A stretch of DNA of 64,000 nucleotides from contig NZ_CP155551.1 of NCBI RefSeq assembly GCF_039679125.1, positions 1,302,001-1,366,000 of the forward strand, given 5' to 3'. Each line of letters begins with the position of its first letter. The stretch's first letter is position 1. The notes under the pieces are model-generated. The model saw only the letters and a list, made by a program, of their open reading frames with translations. It was not told the DNA's origin and made no database searches. Source of the stretch: Blastococcus sp. HT6-4 (GTDB taxonomy: Bacteria; Actinomycetota; Actinomycetes; Mycobacteriales; Geodermatophilaceae). This document shows positions 1 through 64,000 of this stretch, piece after piece. The position numbers and the translations under genes were made by a program.

Positions 1-1
1 G

Positions 2-73
2 GTCGTCGCGGAGCGCCGGGACATCGACGCCCCCCGTCGCGGCCGGGTACGCGCAACGAGCGGGCGGCCGTGA
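2..73 (+). CDS. possible 3' end of an upstream gene
   Basis: An open frame enters from the left edge and ends at TGA 71-73. Its 23 codons end almost entirely in G or C, as expected for coding DNA in this genome, and the inferred tail is arginine-rich. Too little is inside the window to name a product, and it could be a chance open frame. Confidence 0.25.
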   Translation, partial: VVAERRDIDAPRRGRVRATSGRP

Positions 74-188
74 GCCCCACCGCCGGGTCCTATGTGCCGT
101 CGGCCGAGTCGCACGGTCGACCGGAACGGGCGACGGGGGATGGCGGAGCGAGGGGATGACAGAGTGGCGGGGAGCCGGGACCACGGCT

Positions 189-232
189 CCCGGACGAGCG
201 GTGCCGTACCCGGTGTGCGACAAGACGGCGCC
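189..232 (+). promoter_or_regulatory. guanidine-III riboswitch (mini-ykkC-III)
   Basis: The sequence starts CCGGACGAG, continues through GCCGTACCCGG and ends ACAAGACGGCGCC. These are the conserved blocks of the guanidine-III class, spaced to form its pseudoknot (GCCGT pairs with ACGGC, CCGG with CCGG). The aptamer ends only a few bases before the GAGGAG ribosome binding site of the exporter gene, so ligand binding would plausibly free that site and switch on translation. The class and its ligand, guanidinium, are established; assignment here is by recognising the conserved blocks. Confidence 0.9.
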
Positions 233-245
233 AGAGGAGCCCGCG

Positions 246-560
246 ATGTCGTGGTTGGTGCTGGTCGTGTCCGGGATGCTCGAGGCGGTGTGGGCGGTCG
301 CGCTCGACCGGTCCGAGGGCTTCAGCCGGCCGGTGCCCACCGCCGTCTTCGTGGTCGCCCTGGCCGCGAGCATGGGCGGGCTCGGCTACGCCCTGCGTGA
401 GCTGCCGGTGGGCACGTCCTACGCCGTCTGGGTCGGGATCGGGGCGGTGCTGACGGTGGCCTGGTCGATGGTCACCGGCGCCGAGACGGTCTCGGTGGTC
501 AAAGTGTTGCTGCTCGCCGGGATCGTCGGCTGCGTGATCGGCCTGAAGGTCGTGGAGTGA
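246..560 (+). CDS. gdx: guanidinium exporter, small multidrug resistance family
   Basis: A 104-residue protein with four predicted membrane helices. The essential membrane glutamate is at residue 13, and the Gdx-type (formerly SugE) segments SEGFSRPVPT and GTSYAVWVGIGA are present. Gdx proteins exchange guanidinium for protons across the inner membrane as antiparallel dimers. The ATG at 246 is chosen because GAGGAG lies just upstream and the protein then starts directly with helix 1; a longer frame from 156 would translate through the riboswitch. Only one copy is present, so a homodimer is likely. The guanidine-III riboswitch in the leader independently supports the substrate. A hairpin terminator follows. 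Confidence 0.93.
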   Translation: MSWLVLVVSGMLEAVWAVALDRSEGFSRPVPTAVFVVALAASMGGLGYALRELPVGTSYAVWVGIGAVLTVAWSMVTGAETVSVVKVLLLAGIVGCVIGLKVVE

Positions 561-562
561 CC

Positions 563-590
563 CGGGTGCCGAGTGGGCAGTCGGTGCCCG
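563..590 (+). terminator. hairpin terminator after gdx
   Basis: Ten-base-pair stem (CGGGTGCCGA with TCGGTGCCCG, two G-U pairs) closing an 8-base loop, 3 bases after the gdx stop. There is no U-tract, as is usual in high-GC actinobacteria. Its loop side holds a 12-base word found again in the hairpin at 42450-42516. Confidence 0.5.
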
Positions 591-653
591 CCGACGCGGA
601 GTGTCCGCGCGTGGCGGCGACCGCGACCGCCCACCCGGCGGGTGGCGCCCCGC

Positions 654-1619
654 TCAGAGGGTGAAGACGATCTTCCCGTTGGTGCGCCCCTCGAGCATCC
701 GCTCGAAGCCCTCCCGCGCCTGCGCGAGCGGCAGCTCGACGTCGATCTGCGGCCGGATGCCGGTGACGGCGCACATCTGGATCAGCGCCTCCAGCTCCGC
801 CTTGGTGCCCATCGTGGAGCCGATGACCGACAGCTGGGTGAAGAAGACCCGGTTGAGCTCGGCGCCGGGGTTGAAGCCGGTCGTGGCGCCGGAGGTGACG
901 AGCACCCCGCCGGGCTTCAGCGACTTGATGCTGTGGCTCCAGGTCGCCTCGCCCACGGTCTCCATGACGCCGTCGACCCGCTCGGGCAGCCGGGCACCGC
1001 TCTCGAAGGCCTGCTCGGCGCCCAGCGCGAGGGCCGCGGCGCGCTTCTCCTCGCTGCGGCCGGTCACCCACATCCGGTAGCCGGCCGCCCGGCCCAGCAC
1101 GATCAGCGCCGTGGCCACCCCGCCGCTGGCGCCCTGCACCAGCACCGTCTGCCCGGGGCGCAGCCCGGACTTCACGAACAGCATCCGGTAGGCGGTCAGC
1201 CAGGCCGTGGGCAGGCAGGCGGCTTCCGCGAACGAGAGCTCCGCCGGCTTCGGGAGGAGGTTGCGCCGGGGGACGGCCACCTTCTCCGCCATCGACCCCT
1301 GGTGCACCTCCGACAGGAGTGAGCGCTTCGGGTCGAGCGTCTCGTCGCCCATCCACTCGGGGGTCGAGATGACCCCGTGGACCAGGACCTCGTTGCCGTC
1401 CTCGTCGATGCCCGCGGCGTCGGTGCCCAGGATCATCGGCATCCGCTCGGCCGGGAGCCCGATGCCCTGCAGGCTGAACAGGTCGTGGTGGTTGAGCGAG
1501 ACCGCCTTCACCTGGATCGTCGTCCAGCCCTCCGGCGCCCGCGGCTCGGGGCGGTCGCCCACCTCGAGCACGGAGAGCGGATCCTTCGGGGCAGGGGCGG
1601 AGACGAAGGCAGCCAGCAT
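654..1619 (-). CDS. NADPH:quinone oxidoreductase-like dehydrogenase (MDR superfamily)
   Basis: A 321-residue medium-chain dehydrogenase/reductase. The N-terminal GroES-like part contains the ILGTDAAG segment, and the Rossmann part carries VLVQGASGGVATAL near residues 140-155 for NADP(H) binding. The cysteine cluster that binds structural zinc in alcohol dehydrogenases is absent, which fits the zinc-free quinone oxidoreductase branch. It would reduce a quinone, enone or similar carbonyl with NADPH in the cytoplasm; the substrate cannot be told. It follows the ABC importer genes on the same strand after 78 bases, so it may be cotranscribed or have its own promoter. Confidence 0.8.
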   Translation of the reverse strand: MLAAFVSAPAPKDPLSVLEVGDRPEPRAPEGWTTIQVKAVSLNHHDLFSLQGIGLPAERMPMILGTDAAGIDEDGNEVLVHGVISTPEWMGDETLDPKRSLLSEVHQGSMAEKVAVPRRNLLPKPAELSFAEAACLPTAWLTAYRMLFVKSGLRPGQTVLVQGASGGVATALIVLGRAAGYRMWVTGRSEEKRAAALALGAEQAFESGARLPERVDGVMETVGEATWSHSIKSLKPGGVLVTSGATTGFNPGAELNRVFFTQLSVIGSTMGTKAELEALIQMCAVTGIRPQIDVELPLAQAREGFERMLEGRTNGKIVFTL

Positions 1620-1697
1620 GCACGGGACGCTAACTGAGCTGTTCCGGCGCGGCGACGCGGGCCGCCGGGGGATACCCGGCGGCCCCCACCGACCGCC

Positions 1698-2801
1698 TCA
1701 CCGCAGCGCGACGCCCTCGCGGTCGAACACCAGCGCCTCGTCGAGCCGGACGCGGAGCGCGAGCTCCGCGTCCACCTCGACGCCGAGGCGCTTGTCGAGC
1801 CGGACGACCAGGTGGTCACCGCGGTGACCGACTCCGGCGGACAGGCCGACCGGCTGGACGAGGGCGAAGATCTCCGCGCCCGTCCGCTCGACCCGGACCA
1901 CCCGTGCCGTCAGCCGGTCGTCCGCGCCGGAGGTGCCCGCACCGGTCACGTCGACGCCCTCGGGCCGGATGCCGATGGTCACCGAGTCGGACCCGGTCGC
2001 CGTCACCGGCAGCGGGACCTGCAGCGATCCCGCGACCACCGCACGACCGTCGCGGACCGGCACCCGGTCGAGCAGGTTGATCGAGGGTGACCCGATGAAC
2101 CCGGCGACGAACGTGTTGACCGGTCGCTCGTAGAGCTCGGTCGGGGTGCCGATCTGCTGCAGCCGCCCGTCCCTCAGCACGACGACGCGGTCTCCCATCG
2201 TCATGGCCTCGGTCTGGTCGTGCGTGACGTAGACCGTGGTGGTGCCCAGCCGCTTCTGCAGGGCCGCGATCTCCGCCCGCGTCGAGACGCGCAGCTTGGC
2301 GTCCAGGTTGGACAGCGGCTCGTCCATGCAGAAGACCTTGGGATCGCGCACGATGGCGCGGCCCATGGCCACCCGCTGGCGCTGGCCGCCGGACATCCGG
2401 GCCGGCTTGCGGTCGAGGAGATCCTCCAGCTGCAGGATCCGCGCGGCCTCGGCCACCCTGGTCCTGATCTCTGCCGCGTCGACCCCCAGGTTCTTGAGCG
2501 CGAAGGCCATGTTCTCGCCGGCGGTCATGCTGGGGTACAGCGCGTAGCTCTGGAACACCATCGCCACGTCCCGGTCCCGGGGGCGGCGACCGGTGACGTC
2601 GACGCCGTCGATGCACACCCGCCCCGAGCTCACCGGCTCGAGGCCGGCGAGCATCCGGAGGCTGGTGGACTTGCCGCAGCCCGACGGGCCGACGACGACC
2701 ATGAACTCGCCGTCGCTGATCGTCAGGTCCAGACCGTCCACCGCGGGGCGCTCGCTCTGCGGAAAGGTGCGGGTCGCCCCCTCGAAGGTCACCGCCGCCA
2801 C
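1698..2801 (-). CDS. ugpC: ABC importer ATPase, UgpC/MalK family
   Basis: A 367-residue ATPase of the carbohydrate uptake class-1 family. Walker A GPSGCGKST is at residues 38-46, the Q-loop is in MVFQSYALYP, the signature MSGGQRQ at about 136-142, and Walker B ends CMDEPLSNLDAKLR. The last third is the TOBE-type regulatory domain typical of MalK/UgpC, matching the family length. The GTG start at 2801 is preferred because GAGGAG lies 8 bases upstream and homology begins there; the longer frame runs back into the binding-protein gene. It is the last gene of the importer operon, 31 bases after the binding protein. Such ATPases can energise more than one permease pair. Confidence 0.88.
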   Translation of the reverse strand: MAAVTFEGATRTFPQSERPAVDGLDLTISDGEFMVVVGPSGCGKSTSLRMLAGLEPVSSGRVCIDGVDVTGRRPRDRDVAMVFQSYALYPSMTAGENMAFALKNLGVDAAEIRTRVAEAARILQLEDLLDRKPARMSGGQRQRVAMGRAIVRDPKVFCMDEPLSNLDAKLRVSTRAEIAALQKRLGTTTVYVTHDQTEAMTMGDRVVVLRDGRLQQIGTPTELYERPVNTFVAGFIGSPSINLLDRVPVRDGRAVVAGSLQVPLPVTATGSDSVTIGIRPEGVDVTGAGTSGADDRLTARVVRVERTGAEIFALVQPVGLSAGVGHRGDHLVVRLDKRLGVEVDAELALRVRLDEALVFDREGVALR

Positions 2802-2832
2802 GGCGGTGCCTCCTCGTCGCTCGGCGCGGCGG

Positions 2833-4143
2833 TCACAGCTTCGGCTCGATGTCGCGCTCGTAGACCGTCGTGCTCTCCGCCTCGAGCTGCCCGAAGACCG
2901 TCGCCACGTCCTCGCCGCCGATCGTGATCCGGTCCAGCCCGGCGCCGATGCGCGCGCCACCGCCGGGGAGGAGAACTCGGGCGTTGTCCTGCGACGCGGT
3001 GACCTCGAGCTGCTCGATCGCGGTGCGGAAGTTCGGGTTCTCCTCCAGGAAGGGCTTCATGTCGGGGTGGTCGACGGCGTCCTTCTGCACGGGCATGTAG
3101 CCGGTCGCCTGGCTGAACGTCACCGTGTTCTCGGTGTCGGTGAGGAAGGCGATGAGCTCCATGGCCGCCTCCTTGCGCTCGTCGGAGATGCGCTCGGGGA
3201 TGGCCAGGCCGGCGCCGCCGGTCGGGACGCCGGGGGTGGGGCCGGGGAGGAAGGCGGTGCCGATCTCGAACCCGGCGGTGCCGGTGAGGCCCTTCAGGGA
3301 GCCGGTCGACTGCAGCAGCGAGGCGGCCTGGCCGGCGCCGAACTGGTTGTTGGCGTCATTGGAGATGGCGATGTGCTGCTGCTGGTACTGGTCCTGCAGG
3401 AACTCGCCGGCCTCGATCGTCCCGTCGGACGTGAAGGTCATGTCCCACTCGTCGGAGTAGGAGCCGTCGAAGGTCCACACCATTCCCTGGAAGTACCAGT
3501 CGAGGTAGTTGCTCCCGTCGGGCAGGACCATGGGGGCGACGCCGCCGTTCGCGGCCGCGAGCTTCGGAGCCCACTCGGCCCACTCGGCCCACGTCTCGGG
3601 ACCGCGGTCGGGGAGGCCGGCGGCGCTCCACATGGCCTTGTTGTAGTAGAAGAGCGGCGTCGAGCGGGCGTAGGGCAGGGCGTAGTGCTCGCCCTCGAAG
3701 GTGTAGTCCTCGCGCAGCGAGTCCACGTAGCCCTCGCTGTCCACGCCCACGGTCGACCACAGCTCGTCCATGGGCGTGATGGCGTCGGTGAGCGCGAAGT
3801 TGAACCAGGTGACGTCGGAGACGACCACTACGTCGGGCAGCTCCCCGCCGGACAGGGCGGCGTTGAACTTCTGGGCGACCTCCTCGTAGTTCTTGCCGGC
3901 GGTCACCAGGTTCACCTCGATGCCGCTCTCCTCCTCGAAGGCCTCGAGGAGCTCGGTCTCGACGGCCTTCGACTCCCCGGGGTGGTTGGACCAGAAGGTC
4001 AACGTCTCGACCGGACCCTCGCCGCTCGCGCCGGCGCCGGCGTCGTCGGCGGAGCCGGTGCCGGCGCAGCCGGTGAGGGCGAGCGCGGCGAGCGTCGCGG
4101 CGCCGGTGAGGCGGAGCAGGGGACGGCGTCCCGATGCGGTCAT
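2833..4143 (-). CDS. ABC importer substrate-binding lipoprotein, glycerol-3-phosphate/sugar type
   Basis: A 436-residue extracellular binding protein. It has a basic N-terminus, a hydrophobic stretch and a lipobox ending LTGC near residue 25, so it should be a lipid-anchored lipoprotein. The mature part resembles UgpB: LTFWSNHPG near the start, YALPYARSTPLFYYNKAMW in the middle and TGYMPVQKDA late. These fit sn-glycerol-3-phosphate or a glycerophosphodiester as ligand, but an oligosaccharide cannot be excluded. AGGAG sits 9 bases before the ATG. It lies between the permease pair and the ATPase gene, completing the importer. Confidence 0.85.
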   Translation of the reverse strand: MTASGRRPLLRLTGAATLAALALTGCAGTGSADDAGAGASGEGPVETLTFWSNHPGESKAVETELLEAFEEESGIEVNLVTAGKNYEEVAQKFNAALSGGELPDVVVVSDVTWFNFALTDAITPMDELWSTVGVDSEGYVDSLREDYTFEGEHYALPYARSTPLFYYNKAMWSAAGLPDRGPETWAEWAEWAPKLAAANGGVAPMVLPDGSNYLDWYFQGMVWTFDGSYSDEWDMTFTSDGTIEAGEFLQDQYQQQHIAISNDANNQFGAGQAASLLQSTGSLKGLTGTAGFEIGTAFLPGPTPGVPTGGAGLAIPERISDERKEAAMELIAFLTDTENTVTFSQATGYMPVQKDAVDHPDMKPFLEENPNFRTAIEQLEVTASQDNARVLLPGGGARIGAGLDRITIGGEDVATVFGQLEAESTTVYERDIEPKL

Positions 4144-4205
4144 GAGGGGGCTCCTGTCGTGGATCGTTCGGTGGTGTCGCCGGGCTGTGCCGCCCGGAGT
4201 CGGGG

Positions 4206-5057
4206 TCAGCCCTTGACGGCGCCGGCCGTCAGGCCCTTGATCATGTGGCGCTGCAGCGCCAGGAAGATCAGCAGGATCGGCAGCATCGTCAGCACGGTGC
4301 CGGCGAGCACCGGCCCCCAGTTGGTCAGTCCCTGGGTGTCCTGCAGCTGGGCCAGGCCGACGGGCAGCGGTGCGATGCGGGCGTCGTCGGCCATGAGGAG
4401 CGGCCAGAGGTACTGGTTCCACTCGGTGACGATGGTGATCAGCGTGAAGGCGATGAGGGTGGGCCAGGACATCGGCAGCACCACTCGCCAGAGCATCCGC
4501 AGCGGCCCGGCGGCGTCCATCTCGGCGGCCTCGATGACCTCCCGGGGCAGCGCGAGGAAGTGGTTGCGCATCAGGAAGGTGCCGAAGGCGACGCCGGCCA
4601 GGGGGACGATGATCCCGGTGAAGGTGTTCCGCCAGCCCAGCTGGGCGACCAGCGCGTAGTTGCTGATCATGGTGATCTGGTTGGGCACCATCAGGCTGCC
4701 GATGACGAAGAGCAGCACCAGGGTGCGGCCGGGGAAGCGCAGGAACGCCAGGGCGAAGGCCGACAGCACCCCGAGGACCACCTGGATCAGCGTGAGCGCC
4801 GAGGTGATGATGATCGAGTTGCGCAGGTAGTCGCTGAAAGCGACCCCACCGCCCACAGCGGTGTAGTTGTCGAACGTGAGCGGGTCCGGCCACCAGCTGA
4901 CCGGCACCGTGTAGATGTCGGGCCGTTCCTTGAGCGACGAGATCAGGATCCAGTACAGCGGCACCGCGACGAGGAGCACGACGAGGAGGAGACCGGCGTA
5001 GCCGCCCAGGCGACCGAGCGGACCGGTGCGGCCGGCGGGGGATTCGGTGGTGGTCAC
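4206..5057 (-). CDS. ABC importer permease, UgpE/MalG type
   Basis: A 283-residue integral membrane protein with about six helices and the binding-protein-dependent transport loop EAAEMDAAGPLRMLWRVVLP, which docks on the ATPase. A cytoplasmic N-tail of roughly 15 residues precedes helix 1. The GTG start overlaps the stop of the upstream permease gene by 4 bases (GTGA), so the two permeases are translationally coupled. It pairs with the protein of 5054-6019 to form the heterodimeric channel for the substrate delivered by the lipoprotein of 2833-4143. Confidence 0.88.
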   Translation of the reverse strand: MTTTESPAGRTGPLGRLGGYAGLLLVVLLVAVPLYWILISSLKERPDIYTVPVSWWPDPLTFDNYTAVGGGVAFSDYLRNSIIITSALTLIQVVLGVLSAFALAFLRFPGRTLVLLFVIGSLMVPNQITMISNYALVAQLGWRNTFTGIIVPLAGVAFGTFLMRNHFLALPREVIEAAEMDAAGPLRMLWRVVLPMSWPTLIAFTLITIVTEWNQYLWPLLMADDARIAPLPVGLAQLQDTQGLTNWGPVLAGTVLTMLPILLIFLALQRHMIKGLTAGAVKG

Positions 5058-6019
5058 TGCTGCTGGCCCCGCTCCATGGCGCGGACCTGGACCAGCGTGA
5101 CCACGAGCAGGATGACGAACATGATCGTGGCGACCGTGGCGCCGAAACCAGCCCGCTGGTTGACGAACGTCTCCTGGTAGACCTGGTAGACCATCGTCGT
5201 CGTGCCGTTGCCCAGGGGGCCGCCCCTGGTCATGGTGTCGATGATGTCGAAGACCTGGAAGCTGTTGAGCAGCACGGTGATCAGCAGGAAGAAGGTGGCC
5301 GGCCGCAGCTGCGGCCAGGTGACCCTGCGGAACTTCGCCCACGCGGATGCCGCGTCGATCTCGGCCGCCTCGTCGAGCTCCGCCCGCCGTCCCTGCAGCG
5401 CGGCGAGGTAGATCACGAAGGTGTAGCCCAGGTTCTTCCAGATGTAGGTCGTCGTCACCATGAACAGCGCCCACTCGGGATCCTGGTAGAAGGCCGGCGC
5501 CTCGACCCCGATCCGGCCCAGCAGGTCCTGGATCAGGCCGAAGGTCGGGTCGAAGACGAACTGGAAGGCGACCCCGACGGCCGCGCCGGCGACGACGAAC
5601 GGCGCGAACACCAGGGAGCGCACGGCGTTGCGGCCGAACAGGTTCCGGTCCAGCAGCAGCGCCAGTGCCAGCCCGAGGGCCATCGAGCCGAGGACCGCCG
5701 CAGCGGTGAAGACGACGGTGTTCCACAGCACGGTGTGACTGGCGGAGCTCGTGAACCACTCGACGTAGTTGTCGAAGCCGATGTAGGAGGCCGTGGGCGA
5801 GGAGATGTTCCAGTCGGTGAACGACAGCCGGACGTTGTCCAGCAGCGGCCGGTACGTGAACACCGCGAGCAGCACGAGGTTCGGCAGCAGGAACGCGCCG
5901 GCGACGAGGATGCCGCGCCGGCGCCCACGTTCGCGCGGCTCCCGGCGGTGCTCCGGTGGCCGGGGCGGAAGTGCCGGAGCCGTCCCCGCAGGGGCGCCGA
6001 CGACGAGGTCTGTGGCCAC
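5054..6019 (-). CDS. ABC importer permease, UgpA/MalF type
   Basis: First gene of the importer operon, encoding a 321-residue permease with six membrane helices after a proline/arginine-rich cytoplasmic tail. The EAA loop reads DEAAEIDAASAWAKFRRVTWP. The GTG at 6019 gives a normal family length. No strong ribosome binding site precedes it, so the transcript may be leaderless or the start may lie slightly elsewhere (the frame stays open to 6130). A relatively AT-rich patch at 6075-6110 is the best place for the operon promoter, but I cannot assign boxes. No regulator gene is adjacent. Confidence 0.85.
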   Translation of the reverse strand: MATDLVVGAPAGTAPALPPRPPEHRREPRERGRRRGILVAGAFLLPNLVLLAVFTYRPLLDNVRLSFTDWNISSPTASYIGFDNYVEWFTSSASHTVLWNTVVFTAAAVLGSMALGLALALLLDRNLFGRNAVRSLVFAPFVVAGAAVGVAFQFVFDPTFGLIQDLLGRIGVEAPAFYQDPEWALFMVTTTYIWKNLGYTFVIYLAALQGRRAELDEAAEIDAASAWAKFRRVTWPQLRPATFFLLITVLLNSFQVFDIIDTMTRGGPLGNGTTTMVYQVYQETFVNQRAGFGATVATIMFVILLVVTLVQVRAMERGQQQ

Positions 6020-6216
6020 GGGGAGACCGTGGCGGGACCGGATGAACGGATACCGGGACTCAGGCGGCTGACCGACTACAAGATCATGAACGTCTGCTAC
6101 TTGGCGTTTGCGCCGAGCTGCACACGGCAACGGCCACCCGCTGGCCTCCGGCTCGCGCGGTTGCGACGGCCACTACCTGTCCGAGGTGCCACCCGTTCGA
6201 CCTCCAGGGGCGTCCC

Positions 6217-7224
6217 TCAGCGGACGACGACGACGAACTCCCCGCGCGGCACGAACTCCCCGATCACCGGGGAACCGGGGATCTCCCCGCCCAGCAGCAG
6301 GCCCCCGGAGGTCTGCGCGTCGGCGAGCAGCAGCGCCTCGTCCTCGGATACCGCCGACAGGTCGGTGTGCGGGCGCACCCAGTCGAGGTTGCGGCGGGTG
6401 CCGCCGGAGACGAACCCGGCGGCCAGCGCCTCGCGCGCACCGGTCAGGTAGGGGACGGCGGCGGCGTCGACCACGGCGGTGACCCCGCTGGCCCGCGCCA
6501 TCTTGTAGAGGTGGCCCAGCAGCCCGAACCCGGTGACGTCGGTGCCGGCCCGGATCCCGGCGGTGACGGCGGCCTGCCCGGCGGCCCGGTTCAGCGCGGT
6601 CATCGAGGCGACCGCCTCCTCCGACACCTCGCCGGTCGCTTTCATCCGGCTGTTGAGCACGCCGACGCCGAGCGGTTTGGTGAGCGTCAGCGGGGTTCCG
6701 GCGACGGCCCCGGAGTTGGTGACGATCCGATCGACGTCGACGACGCCGGTCACCGCCATCCCGTACTTCGGCTCGGGGTCGTCGATCGAGTGGCCACCGC
6801 CCACGTGGCAGCCGGCCTCCTGCGCCACCTCCAGCCCGCCGCGCAGCACCTCGGCGGCGAGCTCGGCGGGCAGCACGTCGCGGGGCCAGCCGAGCAGGTT
6901 GACCGCGACGACGGGGACCCCGCCCATGGCGTAGACGTCGGAGAGCGCGTTCGCGGCCGCGATCCGGCCGAAGGTGTACGCGTCGTCGACGACCGGGGTG
7001 AAGAAGTCGGTGGTGAGCACGAGGCCCTGCCCGCCGGCGATCCGCACGACGGCCGCGTCGTCGCCGTCGTCCAGGCCGATCACCAGCTCGGCGTTCGGTG
7101 CGGACGGCCCGGTGGCGGTCAGGCCGGCGACGACGGCCTCCAGCTCGCCGGGCGGGATCTTGCAGGCGCAGCCCCCGCCGTGCGCGTACTGGGTGAGCCG
7201 GACGGTCGCGGGCGCGGTGGTCAC
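6217..7224 (-). CDS. selD: selenide, water dikinase (selenophosphate synthetase)
   Basis: Makes selenophosphate from selenide and ATP, the selenium donor for SelA. The 335-residue protein has the catalytic motif HGGGCACK with Cys19 and Lys22, so the active site uses cysteine, not selenocysteine. The glycine-rich ATP-binding stretch, DDAAV and the HVGGGHSID segment near residue 130 are also present. The start is GTG at 7224; GGGG lies only one base before it, a poor ribosome binding site. The frame is open upstream through three codons to a TAG at 7234-7236 and then 128 more codons, so translation may depend on reinitiation or UAG readthrough. It diverges from selC-selA-selB. Confidence 0.95.
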   Translation of the reverse strand: MTTAPATVRLTQYAHGGGCACKIPPGELEAVVAGLTATGPSAPNAELVIGLDDGDDAAVVRIAGGQGLVLTTDFFTPVVDDAYTFGRIAAANALSDVYAMGGVPVVAVNLLGWPRDVLPAELAAEVLRGGLEVAQEAGCHVGGGHSIDDPEPKYGMAVTGVVDVDRIVTNSGAVAGTPLTLTKPLGVGVLNSRMKATGEVSEEAVASMTALNRAAGQAAVTAGIRAGTDVTGFGLLGHLYKMARASGVTAVVDAAAVPYLTGAREALAAGFVSGGTRRNLDWVRPHTDLSAVSEDEALLLADAQTSGGLLLGGEIPGSPVIGEFVPRGEFVVVVR

Positions 7225-7233
7225 GCCCCGAAT

Positions 7234-7620
7234 CTAGGCGCGGCCACCCGGGAGCACGACCAGCCGGGGCGGCTGCGCCGCCCCGGACCCCGACCGCGGC
7301 CCCTCGTGCCCTGGGCGCAGCGCCCGGCCGGCCGGGTGCCCCGACCGCGCCACCTCGCCGGACCCGGCCCACCCGGGGCGGGGCGAGGCTCCGCCCGGGC
7401 GTCGCGCACCCCCGACGCGAGCCACCGCCGCGAGCAGCCGGGCACGCCGGCGCGGATCGGGCTCGAGCGCGGCCAGCACCTTCTCCAGGGCCGCCTGGCC
7501 GGCCTCGGCGTACGGGCCGTCGGGGCGGGCCGCGAGGGCGGCCGCGACCGCCGCGGCCTCCTCGGGCGTGAGGGTGACCGGCGGCAGCGGTGCGGGGGAG
7601 CGGGGCCCGGTGCGGTTCAC
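7234..7620 (-). pseudogene. 128-codon ORF ending in TAG just upstream of selD; WYL-regulator-like fragment
   Basis: Runs from GTG 7620 to TAG 7234-7236 and is in frame with selD, separated by only three codons. Residues about 12-66 (LPPVTLTPEEAAAVAAALAA followed by an EAGQAALEKVLAALEPD-type stretch) resemble the linker between the helix-turn-helix and WYL domains of YafY-type regulators. Codons there are fully coding-like. The remaining 60 residues are low-complexity Gly/Pro/Arg and cover a strong hairpin at 7264-7286. The DNA-binding head and the WYL core are both missing, so I read it as a gene remnant. Because this organism has a UAG-reading tRNA-Sec, it might instead act as a UAG-containing leader for selD. 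Confidence 0.4.
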
Positions 7621-7685
7621 GTCCCGGAGGATGGCAGCGACCTCCGACAGTTCCCGGTGGGCGATCGGGACGTAGGCTGCCGGAC

Positions 7686-7781
7686 GGAGGCGTCAGGGTG
7701 TCTGGTGGCCCCCGCGGCCTCTAAAGCCGACGTGGCCGAGCAACTCGGTCAGGCGGGTTCGATTCCCGTCCGCCTCCGCCA
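7686..7781 (+). tRNA. selC: selenocysteine tRNA with CUA anticodon (reads UAG)
   Basis: Ninety-three nucleotides plus an encoded CCA. The acceptor is GGAGGCGU (7686-7693) against CCGCCUCC (7770-7777), seven pairs plus a U-C mismatch. The T-stem has five pairs around UUCGAUU, giving the 13-pair acceptor/T stack typical of bacterial tRNA-Sec. The variable arm is a perfect 7-bp hairpin (7734-7740 with 7744-7750), and the D-arm is extended. The anticodon loop 7719-7725 is CUCUAAA, closed by CGGC/GCCG, so U33 is followed by C-U-A. The anticodon is therefore CUA, not UCA. Position between selD and selA confirms identity. A TAGGCT -10-like box at 7673-7678 may be the promoter. Confidence 0.93.
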
Positions 7782-7810
7782 ACTCTTCCCCGCACATACG
7801 CTGCGGGGCG

Positions 7811-9142
7811 ATGTCTCCCGACCCGACGACCGGCGATCCGCGCCGGCGCGTCCCCCGCACCGACACCCTGCTGGCCGACCCCCGGCTGGCCGCGGCCGGG
7901 GACCGGCTGGGCCGCGGCCTGGTGAAGAGCGCGGTCCAGCGGGTGCAGCAGCGGGTGCGGACCGGCGAGGTGGCCCCCGACGCCGCCGTCGGCGCCGTGC
8001 TGGCCGAGCTGCCGGCGACGGCGGGGAGCCTGCGTCCGGTCCTCAACGCCACCGGCGTGGTCGTGCACACCAACCTCGGCCGGGCGCCGTTGTCGCCGGC
8101 GGCGGTGGCCGCGGTCGTGGCCGCCAGCGGCACCACCGACGTGGAGCTCGACCTCGCGACCGGCCGCCGCGGCCCCCGTGGTGAGGCGGCGATCGCGGCG
8201 CTCCTCGAGGCCGTCCCCGCCGCCGAGGCCGCGATCGTGGTGAACAACTGCGCGGCGGCGCTCGCCCTGGTCGCCACGGCCCTGGGGCAGGGGCGTGAGC
8301 TCGTGCTCGCCCGCGGGGAGCTGGTCGAGATCGGCGACGGCTTCCGCATCCCCGAGCTGCTGCAGACGACCGGCGCGCGGCTGCGCGAGGTCGGCACGAC
8401 CAACCGGGTCGCCCTCGGCGACTACCGCGGCGCGCTGGGCCCGGAGACCGGTGCGGTGCTGAAGGTGCACCCGTCGAACTTCGTCGTCCGCGGGTTCACC
8501 CGCTCCGTCGAGGTGGCCGAGCTCGCCGCCGCGCTGGAGGGCACCGGGGTGCCGCTGGTCGCCGACGTCGGCTCGGGGCTCCTGCGGCCGCACCCCCTGC
8601 TGCCCGACGAGCCGGATCTGCAGACCACGCTCGCCGCCGGGGCGGACCTCGTGCTGGCCAGCGGCGACAAGCTGCTGGGCGGGCCCCAGGCCGGGCTCGT
8701 CCTCGGCCGGGCGGAGCTGGTCCAGCGGCTGCGCCGGCATCCGCTGTACCGGGCACTGCGGGTGGACAAGACGACGCTGGCCGCCCTCGAGGCGACGCTG
8801 CGCGGGCCGCTGCCGCCGGTGGCCGAGATGCTCGCCGCCGACGTCGACGGGCTGCGCGCCCGGGCGCGGGCGGTGGCCGGGCGGCTGGTCGAGGCGGGGG
8901 TGGACGCCGCCGCCGTGGACGCCGACTCCCGGGTCGGCGGGGGAGGGGCGCCCGAGCACCCGCTGCCGGGCGCCGCCGTCGCCCTGCCCTCCGCGTTCGT
9001 CGAGCCGCTGCGGGGGGCGACGCCGCCGGTCGTCGGCTACCTCGACGAGGGCCGCACGCTGCTGAACCTGCGCAGCGTCCCGCCCGAGGCCGACGACGAC
9101 CTGGTCGCCGCCGTCCTGGAGGTGGCCCGCCGGTGGACGTGA
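7811..9142 (+). CDS. selA: L-seryl-tRNA(Sec) selenium transferase
   Basis: Converts seryl-tRNA(Sec) to selenocysteyl-tRNA(Sec) using selenophosphate. The 443-residue PLP enzyme has the N-terminal helical tRNA-binding part, then LNATGVVVHTNLGRAPLS at about residues 78-95 and the PLP lysine Lys287 in LASGDKLLGGPQAG. Length is normal for the bacterial decameric enzyme. The ATG at 7811 follows the tRNA-Sec CCA end by 29 bases, and a small hairpin (7788-7808) covers the purine run that would be its ribosome binding site. The 3' end overlaps selB by 10 bases, so selC-selA-selB look like one transcription unit. Confidence 0.96.
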   Translation: MSPDPTTGDPRRRVPRTDTLLADPRLAAAGDRLGRGLVKSAVQRVQQRVRTGEVAPDAAVGAVLAELPATAGSLRPVLNATGVVVHTNLGRAPLSPAAVAAVVAASGTTDVELDLATGRRGPRGEAAIAALLEAVPAAEAAIVVNNCAAALALVATALGQGRELVLARGELVEIGDGFRIPELLQTTGARLREVGTTNRVALGDYRGALGPETGAVLKVHPSNFVVRGFTRSVEVAELAAALEGTGVPLVADVGSGLLRPHPLLPDEPDLQTTLAAGADLVLASGDKLLGGPQAGLVLGRAELVQRLRRHPLYRALRVDKTTLAALEATLRGPLPPVAEMLAADVDGLRARARAVAGRLVEAGVDAAAVDADSRVGGGGAPEHPLPGAAVALPSAFVEPLRGATPPVVGYLDEGRTLLNLRSVPPEADDDLVAAVLEVARRWT

Positions 9143-10878
9143 TCGCGACCGCCGGACACGTCGACCACGGCAAGTCGGCGCTGGTCCGTGCGCTCACGGG
9201 CATGGAGCCCGACCGCTGGGCGGAGGAGCGCCGCCGCGGCCTCACCATCGACCTCGGCTTCGCCTGGACGACGCTGCCGTCGGGACGCCGGCTGGCGATG
9301 GTCGACGTGCCCGGCCACGAGCGGTTCGTCGGGAACATGCTGGCCGGTGTGGGGTCGGTGCCCGCGGCGCTGGTCGTCGTCGCGGCCGACGACGGCTGGT
9401 CGGCGCAGACCGCGGAGCACGTCGCCGTCCTCGATGCGCTCGGTGTGCGGCACGCCCTGCTCGCGGTCACCAAGGCCGACCTCGCCGATCCGGCCCCCGT
9501 GCTCGCCGACGCGCGGGAACGGCTGGCCGGGACGTCGATGGGCGCGGTGCCCGGGGTGGCGGTGAGCGCGGTGACCGGCTCCGGGCTGCCCGAGCTGATC
9601 GCCGCGCTGGAGGAGCTGCTGGGCGTCCTGCCCGCCCCCGATCCCGAGGCGCCCGTCCGGCTGTGGATCGACCGGGCCTTCACCATCAAGGGGGCCGGGA
9701 CGGTGGTCACCGGCACCCTCGCCGCGGGCTCGGCCGCCGCGGGGGACCGGTTCCTGCTCGGCGACCGGGAGGTGACCGTGCGGGGCGTGCAGTCCCTGGG
9801 CGCGCCCGTCGAACGGGCACGGGCCACCGCGCGGGTGGCCCTGAACCTGCGCGGGGTCGCCGTGGAGGACCTGTCCCGCGGTGATGCCCTGCTCACCCCC
9901 GGGGCCTTCCGGCGCACCGACGTCGTCGACGTCACCCTCGCCGGCGAACCGGACGACCGGCTGCCCACCGAGCCGGTCGTGCACGTCGGTTCGGCCACGG
10001 TCGGCGCCCGGCTGCGGCCGCTCGACGGCGCGGCCGTGCGGCTGCGGCTGAACGAGCCGCTGCCGCTGCGGGTCGGCGACCGGCTGCTGCTCCGCGATCC
10101 CGGCGCCCGGCGGGTGCTGGGGGCCGACGTGCGCGACGTCGACCCTCCGGAGCTCCGCCGCCGGGGCGCCGCGCGGCAGCGGGCCGCCGACCTCGCCGCC
10201 CAGCCGACGGGCAGCGAGGGAGCGGCGAGCGACCTCGCCCGCCGCCGGATCGTGCGGGCCGCGGACTTCGCCGCCATGGGCTGGCCGGTGCCCGCCGGTG
10301 CCACGGTGCACGGGCCCTGGCTGCTGGCCGCCGGGCTGGCCGACGAGCTGGCCGAGCGGGTGCCCGACGTCGTCGGCCGCTACCGGAGGCTGCGGCCGCT
10401 GGAGCCCGGACCGCCGGCGGAGGTCGTGCGCCGGGCCCTGCAGCTGCCGGACGCCGACCTGGTGGCCGCGCTCGTCCGGGCGCCGCTGGTGCTGCGCGAG
10501 GGACGGGTCGTCGACGGCGCCGCGGTCCTGCCGCCGGAGGTCCAGCGCGCGGTCGACGCCGTCCGCGCCCGGCTGGCGGCTGACCCGTTCGCCGCCCCCG
10601 AGGCGCCGGACCTGGTGGCGGCCGGCCTCGGTGTGCGCGAGCTCGCCGCCGCCGTCCGCAGCGGCCAGCTGGTGCGGATCGGCGAGGCGGTCTACCTGGC
10701 GCCGGGCATCGCCGACGTCGCCCGGACCCGGCTGACCGCGCTAGCGCAGCCGTTCACCCTCAGCCAGGCCCGCCAGGCGTGGGGGACCAGCCGTCGCGTC
10801 GCCGTCCCCCTCATGGAGTGGCTCGACGCCCAGGGCGTCACCGTCCGGCAGCCGGACAACACCCGCCGCCTGCGCTGA
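9133..10878 (+). CDS. selB: selenocysteine-specific translation elongation factor
   Basis: A 581-residue GTPase that brings Sec-tRNA(Sec) to a recoded codon. G1 is GHVDHGKS at residues 8-15, G3 DVPGHE near 58, and G4 TKAD near 114. Three EF-Tu-like beta domains follow, then four winged-helix domains that in the family bind the SECIS hairpin; the last contains FTLSQARQAWGTSRR and ends with the usual LMEWLDAQGVTVR. The GTG start lies inside the 3' end of selA (10-base overlap), implying coupling. In this genome SelB must work at UAG codons because the tRNA anticodon is CUA; nothing in SelB itself needs to read the codon. Confidence 0.95.
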   Translation: MDVIATAGHVDHGKSALVRALTGMEPDRWAEERRRGLTIDLGFAWTTLPSGRRLAMVDVPGHERFVGNMLAGVGSVPAALVVVAADDGWSAQTAEHVAVLDALGVRHALLAVTKADLADPAPVLADARERLAGTSMGAVPGVAVSAVTGSGLPELIAALEELLGVLPAPDPEAPVRLWIDRAFTIKGAGTVVTGTLAAGSAAAGDRFLLGDREVTVRGVQSLGAPVERARATARVALNLRGVAVEDLSRGDALLTPGAFRRTDVVDVTLAGEPDDRLPTEPVVHVGSATVGARLRPLDGAAVRLRLNEPLPLRVGDRLLLRDPGARRVLGADVRDVDPPELRRRGAARQRAADLAAQPTGSEGAASDLARRRIVRAADFAAMGWPVPAGATVHGPWLLAAGLADELAERVPDVVGRYRRLRPLEPGPPAEVVRRALQLPDADLVAALVRAPLVLREGRVVDGAAVLPPEVQRAVDAVRARLAADPFAAPEAPDLVAAGLGVRELAAAVRSGQLVRIGEAVYLAPGIADVARTRLTALAQPFTLSQARQAWGTSRRVAVPLMEWLDAQGVTVRQPDNTRRLR

Positions 10879-10911
10879 CCCGCGAACCCGGGCGGAGACC
10901 CTTTTCCGGAA

Positions 10912-10949
10912 GGTCGGTCTCTGCCCAGCATGGTGGGCAGAGACCGACC
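10912..10949. terminator. perfect 16-bp hairpin between convergent selB and enoyl-CoA hydratase gene
   Basis: GGTCGGTCTCTGCCCA pairs perfectly with TGGGCAGAGACCGACC around a 6-base loop. It lies 33 bases after selB and 22 bases after the stop of the gene coming from the right, so it can end both transcripts. No U-tract follows. Confidence 0.8.
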
Positions 10950-10971
10950 GAGCCGGGAATTGCGTCCTCGG

Positions 10972-11748
10972 TCAGTCGGTGGGCACCCAGCGGGCGGGGC
11001 GCTTCTCGCGGAAGGCGGCGATGCCCTCCTGGCCCTCCTCGCCGGCGAAGAACCGCGCCGAGAGGTCGAGCAGCTCGTCGAAGGCCAGCTGCGGCTGACG
11101 GGCCCGCAGCAGCCGCTTGGTCGCGGCCAGTGCCTCCGGGGCGCCGGCGGCCAGTGCGGTGAGCTGCCCGGCGAGCACCGCGCCGACCTCGTCGTCGGCG
11201 GCCACCAGGTCGACCAGCCCCCCGGCCGCGGCGGTGTCCGCGTCGAACACCTCACCGGTGAGCGCGAGACGGTGCGCCACGTGCGTGGTCATCCGGGGCA
11301 GCACGACGGCCGAGATCACCGCCGGCACGAGGCCCAGCCGCACCTCGGAGAAGGCGAAGGTGGCCGACGACGCGGCGACGACGACGTCGCAGGCGGCCAG
11401 CAGCCCCACCCCGCCGGCACGGGCCGGTCCCCGGACGACGGCGACGACCGGCTTGGGTGCGGACCAGACGAGTGAGAGCAGCTGCGGGAACTCACGCACT
11501 CCCTGGTCCTCCGACGACCCCCCGGACGCCTCGGAGAGGTCCATGCCGGAGCAGAAGACCCGGCCGGTGTGGTCGAGCACGACCACCCGCACGGCGTCGT
11601 CGGCCAGCGCCTCCTCCAGGGCGGCGCGCAGCTGGGCGCGCATCGCCCGGGACAACGCGTTGCGGTTGCCCGGGGAGTCGAGGGTCAGCGTGGCGACGCC
11701 GCGGGAGACGGACACCTGCAGCACTCGGTCGGAGGTCACGCCCGGCAT
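10972..11748 (-). CDS. enoyl-CoA hydratase/isomerase family protein
   Basis: A 258-residue crotonase-fold protein. The oxyanion-hole segments are FCSGMDLSEAS near residue 65 and GPARAGGVGLLAACD near 105. The usual catalytic glutamate pair is not clearly conserved, and the second segment reads ARAGGVG instead of the common GxAxGGG. The C-terminal GIAAFREKRPARW tail is typical. It probably acts on an acyl-CoA in fatty-acid or amino-acid breakdown, but reaction and substrate are open. The ATG at 11748 is chosen over a longer frame because conserved sequence starts within ten residues. It diverges from hemW with about 60 bases between starts. Confidence 0.75.
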   Translation of the reverse strand: MPGVTSDRVLQVSVSRGVATLTLDSPGNRNALSRAMRAQLRAALEEALADDAVRVVVLDHTGRVFCSGMDLSEASGGSSEDQGVREFPQLLSLVWSAPKPVVAVVRGPARAGGVGLLAACDVVVAASSATFAFSEVRLGLVPAVISAVVLPRMTTHVAHRLALTGEVFDADTAAAGGLVDLVAADDEVGAVLAGQLTALAAGAPEALAATKRLLRARQPQLAFDELLDLSARFFAGEEGQEGIAAFREKRPARWVPTD

Positions 11749-11808
11749 CCTGCCCGCGCCGGCGGCAGCCGGCACCCGGCCCCCGGGGAGCAGGCACACT
11801 GGGAGCAG

Positions 11809-13047
11809 ATGAACACCGTCCTGCCGCTGCTGAACGACGCGGGCCTGCCGCCCGGCTCGCCCGGGCCCGACCGGCTACCCGACAGCGCCCGCGCCGGCCT
11901 GGCCACCACGCCGTTCGGGCTGTACGTGCACGTCCCGTTCTGCGCGACCCGCTGCGGCTACTGCGACTTCAACACCTACACCTCCGAGGAGCTCGGCCCC
12001 GGGGCGAACCGCAGCGAGTACGCCGGCACCGCGATCGCCGAGCTCGAGCGGGCCGCCCGCACCCTCGGGCCGGACCTGCCGACCGTCTCGACGGTCTTCG
12101 TCGGCGGCGGCACCCCGACGCTCCTGCCGGCCGATGACCTCGCCGCCGTCCTCGCCGCGATCAGGCGGCGCTTCCCGGTCGCCGACGACGTCGAGGTGAC
12201 CACCGAGGCCAATCCGGAGACCGTCTCGCAGGGCTCGCTGGCACGGCTCCGCGAGGCCGGGTACACCCGGGTCAGCCTCGGCATGCAGTCCGCCGCCCCG
12301 CACGTGCTCGCCGCGCTCGACCGGAGGCACACCCCCGGCCGCGCCGTCGAGGCGGCGCACGAGGCCCGCGCCGCCGGGTTCGAGCACGTCAACCTGGACC
12401 TGATCTACGGCACGCCGGGGGAGACCGAGGCCGACTGGGCCGCCTCGCTCGACGCGGTCCTCGCCTCGCCGGTCGACCACGTCAGCGCCTACGCGCTGAT
12501 CGTCGAGGAGGGCACGAAGCTCGCCCGCCGGGTGCGGCGGGGTGAGCTGCCGATGCCCGACGACGACGTCCTGGCCGACCGCTACGAGCAGGCCGACGCG
12601 ACGTTGGGCCGGGGCGGGTTCCGGTGGTACGAGGTCTCGAACTGGGCCACCTCCGACGCCGCCCGCTGCCGGCACAACGAGCTGTACTGGGCCAACGCCA
12701 ACTGGTGGGGCGTCGGCCCCGGTGCGCACAGCCACGTCGGCGGGCTGCGCTGGTGGAACGTCAAGCACCCGGCCGCCTACGCCGACCGGCTCGCCCGCGA
12801 CCAGACCCCGGCCCAGGACGCCGAGCTGCTCGACGAGGCCGACCGGGCGCTCGAGGCGGTGATGCTCGGGCTGCGGCTGCGCGACGGGCTGCCGCTCACC
12901 GCGCTCACCGACACCGGCCGCGCCCGGGCCGCCGACGCCGTCGCCGGCGGGTTGCTGGACCCGGCGGCGCACGACCGCGGCCGCGCCGTCCTCACCGATC
13001 GCGGCCGGCTGCTCGCCGACGCGGTGGTCCGCGATCTCACGGACTGA
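11809..13047 (+). CDS. hemW: HemW-type radical SAM protein (heme chaperone, HemN-like)
   Basis: A 412-residue radical-SAM protein. The iron-sulfur cluster motif is in YVHVPFCATRCGYCDF (CxxxCxxC), followed by the SAM-binding VFVGGGTPTLL and the conserved SLGMQSAAPHVL stretch. The C-terminal HemN-like domain has RHNELYWANANWWGVGPGAHSH. It lacks the extra N-terminal cysteine region of true coproporphyrinogen dehydrogenase HemN, supporting the heme-chaperone HemW reading. The family usually sits just upstream of hrcA-dnaJ in actinobacteria; here about 4.8 kb of other genes separate them. The ATG at 11809 has GGGAG close by. Confidence 0.9.
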   Translation: MNTVLPLLNDAGLPPGSPGPDRLPDSARAGLATTPFGLYVHVPFCATRCGYCDFNTYTSEELGPGANRSEYAGTAIAELERAARTLGPDLPTVSTVFVGGGTPTLLPADDLAAVLAAIRRRFPVADDVEVTTEANPETVSQGSLARLREAGYTRVSLGMQSAAPHVLAALDRRHTPGRAVEAAHEARAAGFEHVNLDLIYGTPGETEADWAASLDAVLASPVDHVSAYALIVEEGTKLARRVRRGELPMPDDDVLADRYEQADATLGRGGFRWYEVSNWATSDAARCRHNELYWANANWWGVGPGAHSHVGGLRWWNVKHPAAYADRLARDQTPAQDAELLDEADRALEAVMLGLRLRDGLPLTALTDTGRARAADAVAGGLLDPAAHDRGRAVLTDRGRLLADAVVRDLTD

Positions 13048-13168
13048 GCCCCGCCGACGCAGGGCCGGAGCCCGGATCTCACCCGAAAGAGCGGGATTCG
13101 CGGGGCCGATCTCGGCTATGGTCCCGGTTCCGGCAACGGCGCCGGGGAGTCCGAGGAGGTGGTCCGCG

Positions 13169-13345
13169 GTGGTGGTCGCAGCAGCACGCCGGGCCGGGGA
13201 CCCCTCGTCGGCTCCCGCCGCTCCACCGTTCGCCCTGTCCGGTGGGATGCGGCTGGCCCTGGCCATGAACCGCCGCGCTCGCGGGTTGCGCGGGCTCGAC
13301 GTGCTGCGGCGCAGCCAGGACCGGGCCCCGCCGCACGGCGCCTGA
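13169..13345 (+). CDS. small basic protein of unknown function
   Basis: A 58-codon frame starting at GTG 13169, with a full GAGGAGG at 13153-13159, nine bases upstream. A TATGGT -10-like box lies at about 13114-13119. The product is alanine-rich, then basic (NRRARGLRGLDVLRRSQ), with no domain I recognise. The strong ribosome binding site is the main argument that it is real. The zinc-finger gene follows 85 bases later on the same strand and could share its transcript. Confidence 0.4.
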   Translation: MVVAAARRAGDPSSAPAAPPFALSGGMRLALAMNRRARGLRGLDVLRRSQDRAPPHGA

Positions 13346-13430
13346 CTCCGCCCCGGAGTCCCGATCCTCCGACCTGACGCGCCACCGGCCCGGTGACCGC
13401 GTCCTTCCGCGTTGCCAGAAGGAGACCCGC

Positions 13431-13745
13431 ATGTCCGCCAGTCTCGATGCCATGACCGCCGCCTCGGCGGATCGCTTCCGCACCCTGCTGGAGGCCCAGC
13501 GCGCCGACTGCGTGCAGCAGCGCGAGGAGGCCCTCGCGGAGTGCGCCACCTCGGTGCCCGACCCCGTCGCGCAGCGCCGCAGCGCCGACCTGCAGCTCCA
13601 GATCGAGGAGATCGACGCCGCGATCGGCCGGATCGACGGGGGGACCTACGGCCGGTGCACCGGGTGCGGCACCGCGATCCCCGAGGAGCGGCTGGAGCTG
13701 CGCCCGTTCGCCCGCACCTGCGTGGCCTGCACCGCCGCCGCCTGA
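13431..13745 (+). CDS. DksA/TraR-type zinc-finger protein
   Basis: A 104-residue protein with a helical, coiled-coil-prone N-terminal half (LLEAQRADCVQQREEAL) and a C-terminal four-cysteine zinc finger, CTGC ... CVAC, after YGRCTGCGTAIPEERLELRPFARTC. This is the DksA/TraR architecture: proteins that reach into the RNA polymerase secondary channel and modulate promoters, often with ppGpp. It is short compared with enterobacterial DksA (about 150) and lies in the actinobacterial size range. AGAAGGAG stands 8 bases before the ATG. A long hairpin terminator directly follows. Whether it is a true DksA functional equivalent is not shown by sequence. Confidence 0.85.
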   Translation: MSASLDAMTAASADRFRTLLEAQRADCVQQREEALAECATSVPDPVAQRRSADLQLQIEEIDAAIGRIDGGTYGRCTGCGTAIPEERLELRPFARTCVACTAAA

Positions 13746-13752
13746 CCCTGCC

Positions 13753-13796
13753 CGTCGCCGGCCGCGCCTGACGGATGTCAGACGCGGCCGGCGACG
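13753..13796. terminator. long two-tiered hairpin terminator
   Basis: CGTCGCCGGCCGCG pairs perfectly with CGCGGCCGGCGACG (14 bp), and the loop carries a second 5-bp stem (CTGAC with GTCAG). It starts 8 bases after the DksA-like gene. No U-tract. Confidence 0.8.
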
Positions 13797-13839
13797 TCCG
13801 GCACTACTCCCCGGGCGCCGACGGGGGCAGGCTCGTGCC

Positions 13840-14769
13840 GTGACCACCGCCACCGACCCGGCCCTCGACATCCGCGGGCTGACCGTCCGCTACGGCGAGG
13901 CGGTCGCCGTCGACGACCTGGACCTCACGATCCCCAGGGGGCAGACGGTCGCCCTGCTCGGGCCGAACGGGGCGGGGAAGTCCACCACCGTGAACGCGGT
14001 CCTCGGGCTGCTGGCCCCCACGGCCGGCGTCGTGCGCGTGCTCGGCCGCAGCCCCCGGGACGCGGTGCGGGCCGGCGACGTGGGCGCGATGCTCCAGCAC
14101 GGCGGCCTGCCGAGCGAGGCGCGGGTGGGAGAGGTCATCGACCTGGTCCGTCGCAGCTTCGGGCGGGCCGGGGGAGCGACGGCCTGGCCGCTGGACGACC
14201 TCGTGCTCACCGCCGGCATCGACGGGCTGCTCGGCCGCCCGGTGGAGGCGTTGTCCGGAGGTCAGCGGCAGCGCGTCCTGCTCGCCCTGGCGCTGGCCGG
14301 CGCCCCGCCGCTGCTGCTCCTGGACGAACCCACCTCGGCGATGGACGTCGAGGGGCGCCGGGCTTTCTGGACGACGATGCGCGGGCTCGCCGGACGCGGG
14401 CACACCGTCGTCTTCGCCACCCACCACCTCGACGAGGCCGACGCCGTCGCCGACCGGGTGGTCGTCGTGGCCGAGGGGCGCGTGGTCGCCGACGGCACCA
14501 CCGCCCAGGTCAAGGCCGGGGTCGCCGGTCGCTCGATCTCCTTCACCGCCGCGCCGGACCGCCGGCTCGACGGCCTCCCCGCGGTCACGGCGGTCACCCG
14601 CCGGGGCGGCACCGTGACCCTCGCGACGGCCGACGCCGACGCGACGCTGCGGGCGCTGCTCGCCGACGGCGGCCTCCCCGACCTCGAGGTGCGCGGCGCC
14701 ACCCTCGAGGACGCCGTGCTCTCGCTGATCGCCACCCACCGGCAGGCCCCGATCGGAGCGACCCGATGA
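13840..14769 (+). CDS. ABC-2 type exporter ATPase
   Basis: A 309-residue ATPase of the DrrA/NatA type. Walker A is GPNGAGKST at about residues 46-54, the signature LSGGQRQR near 145, and Walker B LLLLDEPTSAMD, with a switch histidine in FATHHLDEAD. The C-terminal tail of about 90 residues is typical for exporter ATPases. The GTG at 13840 gives a normal start. It overlaps the permease gene by 4 bases (ATGA), and a histidine kinase/response regulator pair follows, the usual arrangement for stress-responsive ABC-2 exporters such as the DesKR-type loci. Substrate unknown. Confidence 0.88.
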   Translation: MTTATDPALDIRGLTVRYGEAVAVDDLDLTIPRGQTVALLGPNGAGKSTTVNAVLGLLAPTAGVVRVLGRSPRDAVRAGDVGAMLQHGGLPSEARVGEVIDLVRRSFGRAGGATAWPLDDLVLTAGIDGLLGRPVEALSGGQRQRVLLALALAGAPPLLLLDEPTSAMDVEGRRAFWTTMRGLAGRGHTVVFATHHLDEADAVADRVVVVAEGRVVADGTTAQVKAGVAGRSISFTAAPDRRLDGLPAVTAVTRRGGTVTLATADADATLRALLADGGLPDLEVRGATLEDAVLSLIATHRQAPIGATR

Positions 14770-15512
14770 CCCCGCTGCTCGGCTTCCAGCTGCGCCGCGT
14801 GGCGCGCAACAGGCAGTTCGTGTTCTTCACGGTCCTGCTGCCGGCCCTCTTCACGATCTTCCTCACGAGGATCATCGGCGGCCAGATGCCCGGCGGCGCG
14901 CAGCGTCAGGAGGTGTCGGCGTCGATCATGGTCTCGATGATGGCCTACGGCGCGATCGGCGCCTCGCTGGGCGCCACCATCCGGATCTCCTTCGACCGGG
15001 CGTCGGGCTGGCTGCGGCAGCTGCGCGTCACGCCCGTGCCGCAGACCCAGGTGTTCGCCGTCGACGTCGCCGTCGGGGTGCTGCTCGCCCTGCCCAGCCT
15101 GCTGGTCGTGGCGCTGGTCGGCCGCCTGGTCAACGGCGTCGAGTTGGGCGCCGGCACGTGGGCCGCGCTGATCGCGGTGCTGTGGGCCGGTTCGGCCGCC
15201 TTCGTCGCGCTCGGCATCCTGGTCGGCCTCGCGCTGGACGAGAAGGCGGCCGGTGGCGCGATCGGCATCCTCGGGGTGGTGCTGGCGGCGCTCGGCGGGC
15301 TCTGGTGGCCGGTGGAGATGCTGCCGGGGGTGCTGCGGGGTCTGGCGTACGGCCTGCCCTCCTACTGGTACGCCGAGCTGGGCCGCGACGTGCTCGCCGG
15401 CGGGCTCCCGTCGGCCGCCGCGTTCCTGGCGATCACCGCCTTCACCGCCGCATTCGGAACGCTGGCCGTGCTGGTCGCGCGCCGCCGGCCGCTGTACGCC
15501 GTCTCCGGCTGA
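14766..15512 (+). CDS. ABC-2 type exporter permease
   Basis: A 248-residue membrane protein with about six helices. The first is near residues 18-38, and a core block of helices contains the GIxVGLALDEKAAGGAIGILG segment typical of ABC-2 permeases. Coupled to the ATPase by an ATGA overlap. It forms the membrane pore, presumably as a homodimer. Substrate (lipid, drug or antibiotic) cannot be predicted. Confidence 0.87.
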   Translation: MTPLLGFQLRRVARNRQFVFFTVLLPALFTIFLTRIIGGQMPGGAQRQEVSASIMVSMMAYGAIGASLGATIRISFDRASGWLRQLRVTPVPQTQVFAVDVAVGVLLALPSLLVVALVGRLVNGVELGAGTWAALIAVLWAGSAAFVALGILVGLALDEKAAGGAIGILGVVLAALGGLWWPVEMLPGVLRGLAYGLPSYWYAELGRDVLAGGLPSAAAFLAITAFTAAFGTLAVLVARRRPLYAVSG

Positions 15513-15532
15513 GCGCGGATAGCGTCCCGGTC

Positions 15533-16657
15533 GTGGATCCCCGGACCCGCTGGCAGCGCCTGGGCTGGGCCGTGCCCTGGCTGCTGTTCCAGGTCTTCCC
15601 GCTCGCCGACCTGATCACCACGCCGCGCCCCGTGGCGGTGCAGGTCGTGGCCGGGGCAGGGCTGGTCGCCTTCACGGTCGCGTACCTGGGCGTGTTCGGC
15701 CGGATGTTCGGCAGTGGTGGTGACTGGCCCCGCTGGCAGCTGGCGCTCGTCGGGGTCCTGGGCGTGGGCCTGGCCGTCTGGCTGGGCCCGTCGTGGGCCG
15801 GCCTGATGATCTACGTCTCCGCGGCCGCGGCCGTCGGTCTCCCCGAGCGGTGGGTGTGGCCCGCGGTGGCCGGCGCGTCCGGCGTCTGCGCGGCCGTCAT
15901 CGCGGCGCACGGGCTCCTCGGCGAGCTGTTCATCCTCCCGGTGATCTGCCTGCTGACCGCGTTCGCGCTGCGTGGGACCCGGCACCTGGTGTCGGTCAAC
16001 GCCGAGCTGGTGGAGGCGCGCGACGAGCTGGCCCGCAACGCCGTCGCCGAGGAGCGGCTGCGGTTCGCCCGCGACCTGCACGACCTGCTGGGCCACAGCC
16101 TGTCGCTGATCGCGCTCAAGAGCGAGCTGGCCGGGCGGCTGGCCGACCGGGACCCGGCCCGCGCCCGGCAGGAGATGGCCGACGTCGAGGCCGCGGCGCG
16201 GCGGTCGCTGGCCGAGGTGCGCGACGCGGTGAGCGGCTACCGGCAGGTGAGCCTGGCGCAGGCGCTGGCCGAGGCGCGTTCGGCGCTGTCGGCGGCCGGC
16301 GTCACCCTGCGCGCGCCGGCCCCCGGGAACCGGCTGCCCGGGCCGGTCGACGCGGTGCTCGGGTGGGTGGTCCGCGAGGGCACCACGAACGTGCTGCGGC
16401 ACAGCGACGCGCGGTCGGTCACCGTCGTGCTGCGGACGGGGGAGGACGAGGTGGAGCTGACGGTCACCGACGACGGCCGCGGCGGGGAGGCCCCCGCCGG
16501 CGCCGGGCTGTCCGGCCTCGCCGAGCGGGTGGCCGCGGTGGGCGGGCGGCTGGCCTACGGACCGGCCGAGGGGCGCGGGTTCCGGCTCACCGCCGTGGTG
16601 CCGACGACGGCCGTGCAGCGGCCCGCCGGTGGACCCGAACGGGTGGCCGCGCCGTGA
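15533..16657 (+). CDS. sensor histidine kinase, HisKA_3 type (DesK-like)
   Basis: A 374-residue kinase with five or six membrane helices in residues 1-150 and no sizeable extracellular sensor, so it probably senses membrane state or an intramembrane signal. The phospho-acceptor is His183 in FARDLHDLLGHSLSLI, the HisKA_3 signature. The ATPase domain follows with NVLRHSDA (N box) and TDDGRGG (G1 box). It starts 20 bases after the exporter permease gene and its TGA overlaps the response-regulator GTG, so the four genes form one operon. Likely role: controlling the exporter. Confidence 0.9.
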   Translation: MDPRTRWQRLGWAVPWLLFQVFPLADLITTPRPVAVQVVAGAGLVAFTVAYLGVFGRMFGSGGDWPRWQLALVGVLGVGLAVWLGPSWAGLMIYVSAAAAVGLPERWVWPAVAGASGVCAAVIAAHGLLGELFILPVICLLTAFALRGTRHLVSVNAELVEARDELARNAVAEERLRFARDLHDLLGHSLSLIALKSELAGRLADRDPARARQEMADVEAAARRSLAEVRDAVSGYRQVSLAQALAEARSALSAAGVTLRAPAPGNRLPGPVDAVLGWVVREGTTNVLRHSDARSVTVVLRTGEDEVELTVTDDGRGGEAPAGAGLSGLAERVAAVGGRLAYGPAEGRGFRLTAVVPTTAVQRPAGGPERVAAP

Positions 16658-17259
16658 TCCGGGTGCTGATCGCCGAGGACCAGACGATGGTCCGCGGGGC
16701 GCTGCGTGCGCTGCTGGAGCTCGAGGAGGACATCGAGGTGGTCGCCGAGGTGGGGCGCGGCGACGCCGTCGCCGCCGCCGCGGTCGAGCACCGCCCCGAC
16801 GTGGCCCTGCTCGACATCGAGATGCCCGGGGCCGACGGGCTGACGGCCGCCGGTGAGTTGGCGACCGCGCTGCCGAGCTGCCGCGCGGTCATCCTGACTA
16901 CCTTCGGGCGGCCGGGCTTCCTGCGCCGGGCCATGGAGGTGGGTGCGGCCGGGTTCCTGGTGAAGGACGCGCCGGTGGCCGAGCTGGCCCGGGGCATCCG
17001 GGCGGTCGTGGCCGGCGAGCGCGTCATCGACCGCGACCTCGCCGCAGCGGCGCTGGCCATCGGGGCGACGCCGCTGTCCACGCGGGAGGCCGACGTGCTG
17101 CGCGCCGCGGCCGACGGGGCGACGGTGTCCGACATCGCCGGCCGGCTGTTCCTGTCGGAGGGAACGGTGCGCAACTACCTGTCGTCGGCCATCGGGAAGA
17201 CCGGTGCGCGCACCCGCGTGGAGGCGGCGCGGGTGGCCGAGGAGAAGGGCTGGCTCTAG
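16654..17259 (+). CDS. NarL/DesR-family response regulator
   Basis: A 201-residue regulator. The receiver domain has the acidic pair in IAEDQ, phospho-acceptor Asp54 in LLDIEMPG, and Lys in LVKDAP. The C-terminal LuxR-type helix-turn-helix spans LSTREADVLRAAADGATVSD and on to LSEGTVRNYLSSAIGK. Its GTG overlaps the kinase stop (GTGA). It should bind DNA as a phosphorylated dimer and most likely regulates the exporter genes upstream. The stop codon is TAG, worth noting because the window also encodes a UAG-reading tRNA-Sec; there is no sign of continuation past it. Confidence 0.92.
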   Translation: MIRVLIAEDQTMVRGALRALLELEEDIEVVAEVGRGDAVAAAAVEHRPDVALLDIEMPGADGLTAAGELATALPSCRAVILTTFGRPGFLRRAMEVGAAGFLVKDAPVAELARGIRAVVAGERVIDRDLAAAALAIGATPLSTREADVLRAAADGATVSDIAGRLFLSEGTVRNYLSSAIGKTGARTRVEAARVAEEKGWL

Positions 17260-17260
17260 G

Positions 17261-17623
17261 TCAGCTCCGCCGGGGCCCGGGCACCGGCGGCTGGGCCGGG
17301 ATCGACGCCGTGGCCGGGCCGGACGGCGCCTGCACCGGGGTGAGCGCGTCGAGGTCGAGCACCCGCACGTGGATGACGGTGCGCTGCTGCAAGGCGGCCC
17401 GCAGCGCGCGGTGCAGCCCGTCCTCCAGGTACAGCTCGCCGTGCCACTGCACCGCGTGCGGGAAGAGGTCGCCGTAGAAGGTCGAGTCGTCGGCGAGCAG
17501 CGCGTCGAGGGCCAGCTCGCGCTTCGTCGTCGTCAGGGTGTCCAGGCGGACCTGACGGGGCGGGATCATCGCCCAGTCGCGGGTGGACAGCCCGTGGTCG
17601 GGATAGGGGCGACCGTTGCGCAC
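17261..17623 (-). CDS. conserved actinobacterial small protein, ParB-like fold suspected
   Basis: A 120-residue protein found next to hrcA in other actinobacteria (the position of Mycobacterium Rv2375). The core runs from MRNGRPYPDHGLSTRDWA to YLEDGLHRALRAALQQRT. The last part resembles the DGxHRxxAA box of ParB/sulfiredoxin-like domains, preceded by PPRQVRLDTL, which fits the first strand of that fold. The C-terminal 25 residues are proline-rich and probably disordered. No biochemical role is established that I know of, and the fold suggestion is inference. It is convergent with the response regulator gene; stops are one base apart. Confidence 0.75.
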   Translation of the reverse strand: MRNGRPYPDHGLSTRDWAMIPPRQVRLDTLTTTKRELALDALLADDSTFYGDLFPHAVQWHGELYLEDGLHRALRAALQQRTVIHVRVLDLDALTPVQAPSGPATASIPAQPPVPGPRRS

Positions 17624-17783
17624 GCCTTTGAAGATCAGGGGACGACCTCCGCTCTCAGCCCCGCCCCGGGGCGCCGACCGGCACCACCCTAGCCGCCGGG
17701 CGACCGGGCCGTCGCCGTCTCACCCGGAGGGTGCGGCGCCCCGCCGGGCGCGCGACGGCGCGGCCCTGCGGACGTATGCTGGC

Positions 17784-17810
17784 CTGGCACTCTGTCCGTG
17801 CGAGTGCCAG
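17784..17810 (+). promoter_or_regulatory. CIRCE operator for HrcA
   Basis: CTGGCACTC, nine spacer bases, GAGTGCCAG: a perfect 9-bp inverted repeat matching the CIRCE consensus TTAGCACTC-N9-GAGTGCTAA in 7 of 9 positions per arm. A TATGCT -10-like box ends 3 bases upstream (17775-17780), so bound HrcA would cover the transcription start. It lies about 90 bases before hrcA, making the operon autoregulated and heat-inducible. Confidence 0.92.
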
Positions 17811-17901
17811 GGGATGGCAGTGGGAGGCCGGTCCCGGCCGTGGGCCCCCGCGGCCCCGCAGGCTCCGCACGGCGCGTCGACCGGTACGGGGAGGTGTCAC
17901 C

Positions 17902-18924
17902 GTGGCGCACGACGAACGCCGCCTGGAGGTGCTCCGGGCCATCGTCCAGGACTTCGTCTCCACCAACGACCCCGTGGGCAGCAAGGCCCTCGCGGAGCGG
18001 CACGACCTCGGTGTGTCCCCGGCGACGATCCGCAACGACATGGCGGTGCTGGAGGAGCAGGGCTACATCACCCAGCCGCACACGAGCGCCGGGCGGGTGC
18101 CCACCGACAAGGGGTACCGGCTGTTCGTCGACCGGCTCTCCGCGGTCAAGCCGCTGTCGGGCGCCGAGCGCCGGGCGATCGAGCGGTTCCTCGACGGCGC
18201 CGTCGACCTGCACGACGTCCTCGGCCGCACCGTGCGGCTGCTCGCGCAGCTGACCCGCCAGGTCGCCGTCGTCCAGTACCCGACCCTCTCGCGCAGCGCC
18301 GTCCGCCACCTCGAGGTGGTCCAGGTGGCCACCGGCCGGCTGCTGCTGGTCCTGATCACCGACACCGGCCGGGTCGAGCAGCGGGTCGTCGACTGCCCCG
18401 CCGACGTCGACGCCGGCGCGGTGCCGGAGCTGCGCTCGCTGCTCAACTCCGCCTTCGCCGGGGTGAAGCTCGGCGACGCCGGCGACAAGGTGCCCGACCT
18501 GCTCGAGACCGCGCCGCCGCACCTGCGCGGGCTGGTCGCGGCGGTGAGCACCACGCTCGTGGAGACGCTCGTCGAGCCCAGCGAGGACCGGCTGGTCGTC
18601 GGCGGGACGGCGAACCTCGCCCTCAGCGGGGCCATGGACTTCTCGGGCACGATGCGGCCGCTGCTCGAGGCGCTGGAGGAGCAGGTCGTCGTCCTGCGCC
18701 TCATGAGCGAGGTCGACGCGAGCACCGTGCTGGTGCGGATCGGCGAGGAGAACGCCCACGAGGCCCTGTCCGGCGCCTCGCTGGTCACCGTCGGGTACGG
18801 CTCGGGAGACCGGTCGCTCGGGGGGCTCGGCGTCGTGGGGCCGACCCGCATGGACTACCCAGGAAACATGGCCGCGGTACGAGCCGTGGCCCGCTACGTC
18901 GGCCACCTGCTGGCCGAGAGCTGA
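17902..18924 (+). CDS. hrcA: heat-inducible transcription repressor HrcA
   Basis: A 340-residue repressor that binds CIRCE as a dimer, its folding being assisted by GroEL. The N-terminal winged helix contains [10 protein letters not shown] and [18 protein letters not shown], followed by the conserved [20 protein letters not shown]. The middle has a GAF-like fold. Length is normal. The GTG at 17902 is the only start matching the family N-terminus. First gene of hrcA-dnaJ-rsmE: 15 bases to dnaJ. Its own CIRCE element lies in the leader. Confidence 0.96.
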
Positions 18925-18939
18925 GGACGAGACTCTTCG

Positions 18940-20070
18940 ATGGCAACCGACTACTACGGCGTGCTGGGCCTGGCCCAGGGGGCGACCGACCAGGAGATCA
19001 AGCGCTCCTACCGGCGGCTGGCGCGGGACCTGCATCCCGACGTCAACCCCGACCCGGCGGCCAAGGAGCGCTTCCAGGAGGTCACCCGCGCCTACGAGGC
19101 GCTGACCGACCCCGAGAAGCGCCGCATCGTCGACCTCGGCGGTGACCCGTTCGACGCCGGCGCCGGGGCAGGGGGCGGCTTCGGCGGGGCCGGGTTCGGT
19201 GGCCTCAACGACATCATGGACGCCTTCTTCGGCGGTGCGGCCACCCGTGGCCCGCGCAGCCGCACCCGGGCCGGGCGGGACGCGCTCATCCCCGTCGAGC
19301 TCGAGCTGGACGAGACGGTCTTCGGCGTCACCAAGGACATCACCGTCGACACCGCCGTCCTCTGCGACACCTGCGCGGGCGCAGGCGCGGCCCCGGGCAC
19401 CCACGCGGCCACCTGCTCCACCTGCTCCGGCCGAGGCGAGGTGCAGAGCGTGCAGCGCGGCTTCCTGGGCCAGGTGGTCTCCAGCCGCGTCTGCCCGACC
19501 TGCTCCGGGACGGGACAGGTCATCCCGGAGCCGTGCCCGAAGTGCGCCGGTGACGGCCGGGTCCGCGCCCGCCGCACCATCTCGGTGAAGGTGCCGGCCG
19601 GCGTCGAGGACGGCATGCGGATCCGGCTGACCGGCCACGGCGAGGTCGGCCCCGGGGGCGGCCCCGCCGGCGACCTGTACGTCGAGGTGCACGAGCAGCC
19701 GCACCCGGTGTTCACCCGTGACGGCGAGGACCTGCACTGCCGGGTCACCCTGCCGATGACGTCGGCGGCGCTGGGCACCACGCTGAACCTCAAGACGCTG
19801 GACGGCGAGGAGGACCTCGACATCCGGCCCGGCACCCAGTCCGGCAGCGTGCTCACCCTCCGGGCGCACGGCGCGCCGCGGCTGCGGGCCACCGGCCGCG
19901 GCAACCTGCTGGTGCACGTCGAGGTGCAGACGCCGACGAAGCTGGACGCCGAGCAGGAGAAGCTGCTGCGCGAGCTGGCCGCGCTGCGGCGCGAGGACCA
20001 GGCCGATTCGCACCGCGAGGCGCAGGGCGGTCTGTTCTCCCGGGTCCGCGACGCGTTCAACGGGCGCTGA
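18940..20070 (+). CDS. dnaJ: chaperone DnaJ (DnaJ2 type)
   Basis: A 376-residue Hsp40 co-chaperone that stimulates DnaK ATPase. The J-domain (residues 1-68) has the HPD triad in LHPDVNPD. A Gly/Phe-rich linker ([11 protein letters not shown]) follows, then a zinc-binding region of four CxxCxGxG-like repeats ([32 protein letters not shown]) and the substrate-binding beta domains. It is the copy linked to hrcA, as in other actinobacteria that also have a dnaK-linked dnaJ. Two bases separate it from rsmE. Confidence 0.96.
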
Positions 20071-20072
20071 GC

Positions 20073-20825
20073 GTGAGCACCCCGATCCCGGAGCTCGACG
20101 GCGCGCCCCTCTTCCTGGTCGACGACCTGCCGGACACGCCGGAGCTGGTCGTCGCCGGGCAGGAGGGGCGGCACGCCGTCGAGGTGCTGCGGCTGCAGCC
20201 GGGGGAGCGGGTGCACGTCGGGGACGGCCGGGGTGCGGTGGCCGAGGGGGAGGTCGTCTCCGCGGGCGCCGACGGGTTGCGGGTGGCGGTGCGGGCCCGG
20301 TTCGAGGTGCCGGCGCCCGACCCGGAGTTCGTCCTCGTCCAGGCCCTGCCCAAGGGCGACCGCGGGCCGCTCGCCGTCGACCTCGCCACCGAGCTCGGTG
20401 TCGACCGGATCGTCCCCTGGCAGGCGTCCCGGTGCGTGACCCGCTGGCGCGACGACCGCGTGGACAAGGGGGTCGCCAAGTGGCGGTCCGCGGCCCGGGC
20501 GGCCGCCAAGCAGTCGCGCCGGCCGCGGCTGCCCGAGGTCACCGACCCGATGACCACGCGGGAGGTGTGCGGGCTGCTGGGCGACGCCGACCTCGCCGTC
20601 GTGCTGCACGAGCAGGCCCGCCGGCCGCTCACCGGCCTCACGCTGCCCGGCAGCGGCACCGTGGTGGTCGTGGTCGGCCCGGAGGGCGGGCTGGCCGACG
20701 GCGAGGTGGTCGCCTTCCGCGCCGCCGGTGCCGAGCCGGTGCGGCTCGGACCCGAGGTGCTGCGCACATCCACCGCCGGCGCCGCCGCCCTCGCGGCCCT
20801 GTCGGTGCAGGCTCGCTGGAGCTGA
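20073..20825 (+). CDS. rsmE: 16S rRNA m3U1498 methyltransferase
   Basis: A 250-residue SPOUT-class methyltransferase that methylates N3 of U1498 in 16S rRNA using SAM. It has an N-terminal PUA-like domain (residues 1-75, containing RHAVEVLRLQPGE) and a C-terminal trefoil-knot domain with VVGPEGGLADGE and LGPEVLRTSTAGAAAL. Length is normal. GTG start two bases after the dnaJ stop, so it is the third gene of the CIRCE-controlled operon. Followed by a cluster of hairpins. Confidence 0.95.
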   Translation: MSTPIPELDGAPLFLVDDLPDTPELVVAGQEGRHAVEVLRLQPGERVHVGDGRGAVAEGEVVSAGADGLRVAVRARFEVPAPDPEFVLVQALPKGDRGPLAVDLATELGVDRIVPWQASRCVTRWRDDRVDKGVAKWRSAARAAAKQSRRPRLPEVTDPMTTREVCGLLGDADLAVVLHEQARRPLTGLTLPGSGTVVVVVGPEGGLADGEVVAFRAAGAEPVRLGPEVLRTSTAGAAALAALSVQARWS

Positions 20826-20838
20826 CCCCCGCCCCGTT

Positions 20839-20944
20839 CGATGACCAGGGGCCCTGATCATCGAGCGTCCTCCCTCACGGTCGGCGGTGCGGGAGGACGC
20901 TCGGCGGTGCGGGAGGACACGGCGAGGAGAGGGAGGACGCTCGA
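20839..20944. repeat. hairpin cluster with a 20-bp tandem repeat after rsmE
   Basis: First hairpin: CGATGACCAGGG with CCCTGATCATCG (one G-U or mismatch), 20839-20863. Second: TCGAGCGTCCTCCCTC (20861-20876) is perfectly complementary to 20929-20944. Its 52-base interior consists mostly of a near-identical 20-bp tandem repeat (20881-20900 and 20901-20920, starting TCGGCGGTGC), each copy of which can also pair with the left arm. The repeat gives alternative structures. Probably a terminator region; it contains no gene. Confidence 0.7.
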
Positions 20945-21018
20945 CGGGGGACCCGGGCGGCGGTGCGCTCCTGCTCGACCGGCAGCCAGCTGAGGACGAG
21001 GCGGCCGGTGAGCAGCCT

Positions 21019-21064
21019 GCGTCTCGGAGCGGTTCTCGGGCACCCGATAGCCGCTCCGAGACGC
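21019..21064. terminator. 14-bp hairpin between rsmE and phnE
   Basis: GCGTCTCGGAGCGG pairs perfectly with CCGCTCCGAGACGC, and the loop contains a further short stem (TCGGG with CCCGA). It lies between two convergent genes, 24 bases past the phnE stop, and can serve both directions. Confidence 0.8.
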
Positions 21065-21088
21065 ATCCGGGCGGCGGTGGCTCGCCCG

Positions 21089-22705
21089 TCAGCGCAGGGC
21101 CGCGCGGGCGCGGTCGCTCACCACGTCCACCGCGAACGTGAGCACGATGATCGCGATCAGCACGGTCGCGACCGCCGGCCAGTCGAACGACGCCGTCGCG
21201 GCCGACAGCAGGGCGCCGATGCCGCCGGCGCCCAGCAGGCCGACGAGCACGGTGTCCCGGATCGCCACCTCCCAGCGGTAGAGCGCCAGCGCCAGGACCG
21301 GGCCGGCGAGCACCGGGGCGGTGCCGTACAGCCAGCGGCCGGCCGGGAACGCGCCGGCCGAGCGCAGCGCCTCGGCGGGACGCCGGTCGGCCTCCTCCAC
21401 GGCCTCGGCGACCAGCCGGCCGAGGACGCCGAGGGTGTAGACCCCCAGCGCGAGCGCCCCCGGCAGGACTCCGGGGAGGAACACGAACAGCAGGACCAGT
21501 GCCCACACCGGGGGCGGGACGGCGCGCAGCAGGAGCAGCCCGAGCCGGGTGACCGCCCCGACGGCGCGGCGCACGGGGCCGGCGGCCGGGGGACGCGCCG
21601 CGAGCCCCGCCAGCAGGACCGCCCCGGCGGTGGCGACGACGACGCCGATGACCGACATCTGCACGGTGACGAGGGCGGCCGCCCAGACCTCGGCGAGCAG
21701 GTCGCCGTCGGTCGCGGGCGGCCACGCGGAGACGAGGACGTGGCCGAGCTCCTGCCGGGTGCGGGCGGAGAACAGCGCGGCGGGGGAGAGGGACAGGTAC
21801 CAGACCGCCCAGACCGTGGCGGCGAGCACCGCGACCACCGCGCCGGTGAGCAGCCGGTCGCGGTGCAGCGCGGCCCCGCCCGGTCGCGGCGCGGCGACGC
21901 GGCGGCGCACGGCGCGACCGGCGACGTCGGCCAGCAGGCACAGCGCGGCCAGCGCGTACACCGTCGTCCACACCTGCTCCCAGCGCAGCGAGGTGAAGGA
22001 CAGCGCCAGCTGGTAGCCCAGGCCACCGGCCCCGATCAGCCCGAGGACGACGGCCGAGCGCACCGCGCACTCCAGCCGGTAGAACGAGTAGGACAGCAGC
22101 CCGCCCGCTGCCGCGGGGAGCAGGCCGTACAACGTCGCCGTGGCGGGCCCGGCCCCCGCGGCCAGCAGCGCCCGGTAGCTGCCGCGCGGGACCTCGTCGA
22201 GCAGGTCGGCGAAGACCTTGGCGGTGATCGCCCCGAAGGGGATCCCGATCGCGAGCACGCCCACCCAGGGGTCCAGGCCGAGCACGTTGACCAGCAGCAG
22301 GCCCCACACCGCCTCGTGCAGCCCCCGGGGCAGCGCCAGCGCGCCGCGGGCGGTGAGCCAGCCGGTGCGCCGTCGTCCCCAGGTGGTGCGGCTGACCAGC
22401 GGCGCGCCCAGCGCGCCCAGCAGGACCGACAGCCCGGCGCCGAGCACGGCGTAGGCGACGGTGACCAGCGTGGACGCCGCGACGACCCCGAGGAACTCCG
22501 TGCCGAACTCGGGCCGCAGCGCGGCGGCGAGGAAGCGGTCGAGCTGCGCCCCGCCGGCCGGGGTGACCACCGGCCCGGAGAACAGGCCGCTGCCGACCAG
22601 CGACCACCCGAGCAGCACCACCCCCGCCAGGCCCCACCCCCAGCGCCGCCGGTCGCGGTGCAACCGGGGAGCCGGTGGCGCCGACCGGTCGAGGACGGCG
22701 GTCAC
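21089..22705 (-). CDS. phnE: phosphonate/phosphite ABC importer permease, duplicated PhnE in one chain
   Basis: A 538-residue protein, about twice the length of an ordinary PhnE (around 260). Two permease halves are visible: residues about 20-270 and 290-535. Each has a C-terminal block typical of the family: RSAVVLGLIGAGGLGYQL in the first and RDTVLVGLLGAGGIGALL in the second. The first half is therefore a full domain with its own coupling segment. The single chain would replace the usual homodimer or PhnE1/PhnE2 pair. The GTG start overlaps the phnC stop by 4 bases. Imports a phosphonate, phosphite or similar anion; no phosphonate-degrading gene is nearby. Confidence 0.87.
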   Translation of the reverse strand: MTAVLDRSAPPAPRLHRDRRRWGWGLAGVVLLGWSLVGSGLFSGPVVTPAGGAQLDRFLAAALRPEFGTEFLGVVAASTLVTVAYAVLGAGLSVLLGALGAPLVSRTTWGRRRTGWLTARGALALPRGLHEAVWGLLLVNVLGLDPWVGVLAIGIPFGAITAKVFADLLDEVPRGSYRALLAAGAGPATATLYGLLPAAAGGLLSYSFYRLECAVRSAVVLGLIGAGGLGYQLALSFTSLRWEQVWTTVYALAALCLLADVAGRAVRRRVAAPRPGGAALHRDRLLTGAVVAVLAATVWAVWYLSLSPAALFSARTRQELGHVLVSAWPPATDGDLLAEVWAAALVTVQMSVIGVVVATAGAVLLAGLAARPPAAGPVRRAVGAVTRLGLLLLRAVPPPVWALVLLFVFLPGVLPGALALGVYTLGVLGRLVAEAVEEADRRPAEALRSAGAFPAGRWLYGTAPVLAGPVLALALYRWEVAIRDTVLVGLLGAGGIGALLSAATASFDWPAVATVLIAIIVLTFAVDVVSDRARAALR

Positions 22706-23448
22706 CGGCCGACCCCGTAGAACCGCTCCAGCGCCGGCACCGTCAGCGCGCGGGCGGGGGCGTCGAGCACGATCCGGCCGTCGGCCAGGCCCACCACCCG
22801 GTCGCAGTGCCGCAGCGCCAGGGCGGGGTCGTGCAGGCAGACCAGCAGCGCACCGCCGCGGACGGACGCCAGCTCGCCGAGCAGGCCGAGGGCGAGGTCG
22901 GCCAGGGCCGGGTCGAGCGCGGACGCCGGCTCGTCGGCGAGCACCAGCTCCGGCCGCTGCACCAGCAGGCGGGCCAGCGCCACCCGCTGCCGCTCGCCCC
23001 CGGACAGCCGGTCGGTGCGCTCGTACATCCGGCCGGCCAGCCCCACCCGTGCGAGCGCCGCATGCACCTCCTCGACGCCCTGCGGGCGGACCAGCGACCA
23101 CGCCGCCCGCACCGCCGGCCACGAGCCGAGCCGCCCGGCGTTGACGTTGTGCACCACCCGCAGGGCCCCGGCCAGCTCCAGCTGCTGGTGCACGGAACCG
23201 GTGCGCGCCCGCAGCCGCCGCAGCGCGCGGCCCCGGAGCGCCGCCGGGTCCCGGCCGAGCACCCGCACCGCACCCGCCGTCGGGACGACGACGCCGTTGA
23301 GCACGCCGAGCAGGGTCGACTTCCCGGCACCGGAGGCGCCGACGACGGCGACCCGCTCGCCCGCGGCCACCTCGAGGTCCACCCCGGCGAGGGCGGTGGT
23401 GCCGCCGAAGCGGACCTCGATGCCGGTGAGCCGCGCGGCCTCGGTCAG
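22702..23448 (-). CDS. phnC: phosphonate/phosphite ABC importer ATPase
   Basis: A 248-residue ATPase. Walker A is GASGAGKST, the Q-loop SVHQQLELAG, the signature LSGGERQR and Walker B LVLADEPASALDP. The TGSVHQQ and RVVHNVNAGRLG segments are characteristic of PhnC. No ATG, GTG or TTG lies in frame near the expected N-terminus. The best start is CTG at 23448, which overlaps the phnD stop as CTGA, consistent with coupled translation; the start is therefore uncertain. It overlaps phnE by 4 bases downstream. Confidence 0.86.
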   Translation of the reverse strand: MTEAARLTGIEVRFGGTTALAGVDLEVAAGERVAVVGASGAGKSTLLGVLNGVVVPTAGAVRVLGRDPAALRGRALRRLRARTGSVHQQLELAGALRVVHNVNAGRLGSWPAVRAAWSLVRPQGVEEVHAALARVGLAGRMYERTDRLSGGERQRVALARLLVQRPELVLADEPASALDPALADLALGLLGELASVRGGALLVCLHDPALALRHCDRVVGLADGRIVLDAPARALTVPALERFYGVGR

Positions 23449-24392
23449 TTCACCAGCCCGAGGTCGCGGCCGATCTCCTCGATCTGCCGGTAGTTCGCCG
23501 CCTCGGTGGGGATGAACGCCCCCGCGCCGAAGAGGTCGAGCACCGCGGCGTCCCGCGGGTCGTCGGAGGAGAGCCCGGTGAAGTAGGCGGTGAGCCGCTC
23601 GGGCAGGTCCTCGCCCCACCGCTCGACCGCGTCGGGGCCGAGCAGCCAGTGGTAGTCGGAGTAGGCCGGGGTCCGCGCGTAGCGGACGACCGCAGGGTCG
23701 ATCTCGCCGGCGGCCTCCCGGGCCTCGTACACCTGCTCGTTGAGCACCCCGGCCTCGTAGCTGCCCGAGGCGACCAGCGCCAGGGTCGCGTCGTGCGAGC
23801 CGGCGAAGCCGGGGCCGCCCGGGAAGCCCTCGGGGTCGACGCCCTGCTCGGCCAGGAACCAGGCCGGCATGAGCCGGCCCGAGGTCGACGTCTCGCTGCC
23901 GTAGGTGAAGCGCAGGCCGGCCAGCGGCCTCAGGTCGTCCGACGGCGCCAGCCCGGTGGCCGCGTTGACCACGAAGACCGAGTGGAACTCCTGGTCGATG
24001 TCGCGCTGGGCGATCGGCACCGAGCCGGGGGTCTGCAGGCGGGCCTGGACGCCGGTCAGGCCGCCGAACCACACCAGGTCGAGGTCGCCGGTGCGGAAGA
24101 GGGAGACCGCGGCGGCGTAGTCGGTGACCGGGACGTACTCGACGTCGATGCCGAGCTCCTCGGACAGGGAGTCGGCGACCGTGCCGTGGAGCCGCTGCAG
24201 GACCTCCGGGTCCTGGTCGGGGATGGCGCCGATCCGCAGCGGGCCGGCCGGGCCGGCGGCCGCGGAGCCGTTCCCGCAGCCGGCGAGGGCGGCGACCAGG
24301 CCCAGGGCGGCGACGAGGGCGGTCGCGAGGCGGCGGAGCGGGGGAGAACCGGATGCTGGGCCACCCGACCGGGCGGCGCGAGCGAGGCGCAC
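23445..24392 (-). CDS. phnD: phosphonate/phosphite-binding lipoprotein
   Basis: A 315-residue substrate-binding protein of the PhnD/PtxB group. It has a signal peptide with lipobox LAGC near residue 38 and ligand-binding segments VPVTDYAAAVSLFRTGDLDL, LRFTYGSETSTSGRL and VLNEQVYEA, which correspond to the PhnD-type anion pocket (the YGSxxSTSG loop). The GTG at 24392, with GAGGA just upstream, gives a plausible signal peptide; starts further left (24461 or 24467) would give an unusually long one. First gene of phnDCE. Ligand class is well supported, exact ligand not. Confidence 0.82.
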   Translation of the reverse strand: MRLARAARSGGPASGSPPLRRLATALVAALGLVAALAGCGNGSAAAGPAGPLRIGAIPDQDPEVLQRLHGTVADSLSEELGIDVEYVPVTDYAAAVSLFRTGDLDLVWFGGLTGVQARLQTPGSVPIAQRDIDQEFHSVFVVNAATGLAPSDDLRPLAGLRFTYGSETSTSGRLMPAWFLAEQGVDPEGFPGGPGFAGSHDATLALVASGSYEAGVLNEQVYEAREAAGEIDPAVVRYARTPAYSDYHWLLGPDAVERWGEDLPERLTAYFTGLSSDDPRDAAVLDLFGAGAFIPTEAANYRQIEEIGRDLGLVN

Positions 24393-24723
24393 TACGTCCT
24401 CGCAGGGGGGATCGGACCGGGCACGGGGACCTCCTGGGCGGGTGGCTGGCTGGCGGCTCATCCTCACACCGCGCCCGCGGGTCGCGCCCGCCCGCGGGGC
24501 CGGCGCGCGGCGGAACGCGGTGGTCGGTCACGTTCTGGCTACGCTTCCCCGGCTCGCCGGCCGGTGGAGGACACCGGCGCCTACGGTGACGCCCGTAACC
24601 GCATGCGACCCGCCGGCCGATCCCGGCCGGATGCCAGGCGCGGCGGGCCGGCGTCGCCCGACCGGCCGGACGGCCGTCCCGCCGGGGTCCGGCGCGGTCG
24701 TCGCTGCACCACGAGGGAGAACC
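24393..24723. other. intergenic region between divergent phnD and the Liv-type binding protein gene
   Basis: About 330 bases that must hold two divergent promoters. I see no gene with a ribosome binding site. The sequence is GC-rich with several short imperfect palindromes (for example GGCCGATCCCGGCC near 24620). TACGCT near 24540 resembles a -10 box for the rightward operon but lacks a convincing -35. No Pho box was recognised. Confidence 0.4.
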
Positions 24724-25902
24724 ATGCGCACCAAGCTCCACACCGTCGCCGCGGCCAGCGCCGCGGTCGTCGTCCTCGCCTCCTGCTCCTCCGGCGACGG
24801 CGGGAGCGGCGGCACCGCCGCCTCCGGCGAGCTGACCGGTGAGGGCACCGGCGAGTCCTGCACCATCGAGGCCGAGGTGCCCATCGGGGCCGTGCTCAGC
24901 CTGACCGGCGCCGCGGCCAGCTACGGCGAGTCGCAGCAGCGCGGCCTGGAGCTCGCGGCCGAGGAGCTGGCCGAGACCGACGGCGTCACCTACGACCTGA
25001 CCATCGAGGACGACCAGACCGACCCGCGGCAGGCCATCACGCTGTTCGACCAGTTCGTCCAGGAGGACGTCAGCCTCATCATCGGGCCCACGCTGTCGAA
25101 CGCGGCCGTGCAGGCCGACCCGATCGCCCAGGACGCGGGCGTGCCGGTGCTCGGCATCTCCAACACCGCCGCCGGGGTCACCGACATCGGCGATTACATC
25201 TTCCGCAACTCGCTGACCGAGCAGGCGGTCATCCCGCAGACCGTCGCGGCCGCCACCGAGGAGTTCGGGCTCGAGAACGTCGTCGTCATGTACAGCAACG
25301 ACGACGCGTTCACCGAGTCCGGCTACGAGGCCTTCGCCGCCGCGCTGGAGGAGGAGGGGGTCGAGATCAGCGAGACGATCACCTTCTCGAAGACCGACAC
25401 CGACTTCCGGGCGCTGCTCACCCAGGCGCAGGCGAGCGACCCCGACGCGCTGGTCGTCTCCGCGCTCATCGAGGCCGCGGTCCCGCTCGTGACCCAGGCC
25501 CGTGAGATGGGCATCGAGGTGCCGATCATCGGCGGCAACGGGTTCAACAACCCGCAGCTGATGGCCGACGCCGGCGAGGCCGCCGAGGGCGTCGTCGTCG
25601 GCGCCGCCTGGAACTCCTCCTCCGACAACCCGGAGAACCAGGCGTTCCTCGCCGCCTACGAGGAGAAGTACGGCGCCCAGCCCGACCAGTTCGCCGCCCA
25701 GGCCTACACCGGTCTGAAGCTGGTCGACCGGGCCGTCCGCGCCAACTGCGCCGCCGACCACGAGAGCATCCAGCAGGCCCTCGGCGAGCTGGAGGACGTC
25801 CCGACCGTGCTCGGTGAGTTCTCCATCGACGAGAACCGGGACGCCGAGCACCCGGCCGTCGTGCAGGTCGTCGAGGACGGTTCGTTCACCGTCCTGCAGT
25901 GA
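24724..25902 (+). CDS. branched-chain-amino-acid-type ABC importer binding lipoprotein
   Basis: A 392-residue binding protein of the LivJ/K family. The signal peptide ends in lipobox VLASC (Cys near residue 21), then a Gly/Ser-rich linker. The mature domain has the family segments VPIGAVLSLTGAAASYGE, LIIGPTLSNAAVQADPIA and NTAAGVTDIGDYIFRNS. AGGGAGAACC precedes the ATG. Ligand could be a branched-chain amino acid, another amino acid, an amide or urea. Gene order binding protein-LivH-LivMG-LivF follows, but a strong hairpin separates this gene from the rest, likely setting a higher level of the binding protein. Confidence 0.88.
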   Translation: MRTKLHTVAAASAAVVVLASCSSGDGGSGGTAASGELTGEGTGESCTIEAEVPIGAVLSLTGAAASYGESQQRGLELAAEELAETDGVTYDLTIEDDQTDPRQAITLFDQFVQEDVSLIIGPTLSNAAVQADPIAQDAGVPVLGISNTAAGVTDIGDYIFRNSLTEQAVIPQTVAAATEEFGLENVVVMYSNDDAFTESGYEAFAAALEEEGVEISETITFSKTDTDFRALLTQAQASDPDALVVSALIEAAVPLVTQAREMGIEVPIIGGNGFNNPQLMADAGEAAEGVVVGAAWNSSSDNPENQAFLAAYEEKYGAQPDQFAAQAYTGLKLVDRAVRANCAADHESIQQALGELEDVPTVLGEFSIDENRDAEHPAVVQVVEDGSFTVLQ

Positions 25903-25940
25903 TCCGGCACGCCCCTCCGACCGGAGGGGTGGCACGCCCT

Positions 25941-25972
25941 CCGGGGGCCCGGTCCGCGGACCGGGCCCCCGG
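25941..25972. terminator. 32-base palindrome after the Liv-type binding protein gene
   Basis: CCGGGGGCCCGGTCC followed by GC and GGACCGGGCCCCCGG: a perfect palindrome that folds into a very stable hairpin 38 bases after the stop. It lies inside the operon, so it is best read as an attenuating terminator or RNA-stabilising hairpin that raises the binding protein over the permeases. Confidence 0.75.
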
Positions 25973-26021
25973 TCGGGCGTCGGCTACCGTGCCCGCACCC
26001 ACGACGAGAACAGGCGACGCT

Positions 26022-26897
26022 GTGCAGCAGCTCCTCAACGGCATCTTCATCGGCTCGATCTACGCGTTGTTCGCCATCGGCTTCACGCTGGTCTTCGGCA
26101 TCCTGGACCGGCTCAACCTGGCCCACCCGGCGGTCTTCGCCGCCTCGGCCTTCGTCGGGATCGAGCTGGTCGAGCGGGTCGGGCTCTCCCTCTGGGCGGC
26201 GCTGCCGATCGTCTTCGTCGTCGGTGCGCTGCTCGGGCTGGTCATCGAGCGGGTCGCGTTCCGGCCGCTGAAGGGCCGGGCCGACGCGCACTTCGCGGGG
26301 CTGATCTCCTCGATCGCCCTGGCCGGGATGCTCATCGCCGTCCTGCAGTGGCGGTACGGCCCCGACACCCGCCGCTTCCCGCCCGGCTCGTTCCCCGACA
26401 CGCGCTACGAGGTCGCCGGCGCCCAGGTGACACTGGTGCAGCTGGTGATCCTCGCGATCTCCCTCGCCCTCATGGTGGGCCTGACCTACATGGTCACCAG
26501 GACCCGGCTGGGCCGCGGCATGCGGGCCGTGGCCGAGAACCCCACGGCGGCCCGCGTGCTCGGGGTGAACGTCGACCGCATCACCGCCGTCACCTTCGCG
26601 ATCTCCTCGGCGCTGGGCGCCGTCGCCGGCGTCCTGTTCGCCATCAACGTGAACACCGCCCAGCTCGGCATGGGCTCGGCGATCGAGCTCAAGGGCCTGG
26701 CCGTGATCATCGTCGGCGGCATGGGCTCGCTGCCCGGCGCGCTCATCGGCGGCCTGGTGCTCGGCCTGGCCGAGGTGTTCGCCGTCCAGTACATCGGCTC
26801 GTCGTGGCGGGACGTCATCGCCTTCGGCCTGCTGTTCATCATCCTCCTGCTGCGCCCGCAGGGCCTGCTCGGCGCCCGGAAGGTCAGGGAGGTCTGA
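26022..26897 (+). CDS. livH: branched-chain-amino-acid-type ABC permease LivH
   Basis: A 291-residue permease with about eight helices, starting directly with QQLLNGIFIGSIYALFAIG, the usual LivH N-terminus. The RAVAENPTAARVLGVNVDR stretch is the cytoplasmic coupling loop. GTG at 26022. The stop overlaps the next ATG by one base (TGATG). Confidence 0.93.
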   Translation: MQQLLNGIFIGSIYALFAIGFTLVFGILDRLNLAHPAVFAASAFVGIELVERVGLSLWAALPIVFVVGALLGLVIERVAFRPLKGRADAHFAGLISSIALAGMLIAVLQWRYGPDTRRFPPGSFPDTRYEVAGAQVTLVQLVILAISLALMVGLTYMVTRTRLGRGMRAVAENPTAARVLGVNVDRITAVTFAISSALGAVAGVLFAINVNTAQLGMGSAIELKGLAVIIVGGMGSLPGALIGGLVLGLAEVFAVQYIGSSWRDVIAFGLLFIILLLRPQGLLGARKVREV

Positions 26898-28711
26898 TGC
26901 TGGACCAGTACGCGACGACGCTCACCTTCATCGCCCTCGGGGCGATCTTCGCCTACTCGTTCTACGCGGTGCTGATCGCCGGCCAGCTGAGCCTGGGCCA
27001 GGCCGGCTTCGCCTCCCTGGCGGCGTTCTCCGGGGCCTACCTGGCACCCGACCGGGCCGACGTCGGGGAGATCCCGGCGCTGCTGGTCGCGGTGGCGATC
27101 GGCATGGCGGTCGGGGCGCTCGCCGCCGTGCTGCTGGGCCTGCCGACGATGCACCTGCGCGGGGTCTTCCTGGCCATCGCCACCCTCGGTTTCGCCGAAG
27201 CGGTGCGGGTCGTCCTGCTCAACCAGGCGTGGACCGGCGGCGCCCAGGGGCTCGGCGTGCCCCGCATCCTGACCGTCGGCATGGCCTGGTTCGCCCTGGC
27301 ACTGGTGGCGTACTGGTTCTGGCGGATGGGCCGCTCCCGGTACGGACGGGCGCTGGAGGCCATCCGGGAGGACGAGCTCGCGGCCCGCTCCATGGGCATC
27401 GACGTGGGCCGGCACCGGCTCGCCGCCTTCATCACCGCCGGCGCGGTGGCCGGCCTCTACGGCGTGCTGTTCGCCTACTACGTGCGGCTGATCGCGCCGA
27501 ACGACTTCGACTTCGTGGCGGCGGTGGAAGGGCTCGTCACCGCGGTCGTCGGCGGCTCGACGATGTTCCTCGGACCCATCCTGGGCAGCGGGTTCCAGAC
27601 GATGGTCCCCGAGATCCAGCGGGCGGTCGGGGTCGAGGCGGGCTGGATCCGGCCGTTCCTCGCCAGCCTGCTGCTGCTCGTCGTCATCCTCTTCCTGCCC
27701 GGCGGTCTGGCCAGCCTCATCCCGCGCCGCACCCGCATGCCCTCGGGCACCGACGACGACGCGGCCGCCGGCCTCGCCGACCGTCGCCACCCGACGGCCG
27801 GTGACCCGGTGATCACCCTCTCCAGGCTCGGCAAGGAGTACGGCGGGGTGCACGCCGTCCGCGGGGTGGACCTGGAGATCCGGGCCGGCGAGGTCGTCGG
27901 CCTGATCGGCCCCAACGGCGCGGGCAAGACCACCCTGGTCAACATGATCAGCGGCCTGGTGCCGCCCAGCTCGGGCAGCGCCACCGTCCTCGGGACGACG
28001 ATCGGGCGGACGCCCGTGCACAAGATCGCGGCCGCGGGCGTCAGCCGCACCTTCCAGCACTCCAAGCTGTTCAACCGGCTGTCGGCGCTGGAGAACGTGC
28101 TGGTCGGCGCCCACCTGGTCAGCCGCCCGACGTTCCTGCGCCGCCTGCTCTGGCTGCCCTCGGCCCGGCGCGACGAGCGGGCCGCCCTCGAGCAGGCCGC
28201 CCGGTGCCTGGACCGGGTGGGGCTGGCCGACCTGGCCGGCAACCGCGCCGAGTCCCTGTCCTACGGCGACCAGCGGCGGCTGGAGATCGCCCGGGCACTG
28301 GCGTCGGACCCGTCGCTGCTGATCCTGGACGAGCCGGCCGCCGGCATGAACCACGTCGAGGCCGCGAAGCTGTCGGAGCTCATCACCTCGCTGGCCCGGG
28401 ACGGGCTGACGATCCTCTTCATCGAGCACAACGTCGGCATGGTCCTGGAGACCTGCAGCCGCGTGGTCGTGCTCAACTTCGGCGAGGTCATCGCCAGCGG
28501 CACGCCGGCGGAGATCGCCGCCGACCCCGCCGTCATCGAGGCCTACCTCGGGTCCGACGACGACGCCGACGGCTCCCTCGCCGCGGGCACCGCCGTCGAC
28601 CCGACCGCGGGCAGCCCCGACGGCACGCCGCCGGACGCCGTCCTCAACGCGCAGCCCTCCGCGGCGGGGACCCTGGAGACGCCGGACACGACCCCGAGGA
28701 ACCCGACATGA
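26897..28711 (+). CDS. livM-livG: fused LivM permease and LivG ATPase
   Basis: A 604-residue fusion. Residues 1-285 are a LivM permease (AGQLSLGQAGFASLAAF near the start, RSMGIDVGRHRL coupling loop, ending FLPGGLASLIPRR). A linker of about 25 residues leads into a LivG ATPase with Walker A GPNGAGKTT near residue 340, the LSYGDQRR signature and LLILDEPAAGMN. The last 50 residues are a disordered Asp/Pro/Thr-rich tail. Such fusions occur in some actinobacteria and proteobacteria and fix permease:ATPase stoichiometry. Overlaps livH by one base and livF by 4 bases (ATGA). Confidence 0.92.
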   Translation: MLDQYATTLTFIALGAIFAYSFYAVLIAGQLSLGQAGFASLAAFSGAYLAPDRADVGEIPALLVAVAIGMAVGALAAVLLGLPTMHLRGVFLAIATLGFAEAVRVVLLNQAWTGGAQGLGVPRILTVGMAWFALALVAYWFWRMGRSRYGRALEAIREDELAARSMGIDVGRHRLAAFITAGAVAGLYGVLFAYYVRLIAPNDFDFVAAVEGLVTAVVGGSTMFLGPILGSGFQTMVPEIQRAVGVEAGWIRPFLASLLLLVVILFLPGGLASLIPRRTRMPSGTDDDAAAGLADRRHPTAGDPVITLSRLGKEYGGVHAVRGVDLEIRAGEVVGLIGPNGAGKTTLVNMISGLVPPSSGSATVLGTTIGRTPVHKIAAAGVSRTFQHSKLFNRLSALENVLVGAHLVSRPTFLRRLLWLPSARRDERAALEQAARCLDRVGLADLAGNRAESLSYGDQRRLEIARALASDPSLLILDEPAAGMNHVEAAKLSELITSLARDGLTILFIEHNVGMVLETCSRVVVLNFGEVIASGTPAEIAADPAVIEAYLGSDDDADGSLAAGTAVDPTAGSPDGTPPDAVLNAQPSAAGTLETPDTTPRNPT

Positions 28712-29460
28712 GCGAGCCCATCCTCCGCGTGGAGGACCTGCGCGTCAGCTACGGGCGCGTCGAGGCCGTCCGCGGCGTGAGCTTCGCCGTCGAGCCGGGC
28801 GCGCTCGTGACGCTGGTGGGCGCCAACGGCGCCGGCAAGTCCTCGGTCATCAACGCCGTCGCCGGCCTGGTGCGCCCCTCCGGTGGCCGGATCACCTTCG
28901 CCGGGAAGGACATCACCCGGACGCCGTCGCACAAGCTGGTCGGGCAGGGGCTGGTGCAGGTGCCGGAGGGCCGGCAGATCCTCGCCACGCTCACCATCGA
29001 GGAGAACCTCCGGATGGGGACGTGGCACACCGGCAGCGGCGCCCAGGGCGCGATCGACGGGATGTACGACCGCTTCCCGGTGCTGGCCGAGCGGCGGGCG
29101 CTCCCGGCCGGGGCGCTGTCGGGTGGGGAGCAGCAGATGCTCGCCATCGCCCGGGCGCTCGTGGCCCGGCCCACGGTGATGCTCATGGACGAGCCGTCGA
29201 TGGGCTTGGCGCCCAAGATCGTCGACGAGGTGTTCCGCGTCATCGAGGAGATCCGGGCCTCGGGGACGACGGTGGTGCTCGTGGAGCAGAACGCCCGGCG
29301 GGCCCTGCGCGCGGCCGACCACGGGTACGTGCTGCAGAGCGGGGAGATCGTGCACTCCGGCCGGGCCGCCGAGCTGCTCGCCGACGAGCGGATCGTGCAG
29401 GCCTACCTGGGCGTCGAGGGCGGGGGCGGCGACCGCGCCGGGAGCGCCGGGGCGCTCTAG
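28708..29460 (+). CDS. livF: branched-chain-amino-acid-type ABC ATPase LivF
   Basis: A 250-residue ATPase with Walker A GANGAGKS, the LivF-typical QVPEGRQILATLTIEENL, signature LSGGEQQM and Walker B LMDEPSMGLAP. It forms the ATPase pair with the LivG half of the fusion. The stop is TAG (29458-29460); the frame beyond it does not look coding, so it is a true stop despite the UAG-reading tRNA-Sec in this genome. Ten bases to the HIT gene. Confidence 0.94.
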   Translation: MSEPILRVEDLRVSYGRVEAVRGVSFAVEPGALVTLVGANGAGKSSVINAVAGLVRPSGGRITFAGKDITRTPSHKLVGQGLVQVPEGRQILATLTIEENLRMGTWHTGSGAQGAIDGMYDRFPVLAERRALPAGALSGGEQQMLAIARALVARPTVMLMDEPSMGLAPKIVDEVFRVIEEIRASGTTVVLVEQNARRALRAADHGYVLQSGEIVHSGRAAELLADERIVQAYLGVEGGGGDRAGSAGAL

Positions 29461-29470
29461 GGTCGGGTCC

Positions 29471-29830
29471 GTGAGCGACTGCCTGTTCTGCCGCATGGTC
29501 GCCGGGGAGATCCCCGCCGACGTCGTCCACCGAACCGACCGCGTGCTGGCCTTCCGCGACATCAACCCCCAGGCGCCGACCCACGTGCTGGTCATCCCGG
29601 CGGAGCACCACCGCAACATCGGCGCGCTGGCGGCGGCGGACCCGGGGCTGCTCGGCGAGGTCGTGGCCGCGGCCCACGCCGTGGCGGTGGCTGAGCGCCT
29701 GGTCACCGGGGACGGCAACGAGCCGGGCTACCGCCTCGTCACCAACACCGGGCCGCAGGCCGGCCAATCGGTGGACCACGTCCACCTGCACGTGCTCGGT
29801 GGGCGCGGCCTCGGCTGGCCGCCCGGCTGA
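29471..29830 (+). CDS. HIT family nucleotide-binding protein
   Basis: A 119-residue protein of the HINT branch. Catalytic triad motif HVHLHVLGG with His103, His105 and His107, and the N-terminal CLFCRMVAGEIPA, a usual zinc-associated segment. These enzymes hydrolyse AMP-lysine or other nucleoside phosphoramidates. GTG start 10 bases after livF. In other actinobacteria a HIT gene often lies between rsmE and phoH; here the two importer loci have been placed between rsmE and this gene. Confidence 0.92.
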   Translation: MSDCLFCRMVAGEIPADVVHRTDRVLAFRDINPQAPTHVLVIPAEHHRNIGALAAADPGLLGEVVAAAHAVAVAERLVTGDGNEPGYRLVTNTGPQAGQSVDHVHLHVLGGRGLGWPPG

Positions 29831-29881
29831 GCCGGCCGGGGCGTCCGTGCGGGCGGCGGAGCGGGCTGACAAGGTGAGGCC

Positions 29882-30709
29882 ATGCCGACGAACGACAGCG
29901 CAGCGCCCCTCCGGATCGAGCGCGACGGCGACGTCGCCGTCGTGGTCCTGGACAACCCGCCGCTGAACCTCTTCGACGCGGCGGCGTTCGACGCGATGGA
30001 GACGGTGGCCGGCGAGCTGATCGCCCTGACCGACCCGTCCCGGCCCGACCGCGCGCGGGCGGTGCTGGTCGAAGCGCGCGGCAAGGTGGTCTCCGGCGGC
30101 GTCGACGTCACGTACTTCCGCGACATCGCCGAGGGGCCGGAGCCGGCGCGGCGCGGCGCTGAGCTGTGGGCCCGGCTGCTGACGGTGGCCAACACCTTCG
30201 AGGACCTGCCGGTGCCGACCGTCTTCGCCGCCCACGGCCTCTGCCTGACCGCCGCCTTCGAGCTGGCGCTGTCCTGCGACATCCTGCTGGCCGCGGAGAA
30301 GGCGTCCTTCGGCCTGGTCGAGATCGTCGTCGGCCTCACCCCGTCGATGGGCGGACCGCAGCGGCTGGCCGAGCGGGCCGGGCCGGCGCGGGCCAAGGAG
30401 CTGATCTACACGGGCGAGCGCTACCCGGCCGCCGTCCTCGAGCGGTGGAACGTCGTCAACCGGGTGCTGCCCGACGACGGGTTCGCCGAGGCGGCCCGCG
30501 AGTACGTCCATCGGGTCGCGGCGGGGCCGACCGTGGCGCACGCCGCCACCAAGCGGCTGGCCACCGTCGCCGTCCGGGACGGGGCACGGGCGGCCGATGC
30601 CCTGGTGCCGGAGATCTCGGGCCCGCTGTTCGCCACCGACGACCTGCGCGGGGCGGTGGCCTCGTTCCTCGGCGAGGGCCCGGGGAAGGCGACGTACTCC
30701 GGTCGCTGA
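29882..30709 (+). CDS. enoyl-CoA hydratase/isomerase family protein
   Basis: A 275-residue crotonase-fold protein with VLDNPPLNLFD near residue 20, VSGGVDVTYF near 62 and AAHGLCLTAAFELALSCD near 115. The first oxyanion-hole segment departs from the usual FxAGAD pattern, and the classic catalytic glutamates are not evident, so the reaction is open. ATG at 29882 with AAGGTGAGG upstream. It is unrelated in detail to the crotonase-fold gene at 10972. Confidence 0.78.
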   Translation: MPTNDSAAPLRIERDGDVAVVVLDNPPLNLFDAAAFDAMETVAGELIALTDPSRPDRARAVLVEARGKVVSGGVDVTYFRDIAEGPEPARRGAELWARLLTVANTFEDLPVPTVFAAHGLCLTAAFELALSCDILLAAEKASFGLVEIVVGLTPSMGGPQRLAERAGPARAKELIYTGERYPAAVLERWNVVNRVLPDDGFAEAAREYVHRVAAGPTVAHAATKRLATVAVRDGARAADALVPEISGPLFATDDLRGAVASFLGEGPGKATYSGR

Positions 30710-30769
30710 CCTCACGCGGGCGACCGGGGATTCGGGGGGCCGGACGCGGGTAGCATCGGGCGGTCCCCA

Positions 30770-31966
30770 GTGCGATCCCCGCACATCGCCGTCGCAGGAA
30801 GGCAGGGTCGAGGGTTCTTGCCCGACACCTCCCCGAACGTCCCCGTGCCCGGTGCCCCCACGTCGCGTGAGGCCTCGGCACAGGCCGCCGCGGCGGATGG
30901 CGCACTCGCCGGTCCGTCCACTCCGTTCACCGGCCCGGGAGAACCCGTCCGGGCCACCATCACCGTTCCCGACAGCGTCCCCATGGTCGCCCTGCTGGGC
31001 TCGGCCGACGAGCTGCTCCGCCTGGTCGAGGCCGAGGTCGACGCCGACGTGCACGTGCGCGGCAACGAGATCGCCGTCACCGGGCAGCCGGCCGCCAACG
31101 CGTTCACGGTCCGGGTGTTCGACGAGCTCATCGCGCTGATCGGCACCGGCCAGCAGCTGCGGCCCGACTCGGTCCGCCGCGTCATCGCCATGCTCAGGGC
31201 GGGCGGCTCCGAGCGCCCGGCGGACGTGCTGAGCCTGGACATCATCAGCCGCCGCGGCCGCACCATCCGGCCCAAGACGCTGAACCAGAAGCGCTACGTC
31301 GACGCCATCGACTCGCACACGGTCGTCTTCGGCATCGGCCCGGCCGGTACCGGCAAGACGTACCTGGCCATGGCGAAGGCGGTGCAGGCGCTCACCACCA
31401 AGCAGGTCAACCGGATCATCCTGACCCGGCCGGCGGTCGAGGCGGGGGAGCGCCTGGGCTACCTGCCCGGCACCCTGTCGGAGAAGATCGACCCCTACCT
31501 GCGGCCGCTGTACGACGCACTGCACGACATGGTCGACCCCGAATCCATTCCGCGCCTGATGGCGTCGGGAACGATCGAGGTCGCCCCGCTGGCGTACATG
31601 CGGGGCAGGACCCTCAACGACGCGTTCGTCATCCTCGACGAGGCGCAGAACACCACGGCCGAGCAGATGAAGATGTTCCTCACCCGGCTCGGCTTCGGCT
31701 CGAAGATCGTGGTCACCGGTGACGTCACGCAGGTCGACCTGCCCGGTGGCGCGCAGAGCGGCCTGAAGATCGTGCGCGAGATCCTCGACGGCATTGAGGA
31801 CGTCCACTTCAGCAACCTGACCAGCTCCGACGTGGTCCGGCACCGCCTGGTCGGCGACATCGTCGACGCCTACGAGCGGTGGGACGCCACCCGGCAGCCC
31901 GCCACGACCCGTCCGGCCGCCGGCGCGCCGACGCGGACCTCGCGACCGCGCCGGCAGGGGAGCTGA
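30770..31966 (+). CDS. phoH: PhoH family ATPase
   Basis: A PhoH-like protein of about 380-398 residues with a C-terminal RNA-helicase-like ATPase domain: Walker A GPAGTGKT near residue 193, [17 protein letters not shown] and Walker B VILDEAQN. The preceding 60 residues resemble a KH-like RNA-binding segment. Starts are uncertain: GTG 30770 lies only about 15 bases after a TAGCAT -10-like box, and TTG 30818 would drop 16 residues. Next to ybeY, as in most actinobacteria, suggesting a role in RNA or ribosome quality control. Five bases to ybeY. Confidence 0.9.
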
Positions 31967-31971
31967 CCGGC

Positions 31972-32514
31972 GTGCCCGTCGAGGTGTCCAACGAGTCGGA
32001 GATCGCCGTCGACGAGGCCGAGCTGGCGGGCATCTGCCGGTTCGTCCTCGGGGAGATGAAGGTCAACCCGATGGCGGAGCTGTCGGTGCTCTGCGTCGAC
32101 GTCGAGTACATGAGCAGCCTGCACGAGCGCTGGATGGGCGAGAAGGGCCCCACCGACGTGCTCGCCTTCCCCATGGACGAGTTCGACACCGGCCGGCCCG
32201 ACGACCCCGAGCCCGGCCCCGCGCTGCTCGGTGACATCGTGCTGTGCCCGGCGGTCGCCGTCCGGCAGGCCCGGGCCGCCGGCCACTCGATGGACGACGA
32301 GCTGGTGCTGCTGGCCACCCACGGGGTGCTGCACCTGCTCGGCTACGACCACATGGAGCCCGACGAGGAGAAGGAGATGTTCGGTCTCCAGTCGACGCTC
32401 ATCGACGCCTGGCGCGCGGCTCCGCGGGAGCCGGTGACCGGCGCCGCGGTGACGGCCCCGCCGCGCGGGCGGGCGACCGGGTCGACCTCGGGTCAGGAGA
32501 CCGGTTCCCGATGA
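31972..32514 (+). CDS. ybeY: endoribonuclease YbeY (rRNA maturation factor)
   Basis: A 180-residue metalloenzyme with the zinc motif [20 protein letters not shown] (three histidines). It matures the 16S rRNA 3' end and helps ribosome quality control. The extra 25 residues at the C-terminus are Gly/Thr/Arg-rich and probably disordered. GTG start 5 bases after phoH. Its TGA overlaps the ATG of a 28-codon linker frame that leads to corC. Confidence 0.95.
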
Positions 32515-32597
32515 CCTCCGCGAAGGCGACGGGCGAGCGAGCATCGCAGCGAGCGCCAGCGAGCGAGGAGCGGAACGAGTCCGGAGCCGAGCAATGA
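32511..32597 (+). repeat. 28-codon linker mini-ORF made of a dispersed repeat (copy 1)
   Basis: Opens with ATG overlapping the ybeY stop (ATGA) and closes with TGA overlapping the corC start (ATGA). It thus passes ribosomes from one gene to the next without a gap. The peptide ends ASEERNESGAEQ. The DNA word GCGAGCGAGGAGCGG followed by a GAG-N3-CCGGAG-type stretch recurs in the linker at 43719-43829. Probably a dispersed intergenic repeat rather than a functional peptide. Confidence 0.65.
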
Positions 32598-33946
32598 CCT
32601 CCGGCGCGATCGTCTCGCTGGTGATCGCCGTCTGCCTGGTTCCGCTCGCCGGCCTGTTCGGCGCCATGGAGGCCGCGCTGCAGCGCGTGTCCAAGGCGCG
32701 GGTGGAGGAGCTGCGCCGCGACGGCGTGAAGCGGGCAGCGGCGCTCGAGGAGGTGGTCGCCGAGCGGGCGCGGCACGTCTCGCTGCTCCTGCTGCTGCGG
32801 ATCGTCTGCGAGATGGTCTCCGCGGTCATCGTGGCCCTGCTGTTCTTCGACCTGTGGGACAGCACGCTCCAGGCGGTCCTGGCCGCAGCGGGTGTCATGA
32901 CCGTGGTGAGCTACGTCCTGGTCGGCGTGGGCCCGCGCACCCTCGGGCGGCAGCACGCCTACGGCACGGCGCTGGCCACCGCGGGCCTGGTCCGGCTGCT
33001 CGGCCGCGTCCTCGGCCCGGTGGCCACCCTGCTGATCCTGGTGGGCAACGCCATCACGCCGGGGCGCGGCTTCCGCGACGGCCCGTTCTCCTCCGAGGTG
33101 GAGCTGCGCGAGCTGGTCGACATGGCCGAGGAGCGCGGCGTCGTCGAATCCGGCGAGCGGAACATGATCCACTCCGTCTTCGAGCTCGGTGACACGATCG
33201 CCCGCGAGGTCATGGTGCCGCGCACCGACGTCGTCTGGATAGAGCGCACCAAGACCGTGCGTCAGGCGCTCGCCCTCGCCCTGCGCAGCGGTTTCAGCCG
33301 GATCCCGGTCATCGGCGAGAACGTCGACGACGTCGTCGGGGTGGTCTACCTCAAGGACCTCGTCCGCCGGTCGCAGCACAGCGGCGACCAGCGCGGTCCG
33401 CGGGTCGAGGAGCTGATGCGCACCCCGACGTTCGTGCCGGAGTCCAAGCCGGTCGACGAGCTGCTCCGGGACATGCAGGCGCAGCGCATCCACATCGCGA
33501 TCGTGGTCGACGAGTACGGCGGCTTCGCCGGGCTGGTCACCATCGAGGACATCCTGGAGGAGATCGTCGGCGAGATCGCCGACGAGCACGACGCCTTCCA
33601 GCGGCCGGAGGTCGAGCAGCTCGACGACGGCTCGATGCGGATCACCGCCCGGCTCCCGGTGCAGGACCTGGCGCCGCTGTTCGGCGTCGAACTGCAGGAG
33701 ACCGACGACGTGGAGACCGTGGGCGGGCTGCTCGCCCGTGAGCTGGGCCGGGTGCCGATCGAGGGGGCCTCGGCCGAGTTCGGCGGTCTGCGGCTGGTCG
33801 CCGAGAGCACCGGCGGGCGCCGCAACCGGATCGACACCCTGCTGGTCTGCCGGCTGCCCGATCCGTCGGCGGACGGCGAGGACGCCGGCGACGAGCAGCA
33901 GTCGGGGGCCACCCGCGCGGAGATGCCGGCCGTCGTGGAAGGCTGA
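32594..33946 (+). CDS. CNNM/CorC-HlyC family transporter with CBS domains
   Basis: A 450-residue membrane protein. Four hydrophobic segments in residues 1-150 form the DUF21/CNNM domain, two CBS motifs span about 200-330 (including MVPRTDVVWIE, FSRIPVIGEN and HIAIVVDEYGGFAGLVTIEDILEEIVG), and a CorC_HlyC domain ends near 425. The family is linked to magnesium or cobalt efflux and tolerance. The N-terminal half differs from typical members in lacking the usual PK[TS] motif at the end of DUF21 (it reads GPRTLGRQHA), so transport activity is less certain. In the conserved phoH-ybeY-corC-era order. Confidence 0.88.
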   Translation: MTSGAIVSLVIAVCLVPLAGLFGAMEAALQRVSKARVEELRRDGVKRAAALEEVVAERARHVSLLLLLRIVCEMVSAVIVALLFFDLWDSTLQAVLAAAGVMTVVSYVLVGVGPRTLGRQHAYGTALATAGLVRLLGRVLGPVATLLILVGNAITPGRGFRDGPFSSEVELRELVDMAEERGVVESGERNMIHSVFELGDTIAREVMVPRTDVVWIERTKTVRQALALALRSGFSRIPVIGENVDDVVGVVYLKDLVRRSQHSGDQRGPRVEELMRTPTFVPESKPVDELLRDMQAQRIHIAIVVDEYGGFAGLVTIEDILEEIVGEIADEHDAFQRPEVEQLDDGSMRITARLPVQDLAPLFGVELQETDDVETVGGLLARELGRVPIEGASAEFGGLRLVAESTGGRRNRIDTLLVCRLPDPSADGEDAGDEQQSGATRAEMPAVVEG

Positions 33947-33951
33947 CGGCC

Positions 33952-34284
33952 GTGGCCGACCTGCACCCCGAGGACGCGAAGCTCGTCACCCTGGCCCGTT
34001 CGGCGCGCGGCCGGACCGGCGCCGCCGAGGGGGCCGCGGTCCGCGACACCGACGGCCGCACCTACGTGGCGGCCAGCGTGGCGCTGCCCTCGCTGCGGCT
34101 GTCGGCGCTGCAGGCCGCCGTCGCCGCCGCCGTCTCCAGCGGGGTCGAGGGGCTGGAGGCCGCCGTGGTCGTCTCCGCCGCCGACGCCGTGGAGCAGGAG
34201 GGGCTCGCCGCCGTCCGCGACCTCACCCCGGGCGCGCCCGTGCACCTCGCCGGCCCCGACGGCGTCGTCCGCGCCACCGCCTAA
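33952..34284 (+). CDS. cytidine-deaminase-fold protein lacking the zinc motifs
   Basis: A 110-residue protein between corC and era, the position of Mycobacterium Rv2365c. The pattern DGRTYVAASVALPSLRLSALQAAV follows the cytidine deaminase core, but the zinc ligands are gone: the [HC]AE motif is replaced by ALQAAV, and no PCxxC follows. It is therefore unlikely to be an active deaminase. GTG start 5 bases after corC. The TAA stop overlaps the TAG of the convergent gene (CTAA at 34281-34284). Confidence 0.75.
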   Translation: MADLHPEDAKLVTLARSARGRTGAAEGAAVRDTDGRTYVAASVALPSLRLSALQAAVAAAVSSGVEGLEAAVVVSAADAVEQEGLAAVRDLTPGAPVHLAGPDGVVRATA

Positions 34285-34880
34285 CGGGTGAGCGGGACGC
34301 CGAGGGCGTCCGCGAGCGCGGCCGGGTCGCGCGCCCACAGGGTGACGGCCCGCTCGCCGTCGTCGGTCAGGTACCGGATCGCGACGCGGGTGCGCCCCGG
34401 CCACCAGCCGCCGCGCTTCTCCGGGCGCGGCCAGTCGGCCGGCGGACGGCCGGTGCGCACGTCCCGCACCAGCACCGACGGGATCACGGCCGACGGGTCG
34501 GTGCGGGTGCCGGCGACGTCGAACGAGAGGCCGTGGTCGGAGATCGTCACCCGCCGGGTGTTCACCGCGTACACGGCGAGGCCCGCGACCAGCGCCAGCG
34601 GGAGCTCGTCCCGGGCGGCGGGCCAGCCGCCGCGCCAGGCGAAGAGCGCCAGCCAGGCCGCGACGACGAGAACCGCCAGGGCCAGCGCGGCCAGGCCCCC
34701 GGGGCGGTACTGCCAGTAGCGCAGCCGGGCGGGGACGACGGTCGCCGAGCGCTTGGGGCCCCAGCCCGCGATGAACCGGTGGCTCCGCACCTGCTCGACG
34801 TGCAGCCGCCGCTCGCGCTCGGCCGCCACCCGCGGCACCCGCGACCGCTTCCGCTCTCGTCCTGCCACGGCGCCGATCAT
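34281..34880 (-). CDS. membrane protein with PH-like domain
   Basis: A 199-residue protein. The basic N-terminus of about 60 residues (many Arg/Lys) is followed by two hydrophobic segments (about 62-80 and 88-105) and then a bacterial PH-like or DUF3093-like beta-rich part with TRRVTISDHGLSFDVAGTRT. Cytoplasmic C-terminal domain; function unknown. ATG at 34880 with AGGGG upstream; a GTG 12 bases further in is an alternative. The stop is TAG, overlapping the TAA of the convergent gene. Confidence 0.7.
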   Translation of the reverse strand: MIGAVAGRERKRSRVPRVAAERERRLHVEQVRSHRFIAGWGPKRSATVVPARLRYWQYRPGGLAALALAVLVVAAWLALFAWRGGWPAARDELPLALVAGLAVYAVNTRRVTISDHGLSFDVAGTRTDPSAVIPSVLVRDVRTGRPPADWPRPEKRGGWWPGRTRVAIRYLTDDGERAVTLWARDPAALADALGVPLTR

Positions 34881-34956
34881 CCCAACCCCTGCCGGCTGGC
34901 AGGTTCCTTGCGCACGACGTCGTGCCTGCCACTTCCCGGCCCGGCGTGAGAAGCCG

Positions 34957-35169
34957 ATGGTCGAGGGCGTGACGACGATCCTGTTCCTCCTCCTGCTCCT
35001 GCTCGTCCTGCGGTCCCTCGGCCGGCCCGCCGCCGGGCCCGCCCGTGCACCCGTCGGCCCGTGGTCCGGGACCGGGGGGCGCATCGCCGCGGACGTCGTG
35101 GCCGGCGTCCGGGTGCTCGACCGGCTCTCCGTCGCCCGCCGCGACCGGATCGGCCGCCCCTGGTCCTGA
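34957..35169 (+). CDS. small one-helix membrane protein, uncertain
   Basis: A 70-codon frame with one hydrophobic segment of leucines (residues 7-21) followed by a basic tail (VARRDRIGRP). Start could be ATG 34957 or GTG 34969. Ribosome binding site is weak. It lies in the divergent space between the PH-like gene and era. Codon use is coding-like, but no homologue is recognised. Confidence 0.35.
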   Translation: MVEGVTTILFLLLLLLVLRSLGRPAAGPARAPVGPWSGTGGRIAADVVAGVRVLDRLSVARRDRIGRPWS

Positions 35170-35255
35170 CCGCCGTCCCGACCCGGCTGCTCACCTGGTC
35201 TGCGCGTCGGACTCCGGAGCGCGGGGATGTCGGCCGCCGGTGGGAGACTGGGTCC

Positions 35256-36173
35256 GTGAGCAGCCCCGAGCAGTCGCCGCACCGCAGCGGCTTCGTCGCC
35301 CTGGTGGGCCGCCCCAACGCCGGGAAGACCACGCTGACCAACGCGATGGTCGGCGAGAAGGTCGGCATCGTCAGCAACCGCCCGCAGACCACGCGGCACG
35401 CCATCCGCGGCGTCGTCCACCGGCCCGGCGGGCAGATCGTGCTGGTCGACACCCCGGGCCTGCACAAGCCCAAGAGCCTGCTGGGCAAGCGGCTCAACGA
35501 CGTCGTGCGCGACACGCTGTCCGACGTCGACGTGATCGTCTTCTGCGTCCCGGCCGACCAGCCCGTGGGCACCGGGGACAAGTTCATCGCCCGCCAGCTC
35601 GCCGAGGTGAAGGCGCCGGTCGTCGTCGTGGTCACCAAGACCGACGCCGCGTCGAAGAAGCAGGTCGCCGAGCAGCTGATGGCCGCCAGCGGACTGGTCG
35701 AGGCGGCCGAGGTGGTGCCGGTGAGCGCGGTCGGGGGCGACCAGGTCGAGCTGCTCGAGGACCTGCTGATCAGGCTGCTGCCCGAGGGGCCGCCGCTGTA
35801 CCCGGAGGCGCAGACCACCGACGAGGACGTCGAACTGCAGATCGCGGAGCTGGTCCGCGAGGCGGCGCTGGAGAAGGTGCGCCAGGAGGTGCCGCACTCG
35901 CTGGCCGTCACGGTGGAGGAGATGAACCGGCGCCCCGATCCCAAGCGCGCCGGCGGCGAGCTGGTCGAAGTGCACGCGCTGCTGCACTGCGAGCGGCCGA
36001 GCCAGAAGCCCATGCTGCTGGGCAAGGGCGGGAACATCATCAAGGCGATCGGCACCGAGGCCCGTGCGGGCATGGAGACGCTGCTGGGCGCGCGGGTGCA
36101 CCTGGAGCTGCACGTCACCGTGCTCGGCGAGTGGCAGGACGACCCGAAGAAGCTCAACCGGCTGGGCTATTGA
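35256..36173 (+). CDS. era: GTPase Era
   Basis: A 305-residue essential GTPase that binds the 16S rRNA 3' end during 30S assembly. G1 is GRPNAGKT at residues 18-25, G3 DTPGLHKPKS, G4 TKTD. The C-terminal KH domain has GKGGNIIKAIG and ends DPKKLNRLGY, the usual tail. GTG at 35256 gives the normal N-terminus. The stop overlaps the recO ATG by one base (TGATG). Confidence 0.97.
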   Translation: MSSPEQSPHRSGFVALVGRPNAGKTTLTNAMVGEKVGIVSNRPQTTRHAIRGVVHRPGGQIVLVDTPGLHKPKSLLGKRLNDVVRDTLSDVDVIVFCVPADQPVGTGDKFIARQLAEVKAPVVVVVTKTDAASKKQVAEQLMAASGLVEAAEVVPVSAVGGDQVELLEDLLIRLLPEGPPLYPEAQTTDEDVELQIAELVREAALEKVRQEVPHSLAVTVEEMNRRPDPKRAGGELVEVHALLHCERPSQKPMLLGKGGNIIKAIGTEARAGMETLLGARVHLELHVTVLGEWQDDPKKLNRLGY

Positions 36174-36967
36174 TGAGCGCGCACACCCCGAAGGCGCTGT
36201 ACCGGGACGAGGGCATCGTCCTGCGCACCCAGAAGTTGGGTGAGGCCGACCGGATCGTCACCGTGCTCACCCGCCGCCACGGCAAGGTCCGGGCGGTGGC
36301 CAAGGGCGTGCGCCGCACCAAGAGCAAGTTCGGCGCCCGGCTCGAGCCGTTCACCCACGTCGACCTGCAGCTCTACACCGGGCGCAACCTCGACATCGTC
36401 AGCCAGGCCGAGTCCATCCGGTCCTACGGCCAGGAGATCGTCGCCGACTACCCGGCGTACACCGCGGGCACCGCCGTCCTGGAGACCGCCGACCGGCTCA
36501 CCGCCGAGGAGAAGGAGCCGTCGCTGCGGCTGTTCCTCCTGGTCGTCGGCGCACTGCGGGCGCTGGGGGAGAGGACCCACCCGGCGCCGCTCGTGCTCGA
36601 CGCGTTCCTCCTGCGGGCCATGTCGGTGGCCGGCTGGGAGCCCGCGCTGTCGGAGTGCGCCCGCTGCGGCGAGGCCGGTCCGCACCGGCACTTCTCCGTC
36701 CCCGCCGGCGGCACCGTCTGCCCGGCCTGCCGGCCGACCGGCTCGGCGATGCCCAGCCCCGTGACCATCGAGCTGCTCGACGCGCTGCTGACCGGCGACT
36801 GGGACCACGCCGAGGCCAGCCTCGGGATCAACCGGCGCGAGGGCAGCGGCCTCGTCGCCGCGCTCCTGCAGTGGCACCTGGAGCGCGCGCTGCGCTCGCT
36901 GCCGCTGGTCGATCGATCCGAACCGTCGGCACCCCGCCGGGAGATGAGCCTGCTCAGTGAGGCGTGA
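36173..36967 (+). CDS. recO: DNA repair protein RecO
   Basis: A 264-residue recombination mediator with an N-terminal OB-fold (residues 1-80, containing [22 protein letters not shown]) and a helical part with a four-cysteine zinc site, CARCG ... CPAC, around residues 160-185. It helps load RecA on SSB-coated gaps with RecR. Overlaps era by 1 base and uppS by 11 bases, so era-recO-uppS is a tight operon. Confidence 0.95.
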
Positions 36968-37721
36968 GGTCAAGGCCCCCAGTCCGCACCCGTCGGGCGC
37001 GCGACCCCCGCAGCTACCGGCGGACAAGGTGCCCCGGCACGTGGCGATCGTCATGGACGGCAACGGCCGCTGGGCGAAGCAGCGCGGGCTGCCGCGCACC
37101 GCCGGTCACGAGGCGGGGGAGTCCTCGCTGTTCGACTGCGTCGAGGGCGCCATCGAGCTCGGCGTGAAGGCGATCAGCGCCTACGCCTTCTCCACGGAGA
37201 ACTGGCGGCGCAGCCCCGAGGAGGTGCGCTTCCTCATGGGCTTCAACCGTGACGTGATCCGCCGTCGCCGTGACGAGATGCACGAGCTCGGGGTGCGCGT
37301 CCGCTGGGCGGGTCGCCGTCCCCGGCTATGGCGCTCGGTGATCAAGGAGCTGGAGGTCGCCGAGGAGCTCACCCGCGACAACGACGTCCTCACCCTCACC
37401 ATGTGCGTCAACTACGGCGGACGCGCCGAGATCGCCGACGCCGCGGCCGCCATCGCCCGCGAGGTGGCGGCCGGGCGGCTGAACCCGGACAAGGTCGACG
37501 AGGACACCGTCGCCCGGTTCCTCGACGAGCCGGACATGCCCGACGTCGACCTGTTCGTGCGCAGCTCCGGGGAGAACCGGACCAGCAACTTCCTGCTCTG
37601 GCAGTCCGCCTACGCGGAGTTCGTCTTCCTCGACACCCTCTGGCCCGACTTCGACCGCCGGCACCTGTGGGCGGCGTGCGAGGAGTTCGCGGCGCGGCAG
37701 CGCCGCTTCGGCACCGCCTGA
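36957..37721 (+). CDS. uppS: isoprenyl transferase (undecaprenyl/decaprenyl diphosphate synthase)
   Basis: A 254-residue cis-prenyltransferase that makes the C50-C55 lipid carrier for cell-wall synthesis. The catalytic Asp34 is in [15 protein letters not shown], followed by [11 protein letters not shown], and the C-terminal signature is [20 protein letters not shown] (most homologues have RLSNF). GTG start inside the end of recO. Product chain length cannot be read from sequence; the mycobacterial homologue Rv2361c makes decaprenyl diphosphate. Confidence 0.94.
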
Positions 37722-37903
37722 GGACGGCGGGAGGTCTCGCCGCGGCGGCGGTGCGCCGTCAGCCGCATGCGGACGGTGACGGCGGGCGCGGATGCGGGCA
37801 GGCCGGCCGCGCTGCCGCAGGGGAACGGGCCGCGCTTCGGTCACACTCGGTGAACGCGGCCGACGTGGTTCCGCGGGTGCACCACGGGGAGGGAGCCGCA
37901 GCC

Positions 37904-38203
37904 ATGAGCCAGCCCCCCGGTGCCGACGGTCGTCCGGCCCCGCCCGACCCCGAGTTCCCGCCGCCGGGGTCGGATCGGCCGACCACTCCCTCCCCGCAGC
38001 CCGGTGGCGAGGACGCGTCAGGGGCGTACGGTGCCGCCTTCGCCGCCGGCTACGGCCCGCCGCCCGAGGCATTCGGTGAGCCGGACCCCGACGACGAGCC
38101 ACCCGACGGGCCCCGCCGCCGCACCCTCCTGCCGTGGCTCCTCGGCGCGGCCGCGATCCTCCTGTCGGGGCTCGTGCTCCTGCTCGTGTTCCTGCTGAGC
38201 TAG
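37904..38203 (+). CDS. small membrane protein with a proline-rich cytoplasmic part
   Basis: A 99-residue protein. Residues 1-72 are Pro/Gly/Asp-rich and low-complexity (PPDPEFPPPGSDRP), probably disordered. A single helix of about 23 residues (LLPWLLGAAAILLSGLVLL) sits at the very C-terminus, a tail-anchor layout. GGGGAGGGAG precedes the ATG. Stop TAG. Function unknown. It lies between uppS and zur. Confidence 0.6.
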   Translation: MSQPPGADGRPAPPDPEFPPPGSDRPTTPSPQPGGEDASGAYGAAFAAGYGPPPEAFGEPDPDDEPPDGPRRRTLLPWLLGAAAILLSGLVLLLVFLLS

Positions 38204-38225
38204 GTGTACTGACCGGTCAGGTCGA

Positions 38226-38651
38226 TCAAGCGGGCGTGCGCTCCGACGCCGGCTCCTGGCTGCCCGCGGTGCCGGCCTGGCACGCGCTGCAGGTCCCGAA
38301 GACCTCCAGCGTGTGGCTGACGTCGACGAAGCCGTGCTGACCGGCGATCCGGTCGGCCCAGCGCTCGACGGCCGGACCGGCCACCTCCACGGTCAGCCCG
38401 CAGCCCCGGCAGACCAGGTGGTGGTGGTGCTGCCGGCTGCACCGCCGGTACAGGGCCTCACCGGTGTCGGTGCGGATGGAGTCCAGCTCCCCGTCGTCGG
38501 CCAGCGACTGCACGGCTCGGTACACCGTCGACAGGCCCACGGCATCGCCGGCGTCGCGGAGCCGTGCGTGCACCTCCTGCGCGCTGTGGAAGCCGTCGAG
38601 GTCGGCGAAGACGGCTCGGACGGCGGCGCGCTGTCGGGTGGTCCGGACCAT
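38226..38651 (-). CDS. zur: Fur-family zinc uptake regulator
   Basis: A 141-residue metalloregulator. The winged helix contains RAVFADLDGFHSAQEVHARL and LSTVYRAVQSL. The metal-binding part has RRCSRQHHHHLVCRGCG and a second CxxC (CSAC), the structural zinc site. Position between uppS and glyS is that of mycobacterial zur (Rv2359). ATG at 38651 is chosen because homology begins at the first residues; the longer frame lacks a ribosome binding site. With zinc it should repress zinc-uptake genes. The next gene on the right diverges from it. Confidence 0.88.
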   Translation of the reverse strand: MVRTTRQRAAVRAVFADLDGFHSAQEVHARLRDAGDAVGLSTVYRAVQSLADDGELDSIRTDTGEALYRRCSRQHHHHLVCRGCGLTVEVAGPAVERWADRIAGQHGFVDVSHTLEVFGTCSACQAGTAGSQEPASERTPA

Positions 38652-38716
38652 GCGCCCATGGTGACAGGCGGGCATGGGAGCGTCTGCGCACGGCTCGGTC
38701 GACGACGGGAGGTCCG

Positions 38717-38992
38717 GTGTTCGCGGTGACACGGCTACGGGTGGCCACGGGCGATGCGGCGGCGCTGGCCGACGCGGTGGCCCGGTTGCTGGCCGCGCTC
38801 GCGGGCAGGCCCGGGTTCCGCGACGGCGAGGTCGGCCGGGCCGCCGACGACCCGGCGCTGTGGGCGCTGGTCACCCGCTGGGACGGCGTCGGGGCCTACC
38901 GCCGCGCGCTGTCGGCGGCCGAGGTGAAGATCGCCGGTGCCCCGGTCTGGGTGCACGCCGTCGACGAACCGGGTGTCTACCTCACCGACTGA
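38717..38992 (+). CDS. ABM-like (dimeric alpha-beta barrel) protein
   Basis: A 91-residue protein with the layout of antibiotic-biosynthesis-monooxygenase-like domains: FAVTRLRVATGDAAAL, then LAALAGRPGFRDGEVGRAADDPALWALVTRWDG and YRRAL. Such small proteins form dimeric barrels, some with heme-degrading or oxygenase activity, many of unknown role. GGGAGG stands 5 bases before the GTG at 38717. Divergent from zur. Confidence 0.65.
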   Translation: MFAVTRLRVATGDAAALADAVARLLAALAGRPGFRDGEVGRAADDPALWALVTRWDGVGAYRRALSAAEVKIAGAPVWVHAVDEPGVYLTD

Positions 38993-39015
38993 CCCGCGGG
39001 CCCTACGGTGCCACC

Positions 39016-39399
39016 GTGGTCAGCCGCACCCGCACCGCCCGCTACGCCCGCCGGCGCAAGCGGCGGATGGACGCCGTCGAGCACGACCTCACCGACGCGC
39101 AGTGGATCGCGCTCGAGCACGCGTGGGCTGGGTGCGCGTACTGCGGGTCCATCGGCACGCCCCTGCAGCGGGACTGCGTGCTCCCCATCTCGCGGGGTGG
39201 CCGGTACACGTTCGGCAACGTCGTCCCGGCCTGCTGTTCCTGCAACGCCAGCAAGTGCAACGACGAGGTCACCGGGTGGCTGCGGCGCAAGCGGCTGGAC
39301 GAGCGGGCCTTCCTCGTGCGGCACGCCGAGATCCGGGCCTCGCTCGCACTGCTGTTCCGCCCTGCGGCGTCGGAGCCGTCGGCCACGGCGACCGACTGA
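39016..39399 (+). CDS. HNH-type endonuclease family protein
   Basis: A 127-residue protein with a basic N-terminus and a zinc-ribbon HNH core: CAYCG near residue 42, CVLPISRGGRYTFGNVVPAC and CSCNASKCND. In a standard HNH motif the segment before LPISRGG is DH; here it is DC, so the first catalytic His is replaced by Cys. The asparagine (GNVVPAC) and the two CxxC pairs remain. Either a variant nuclease or a DNA-binding protein without cutting activity. GTG start 23 bases after the ABM-like gene. Confidence 0.75.
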   Translation: MVSRTRTARYARRRKRRMDAVEHDLTDAQWIALEHAWAGCAYCGSIGTPLQRDCVLPISRGGRYTFGNVVPACCSCNASKCNDEVTGWLRRKRLDERAFLVRHAEIRASLALLFRPAASEPSATATD

Positions 39400-39456
39400 G
39401 GGCGCCGCGCCACCGGGCAACTACCGTGGGCAGGTCAACCGCCGACCGCCAGCCGG

Positions 39457-40869
<1,413 letters not shown>

Positions 40870-40879
40870 CCGACCCCGT

Positions 40880-40930
40880 GTGTGCGCTGAGGCCCGGTTC
40901 CGAGCTCTGGAACCGGGCCTCAGCGCACAC
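40880..40930. terminator. 22-bp perfect hairpin after glyS
   Basis: GTGTGCGCTGAGGCCCGGTT (plus CC) at 40880-40901 is exactly complementary to 40909-40930 around the loop GAGCTCT. Eleven bases after the glyS stop and 53 before the next ATG. No U-tract. Confidence 0.85.
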
Positions 40931-40983
40931 GCGGGCCGGATCTCACCTCCCCGCGAACCCGACCCCCAGTAGAAGGAGCTCCC

Positions 40984-42435
40984 ATGTTCGAGACCAATCT
41001 CCTCATCGGCACCGAGCAGGTTCCGGCCACCCGCGGGCGGACGTTCGACCGCGCCAACCCGGTCAGCGGCGACGTGGTGACCCGCAGCCAGGCGGCCGGC
41101 GTCGCCGATGCGCTCAAGGCCGTCGACGCCGCCGCGGCAGCGTTCGAGAAGTGGGCCGCCACCACGCCCGGCGAGCGCCGGATGAAGCTGCTCGAGGCCG
41201 CCGACCTGCTGGAGGCGAACACCGACCGCTTCGTCGAGCGGATGGCCGCCGAGTGCGGTGCGACCGCGGGGTGGGGCCACTTCAACGTCCACCTCGCCGC
41301 GGGCATGCTCCGGGAGGCCGCGGGCCTGACGACCCACGTCGGCGGGCAGGTCATCCCCTCGGACATCCCCGGCAGCCTGAGCATGGGCATCCGCCAGCCG
41401 GCGGGCGTCGTGATCGGCATCGCGCCGTGGAACGCGCCGGTGATCCTGTCGACCCGCGCCGTGGCGTTCCCGCTCGCCGCCGGGAACACCGTCGTCCTCA
41501 AGTGCTCCGAGCTCTCCCCGGCCACGCACATGCTCCTGGGCGAGATCCTGGTCGAGGCCGGCCTGGGCGACGGCGTCGTCAACGTGATCACCGTGGCCCC
41601 GGAGGACGCCGCCGAGGTGACCGAGGCGATGGTGGCCCACCCGGCGATCCGCCGGCTCAACTTCACCGGCTCGACCCGGGTCGGCCGCATCATCGGCGAG
41701 GTCTGCGCGCGCCACCTCGTGCCCGCGCTCCTCGAGCTGGGGGGCAAGAACCCGCTGCTCGTCCTCGACGACGCCGACATCGACGCCGCCGTCCAGGGGG
41801 CGACGTTCGGCGGCTTCGTCAACCAGGGCCACGTCTGCATGTCGACCGACAAGATCATCGTCCACGAGTCGATCGCCGAGGAGTTCGTCGAGAAGTTGGT
41901 CGCAAGGGTGGAGTCGCTGCCGATCGGCGACCCGCGCGAGGGGGACGTCGTCCTCGGCTCGGTCATCGGCACGAGCACCGTCGAGCACATCCAGCGGCTG
42001 GTGGACGACGCCGTCGCCAAGGGGGCGAAGGTGCTGACCAAGGGCGAGCCGCAGGGCACGATCATGCCCGGGGTGGTGCTCGACCACGTCACGCCGGACA
42101 TGGAGATCTTCCACGAGGAGATCTTCGGCCCGGCCGTCACGATCACCCGGGTCGCGAGCGAGGAGGACGCGGTCGCCGCGGCCAACGACAGCGCCTACGG
42201 GCTGTCGGCGGCCGTCTTCACGCGCGACGCCGCGCGTGGGTTCCAGGTCGCCCGGCGGATCGAGTCCGGCATCTGCCACATCAACGCGCCCACCGTGCAC
42301 GACGAGGCGCAGATGCCCTTCGGTGGTGTGAAGGACAGCGGGTACGGGCGGTTCGGCGGGCTCGCGGGCATCGAGGCCTTCACCGAGCTGCGCTGGATCA
42401 GCATGCAGGTGGAGCCGCGCGTCTACCCGTTCTAG
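40984..42435 (+). CDS. NAD(P)-dependent aldehyde dehydrogenase, vanillin/benzaldehyde-type
   Basis: A 483-residue aldehyde dehydrogenase. The general base is in LLELGGKNPLLVL, the nucleophile Cys in NQGHVCMSTDKIIV, the NAD-binding part includes IAPWNAPVILSTRAVAFPLAAGNTVVLK and FTGSTRVGR. The NQGHVCMSTD pattern, unlike the common NxGQxC, is shared with vanillin and salicylaldehyde dehydrogenases, pointing to aromatic aldehydes as likely substrates. AGAAGGAG lies 5 bases before the ATG. Monocistronic between two hairpin terminators. Stop TAG. Confidence 0.85.
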   Translation: MFETNLLIGTEQVPATRGRTFDRANPVSGDVVTRSQAAGVADALKAVDAAAAAFEKWAATTPGERRMKLLEAADLLEANTDRFVERMAAECGATAGWGHFNVHLAAGMLREAAGLTTHVGGQVIPSDIPGSLSMGIRQPAGVVIGIAPWNAPVILSTRAVAFPLAAGNTVVLKCSELSPATHMLLGEILVEAGLGDGVVNVITVAPEDAAEVTEAMVAHPAIRRLNFTGSTRVGRIIGEVCARHLVPALLELGGKNPLLVLDDADIDAAVQGATFGGFVNQGHVCMSTDKIIVHESIAEEFVEKLVARVESLPIGDPREGDVVLGSVIGTSTVEHIQRLVDDAVAKGAKVLTKGEPQGTIMPGVVLDHVTPDMEIFHEEIFGPAVTITRVASEEDAVAAANDSAYGLSAAVFTRDAARGFQVARRIESGICHINAPTVHDEAQMPFGGVKDSGYGRFGGLAGIEAFTELRWISMQVEPRVYPF

Positions 42436-42449
42436 GAGAGCCCCGCCGT

Positions 42450-42516
42450 CGAGTGGGCGGTCGCGGTCGGCGGCACGGTGCGACGCGCCGGTCCTGCCGA
42501 CCGCACTGCCCACTCG
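42450..42516. terminator. long imperfect hairpin after the aldehyde dehydrogenase gene
   Basis: CGAGTGGGC-G-GTCGCGGTCGGC at 42450-42471 pairs with 42496-42516 with one mismatch and one bulge around a 24-base loop. The right arm contains the word ACTGCCCACTCG, the reverse complement of a word in the gdx terminator (570-581). Confidence 0.65.
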
Positions 42517-42561
42517 GCCGGGCGGTGAGGATGGCGGGGGCCGCCACCTACTCTGGGTGTC

Positions 42562-43722
42562 ATGACCAGCACGCTCGAGCCGACGACGACGGCCCTGCCG
42601 CCGCTGAAGCTGGGCGCGCTCGCCGTCGACCCCGCGGTGGTGCTCGCGCCGATGGCCGGCATCACCAACCCGGCCTTCCGCACGCTGTGCCGGGAGTTCG
42701 GCGCCGGTCTCTACGTCTGCGAGATGATCACCACGCGGGCGCTGGTGGAGCGCAGCGCGAAGACCCTGCAGATGGTGCGCGCGACCGCGGACGAGAAGGA
42801 CGCGTTCTCCGTCCAGCTCTACGGCGTCGACCCGGCCACGGTGGGCCGCGCCGTGGAGATGCTGGTCGACGAGGGCGTCGCCGGCACCCGCCCGGCGCAC
42901 ATCGACCTGAACTTCGGCTGCCCGGTGCCCAAGGTGACCCGCAAGGGCGGCGGCTCCGCGCTGCCGTGGCGCCGGGTCCTGCTGCGCGACATCGTGCGCG
43001 AGGCCGTCCGCGCCGCCCGGGACGTGCCGGTCACCATCAAGACCCGCATCGGCATCGATGCCGACCACGTCACCTACCTCGACGCCGGCCGGATCGCCCA
43101 GGACGAGGGCGCCGCGGCGATCACCCTGCACGGGCGCACCGCCGACCAGCTCTACAGCGGCACCGCCGACTGGTCGCCGATCGCCCGCCTGGTCGAGGCG
43201 GTCGACATCCCGGTCCTGGGCAACGGCGACGTCTGGGAGGCCGATGACGCGCTGCGCATGGTGGCCGAGACGGGATGCGCCGGCGTCGTCATCGGGCGCG
43301 GCTGCCTGGGGCGGCCGTGGCTGTTCGGCGACCTCGCCGCTGCCTTCGCCGGGGAGAGCCGCCGTGCGCTGCCGACGCTGCGCGAGGTCGCGGGGATCAT
43401 GCACCGGCACGCCACGCTGCTGTCCGGGGACCAGGGGGAGCTGCACGGCTGCACCGACTTCCGCAAGCACGTGGCCTGGTACCTCAAGGGCTTCTCGGTC
43501 GGCTCCGACGTCCGGCGGGCGCTGGCGATGGTGAGCGCCCTGGACGAGCTGGCCGAGCTGCTCGACCGGATCCCCGACCAGCCGTACCCGACGGTGGTCC
43601 TCGGCGCGCCGCGCGGGCGCACCAGCACCCCGCGTCCGGTGGCCCTGCCCGAGGGCTGGCTGGCCGACCGCGACGACCCGCGCCCGCCGGCGGGGGCGGA
43701 ACTGGAGACGAGCGGCGGATGA
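42562..43722 (+). CDS. dusB: tRNA-dihydrouridine synthase
   Basis: A 386-residue FMN enzyme that reduces uridines in tRNA D-loops. It has the TIM-barrel start VVLAPMAGITNPAFRTLCREFGAGL, catalytic Cys in HIDLNFGCPVPKVTRKGGGSAL, and the FMN phosphate segment GNGDVWEADDALRM ... GVVIGRGCLGRPWLF. Members of the DusB/Dus-3 branch look like this. The C-terminal 60 residues are proline-rich and variable. Its TGA overlaps the ATG of a 36-codon linker frame leading to the next gene. Confidence 0.95.
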   Translation: MTSTLEPTTTALPPLKLGALAVDPAVVLAPMAGITNPAFRTLCREFGAGLYVCEMITTRALVERSAKTLQMVRATADEKDAFSVQLYGVDPATVGRAVEMLVDEGVAGTRPAHIDLNFGCPVPKVTRKGGGSALPWRRVLLRDIVREAVRAARDVPVTIKTRIGIDADHVTYLDAGRIAQDEGAAAITLHGRTADQLYSGTADWSPIARLVEAVDIPVLGNGDVWEADDALRMVAETGCAGVVIGRGCLGRPWLFGDLAAAFAGESRRALPTLREVAGIMHRHATLLSGDQGELHGCTDFRKHVAWYLKGFSVGSDVRRALAMVSALDELAELLDRIPDQPYPTVVLGAPRGRTSTPRPVALPEGWLADRDDPRPPAGAELETSGG

Positions 43723-43829
43723 CGGTCGCGAGAACGACGGTCGAGGGAGCATCGCCGCCGGCTGCGGGCACCTCCCGCTTGCGGGGGACAGCGAGCGAGG
43801 AGCGGATCGAGACCGGAGTCGAGCCATGA
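43719..43829 (+). repeat. 36-codon linker mini-ORF made of a dispersed repeat (copy 2)
   Basis: Like the linker at 32511-32597, it opens with ATG overlapping the previous stop (ATGA) and closes with TGA overlapping the next ATG (ATGA). The peptide ends ASEERIETGVEP, close to the other copy. The DNA word GCGAGCGAGGAGCGG is shared. The middle contains an extra hairpin, CACCTCCCGCTTGCGGGGG-like, absent from copy 1. Confidence 0.65.
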
Positions 43830-44263
43830 GCGGACCGTTCCTCTACGACGAGGACCCGGCGCCGCTGCACACCGGCACGCCGCGCGCGCGGAAGGGCTGG
43901 CTGATCGGCGGCCTGGTCGGGGTTCCCCTGGTCGCCGTCGGCATGGTGGCAGCGCTGTACCTGGTCCAGGGATCGCCCGAGGAGCAGGCCACCCAGGTGA
44001 CCGGGGTGTTCCTTGCCGCGCTGGCCGCCGGAGACAGCGAGACCGCGTACCAGCTCCTCTGCGAGGACGAGCGGGCCCGCCTCGACGTCGACGGGCTGGA
44101 CGAGGAGTACCTGCGGCCGGGCGCGGCCGAGGTGATCGGCGTCGAGGACGACGCGACCGAGGGCGCCCGCATCCAGGAGGTCACCGTCCGGTGGGAGGAC
44201 GGCGCGACGGCGCAGCTGGAGGTCGTCCGCGAGGACGGCCCGCGGATCTGCGGCATCGACTGA
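43826..44263 (+). CDS. membrane-anchored protein of unknown function
   Basis: A 145-residue protein. A 25-residue N-terminal part is followed by one membrane helix (WLIGGLVGVPLVAVGMVAALYLV), and the extracytoplasmic part of about 95 residues has an NTF2/DUF4878-like look: TQVTGVFLAALAAGDSETAYQLLCEDERARL. Lumazine-like or lipoprotein features are absent. It starts at the end of the repeat linker after dusB, so it may be translated from the dusB message. Confidence 0.65.
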   Translation: MSGPFLYDEDPAPLHTGTPRARKGWLIGGLVGVPLVAVGMVAALYLVQGSPEEQATQVTGVFLAALAAGDSETAYQLLCEDERARLDVDGLDEEYLRPGAAEVIGVEDDATEGARIQEVTVRWEDGATAQLEVVREDGPRICGID

Positions 44264-44360
44264 GGTCCTTCTTCCCCGCCGCACTGGATGCTGACGGGGT
44301 GGGCCGGCACACCGGTCCGGGGAGGCGCGGACGGTCAGCACCGCGTGGTACCCATGACGG

Positions 44361-44984
44361 GTGGGTGTGCGGAGTCTGGTGGGGCGCGTGGCAGGAGCCG
44401 CCGCCCTGGCTGCCGTGCTGTTCGTCGTCTCCACGGCGCTGGCCATCTGGTGGACCGCCCGGCAGGACGCCCGACCGCTGTCGGACGCGATCGTCGTGCT
44501 CGGCTCGGCGCAGTACAACGGCGTCCCGTCGTCGATCTTCGAGGCGAGGCTGGAGCACGCCCGCACGCTGTACGAGGACGGGGTGGCGCCGGTGATCGTC
44601 ACCGTGGGCGGCAAGGCGGTCGGTGACCAGTTCACCGAGGCCGAGGCCGGGCGGGACTACCTGGCCGCGACCGGCGTACCGGGTCACGCGCTGTTCGCGG
44701 TGCCCGAGGGGGTCGACACCCTGCAGAGCATGCGGCTGGTCGGCGAGGCGTTCGACGAACGCGGCTGGGAGCGGGCGGTGCTGGTCACCGACCCCTGGCA
44801 CGCGATGCGCGCCGAGCGGATGGCCGAGGACGCCGGCATGGAGGCCGAGAGCTCGCCCACGCGCCAGGGGCCGGCGGTGCAGACCCGTGCCACCCAGTTC
44901 CGCTACATCGTGCGGGAGACTGCTGCCTACCTGCTCTACCGCGTCACGGGCGAGAGCATCGCCGGCGCACCCGGCATCGGCTGA
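44361..44984 (+). CDS. YdcF/SanA-like DUF218 membrane protein
   Basis: A 207-residue protein with one N-terminal helix (residues 10-30) and a DUF218 domain: SDAIVVLGSAQYNGVPSSIFEARLEHARTLYEDG, then IVTVGGKAVGDQFTEAEAGRDYL and VLVTDPWHAMRAERMA. The family is tied to envelope metabolism (vancomycin sensitivity, enterobacterial common antigen cyclisation for ElyC) without a settled reaction. GTG start. Stop followed 13 bases later by the next gene. Confidence 0.82.
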   Translation: MGVRSLVGRVAGAAALAAVLFVVSTALAIWWTARQDARPLSDAIVVLGSAQYNGVPSSIFEARLEHARTLYEDGVAPVIVTVGGKAVGDQFTEAEAGRDYLAATGVPGHALFAVPEGVDTLQSMRLVGEAFDERGWERAVLVTDPWHAMRAERMAEDAGMEAESSPTRQGPAVQTRATQFRYIVRETAAYLLYRVTGESIAGAPGIG

Positions 44985-44997
44985 GGGAGGGACGACG

Positions 44998-45477
44998 GTG
45001 CTCGAACTGGGCAAGGCAGGCTCGCTCGGCACGGGCGCGGGTGTGCACCCGGTCCTGCGCGAGGGGTCCGTCGTCGCCACGCTCCGGGCCGCGCGGTGGA
45101 CGGAGGCCGCGACGGTGGTCGTCGACGGTCGCACCTGGGAGTTCGCCCGGCGTGCCCGCGAGCTCACCGGGCGCCGGTCGGGTGACCCGGAGTCCGTCGC
45201 CCGGCTGTGCGCGCGGCAGACGTCCGCCTGGAAGGGAACCTGGGCGATCGACCTCGACGGCACGCCGGTCGAGGTACGACCCGCCTCCCGGTGGCGGGGC
45301 ACGCACCGTTTCCTGGCGCACGGGCGTCCGGTGGCCGAGAGCGGCACCACGCCGGGCTGGACCCCCCGCGCCGTCATCACCATGGACGGCTCCCTACCGC
45401 TGGAGCAGCAGGTCTTCCTGCTGTGGTGGGAGCACGTCGTCCGCCGGTGGACCGCGGCAGCCGCGGGCGCGGCCTGA
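44998..45477 (+). CDS. conserved protein of unknown function upstream of dnaG
   Basis: A 159-residue soluble protein with alternating strands and a buried aromatic end (QQVFLLWWEHVVRRW). GGGAGG lies 7 bases before GTG 44998. The pattern of repeated W-E/W-A-I-D-L strands (TWEFARRARELTG, TWAIDLDGTPVEV) suggests a tubby-like or LURP-one-like beta barrel, but this is only an impression. Its TGA overlaps the dnaG ATG by one base, so it is coupled to primase. Confidence 0.7.
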   Translation: MLELGKAGSLGTGAGVHPVLREGSVVATLRAARWTEAATVVVDGRTWEFARRARELTGRRSGDPESVARLCARQTSAWKGTWAIDLDGTPVEVRPASRWRGTHRFLAHGRPVAESGTTPGWTPRAVITMDGSLPLEQQVFLLWWEHVVRRWTAAAAGAA

Positions 45478-47363
45478 TGGCCGGCCGGGGACGGATCCGG
45501 GCGGCCGACATCGCCGTGGTCCGCGAACGGAGCAAGATCGACGAGATCGTCGGTGAGCACCTGCAGCTGAAGCGGGCGGGCGGCGGGAGCCTCAAGGGCC
45601 TGTGCCCGTTCCACGACGAGAAGTCGCCGTCGTTCCAGGTCACGCCCAGCCGCGGGCTCTACCACTGCTTCGGGTGCGGGGTGGGCGGCGACGTCATCTC
45701 CTTCGTCCAGCAGATCGACCACCTCTCCTTCTCGGAGGCGGTCGAGCTGCTGGCCGGCCGGGCCAACATCGAGCTGAAGTACGAGGACGACGGCGGGCGC
45801 CCCACCGCGGGGCCGGACCGCGCCTCGGTGGGGCAGCGGGCGCGGCTGGTCGCGGCCAACACCGCCGCGGCCGCCTTCTACGCCGAGCAGCTCGGCAGCC
45901 CCGAGGCCGCGCCGGCCCGCCAGTTCCTCGCCGACCGCGCGTTCGACCGGCAGGCGGCGCTGGACTTCGGCTGCGGGTACGCCCCGGGCGGCTGGGACGG
46001 GCTGACCCGCCACCTGCGCGCCAAGGGCTTCAGCCAGGCGGAGCTGGTCACGGCGGGGCTGGCGAAGGAGTCGTCCCGGGGCACGCTGATCGACCGGTTC
46101 CACCGGCGGCTGGTGTGGCCGATCCGCGACATCACCGGCGACGTCATCGGGTTCGGCGCCCGCAAGCTCATGGACGACGACCCGGGGCCGAAGTACCTCA
46201 ACACCCCGGAGACCCCGCTCTACAAGAAGAGCAACGTCCTCTACGGCATCGACCGCGCCAAGCGGGACATCGCCAAGCGGCACCAGGCCGTCGTCGTCGA
46301 GGGGTACACCGACGTGATGGCCTGCCACCTGGCCGGCGTCACCACGGCGGTGGCCTCCTGCGGCACCGCGTTCGGTGCCGAGCACATCGGCGTGCTGCGC
46401 CGCCTGCTCATGGACCAGGACGAGTTCCGCGGCGAGGTCGTCTACACCTTCGACGGCGACGCCGCCGGCCAGGCGGCGGCGATGAAGACCTTCGCCGAGG
46501 ACCAGCGCTTCGTCGGGCAGACGTTCGTCGCGGTCGAGCCCGACGGCCGCGACCCGTGCGAGCTGCGCCAGGAGCGCGGCGACACCGCCGTCCGCGACCT
46601 CGTCGCCCGTCGCACCCCGCTGATCGCCTTCGTGCTGCGGACGACGCTGGCCGGCTACGACCTCGACACCGTCGAGGGCCGCGTCGCCGCGTTGGAGAAG
46701 ACCGTCCCGCTGGTCGCGCAGATCAAGGACCACGCGCTCCGCCCCGCCTACGCCCGCGAGCTCGCCGGGATGATCGGCCAGCTCGACGAGGCGGAGGTGC
46801 TGGAGCGGATGCGCCGGCTCAGCGGCGACGGGGGAGGGGCGCCGTCCCGTGGCCGGCCGCGCACGCCGAAGCGGACGCCGGACGACGCGGCCGTGGCCGT
46901 GGAACGGGAGGCGGTGAAGGTGGCGCTCCAGGCACCGGAGCACGCCGGGCCGGTGTTCGACGCCATCCCGCCGGCGGCCTACACCGACCCCGACTACGCC
47001 GCCGTCGCCGCCGCGGTGGCCGCGGCCGGTGGCGCAGCCGGTGCCACGGTCACCGGCCCGGCGTGGCTGGACCACGTGAGCGCACACATCGAGCGGGACA
47101 GCGCGCGAGCACTCCTGACCGCGCTGGCGGTCGAACCGCTCCGCTCGGTGACCGGGGAGTCCGACCCCGGCTACGCCAACGCGATCCTGGCGCGGCTGCA
47201 GGAGATGGCGACGGTCCGCCAGGTGGCGGCGCTGAAGGGCAAGCTGCAGCGGATGAACCCCGTCGAGGCGGGCGACGAGTACATGAAGGCGTTCAAGGCG
47301 CTGATGGACCTCGAGCAGCTGGCGATCTCGCTGCGCAAGCGGGCGATGGGCGGCCTGGCATGA
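45477..47363 (+). CDS. dnaG: DNA primase
   Basis: A 628-residue primase that makes RNA primers for replication. The CHC2 zinc domain has Cys43, His46, Cys64 and Cys67 (CPFHDEKSPSFQV then YHCFGCG). The Toprim core has VVVEGYTDVMACHLAG and VYTFDGDAAGQAAAMK. The C-terminal part is the DnaB-interacting helical domain. ATG overlaps the preceding stop by one base. Unlike many actinobacteria, no dgt (dGTPase) gene lies between dusB and dnaG here. Confidence 0.96.
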   Translation: MAGRGRIRAADIAVVRERSKIDEIVGEHLQLKRAGGGSLKGLCPFHDEKSPSFQVTPSRGLYHCFGCGVGGDVISFVQQIDHLSFSEAVELLAGRANIELKYEDDGGRPTAGPDRASVGQRARLVAANTAAAAFYAEQLGSPEAAPARQFLADRAFDRQAALDFGCGYAPGGWDGLTRHLRAKGFSQAELVTAGLAKESSRGTLIDRFHRRLVWPIRDITGDVIGFGARKLMDDDPGPKYLNTPETPLYKKSNVLYGIDRAKRDIAKRHQAVVVEGYTDVMACHLAGVTTAVASCGTAFGAEHIGVLRRLLMDQDEFRGEVVYTFDGDAAGQAAAMKTFAEDQRFVGQTFVAVEPDGRDPCELRQERGDTAVRDLVARRTPLIAFVLRTTLAGYDLDTVEGRVAALEKTVPLVAQIKDHALRPAYARELAGMIGQLDEAEVLERMRRLSGDGGGAPSRGRPRTPKRTPDDAAVAVEREAVKVALQAPEHAGPVFDAIPPAAYTDPDYAAVAAAVAAAGGAAGATVTGPAWLDHVSAHIERDSARALLTALAVEPLRSVTGESDPGYANAILARLQEMATVRQVAALKGKLQRMNPVEAGDEYMKAFKALMDLEQLAISLRKRAMGGLA

Positions 47364-47917
47364 GCCTGCTGGCCGACCTGCGGCGCCGCTTCGCCCGCCC
47401 GCCGGAGCCGGTCCGGGCCGCGGTGACCGCCGATCCGGACGAGCGGGTGCTGGCCTGGGGCGCGCTCACCCGGGACGCCGGCTGGCTGGTCGCGACCTCG
47501 CGCGGGCTGCGACAGGTGGCCCCCGACGGCGCAGGCAGCGTCCTGCCGTGGCACGAGGTGGGCAGCGCCCGCTGGGCGGCGACCGCCGACGGCGGTGGCA
47601 CGTTCACGGTCACGCCGCTCACCGAGGTGGAGCCCGGCGTGCAGGCGCGCCTGCCGGCGGTGCGGCACGTGCTGGCCGACGCCGGCGACCTTCCTGCGGT
47701 CGTGCGCCGGCGGGTGGACCAGACCGTGGTCACCAGTCGCCGGTCGCCGTTGCCCGGGAGGGGAGGGGTGATCCTGGTCGCGCGCCGGGTGCCCGGTCAG
47801 GCGGCGCGGGAGTGGACCGTCGTCTTCGACGACGACTCCGACCGCGACGACCCCGCGGCCCGTGAGACCGCGCGGCGCAAGCTGGCGGAGGCAGTCGCCG
47901 CCGAGCAGCCGGACTGA
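47360..47917 (+). CDS. conserved actinobacterial protein downstream of dnaG
   Basis: A 185-residue soluble protein that begins SLLADLRRRFARPPEPVR and reads as a PH-like or bacterial pleckstrin-type beta sheet: DERVLAWGALTRDAGWLVATSRGLRQV, VLPWHEVGSARW, GGGTFTVTPL. The C-terminal EARRKLAEAVAA helix closes the domain. ATGA overlap with dnaG, so it is co-translated with primase. Function unknown. Confidence 0.75.
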   Translation: MSLLADLRRRFARPPEPVRAAVTADPDERVLAWGALTRDAGWLVATSRGLRQVAPDGAGSVLPWHEVGSARWAATADGGGTFTVTPLTEVEPGVQARLPAVRHVLADAGDLPAVVRRRVDQTVVTSRRSPLPGRGGVILVARRVPGQAAREWTVVFDDDSDRDDPAARETARRKLAEAVAAEQPD

Positions 47918-47957
47918 TCCGGCAGCCGCTCGGTGCGGCGCAGCCGGGCCGCGGAGG

Positions 47958-48167
47958 TCAGCGCGGGGGCTCGGCGCCCATGTGCGCCTTGAGGGTGGAG
48001 ACGGCGTCGTCGGCCTTGGCCTGGGCCATGCCGGCGATGCTCTGCAGGCGGGGGTCGTCCTTGGCGTGCTCCCAGGCGCGGCGGATCTGCTCGTAGCGCT
48101 CGCGGCCGGCCCGCGAACCGAGCACGTAACCAGCACCGAAACCGGCGAGGAACGACAGCTTGGCCAC
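47958..48167 (-). CDS. small YtxH-like membrane-associated protein
   Basis: A 69-residue protein with a short N-terminal hydrophobic segment (LSFLAGFGAGYVLGSRAG), the glycine-rich layout of YtxH-like proteins, then a charged amphipathic helix (RERYEQIRRAWEHAKDD). AGGAGG stands 5 bases before the GTG at 48167. Function unknown, often stress-related. Confidence 0.72.
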   Translation of the reverse strand: MAKLSFLAGFGAGYVLGSRAGRERYEQIRRAWEHAKDDPRLQSIAGMAQAKADDAVSTLKAHMGAEPPR

Positions 48168-48303
48168 GGGGAACCTCCTGGATGAACGCGCGGTGAACGC
48201 CGACACGCTACCTTCGGGGCGCATCGCCCGCTGTCCGCGAGGCGTGTGCGGCGGCCCGCGGGCCGTGGGGTACTCTCGTCGAGCCAGCGGGTCACGCCGC
48301 TGA

Positions 48304-48376
48304 TCCCCCGTAGCTCAATTGGCAGAGCATGCGACTGTTAATCGCAGGGTTACTGGTTCAAGTCCAGTCGGGGGAG
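48304..48376 (+). tRNA. tRNA-Asn (GTT)
   Basis: Seventy-three bases. Acceptor TCCCCCG pairs with CGGGGGA (48369-48375), discriminator G, CCA not encoded. Anticodon loop CTGTTAA gives GTT, T-loop TTCAAGT. A TACTCT -10-like box is about 30 bases upstream (48271-48276). A terminator hairpin follows. Confidence 0.96.
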
Positions 48377-48728
48377 CAGAGATGGGCCTCTGACCAGCAC
48401 GTTCGTTGGTCGGAGGCCTTCGTCGTTCGGTGGTGGGCCAGGGCTGATCCCCCGCAAACCCTCCGGTTTCATCCCGCCTACCGTGCCAGGACCAGCAGAT
48501 CAGCGGCTCTCTCCGGGCTGGTGGTGTCCTCGACAGGCCGCACCCGCCGGCCACACCACGATCGCGGCCGGCCTGACCCCCGGGTCCCGCCTCCGGCTAT
48601 CCCGGCTGCACGGCCGTACCGCGCAGTCCTCGTGCTGCACGTGCAGGCGCCCCTCCCGGGTGTCCGGGGAGCCGTCGGCGCCCTCCCGGCTCCCTGGTCG
48701 GGAGGCGGGAGGGCGGGGCAGGTGTGGG
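48377..48728. other. intergenic region between tRNA-Asn and the end of acsA
   Basis: About 350 bases without a supported gene. A hairpin terminator for the tRNA lies at 48385-48418 (GGCCTCTGACCA with TGGTCGGAGGCC, one G-U). A weaker stem, CCTCCCG with CGGGAGG near 48683-48706, may end the acsA transcript. Open frames here overlap the tRNA and have no ribosome binding site. Confidence 0.5.
48385..48418 (+). terminator. hairpin terminator of tRNA-Asn
   Basis: GGCCTCTGACCA (48385-48396) with TGGTCGGAGGCC (48407-48418), twelve pairs including one G-U, followed by TTCGTCGTT. It starts 8 bases after the tRNA. Confidence 0.75.
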
Positions 48729-50675
48729 CTATTCGGCGGGTGTGGCGGGCAGTTTGTCCTTGATCATGTTCATGACCGAGGAGTCGGTGAGGGTGGTGAC
48801 GTCGCCGAGTTCGCGGTTCTCGGCGATGTCGCGGAGCAGCCGGCGCATGATCTTGCCCGATCGGGTCTTGGGGAGTTCCTGGACGACCATGATCTGGCGT
48901 GGTTTGGCGATGGGGCCGATGTCGCGGGCGACGTGGGTGCGCAGGGTCTGCACCAGTTCGTCGCCGGAGTCCTCGGCGGTTCCGCGGAGGATGACGAAGG
49001 CGACGATGCCCTGGCCGGTGGTGGGGTCGCTGGCGCCGACGACGGCGGCTTCGGCGACGGTGGGGTGGCCGACGAGGCTGGATTCGACTTCGGTGGTGGA
49101 GATGCGGTGGCCGGAGACGTTCATGACGTCGTCGACCCGGCCGAGCAGCCAGATGTTGCCGGCGGCGTCCTTCTTGGCGCCGTCGCCGGCGAAGTAGACG
49201 TCGGTGCCGAAGCGGGACCAGTAGGTGTCGACGTAGCGGTCGTCGTCGCCCCAGATGGTGCGCAGCATGGCCGGCCAGGGCTCGGTGAGCACGAGCAGGC
49301 CGGTGGAGTCGTCGGTGAGCTCGTTGCCCTCGTCGTCGACGACCTTGGCGGAGATGCCGGGGAAGGGGTGCTGCGCGGAGCCGGGGGTGAGGGTGGTGAC
49401 GCCGGGCAGCGGGGTGAGCATGTGGGCGCCGGTCTCGGTCTGCCACCAGGTGTCCATGATCGGGCAGCGGCCGCCGCCGACGTGCTGGTGGTACCACAGC
49501 CACGCCTCGGGGTTGATCGGCTCGCCGACCGAGCCGAGCAGCCGCAGCGAGGTCAGGTCGAACCCGGCGGGGATGTCCTCGCCCCACTTCATGAACGTGC
49601 GGATCACGGTGGGGGCGGTGTAGAGGATGGTGACGCCGTATTTCTGGATGAGTTCGAACCAGCGGCCGCGGTGCGGGGTCTCCGGGGTGCCCTCGTACAT
49701 GACCGAGGTGGCCCGGTTGGCCAGCGGCCCGTAGACGATGTAGCTGTGGCCGGTGACCCAGCCGACGTCGGCGGCGGTCCAGTACACGTCGGTGTCGGGC
49801 TTGAGGTCGAAGGTGGCCCAGTGGGTGTAGGCGACCTGGGTGAGGTAGCCGCCGGAGGTGTGCAGGATGCCCTTGGGCTTGGCCGTGGTGCCCGAGGTGT
49901 ACATGATGTAGAGCGGGTGCTCGGCGTCGAAGAACTCGCACGCGTGCTCGGCCGGCTGCCGGCCCACGACGTCGTGCCACCACAGGTCGCGGCCCTCGGT
50001 CCACTCCACGTCCTGCTCGGTCCGCTTCACCACGACGACGTTGCGGACGCCGGGGCTGCGGCCCACCGCGTCGTCGACGGCGGGCTTGAGCGCGCTGGGC
50101 GCGCCGCGGCGGTACCCGCCGTCGGCGGTGATGACCAGGACGGCGCCGGCGTCGTCGAGCCGGCTGGCCAGGGCGTCGGCGGAGAACCCACCGAAGACCA
50201 CCATGTGCACCGCGCCGATGCGGGCGCAGGCCAGCATCGAGATGATCGCCTCGGGGATCATCGGCAGGTAGATCGCCACCCGGTCACCGGCGCGCACGCC
50301 GAGCTCGGTCAGCGCGTTCGCGGCCCGGCAGACCTCGTCGGTGAGCTGGGCGTAGGTGAGCGTGCGGGTGTCGCCGGGCTCACCCTCCCAGTGGTAGGCC
50401 ACCTGCTCGCCGTGCCCGGCCGCCACGTGCCGGTCCAGGCAGTTGTAGGCGACGTTGAGCTTCCCGCCGACGAACCACTTCGCGAACGGCGGGTTGCTCC
50501 AGTCCAGCACCGTGTCCCAGCGCCGGTCCCAGGTCAGCCGCTCGGCCGCGGACTCCCAGAACCCCAGCCGGTCCCGGGCCGCCTCCTCGTACACCTCCGG
50601 GCCGACGTTCGCCTGCGCGGCGAGGCTCTCCGGCGGCGCGAACGTGCGGCCGTCGTCCTGGGTCGTCTCACTCAT
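48729..50675 (-). CDS. acsA: acetyl-CoA synthetase
   Basis: A 648-residue AMP-forming ligase that makes acetyl-CoA from acetate, ATP and CoA. The P-loop is YIMYTSGTTAKPKG, the acetate/CoA region has DVGWVTGHSYIVYGPL, the hinge is near GRVDDVMNVSGHRIST, and the C-terminal catalytic Lys is in LPKTRSGKIMRR, the site of regulatory acetylation. ATG at 50675 with GGAGG upstream. Follows actP on the same strand after a hairpin. Stop TAG. Frequent AAA, GAA and CCA codons near the 3' end differ slightly from neighbours. Confidence 0.97.
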   Translation of the reverse strand: MSETTQDDGRTFAPPESLAAQANVGPEVYEEAARDRLGFWESAAERLTWDRRWDTVLDWSNPPFAKWFVGGKLNVAYNCLDRHVAAGHGEQVAYHWEGEPGDTRTLTYAQLTDEVCRAANALTELGVRAGDRVAIYLPMIPEAIISMLACARIGAVHMVVFGGFSADALASRLDDAGAVLVITADGGYRRGAPSALKPAVDDAVGRSPGVRNVVVVKRTEQDVEWTEGRDLWWHDVVGRQPAEHACEFFDAEHPLYIMYTSGTTAKPKGILHTSGGYLTQVAYTHWATFDLKPDTDVYWTAADVGWVTGHSYIVYGPLANRATSVMYEGTPETPHRGRWFELIQKYGVTILYTAPTVIRTFMKWGEDIPAGFDLTSLRLLGSVGEPINPEAWLWYHQHVGGGRCPIMDTWWQTETGAHMLTPLPGVTTLTPGSAQHPFPGISAKVVDDEGNELTDDSTGLLVLTEPWPAMLRTIWGDDDRYVDTYWSRFGTDVYFAGDGAKKDAAGNIWLLGRVDDVMNVSGHRISTTEVESSLVGHPTVAEAAVVGASDPTTGQGIVAFVILRGTAEDSGDELVQTLRTHVARDIGPIAKPRQIMVVQELPKTRSGKIMRRLLRDIAENRELGDVTTLTDSSVMNMIKDKLPATPAE

Positions 50676-50750
50676 GCGGAAACCTCCGTGAAGGGCGTCG
50701 CGCGGCCATCGGGCCACGCATGTGCTGTCCGTGAATCGTGTGGGAGCTCC

Positions 50751-50792
50751 CGGCGAGGCGTGCGCCCCCGAGACGGGGCGCACGCCTCGCCG
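50751..50792. terminator. 18-bp perfect hairpin between actP and acsA
   Basis: CGGCGAGGCGTGCGCCCC (50751-50768) pairs perfectly with 50775-50792 around CGAGAC. It sits 13 bases after actP and 75 before acsA, so acsA probably has its own promoter or is expressed by partial readthrough. Confidence 0.85.
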
Positions 50793-50805
50793 GTACAGCA
50801 GGGGA

Positions 50806-52419
50806 TCAGTGGTCGACGGCCTTCTCGGCGCCGATGCCGGTGAAGGCACGCACCTCGAGCTCCGCCCACTTCTCCTCGTTCGGCTTCTCCTTGGTGAGGA
50901 CGGTGCCCAGGTACCCGAGGAGGAACGACGCCGGGATCGACACCAGGCCCGGGTTGCGCAGCGGGAACCAGGCGAAGTCGACCGTCGGGATCATCGACGT
51001 CTCGGCGCCGGAGACCACCGGGGAGAAGATGATCAGGCCGATGCAGATGATCAGCCCGCCGTAGATCGACCACAGCGCGCCCTGGGTGGTGAACCGCTTC
51101 CAGAACAGCGTGTAGAGGATCGTCGGCAGGTTCGCCGAGGCGGCCACCGCGAAGGCGAGCGCCACGAGGAAGGCGATGTTCAGCCCGGCGCGCAGCGCCA
51201 GGATGCCCAGCCCGATCGCCACCGCGCCGATGACGACGGCGGTGATCCGGGCGACCTTGACCTCACCGTTCGGCGGGACGTCGCCCTTCTTGATCACCGA
51301 GGCGTAGACGTCGTGGGCGAACGACGCCGACGCGGTGATCGTCAGGCCGGCCACCACCGCGAGGATCGTGGCGAACGCGACGCCGGCGATGATGCCCAGC
51401 AGCACGGTGCCGCCCAGCTCGAAGGCCAGCAGCGGTGCGGCGGCGTTGACCCCGCCCGGTGCGGCCACGATCGCGTCGGCGCCGACCAGGGCGCCCGCGC
51501 CGTAGCCGATGATCAGGCTGAACAGGTAGAAGATGCCGATCAGCCAGATCGCCCAGACCACCGACGTCCGGGCGGCCTTCGCCGTCGGCACGGTGTAGAA
51601 GCGCATCAGCACGTGCGGCAGCCCGGCCGTCCCGAGCACCAGGGCCAGCGCCAGGCTGATGAAGTCCAGCCGGGTGACCTCGCTGACCCCGTACTGCGCG
51701 CCCGGGTTGAGCACGCCGGTGGTGCCGGCCCGATCGGCGGCGCCACCCAGCAGGGCGGAGAGGTTGAAGCCGAAGTCGCCGAGCACCCAGATGGTCATCA
51801 CCAGGGCACCCGCGATCAGCAGGCTCGCCTTGATGATCTGCACCCAGGTCGTGCCGCGCATGCCGCCGACGAGGACGTAGAAGATCATCAGGGCGCCGAC
51901 GACGACGACGACCAGCGCCTCGGCCACCGGCCCGCTCACGCCGAGCAGGAGGGCGACCAGCCCGCCGGCGCCGGCCATCTGGGCGAGCAGGTAGAACAGC
52001 GAGACCGCGAGGGTGGAGATGGCGGCCGCGGTGCGCACCGGGCCCTGCCGCATCCGGAAGGCCAGCACGTCGGCCATCGTGAACCGGGCGGTGTTGCGCA
52101 TCAGCTCCGCGACCAGCAGCAGCGCGACCAGCCACGCCACCAGGAAGCCGATGGAGTAGAGGAAGCCGTCGTAGCCGTAGATCGCGATGGCCCCGGCGAT
52201 GCCGAGGAACGACGCGGCCGACAGGTAGTCACCGGCGATGGCCAGGCCGTTCTGCTGACCGGTGATGGTGCGCCCGGCGGCGTAGTAGTCCGCCGCGCTC
52301 TTGTTGTTGCGGCTGGCCCGGAAGGTGATGGCCAGGGTGACCACGACGAACGCGCCGAAGATCGAGATGTTGATCGCGGGGTTGCCGATGGTCGCCTCGG
52401 CAGCGAGCAGGTCACGCAC
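50806..52419 (-). CDS. actP: cation/acetate symporter
   Basis: A 537-residue solute:sodium symporter (SSS) with about 13 helices. Family signatures are AGRTITGQQNGLAIAGDYLSAASFLG near residue 50 and GLPHVLMRFYTVPTAKAARTS near 265. The neighbouring acsA and the DUF485 partner, as in enterobacterial acs-yjcH-actP, indicate acetate or another short monocarboxylate. GTG start, overlapping the DUF485 gene by 8 bases. A CRP-like site lies upstream of the operon. Confidence 0.93.
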   Translation of the reverse strand: MRDLLAAEATIGNPAINISIFGAFVVVTLAITFRASRNNKSAADYYAAGRTITGQQNGLAIAGDYLSAASFLGIAGAIAIYGYDGFLYSIGFLVAWLVALLLVAELMRNTARFTMADVLAFRMRQGPVRTAAAISTLAVSLFYLLAQMAGAGGLVALLLGVSGPVAEALVVVVVGALMIFYVLVGGMRGTTWVQIIKASLLIAGALVMTIWVLGDFGFNLSALLGGAADRAGTTGVLNPGAQYGVSEVTRLDFISLALALVLGTAGLPHVLMRFYTVPTAKAARTSVVWAIWLIGIFYLFSLIIGYGAGALVGADAIVAAPGGVNAAAPLLAFELGGTVLLGIIAGVAFATILAVVAGLTITASASFAHDVYASVIKKGDVPPNGEVKVARITAVVIGAVAIGLGILALRAGLNIAFLVALAFAVAASANLPTILYTLFWKRFTTQGALWSIYGGLIICIGLIIFSPVVSGAETSMIPTVDFAWFPLRNPGLVSIPASFLLGYLGTVLTKEKPNEEKWAELEVRAFTGIGAEKAVDH

Positions 52420-52801
52420 GGGAGGCCCCCTCGGTGCCGGACGGCCCGGTGGCGCCGGGGGCGTAGTCGTGGGCCTCGAGACGCTCGCGCATCTCGTCGG
52501 CGATCGGGTCCGTGCGCCGGTTCGCGTGCGCCACGTAGACGTGCGTGATCACGAACGTGGTCACGAACTGGCCCAGTCCGAAGAGCAGGCCGACGTTCAC
52601 GTTCCCGAACACCTGGGTGGACATGAAGTCGGTGGCGTAGGTGGAGAGCAGGACGTACAGCAGGTACCAGACCAGGAACGCCACGGTCATCGGGAAGGCG
52701 AAGCTGCGGAAACGCTTCTTCAGCTCCACGAACTCCGGGGAGTCCTGCGCCGCGCGGTACTCCTCCGGCGTCAGCAGACGCCTGTCGTCGGTATCGGTCA
52801 A
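52412..52801 (-). CDS. DUF485 membrane protein, ActP partner (YjcH-like)
   Basis: A 129-residue protein with two membrane helices (FAFPMTVAFLVWYLLYVLL and VGLLFGLGQFVTTFVITHVYV) and the conserved SPEFVELKKRFRSF before the first, the DUF485 pattern. It always accompanies ActP and may assist its folding or activity. TTG start at 52801 is proposed because GGAGG is 8 bases upstream; a GTG further left is the alternative. Overlaps actP by 8 bases. Confidence 0.88.
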   Translation of the reverse strand: MTDTDDRRLLTPEEYRAAQDSPEFVELKKRFRSFAFPMTVAFLVWYLLYVLLSTYATDFMSTQVFGNVNVGLLFGLGQFVTTFVITHVYVAHANRRTDPIADEMRERLEAHDYAPGATGPSGTEGASRA

Positions 52802-52855
52802 CGTGCGGCCTCCAGGCAGAGTCAGGCTGATCGTCGCCACGCGACGGTGGTCGGT

Positions 52856-52871
52856 TGTGAGCACTGTCACG
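52856..52871. promoter_or_regulatory. CRP/GlxR-like operator upstream of the actP operon
   Basis: TGTGA-GCACTG-TCACG: nine of ten consensus bases of TGTGA-N6-TCACA. It lies 55 bases upstream of the proposed TTG start of the DUF485-actP genes. In actinobacteria, cAMP-responsive GlxR/Crp proteins control acetate genes, so the location fits. Confidence 0.55.
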
Positions 52872-53006
52872 CTATGGAGCGCGCCCTGGGAACGGCAGGG
52901 GAACGTGCGGACACTGCGCCGAGCGGTGACCAACGGTCGACGTACGGCAGGTCTGGCGGGACGAGCGGTCGCGAGGTGGCGGCGTCAGACCCGGGTGAGA
53001 GGTGAG

Positions 53007-54539
53007 TTACAGGGGGAGAGGCCCGCGGTCCAGCTGCACGGCCTCCGGCGTGTGCAGCCGGACCAGGGTGCGGGCGGCGTGCCGGGGCACCCGTCGGGGC
53101 GTGGCCAGGGACACCACGATCATCGTGAGGAACGCCAGCGGGACGGTCCACGCCGCCGGCTGGCCGAGCAACGCACCGGGCCAACCGTCGTCGGCCATGC
53201 CGAGGAGGGTGGCCAGCACCGCCCAGCCCGCGCAGCCACCGCCGACGAGCATCCCGGCGATCGCGCCCGCGTCGGTCAGCCGGCGCCACCAGATGCCGAG
53301 CACCAGCAGGGGGCAGAAGGTGGAGGCGGCGAAGGCGAAGGCGAGACCGACCGACCGGGCGACGCCGACGCCCTCGGTCAGCAGCGAGAGGCCGAGCGGG
53401 GTCAGAACGGCGACGATGGCGGCCGCCTGGAAAGCACGCACGCCTCGGAACCGGCGCCCCATCACGTCCTGGCTGATCACGCCGGCCACCGCGACGGTCA
53501 GCCCGGAGGACGTGGACAGGAAGGCCGCGAAGGCGCCCGCCGTGGTCAGGGCGGAGAGCAGGTCGCCCACCGTGCCGCCGAGCATCCGCGCCGGCAGCTC
53601 CAGCACCACCGTGTCGGTCCGGCCGCTCGCGATCAGGTCCGGTGCGTAGAGCCGGCCCAGGCCGCCGTACACCGGCGGCAGCAGGTAGAAGAGGCCGAGC
53701 AGGCCCAGCACACCCAGGGTCGTCCGGCGGGCCGCGGCGCCGTCGGGGTTGGTGTAGAAGCGCACCACCACGTGGGGGAGGCCCATCGTGCCGAGGAACG
53801 TGGCGACGATGATGGAGTACGTCGTGTAGAGCTCGTGCTCGCTCGCGCCGGCGAGCGGCGACGCCCACACGTCCCCGGCGACGCCGGCGTGCACGACGTC
53901 GGCCGAGGCAGGGGAGACGGCACCGTCCCCGAGCCACACGGCGGCCATGAACAGCAACGGGAACAGCAGCGCAGTGAGCTTCAGCCAGTACTGGAAGGCC
54001 TGCACGAAGGTGATGCTGCGCATCCCGCCGAACAGCACGTTGACCAGCACGACCGTCGCGACCAGCACGCCACCGAGCCAGGGGCCGGTGCCGGTGGTGG
54101 TGGCCAGCGCCAGGCCGGCGCCCTGGAACTGCGGCATGAGGTAGAGCCAGCCGATCGCCACGACGAGCAGCGAGGACAGCCGGCGCACTCCGACCGACTC
54201 CAGCCGGCTCTCGGCGAAGTCGGGCAACGTGTAGGCCCCCGAGCGGCGCAGCGGCGCGGCGACGAGCACGAGCAGGACGAGGTAGCCCGCCGTCCACCCG
54301 ACCGGGTACCAGAGCATCTCGGTGCCGAACGCGAGGACCAGCCCGGCGACGCCGAGGAACGAGGCCGCGGAGAGGTACTCCCCGCCGATCGCGGAGGCGT
54401 TGAGCCCCGGCCGGACCGTGCGCGAGGCGACGAAGAAGTCGCTGGTGGTGCGGGAGAACCGCCATCCGTAGGCGCCGACCCCCAGCGTGGCCACGAAGAC
54501 GAGCGTGACGCTGAGGACGCTGTACCCGGTGGCGGTCAC
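53007..54539 (-). CDS. second solute:sodium symporter, monocarboxylate-type
   Basis: A 510-residue SSS transporter, clearly related to actP in RPGLNASAIGGEYLSAASFLGVAG and GLPHVVVRFYTNPDGAAARRT, but divergent elsewhere. About 13 helices. Its partner is the small membrane protein of 54559-54933 and it lies directly downstream of a LytS/LytR-type two-component pair, so uptake is probably induced by an external or metabolic signal. Substrates may be pyruvate, lactate or propionate as in MctC-like systems. GTG start, stop TAA. Confidence 0.88.
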   Translation of the reverse strand: MTATGYSVLSVTLVFVATLGVGAYGWRFSRTTSDFFVASRTVRPGLNASAIGGEYLSAASFLGVAGLVLAFGTEMLWYPVGWTAGYLVLLVLVAAPLRRSGAYTLPDFAESRLESVGVRRLSSLLVVAIGWLYLMPQFQGAGLALATTTGTGPWLGGVLVATVVLVNVLFGGMRSITFVQAFQYWLKLTALLFPLLFMAAVWLGDGAVSPASADVVHAGVAGDVWASPLAGASEHELYTTYSIIVATFLGTMGLPHVVVRFYTNPDGAAARRTTLGVLGLLGLFYLLPPVYGGLGRLYAPDLIASGRTDTVVLELPARMLGGTVGDLLSALTTAGAFAAFLSTSSGLTVAVAGVISQDVMGRRFRGVRAFQAAAIVAVLTPLGLSLLTEGVGVARSVGLAFAFAASTFCPLLVLGIWWRRLTDAGAIAGMLVGGGCAGWAVLATLLGMADDGWPGALLGQPAAWTVPLAFLTMIVVSLATPRRVPRHAARTLVRLHTPEAVQLDRGPLPL

Positions 54540-54558
54540 GGCCGGCCGACGCTCCGGT

Positions 54559-54933
54559 TCACGACCGGTCCAGCACGTCGGTGAAGTCCCGCTCGTTGCG
54601 TTCGGCGGCGCGCACGTAGAGCCAGCCGATCACGAGGAGCACCGGGTAGACGGCGAACGCCAGCAACAGCCAGGGCAGCGGCACGGCGAGCACCTGGACC
54701 GTGGACAGGCCCGGCAGGAGCCAGAAGAACAGCGGGATCCCGCCGACGAGCACGACCACGGCGGCGAGCGAGAGCAACGCCAGCCGCAGCTGCGAGCGCA
54801 GCAGCGAGGACATGTAGACCTCGCCGAGGAGGGTCTGGGCGTCGATCTCCCTGGCCGCCGGGATCCGCTGCGCGCGGGCGGCACCGGTGCGCGGGCTCGT
54901 GACGCGCACCCGACGCGGGGGGGAGTCCGACAT
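54559..54933 (-). CDS. small membrane partner of the SSS transporter (DUF485-like)
   Basis: A 124-residue protein with a basic N-terminal tail of about 40 residues, then two helices (LRLALLSLAAVVVLVGGIPLFFW and PWLLLAFAVYPVLLVIGWLYV). The layout and gene position mirror DUF485-actP, but the signature SPEF-LKKRFR is missing, so it is a distant relative or an independent subunit. Three bases after the response regulator gene and 19 before the transporter. Confidence 0.75.
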   Translation of the reverse strand: MSDSPPRRVRVTSPRTGAARAQRIPAAREIDAQTLLGEVYMSSLLRSQLRLALLSLAAVVVLVGGIPLFFWLLPGLSTVQVLAVPLPWLLLAFAVYPVLLVIGWLYVRAAERNERDFTDVLDRS

Positions 54934-54936
54934 GGC

Positions 54937-55680
54937 TCAGCCCCTCCCGGGCGCGCCCGGGCGAGCCCGTCGGACCAGGAGGTCGCGGAGCTCCCGGGTG
55001 TGCCGCCGGCTCACGCCGAGCTCGACGCCCCCGACGACCACCGTGCAGCGGCCGGCGTCCATCCGCACCTCCTCGACGTGCTGGAGAGCGACCAGCAGCG
55101 ACCGGTGGATCCGCACGAAGCCGGCATCCTGCCAGGACTCCTCCAGGAGCGTCAGCGGCACCCGGACCAGGTGGCTGCCCGACGGGGTGTGCAGCCTGGC
55201 GTAGTCGCCGTGGGCCTCGACGTAGCGGACGCTGGACCGGGCCACGAACCTGGTCACCCCGCCCAGCTCGATGGCGATGTCGTCGTCCACCGGCGCGGAG
55301 GCACCGGCCCCTGCACCGACCACCCTGCGGACCGCCTCGGCGAGCCGGTCCTCGCGGACCGGCTTGAGGACGTAGTCGACGGCGTCCAGTTCGAAGGCGT
55401 CCACGGCGTGCTCGTCGTAGGCGGTCACGAAGACCACCGGCGGCGGCGTCCTGAACCGGGACAGCACCCGGGCCAGGTCGACTCCGGTCAGCCCGGGCAT
55501 CCGGATGTCGAGGAAGACCGCATCGACGGTCCGCTCCTGGAGGAGACGCAGCGCCTCGGTCGCCGAGTCGGAGGTCAGCACGGTGCCGATCCGCCCGTCC
55601 CGTTCCAGCAGCCAGCGCAGCTCGTCGAGGGCGGGGCGTTCGTCGTCGACCACCAGGACGGTCAATCGGTCGGCGGTCAT
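54937..55680 (-). CDS. LytTR-type response regulator
   Basis: A 247-residue regulator. The receiver domain has LVVDDERPALDE and phospho-acceptor Asp58 in FLDIRMPG. The LytTR DNA-binding domain (about residues 145-235) has VRYVEAHGDYARLHTPSG and FVRIHRSLLVALQHVEEV. ATG overlaps the kinase stop by 4 bases (ATGA). Probably activates the transporter genes downstream in response to a metabolite. Confidence 0.93.
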   Translation of the reverse strand: MTADRLTVLVVDDERPALDELRWLLERDGRIGTVLTSDSATEALRLLQERTVDAVFLDIRMPGLTGVDLARVLSRFRTPPPVVFVTAYDEHAVDAFELDAVDYVLKPVREDRLAEAVRRVVGAGAGASAPVDDDIAIELGGVTRFVARSSVRYVEAHGDYARLHTPSGSHLVRVPLTLLEESWQDAGFVRIHRSLLVALQHVEEVRMDAGRCTVVVGGVELGVSRRHTRELRDLLVRRARPGAPGRG

Positions 55681-56801
55681 GGGCGCACTCCTGGGGCGAA
55701 CTTCGGGACCCGCACGATGACCTTCGTGCCGGCCCCCGGGGCCGTCTCCACGACCAGGCCGTAGTCGTCACCGAAGGCGGTGCGGAGCCGGGCGTCCACG
55801 TTACCCAGACCGACCGAGTCGACGGAGGCGTCGCCGGCGAGCGCCCGCCGTACCTTCTCCGGGTCCTCCCCGACGCCGTCGTCCTCCACCGAGATCAGGC
55901 ACTCGCCCCCGTGGTCGGCGGCGATGATGGTCACCGTTCCCGTTCCCGGCTTGCGCTCCAGGCCGTGCCGGATGGCGTTCTCCACCAGTGGCTGGAGGCA
56001 GAGGAACGGCACGGCCGCCGGCAGCACCTCCTGCGCCACCCGGAGCGTGACCTGGAGACGGTCGCCGAATCGGGCCTTCTCCAGCACGAGGTACCGCTCG
56101 ATCGACCGCAACTCCTCGGCCAGCGTCGTGTACTCGCCGTGCCGGCTGAAGGAGTACCGCGTGAAGTCGGCGAACTCCAGCAGCAGCTCGCGGGCCCGCT
56201 CCGGATCGGTGCGCACGAACGACGCGATCGCGGTCAGCGAGTTGTAGATGAAGTGCGGGCTGATCTGGGCCCGCAGTGCCCGGACCTCGGCCTCCATGAG
56301 CCGCGTGCGCGAGGCATCGAGCTCCGCCAGTTCCAGGTTCCCCGACACCCAGCGCGCGACCTCGCCGGCGGCCCGGACCAGCCCGGCGGAGGCGGACGAG
56401 GTGAACGCCTGCAAGGTGCCGACCACCCGGTCCTCGACCACGAGCGGGCTGACCACGACCTGTCGCAGTCCGCAGCCGGCATCGGTGCACGGGAAGTCCC
56501 TGCGGTCGCGGACCACCGTGTTGCCGGACTCGAGCACGAAGGCGGCGAGCGCCGGCGCGTGTCGCTCGTGATGCCCGAACCGGCCGTCCCAGGCCAGCAT
56601 CGACACGGTGTCGGTGAGCGCGACCGCGGGCACCCCGAGCAGGTCGCGCAGGTGCCGGACCGCGCGGCCGGCGGAGCCCGCGGTCAGCCCCTCGCGCAGC
56701 TCCGGCGCGGTCAGGGAGGCGGAGTGGAGACTCCGGAAGGTCGCCTGCTCCGCCTCCGTGCCGAGGTGGCCGGGCCGCAGCCACCGCCACGAATCGCGCA
56801 T
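55677..56801 (-). CDS. LytS-type sensor histidine kinase with cysteine-containing GAF domain
   Basis: A 374-residue kinase without membrane helices. Residues about 40-160 form a GAF-like sensor, with an unusual PCTDAGCGLRQ stretch (Cys105 and Cys110) that could bind a metal or respond to redox state. The His_kinase domain has His183 in LRAQISPHFIYNSLTAIASF, and the ATPase has PLVENAIRHGLERKPG and VEDDGVG. It is cytosolic, unlike LytS itself, which is polytopic. First gene of a four-gene operon with the regulator, small membrane protein and transporter. Confidence 0.9.
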   Translation of the reverse strand: MRDSWRWLRPGHLGTEAEQATFRSLHSASLTAPELREGLTAGSAGRAVRHLRDLLGVPAVALTDTVSMLAWDGRFGHHERHAPALAAFVLESGNTVVRDRRDFPCTDAGCGLRQVVVSPLVVEDRVVGTLQAFTSSASAGLVRAAGEVARWVSGNLELAELDASRTRLMEAEVRALRAQISPHFIYNSLTAIASFVRTDPERARELLLEFADFTRYSFSRHGEYTTLAEELRSIERYLVLEKARFGDRLQVTLRVAQEVLPAAVPFLCLQPLVENAIRHGLERKPGTGTVTIIAADHGGECLISVEDDGVGEDPEKVRRALAGDASVDSVGLGNVDARLRTAFGDDYGLVVETAPGAGTKVIVRVPKFAPGVRP

Positions 56802-57118
56802 GGGCAGTCGGGGCGCCGGTGCCGCTGCGCGACCCGGCTTCCCATCCTCCGTTCACTGGATGCACACGTACGGACGCCGGGATGGAAGGTGAGCGTGCGC
56901 ACCGTAGGTTCCGCATGCTCGCGCGCACCACCCGTCTCCGGGGTGTCGAGACGATCCCGTCGACCCGAGGCGCCACTGCGGACGGTAGTCGCACAGGGGA
57001 GCGAACCCGTGCGCGCTCTGCCGGTCCGGGCCCGGGCGGCCGGATCAGTACGGTGGCACCGCGGCCGCGGCGGTCGCCGGCCGCCTGCACGGGCATCCGT
57101 CCGGAGGAGGGGCGTGGG
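56802..57118. other. divergent intergenic region between the kinase gene and the oxidase gene
   Basis: About 315 bases holding two divergent promoters. An open frame in register with the oxidase runs through it but has no ribosome binding site and no homology-like content. No clear operator; short imperfect repeats only. A GGAGGAGG ribosome binding site for the oxidase lies at 57102-57109. Confidence 0.4.
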
Positions 57119-58810
57119 ATGACGATCGGTCCCGATCGGGAGACCGTCCACGGCGGGGACCGGCCGCCGGTCACGATCTTCGGCCCGGACTTCCCGTTCG
57201 CGTTCGACGACTGGATCACCCACCCCTCGGGCCTCGGGGCCGTCCCGCCCGAGCGCCACGGCGAGGAGGTCGCCATCGTCGGCGCCGGGATCTCCGGCCT
57301 CGTCGCGGCCTACGAGCTGATGAGGCTCGGGCTCAAGCCGGTGCTCTACGAGGCCTCGCAGATGGGTGGGCGGCTGCGGTCCGCCCGGTTCGAGGGGGCG
57401 CCGGAGGAGATCGTCGCCGAACTGGGCGGCATGCGGTTCCCCGTGTCGTCGACCGCCTTCTACCGCTACGTCGACCTGCTCGGCCTGGAGACGAAGCCGT
57501 TCCCCAACCCGCTGACGCCCGCGTCGGGGAGCACGGTCATCGACATCGAGGGGGAGACCCACTACGCGGAGTCCTCCGAGGCGCTGCCGCCGCTGTTCCG
57601 GGAGGTCGCGGCGGCGTGGGCCGACGCCCTGGGCACCGTGCGGTTCGCCGAGATCCAGGACGCGATCCGGGTGCGCGACGTGAAGAAGCTCAAGTCGCTC
57701 TGGGACGAGCTGGTCCCGCTGTGGGACGACCGCACCTTCTACGACTTCATCGCCAGCTCCGACGCGTTCTCCCGGCTGTCGTTCCACCATCGCGAGGTCT
57801 TCGGCCAGGTGGGGTTCGGCACCGGCGGGTGGGACTCGGACTTCCCGAACTCGATGCTCGAGATCTTCCGGGTCGTGATGACCAACTGCGACGAGGACCA
57901 GCGCTTCGTCGTCGGCGGGGTGGAGCAGGTGCCGTGGGGGCTGTGGAACCACGCGCCCGCCGATCTCGCGCACTGGCCGGCCGGGACGACGCTGGCGAAG
58001 CTGCACTCCGGCGGGCCGCGGGCCGGTGTCGCCGCCATCGCCCGGGACGCCGACGGCGGCTTCGCCGTCACGGACGCCTGGGGGCACACCGCCCGCTACC
58101 CCGCGGTGCTCGTCACCTGCCAGAGCTGGCTGCTGACGACGACGATCGACTGCGACGAGAGCCTCTTCGCGCAGAAGATGTGGACGGCGCTGGACCGCAC
58201 CCGCTACATGCAGTCGTCGAAGACCTTCGTGATGGTCGACCGGCCGTTCTGGAAGGACAAGCACCCGGAGAGCGGCCGCGACGTCATGAGCATGACCCTC
58301 ACCGACCGTCTCACCCGCGGCACCTACCTGTTCGACCACGGGGACGACAGACCCGGCGTCATCTGCCTGACGTACTCGTGGATGAGCGATGCGCTGAAGA
58401 TGCTCCCGTACCCGGTCGACCAGCGCGTGCGCCTCGCTCTCGGGGCGCTGAGGAAGATCTACCCCGACCTCGACATCGCGCAGCACATCATCGGCGACCC
58501 GATCACCGTCTCGTGGGAGGCGGACGCCCACTTCCTGGGCGCCTTCAAGGGCGCCCTGCCCGGGCACTACCGCTACAACCACCGGATGTACTCGCACTTC
58601 GTGCAGGACGACTTCCCGCCCGAGCACCGGGGGATCTTCCTGGCGGGCGACGACGTGTCGTGGACGCCGGCCTGGGTGGAGGGTGCGGTGCAGACCTCCC
58701 TCAACGCGGTCTGGGGCATCATGCGGCACTTCGGAGGCGGCACCCACGCCGAGAACCCCGGCCCCGGTGACGTGTTCGCCGAGGTCGGCCCGATCGCGCT
58801 GCCGGACTAG
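57119..58810 (+). CDS. flavin amine/amino-acid oxidase, tryptophan-2-monooxygenase-like
   Basis: A 563-residue FAD enzyme. The dinucleotide-binding motif is VAIVGAGISGLVAAYELMRLG near residues 51-71, followed by the GGR motif (QMGGRLRS) and VAELGGMRFPVSSTAFYRYV; the MRFP segment is shared with bacterial tryptophan 2-monooxygenase (IaaM) and L-amino-acid oxidases. The C-terminal FAD motif is IFLAGDDVSWTPAWVEGAVQTS. Likely reaction: oxidation of an amino acid or amine; if tryptophan, the product would be indole-3-acetamide. No amidase is adjacent. No signal peptide. Stop TAG overlaps the TAG of the convergent gene (CTAG). Confidence 0.85.
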   Translation: MTIGPDRETVHGGDRPPVTIFGPDFPFAFDDWITHPSGLGAVPPERHGEEVAIVGAGISGLVAAYELMRLGLKPVLYEASQMGGRLRSARFEGAPEEIVAELGGMRFPVSSTAFYRYVDLLGLETKPFPNPLTPASGSTVIDIEGETHYAESSEALPPLFREVAAAWADALGTVRFAEIQDAIRVRDVKKLKSLWDELVPLWDDRTFYDFIASSDAFSRLSFHHREVFGQVGFGTGGWDSDFPNSMLEIFRVVMTNCDEDQRFVVGGVEQVPWGLWNHAPADLAHWPAGTTLAKLHSGGPRAGVAAIARDADGGFAVTDAWGHTARYPAVLVTCQSWLLTTTIDCDESLFAQKMWTALDRTRYMQSSKTFVMVDRPFWKDKHPESGRDVMSMTLTDRLTRGTYLFDHGDDRPGVICLTYSWMSDALKMLPYPVDQRVRLALGALRKIYPDLDIAQHIIGDPITVSWEADAHFLGAFKGALPGHYRYNHRMYSHFVQDDFPPEHRGIFLAGDDVSWTPAWVEGAVQTSLNAVWGIMRHFGGGTHAENPGPGDVFAEVGPIALPD

Positions 58811-60123
58811 CTGCTCGTGGAGTCGCCGTCGTCCGCCCGGTCCCGGTTCGCGGTGCGGCTCCAGTCCGGGCGGCGCAGGGGCAGCCGGCTGTCCCCGCCC
58901 GGCTTCACCGCGAGGACCTGGTTGACGCCGGTCCGACGGCCTTCGAAGGCCAGGGCCGATCCGGCCAGGTACAGCCGCCACACGCGGGCCCGTCCCGGGG
59001 ACGACAGCCGCACCGCCTCGTCCCAGCGCTGCTCGAGGTTGCGCACCCAGGCGCGGCAGGTCAGCGCGTAGTGGCGGCGGAGTGCCTCGACGTCGCAGAC
59101 CTCGAACCCCGCCTCCTCGAGCACCCGGACGTGGGTGGCCAGCGGCTGCAGCTCGCCGTCGGGGAAGACGTACCGGGTGAGGAACGAACCGGGATCGGGG
59201 CGGTCGGGACCGGCCGCCGGGCCGCGGGCGATCGCGTGGTTGAGCAACCGGCCTCCCGGGGCCAGCAGCGCGTGGAGCCGGGCGGCGTAGGCCGGCAACT
59301 GGGCGAGCCCCACGTGCTCGGCCATCCCGACGGACGCGATCGCGTCGAAGGGGCCGTCGTCGACCTCCCGGTAGTCCTGCAGCCGGACGTCGACGCGGCC
59401 GGCGAGGCCGGCGTCGGCGACCCGCTCGCGGGCCAGCGCCACCTGTGCGGCGGAGATGGTCACCGCCGTCACCGAGACGCCGTACCTGGCCGCCGCGTGC
59501 AGCGCGAACGAGCCCCATCCGCAGCCGACGTCGAGCAGCCGCATCCCCGGCTCCAGCCCCAGCTTCCGGCAGACGAGGTCGAGCTTCGCCTCCTGCGCCT
59601 GCTCCAGCGTCGCCGTCGGCTCGGGGAAGTACGCGCAGCTGTAGACCAGCGACGGGCCGAGCAGCAGCCGGTAGAACTCGTTGCCGACGTCGTAGTGGTG
59701 GCTGACGGCCTGCCGGTCGCGCTGCACCGAGTGGCGCGTCCCGCGCACGCGGGCCTCCTCGGGCGGCGGCGCCGGCGGTGGCCCCAGGACCCCGGCTCCC
59801 AGCAGCCGGCCGCCCAGCCGGGCAAGCGCCCGCCGGTCGACGTGCAGGTCCGGACGGGCCGGTAGCTGGTCCGGGAGGCTCAGCACCGTGTAGAGGTCGC
59901 CCTCGATGTCGAGGTCGCCGCTGACGTAGGCGCGGGCGAGACCGAGCTCCCCCGGCGCGTGGACCAGCCGGCGCAGAGCCCGGCGGTGGCGCACGACCAG
60001 GGTGGGCGCCCCCTCGACGACGGTCTCCGAGCCGTCCCAGCAGCGCACCGACAGGGGGAGCGGCGCACCCAGCAGGAGGGTGCCGAGTTCGTCCACCAGC
60101 CGGCTCGCTCCGCGGGGCGCCAT
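58807..60123 (-). CDS. cyclopropane-fatty-acyl-phospholipid synthase-like methyltransferase
   Basis: A 438-residue SAM enzyme. The N-terminal 120 residues form the helical lipid-binding domain (RRLVHAPGELGLARAYVSGDLDIEG), the SAM motif is RLLDVGCGWGSFALHAAARYG near residue 200, and the active-site region has HYDVGNEFYRLLLG and SCAYF with MAEHVG. It adds a methylene or methyl group to an unsaturated acyl chain in phospholipid, either giving cyclopropane or methyl-branched fatty acids. ATG at 60123. Stop TAG overlaps that of the oxidase gene. Confidence 0.9.
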   Translation of the reverse strand: MAPRGASRLVDELGTLLLGAPLPLSVRCWDGSETVVEGAPTLVVRHRRALRRLVHAPGELGLARAYVSGDLDIEGDLYTVLSLPDQLPARPDLHVDRRALARLGGRLLGAGVLGPPPAPPPEEARVRGTRHSVQRDRQAVSHHYDVGNEFYRLLLGPSLVYSCAYFPEPTATLEQAQEAKLDLVCRKLGLEPGMRLLDVGCGWGSFALHAAARYGVSVTAVTISAAQVALARERVADAGLAGRVDVRLQDYREVDDGPFDAIASVGMAEHVGLAQLPAYAARLHALLAPGGRLLNHAIARGPAAGPDRPDPGSFLTRYVFPDGELQPLATHVRVLEEAGFEVCDVEALRRHYALTCRAWVRNLEQRWDEAVRLSSPGRARVWRLYLAGSALAFEGRRTGVNQVLAVKPGGDSRLPLRRPDWSRTANRDRADDGDSTSS

Positions 60124-60325
60124 GCGTCCACCCTGGCAGAGGGACCCCCGCCACCGCGACGCTCTTCGGCAGCCGTACCGGAGGCCACGCGGTGCGGAAC
60201 GCGCGGACCGGTGGTGCGACCTGGTCTCGAGCGGCTCGACGCGGGATGGGGGTGCAGGGTGGGGGTAGTCGACAGACGTTCCCGACCGGGGTGCCCGGCA
60301 CTCCGTCCGAGCAGAGGAGATCGCC

Positions 60326-60991
60326 ATGCCCACCCAGCGAGGCAGGGGGGACGGGAGGCGTGCGACCCCGATCCGCCCCGTGACCACGGCGGTGCTGGCG
60401 GCGCTCGTGGCGGCGGGCGGCCTGGCCGCATGCGGCCGGAACGACTCCGTGCCGGGGACCGCCGCGGAGGTCGGGGAGCTGAGGGAGGAACTCGGCGCGC
60501 TCGAGGACCGCGTCAGCGCGCTGGAGGAGCAGGTCGCCGCACCCGAGCCGACTGCCGGCCCGCCGGACGACGGGGGCGAGCAGCCCGGTGACGGCGGGAC
60601 GTCCGAGGACGAGGGGACGGCGCAGCCGGTCGAGGATCCCGCCGGGGTCTTCGAGGACCCGGAGCCCCTGGTCGGCCAGGTCGTCACGGTTGCCGCCGCC
60701 ATCTCGGACCTCATCGCCGTCACCGAGGTGGGAGCAGCCTTCCGGCTCGCGGACGGGGACGGGGACACCGTCGGCGCGGTCATGGTCACCCCACCGGCCG
60801 ACCTGGAGGTGGGGGACGTCGTGCGGGTGTCGGGCCCCCTGGCCCGGATCCGGGAGAGCAGCTTCGAGGCGGACTTCGGCATCGCTGCCGACGTGCTGGT
60901 CGACGACCCCGATGCCTTCTTCGCCGACCTCACGGGGGAGTTCGCCATCGCGGCCCGGGACGTCGAGGTCCTGCAGCAGCCCCCCGGCTGA
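60326..60991 (+). CDS. lipoprotein with coiled coil and OB-like domain
   Basis: A 221-residue protein. Signal peptide with lipobox GLAAC near residue 36 predicts a lipoprotein. Residues about 45-72 form a short coiled coil (VGELREELGALEDRVSALEEQV), a Gly/Pro/Asp linker follows, and residues 115-215 read as an OB-fold (LVGQVVTVAAAISDLI, then VGDVVRVSGPLARI). Function unknown; the OB part resembles DUF4131-like or bacterial OB lipoproteins. ATG with GCAGAGGAG upstream. Confidence 0.7.
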   Translation: MPTQRGRGDGRRATPIRPVTTAVLAALVAAGGLAACGRNDSVPGTAAEVGELREELGALEDRVSALEEQVAAPEPTAGPPDDGGEQPGDGGTSEDEGTAQPVEDPAGVFEDPEPLVGQVVTVAAAISDLIAVTEVGAAFRLADGDGDTVGAVMVTPPADLEVGDVVRVSGPLARIRESSFEADFGIAADVLVDDPDAFFADLTGEFAIAARDVEVLQQPPG

Positions 60992-61011
60992 CCCGCGCGG
61001 ACCGGTGGGGT

Positions 61012-62370
61012 CTAGGGGACGGTCGCTCCGGCCGCGGGCGTCGGCGTCGAGCGCTCCGCGGGCGTGCGGGCCCCGGGGCGCTCCGGGGCCTGCGCGTGCT
61101 CGCGGACCTCCGGTCGCTCCCGGACCTCCGCGACCTCATCGCGCTGCGGGGCCTCCGAGCCGTCCGGATTTTCCGGTACGACCGCCGCCGCAGCGGCAGC
61201 CGGGGCCGGGGCAGGGGCAGGGGCCGGGAGCGGGTTCTCGCGGAGGTAGGTCAGGACCCGGTACGAGACCGCCACGAGCGGCACGGCGAGCAGGGCGCCG
61301 GCGAGCCCCCAGAGCAGCGAGCCGCCGGTCACCGCCAGGAGGATGACGACCGGGTGCAGCCGGAGGGCCCGGCCGACGATGATCGGATGCAGGATGTTGC
61401 CCTCGACCTGCTGCACCACCAGGACGGCGATCAGGACGATGATCGCGTCGGTCGTGCCGTTGGTGACGAGGGTGACGAGGACCGCCACGGCCCCGCTGAT
61501 GGTGGCGCCGAACAGCGGGACGAACGCGCCGATGAAGGTGAGCAGGGTCAGCGAGGCCCACAACGGCACCCCGAGGACGAGCAGCGCGGCTCCGATGCCG
61601 ATGGCGTCGATGAGCGCCACGATGATCACGCCGCGCACGTACTGGGACAGCGCCCCCCAGGCCGACCGCCCCGCTCCGTCGATCTGCGGCCGCCGTCTGT
61701 CGGGGACGAGACCCAGGAGCCAGGCCCACATCGACGCGCCGTCCTTCAGCAGGAAGAACGTCAGGAAGGCGACCAGGAGGACGGCGGCCAGGCTGTAGAG
61801 CGCCATGGTGGCCGCCGCCGTCGGTTCCGGGGCGAGTTCGTAGAGCTGGTCGACCACGGCGTTGCGGGCCTCGGTGACCTGCCGCGGGTCCAGGTTCAGC
61901 GGCCCGTCGATCAGCCACACGCGGATCCGGTCGATCCCCGCAGCCAGGGGCCGGGTGAGGTTCCGCAGCTGGTCCGCGGCGCGGAACCCGATGAGGAAGC
62001 CGATCCCGGTCAGCGCCCCCAGCAGCAGCAGGACCGACAGCAGCGCCGAGAGCGCGCGGGGAAGCCCCCGCTCGCACAGCCACCGGGTGATCGGCTGGAT
62101 GATCGCGGTCAGCAGCAGCGCGACGGCGACGGCCACGGTCACGAGCGGCAGCCGCAGCAGGAACCAGAACAGCAGCCAGCCGATGCCCGCCACGGCCAGG
62201 AGGGCGGCGCTGGTGACGAGGGTGCGGACCGCCCATGCCGGTGCGGTCGGCCGCGCAGCCGTGGGGTCGCCGCCCGCGGCGGCCAACGTGACCGTGGCCT
62301 GCGGGGGTCCCGGGGAGGCCTCCGCACCGTCGTCCCCGCGCCGTCTCGTCCACCGCTTCACCGGTGCCAC
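61012..62370 (-). CDS. AI-2E family transporter (TqsA/PerM-like)
   Basis: A 452-residue membrane protein with eight helices. Signatures are ALLLTAIIQPITRWL and LTLLTFIGAFVPLFGATISGAVAVLVTLV, then VVQQVEGNILHPIIVGRALRLHPVVILLAVTGGSLLWG. The C-terminal tail of about 95 residues begins with Pro-Ala repeats encoded by a simple-sequence run at 61195-61235, then is charged and repetitive. GTG 62370 or GTG 62361 is the start. Family members include AI-2 exporters and sodium/proton antiporters; the substrate here is open. Stop TAG. Confidence 0.87.
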   Translation of the reverse strand: MAPVKRWTRRRGDDGAEASPGPPQATVTLAAAGGDPTAARPTAPAWAVRTLVTSAALLAVAGIGWLLFWFLLRLPLVTVAVAVALLLTAIIQPITRWLCERGLPRALSALLSVLLLLGALTGIGFLIGFRAADQLRNLTRPLAAGIDRIRVWLIDGPLNLDPRQVTEARNAVVDQLYELAPEPTAAATMALYSLAAVLLVAFLTFFLLKDGASMWAWLLGLVPDRRRPQIDGAGRSAWGALSQYVRGVIIVALIDAIGIGAALLVLGVPLWASLTLLTFIGAFVPLFGATISGAVAVLVTLVTNGTTDAIIVLIAVLVVQQVEGNILHPIIVGRALRLHPVVILLAVTGGSLLWGLAGALLAVPLVAVSYRVLTYLRENPLPAPAPAPAPAAAAAAVVPENPDGSEAPQRDEVAEVRERPEVREHAQAPERPGARTPAERSTPTPAAGATVP

Positions 62371-62440
62371 CCTGTGCGCACTGTCCGTTCTCCGATCATG
62401 GGTCCGCACCGTCGGTGAGGCCGGACGCCGGCGGCGTGCT

Positions 62441-62458
62441 TGACCGAATCTTCGGTCA
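62441..62458. promoter_or_regulatory. 18-base palindrome, TetR-type operator candidate
   Basis: TGACCGAA-TC-TTCGGTCA is a perfect 8-bp inverted repeat with a 2-base centre, in the divergent space between the AI-2E-family gene and the small gene at 62627. Size and symmetry are those of TetR-family operators. No TetR gene is adjacent within the window. Confidence 0.45.
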
Positions 62459-62626
62459 CGGACGCCTTCCCGGCAGGGCGAAGCGGGCCGCCCGCATGTT
62501 GCGGGCGCCTTGCGGAACCGTGTCAGGACGGCGGCATCGCGGTGGTCGTCGGCCGGAGGGGCACATCCGGGGACGGCGGCGCCGACGGGTCGCCGCCTTC
62601 GCCACCAGCACCGCCCGGAGGTAGCC

Positions 62627-62896
62627 ATGTCCCAGCCGGTCCTGTCCTCACCCGCCGGGCCCCGGCCCGTCGCCCGGAGCCTCGCCGTCATCGATGCGGA
62701 TCTCCACTCGTGCCGCAGCACCCGGCGGGATGCCGAGCGGGAACTCGCCGAGGTGCGGCGGCGTCAGGAGCAGCTCGCCGATCTCGAGGTGACCCTGCTC
62801 GCCACCATCGACAGCCGGTGCCGGCTGGCCGACCACCTCCTCGACGAGCGCCTGCGTGCCCTCCGGACGGGAGCGGCCGGCCCGCAGCCACGGTGA
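62627..62896 (+). CDS. small helical protein of unknown function
   Basis: An 89-residue protein, mostly one long charged helix (SLAVIDADLHSCRSTRRDAE, then RRRQEQLADLEVTLLATIDS) with coiled-coil character. CGGAGG lies 8 bases before the ATG at 62627. No family recognised. It precedes the phospholipase-D-like gene by 142 bases on the same strand. Confidence 0.6.
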   Translation: MSQPVLSSPAGPRPVARSLAVIDADLHSCRSTRRDAERELAEVRRRQEQLADLEVTLLATIDSRCRLADHLLDERLRALRTGAAGPQPR

Positions 62897-63038
62897 CCCC
62901 GCTCGAGCCGCGCGACCGGCGGGCGACCGGCGGGCGACCTGCGGCGGCCGGCCTCGCGCATCGACGGCGCGGCGGTTTCCGGCTCGGCCGGACGGGCAGC
63001 ATCCGGACGCCCCGATCGTCGAGTCGAGAGGAGGTCTC

Positions 63039-64000
63039 GTGCCTGCAGGACGGTCGATGACCGGCGGAGCGGTCTCGACGGCCGGTAGCCGGGCCCACCC
63101 TGCGGCCGCCGCTCCACCCATGTCCGCGCCCCCGCGCCAGGTGCTCGAAGCGCTGGTGGGCGTGCCCTTCACCGAGGGCAACCGGGTCGACGTCCTGAGA
63201 GACGGGGACGAGACGTTCCCGGCGCTGCTGGCGGCCATCGCCGCGGCGCGACGGACCATCGACCTGCTGTGGTTCTCGTGGCGCGGTGGCCGGATCAGCC
63301 ACGAGGTGGCCGGAGCCCTCGCCCAGCGGGCGCGGGACGGCGTGCGCGTGCGGATCCTGCTGGACGGCTACGGCGCCAAGCACATGGACCGCGACGACCT
63401 GCGCCGGCTCCGCGCGGCGGGCTGCACCGTCTACTTCTACCGGCCGATGCGCAGCCCCCGGGTGACCGCCTGGAACATGCGCACCCACCGCCGGGTGCTG
63501 GTCTGCGACGAGGTGGTCGGCTTCACCGGGGGAACTGGGATCGACACGGCGTGGACCGGCGACGGCCGCCGGCCCGGGAACTGGCGCGACACCGCCTACC
63601 GGGTGGAGGGCCCGGCCGTCGCAGGCCTGCGCTCGGCATTCGTGTCCGGCTGGATGCAGGCGCAGGTGCGCCTCAGCGGGGAACTGGTCTCCGAGGACGA
63701 CCGGTTCCCGGACCTGGAGACCGCGGGCAGCACGCCGGTCCAGGTCGTCCGGACGTCGTCGCAGCCGGGCTGGAGCGGGGCGGCCGTCGTGATCGCCGGG
63801 CTCCTCCAGACCGCGCGGGAGGAGGTCCGGATCACCACGCCCTACATCCGGCTGCCCCGATGGCTGCGCCGGCTGGTCGGCGACACCGCCCGGCGGGGAG
63901 TCCGGGTCCGGATCCTCGTCTGCGGCCCGCGCGTCGAGCGGCCGACCGTGCACCTGCAGGGGGAGCTCGACTTCCAGCCGCTGCTCGACGACGGCGTGGA
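63039..64000 (+). CDS. phospholipase-D-like (cardiolipin-synthase-type) protein, 3' end outside the window
   Basis: At least 320 residues, running off the window. GTG at 63039 with GAGGAGG 4 bases upstream; ATG 63057 is an alternative. The first HKD-type motif reads HRRVLVCDEVVGFTGGTGID, in which the canonical lysine of HxKxxxxD is arginine. Preceding segments (AARRTIDLLWFSWRGG, VRVRILLDGYGAKHMDRDDL) are typical of PLD-like and cardiolipin synthases. The second half is partly present (EEVRITTPYIRLPRWLRRLV and RRGVRVRILVCGP); the second catalytic motif would lie beyond the edge. Confidence 0.82.
   Translation, partial: MPAGRSMTGGAVSTAGSRAHPAAAAPPMSAPPRQVLEALVGVPFTEGNRVDVLRDGDETFPALLAAIAAARRTIDLLWFSWRGGRISHEVAGALAQRARDGVRVRILLDGYGAKHMDRDDLRRLRAAGCTVYFYRPMRSPRVTAWNMRTHRRVLVCDEVVGFTGGTGIDTAWTGDGRRPGNWRDTAYRVEGPAVAGLRSAFVSGWMQAQVRLSGELVSEDDRFPDLETAGSTPVQVVRTSSQPGWSGAAVVIAGLLQTAREEVRITTPYIRLPRWLRRLVGDTARRGVRVRILVCGPRVERPTVHLQGELDFQPLLDDGV

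Follow-up and report, generated by a model that had tools for sequence, protein, structure and literature searches.

A tRNA-Sec gene with a CUA anticodon in Blastococcus sp. HT6-4 and the probable use of UAG for selenocysteine in its family

Blastococcus sp. HT6-4 carries a tRNA-Sec gene whose anticodon has almost certainly moved from UCA to CUA, and which would insert selenocysteine (Sec) at UAG codons located ahead of a SECIS hairpin. The gene lies in the 64,000-nucleotide stretch of DNA that was analysed here as a whole (the window). The features that can be read from the DNA are the identity of the tRNA, its anticodon, the neighbouring sel genes, TAG codons at Sec sites, a hairpin in the formate dehydrogenase (FDH) genes, and the grouping of the corresponding SelA sequences in one clade. 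The strain is a further genome of an already published UAG-Sec variant.

Features of the window:

7686..7781, + strand: selC, tRNA-Sec gene with encoded CCA (Rfam RF01852, 65.7 bits; ARAGORN, cta)
7721..7723, + strand: anticodon CTA, which reads UAG, within the loop CTCTAAA at 7719-7725 (sequence)
7718..7726, + strand: C31 (7718) and G39 (7726), closing pair of the anticodon loop (comparison of CUA and UCA loci)
6217..7224, − strand: selD, selenide water dikinase, Cys form (GCACKIP) (TIGR00476, 387.8 bits; translation)
7811..9142, + strand: selA, L-seryl-tRNA(Sec) selenium transferase (TIGR00474, 423.3 bits)
9133..10878, + strand: selB, Sec-specific elongation factor with a C-terminal SelB-wing_3 domain (TIGR00475, 288.2 bits; PF09107)

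The tRNA-Sec gene and its anticodon loop

The preliminary description of this DNA, made from the letters alone, had placed a tRNA-Sec with a CUA anticodon and the loop CUCUAAA at 7686-7781. The covariance model that it had proposed as a check matched the gene at 65.7 bits, above the Rfam cut-off of 47 bits (E 1.2e-11), with a match that stops at 7777, the CCA lying beyond the end of the model. ARAGORN delimited the same 96 nucleotides with anticodon cta, labelled Pyl, and CTCTAAA was read at the loop positions. The acceptor/T stack (8+5), as determined by manual reading of the sequence together with the Rfam match, has the 13 positions announced, but only 12 of them are paired, one as G-U; the remaining one is a U8-C66 mismatch, which was shared by every CUA locus and by 34 of the 37 UCA loci read. 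The variable arm is long, and a manual count gave eight pairs, including one G-U, in place of the seven previously reported. Position 73 is a G. Assignment of the gene to tRNA-Sec is thus based on a covariance score above the cut-off, on the 8+5 stack, long arm and G73, and on the presence of selA, selB, and selD.

The loop was identical in all 102 tRNA-Sec genes with CUA that were read in the family, which makes a sequencing error at 7719-7725, named beforehand as one way in which the anticodon could be wrong, unlikely. Moreover, the pair closing the loop differed with the anticodon: C31-G39 was present in 102 out of 102 CUA genes (103 loci were compared, of which L073 duplicates L245), and U31-A39 in 37 out of 37 UCA loci read. 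The UCA tRNA-Sec genes closest to that of the window were 92% identical to it. As judged from these alignments, the anticodon switch is accompanied by a change of the adjacent 31-39 pair. Since the CUA genes form one clade, this coupling counts as one event and not as 102. It suggests that C31-G39 was fixed together with CUA in the lineage of the window and that the pair beside the loop may tune the reading of UAG.

Gene neighbourhood in the window

The tRNA-Sec gene sits between selD and selA-selB, and all three proteins scored above their NCBIfam cut-offs, in accordance with the flanking genes named in the preliminary description. Among the SelA rows compared, the window protein was most similar to that of B. 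xanthinilyticus (89% identity). Searches for four families (PF00384, PF24696, PF00578, and TIGR01926) gave no stop-bearing match in the window, in line with the earlier statement that it holds no selenoprotein gene.

At the start of an open reading frame located at 156-560, we also observed a Guanidine-III riboswitch (169-234; 62.8 bits, Rfam). The later part of this frame corresponds to a small multidrug resistance (SMR) protein, whose true start is probably located after position 234.

Selenoprotein candidates in the complete genome

The genome of Blastococcus sp. HT6-4 consists of one contig of 4,297,415 bases, with a completeness of 100. Nine Rfam tRNA-Sec matches were obtained at E 0.001, two of them above the cut-off. 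The second of these (48.2 bits) was rejected, as it corresponds to a tRNA-Ser(tga), and seven of the eight matches below 55 bits were typed as tRNA-Ser, -Tyr, -Leu, or -Met. No second tRNA-Sec, and none with a UCA anticodon, was found in the genome, the eighth minor match (30.6 bits) lying outside the typed set.

A PF00384 profile search identified two FDH genes with one TAG each. The PF24696 search gave one UGSC protein, with a TAG directly ahead of GSC; no Pfam family was assigned to this protein in a scan with approximate coordinates. Among ten PF00578 matches, one, an AhpC/TSA-like gene, contained a TAG, and both TIGR01926 matches were without stop. Three of these genes have the following coordinates:

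310730-314104 of the genome: FDH gene, TAG at QAR-I-TAG-H (PF00384)
3503227-3506523 of the genome: FDH gene, TAG at QAR-I-TAG-H (PF00384)
L199:1470-2129: AhpC/TSA-like gene, TAG at W-TAG-P-Y-C, codon 27 (PF00578)

Overall, four TAG selenoprotein candidates were identified (two FDH, one UGSC, and one AhpC/TSA-like), and no TGA selenoprotein was found among the four families searched in the genome. The genome therefore combines a CUA tRNA-Sec, without a UCA one, with an in-frame TAG at the Sec position of four genes. Neither of the observations that had been expected to speak against the code variant, a second tRNA-Sec with UCA and selenoproteins using TGA, was made within these searches. FDH, the target known from relatives, was indeed recovered twice, each time with a TAG as the catalytic Sec codon and a conserved hairpin behind it, as had been suggested for checking; the UGSC and AhpC/TSA-like genes add likely targets beyond FDH.

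The SECIS hairpin

In 50 of the 51 FDH sites, the loop GGTCT was found at codons +7/+8, the position that it has in E. coli fdhF; the exception was the gene with TGC (Cys). Five further sites, in which Ser replaces Gly, had the loop AGTYT. The stem was paired in 207 out of 217 cells, versus 72-139 when the partner was slid by 1-3, and one position exhibited five standard pair types (covariation); this count was made on the 31 distinct 45-base sequences among the 51 sites, with the five AGTYT sites left out. The predicted FDH hairpin after TAG is thus conserved. When the codons of each gene were ranked by hairpin energy, the Sec site came 20th out of 1111 codons in the first FDH gene, 139th out of 1083 in the second, 17th out of 205 in AhpC, and 47th out of 154 in UGSC. 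Hairpin energy by itself does not single out every site, and in UGSC it does not demonstrate a hairpin.

Distribution of tRNA-Sec and selenoprotein genes in the family

A survey of 112 genomes of the family (threshold E 1e-9) detected tRNA-Sec in 108 of them: 101 genomes with CUA and seven with UCA only, whereas none was detected in the other four. All 110 genes were read, 102 as CUA and eight as UCA. The seven UCA-only genomes belong to genera g5, g6, and g7, and the remaining UCA gene occurs in Geodermatophilus marinus LHW52908 as a second tRNA-Sec. A set of 80 named loci, selected from a wider collection of SelA matches, comprised 37 with CUA, 29 with UCA, and 14 without a tRNA-Sec found, one of the 37 CUA loci (L073) being a repeat of a family genome. 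A record named UNVERIFIED_ORG Bacillus sp. AZ43 (L022) has a CUA tRNA-Sec and a SelA that falls inside Blastococcus, and is misnamed.

FDH was present in 101 of the 112 genomes (E 1e-60), with TAG in every row spanning residue 216; the rows that do not span this residue comprised ten without stop and one with TGA only. Some FDH rows had additional TAG or TGA codons in frame, which were rejected as Sec codons, since they were located upstream of the start codon in the six loci read (L153, L157, L207, L208, L210, and L212). An order-wide search matched FDH in 207 out of 298 genomes, and, among the matches listed, the rows from other families had TGA, except for one without stop. When Sec sites were read directly, all 40 in-family sites were TAG, while 15 of the 16 sites from other families were TGA and one was TGC. 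Both FDH copies of one family genome, G079 (L211 on contig C12 and L319 on contig C4), were without the Sec site, about 22 residues being gone; they seem to change frame at the gap, which would reflect either a deletion or an assembly dropout of the GC-rich hairpin.

The UGSC search matched 54 of the 112 genomes with 95 rows, of which 72 had one TAG, 23 no stop, and none TGA. The AhpC/TSA-like protein was found in 30 of the 112 genomes; 28 rows had one TAG and the remaining two align only downstream of the Sec site. A TAG in a TIGR01926 match of family genome G039 was rejected as a Sec site, as it lies ahead of an intact CxxC.

UAG as a stop and as a Sec codon

The 45 genes called in the window by codon-position GC end with TGA (38 genes), TAG (5 genes), or TAA (2 genes), and the five that end with TAG all have Pfam domains. 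Among the AhpC orthologues with a TAG at the Sec site (20 fetched out of 30), the terminator was TAG in 12 and TGA in 8. With TAG present both at Sec sites and as a terminator, UAG appears to have two meanings that are set by context, and such a context-set meaning fits the recruitment of SelB by the hairpin. The 12 orthologues (among L199 and L321-L340) have UAG as Sec site and as terminator within one and the same gene.

Genome-wide reassignment of UAG to Sec, for which a hairpin would not be required, would agree with the single tRNA-Sec, with CUA and no UCA counterpart; given that TAG ends 5 of the 45 called window genes and is also the terminator of 12 of the 20 AhpC genes with TAG at the Sec site, we regard it as scarcely credible. 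A tRNA-Pyl inserting Pyl at UAG, which would be charged by PylRS, shares the CUA anticodon with the window gene and would account for the ARAGORN label. It is nevertheless extremely improbable, because the gene matches the Rfam tRNA-Sec model above the cut-off and is placed between selD and selA-selB, because the orthologues of the FDH targets outside the family use TGA at the same codon, and because the variable arm is long, whereas that of tRNA-Pyl comprises three nucleotides (according to an excerpt of PMC7609411).

The gene could also be a decayed tRNA-Sec, the TAG codons then being plain stops or signs of pseudogenes. The U8-C66 mismatch, non-standard positions in the outer anticodon stem, and the two G079 FDH genes broken at the Sec site point in that direction, but decay is very unlikely in view of a loop kept in all 102 CUA genes, a mismatch that also occurs in 34 of the 37 UCA loci, and FDH, AhpC, and UGSC frames that are open around a TAG at the same site across genera.

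For a functional tRNA-Sec reading UAG, charging, delivery, competition with release factor 1, and the presence of Sec in protein may be proposed by analogy with known selenium biology. Seryl-tRNA synthetase would load the tRNA with Ser, and SelA, using selenophosphate from SelD, would turn Ser-tRNA into Sec-tRNA, which SelB would bring to UAG codons with a SECIS hairpin downstream. The competitor at UAG would be release factor 1 in place of release factor 2, and UAG codons without a hairpin would keep ending genes. The likely targets are the two FDH, the UGSC-motif protein, and the AhpC/TSA-like protein.

Origin of the anticodon switch

In a tree built from 87 SelA rows, 86 of them different, the 39 CUA rows (38 distinct) were found on one branch with a support of 100/100; outside this branch lay three rows with UCA from the same GTDB family. 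Genera g5-g7 (nine genomes, G066-G074) had a UCA tRNA-Sec in seven genomes and none found in two. No FDH was detected in these genera at E 1e-60, their assemblies being incomplete; at E 1e-5, distant FDH matches appeared in seven of the nine genomes, and TGA-H at the HAPSVVGL site was readable in two of the four FDH-like loci of g6-g7 that were examined. With UCA and without the TAG-type FDH, g5-g7 may represent the pre-switch state. The change from UCA to CUA most likely occurred once, in the ancestor of Blastococcus, Geodermatophilus, Modestobacter, Klenkia, Goekera, and Trujillonella, with the SECIS hairpin of FDH being kept.

Comparison with known systems

UAG-decoding tRNA-Sec of the Geodermatophilaceae were reportedly described by Mukai et al. 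in 2016 (Angew Chem). Our literature search returned no report of a coupling of the 31-39 pair and none in which one strain uses UAG as well as UGA for Sec, although either may still be in print (Mukai et al. 2016).

According to excerpts of PMC5330540 (Secmarker), CUA tRNA-Sec genes occur in three Geodermatophilaceae genomes, which agrees with the earlier placement of the window gene in a known but rare variant; the same excerpts cite Mukai et al. for TAG in FDH and UGSC and mention an AhpC with TAG in Blastococcus saxobsidens DD2. The use of UAG for Sec by some bacteria, with anticodon variants, is also stated in excerpts of PMC8124441 and of PMC10778597. In a 2026 review (PMC13188914), the family is not named in the main text. 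The window gene thus resembles the published variant in its CUA anticodon, in its family, and in the TAG codons of FDH and UGSC, as well as of AhpC, as in strain DD2. The present analysis differs in covering one more genome, which has two FDHs with TAG, a UGSC, and an AhpC/TSA-like gene, and adds the count over 112 genomes, the one-clade test, the 31-39 coupling, and the occurrence of UAG in both roles, Sec codon and terminator, within a single gene. UGA-decoding tRNA-Sec genes (g5-g7, Amycolatopsis, Mycobacterium, and Nonomuraea) belong to the same covariance family and are often located beside selA, but have UCA and U31-A39, and FDH outside the family has TGA.

These comparisons indicate that the Sec codon can be exchanged without loss of the selenium genes or of the FDH hairpin. 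As the family exhibits the states before (UCA) and after (CUA) the switch, and possibly both in one strain, codon switching becomes testable in living relatives. For annotation, tools led by the anticodon wrongly call the tRNA a tRNA-Pyl, as ARAGORN did in this case, and the standard code would truncate TAG selenoprotein genes.

A second tRNA-Sec in Geodermatophilus marinus LHW52908

G. marinus LHW52908 (G058) has a CUA tRNA-Sec and a TAG in both FDH and UGSC. The assignment of G058 to Geodermatophilus sp. LHW52908, named G. marinus at NCBI, is based on identical SelA rows of L128 and L031. Its contig C17 also carries a UCA tRNA-Sec and, 315 bp apart, an AhpD-like gene (L127:1169-2157) with an in-frame TGA at NRCFY-U. 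Among the tRNA-Sec loci compared, this UCA tRNA was closest to that of Amycolatopsis (84%). When read through the TGA, the AhpD-like gene scored 112.6 bits against TIGR01926 (cut-off 81.8); against NF041238, whose name contains CFYUT, it reached 51.8 bits, below the cut-off of 175. The TGA ranked 58th out of 178 codons for hairpin energy. The strain may hold both Sec codes, as far as its assembly indicates, and the UCA tRNA would presumably be served by the resident SelA, SelB, and SelD.

The stretch with the UCA tRNA and the AhpD-like gene had a GC content of 62% versus 75%. Its tetranucleotide profile correlated with that of Geodermatophilus loci at 0.68, compared with 0.94 for the remainder of C17 and 0.85-0.93 for six slices of the window. 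C17 itself is a Geodermatophilus contig, since a search with its 45-51 kb segment gave matches in each of the 25 other Geodermatophilus genomes covered. Transposase genes flank the foreign-looking stretch (DDE_Tnp_1 on the left; IS110 and rve-type on the right), which may be an assembly misjoin at transposase repeats.

A joint reading would be that a UAG-Sec lineage regained UGA-Sec through one small foreign cassette, a selenoprotein bringing its own tRNA, so that G. marinus would have two Sec stop codons at once, and that C31-G39 tunes the reading of UAG; we consider this reading to be evenly balanced between right and wrong. No source of the AhpD-like gene was found at E 1e-25 in 394 genomes of the class, a search run without a positive control, nor in the viral contigs searched, and the UCA tRNA had no phage match. 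Plasmid relatives of the AhpD-like gene occurred in 333 records, all below 60% identity. Plasmids of Tsukamurella and Arthrobacter contain a similar tRNA sequence but were rejected as the source, as it lies there inside selD-selA-selB-fdh blocks.

These blocks, in Tsukamurella tyrosinosolvens and Arthrobacter sp. YA7-1 (plasmid loci L349 and L350), are arranged as selB, selA, a tRNA-like region, selD, and fdh. The plasmid of Arthrobacter sp. YA7-1 was typed as conjugative.
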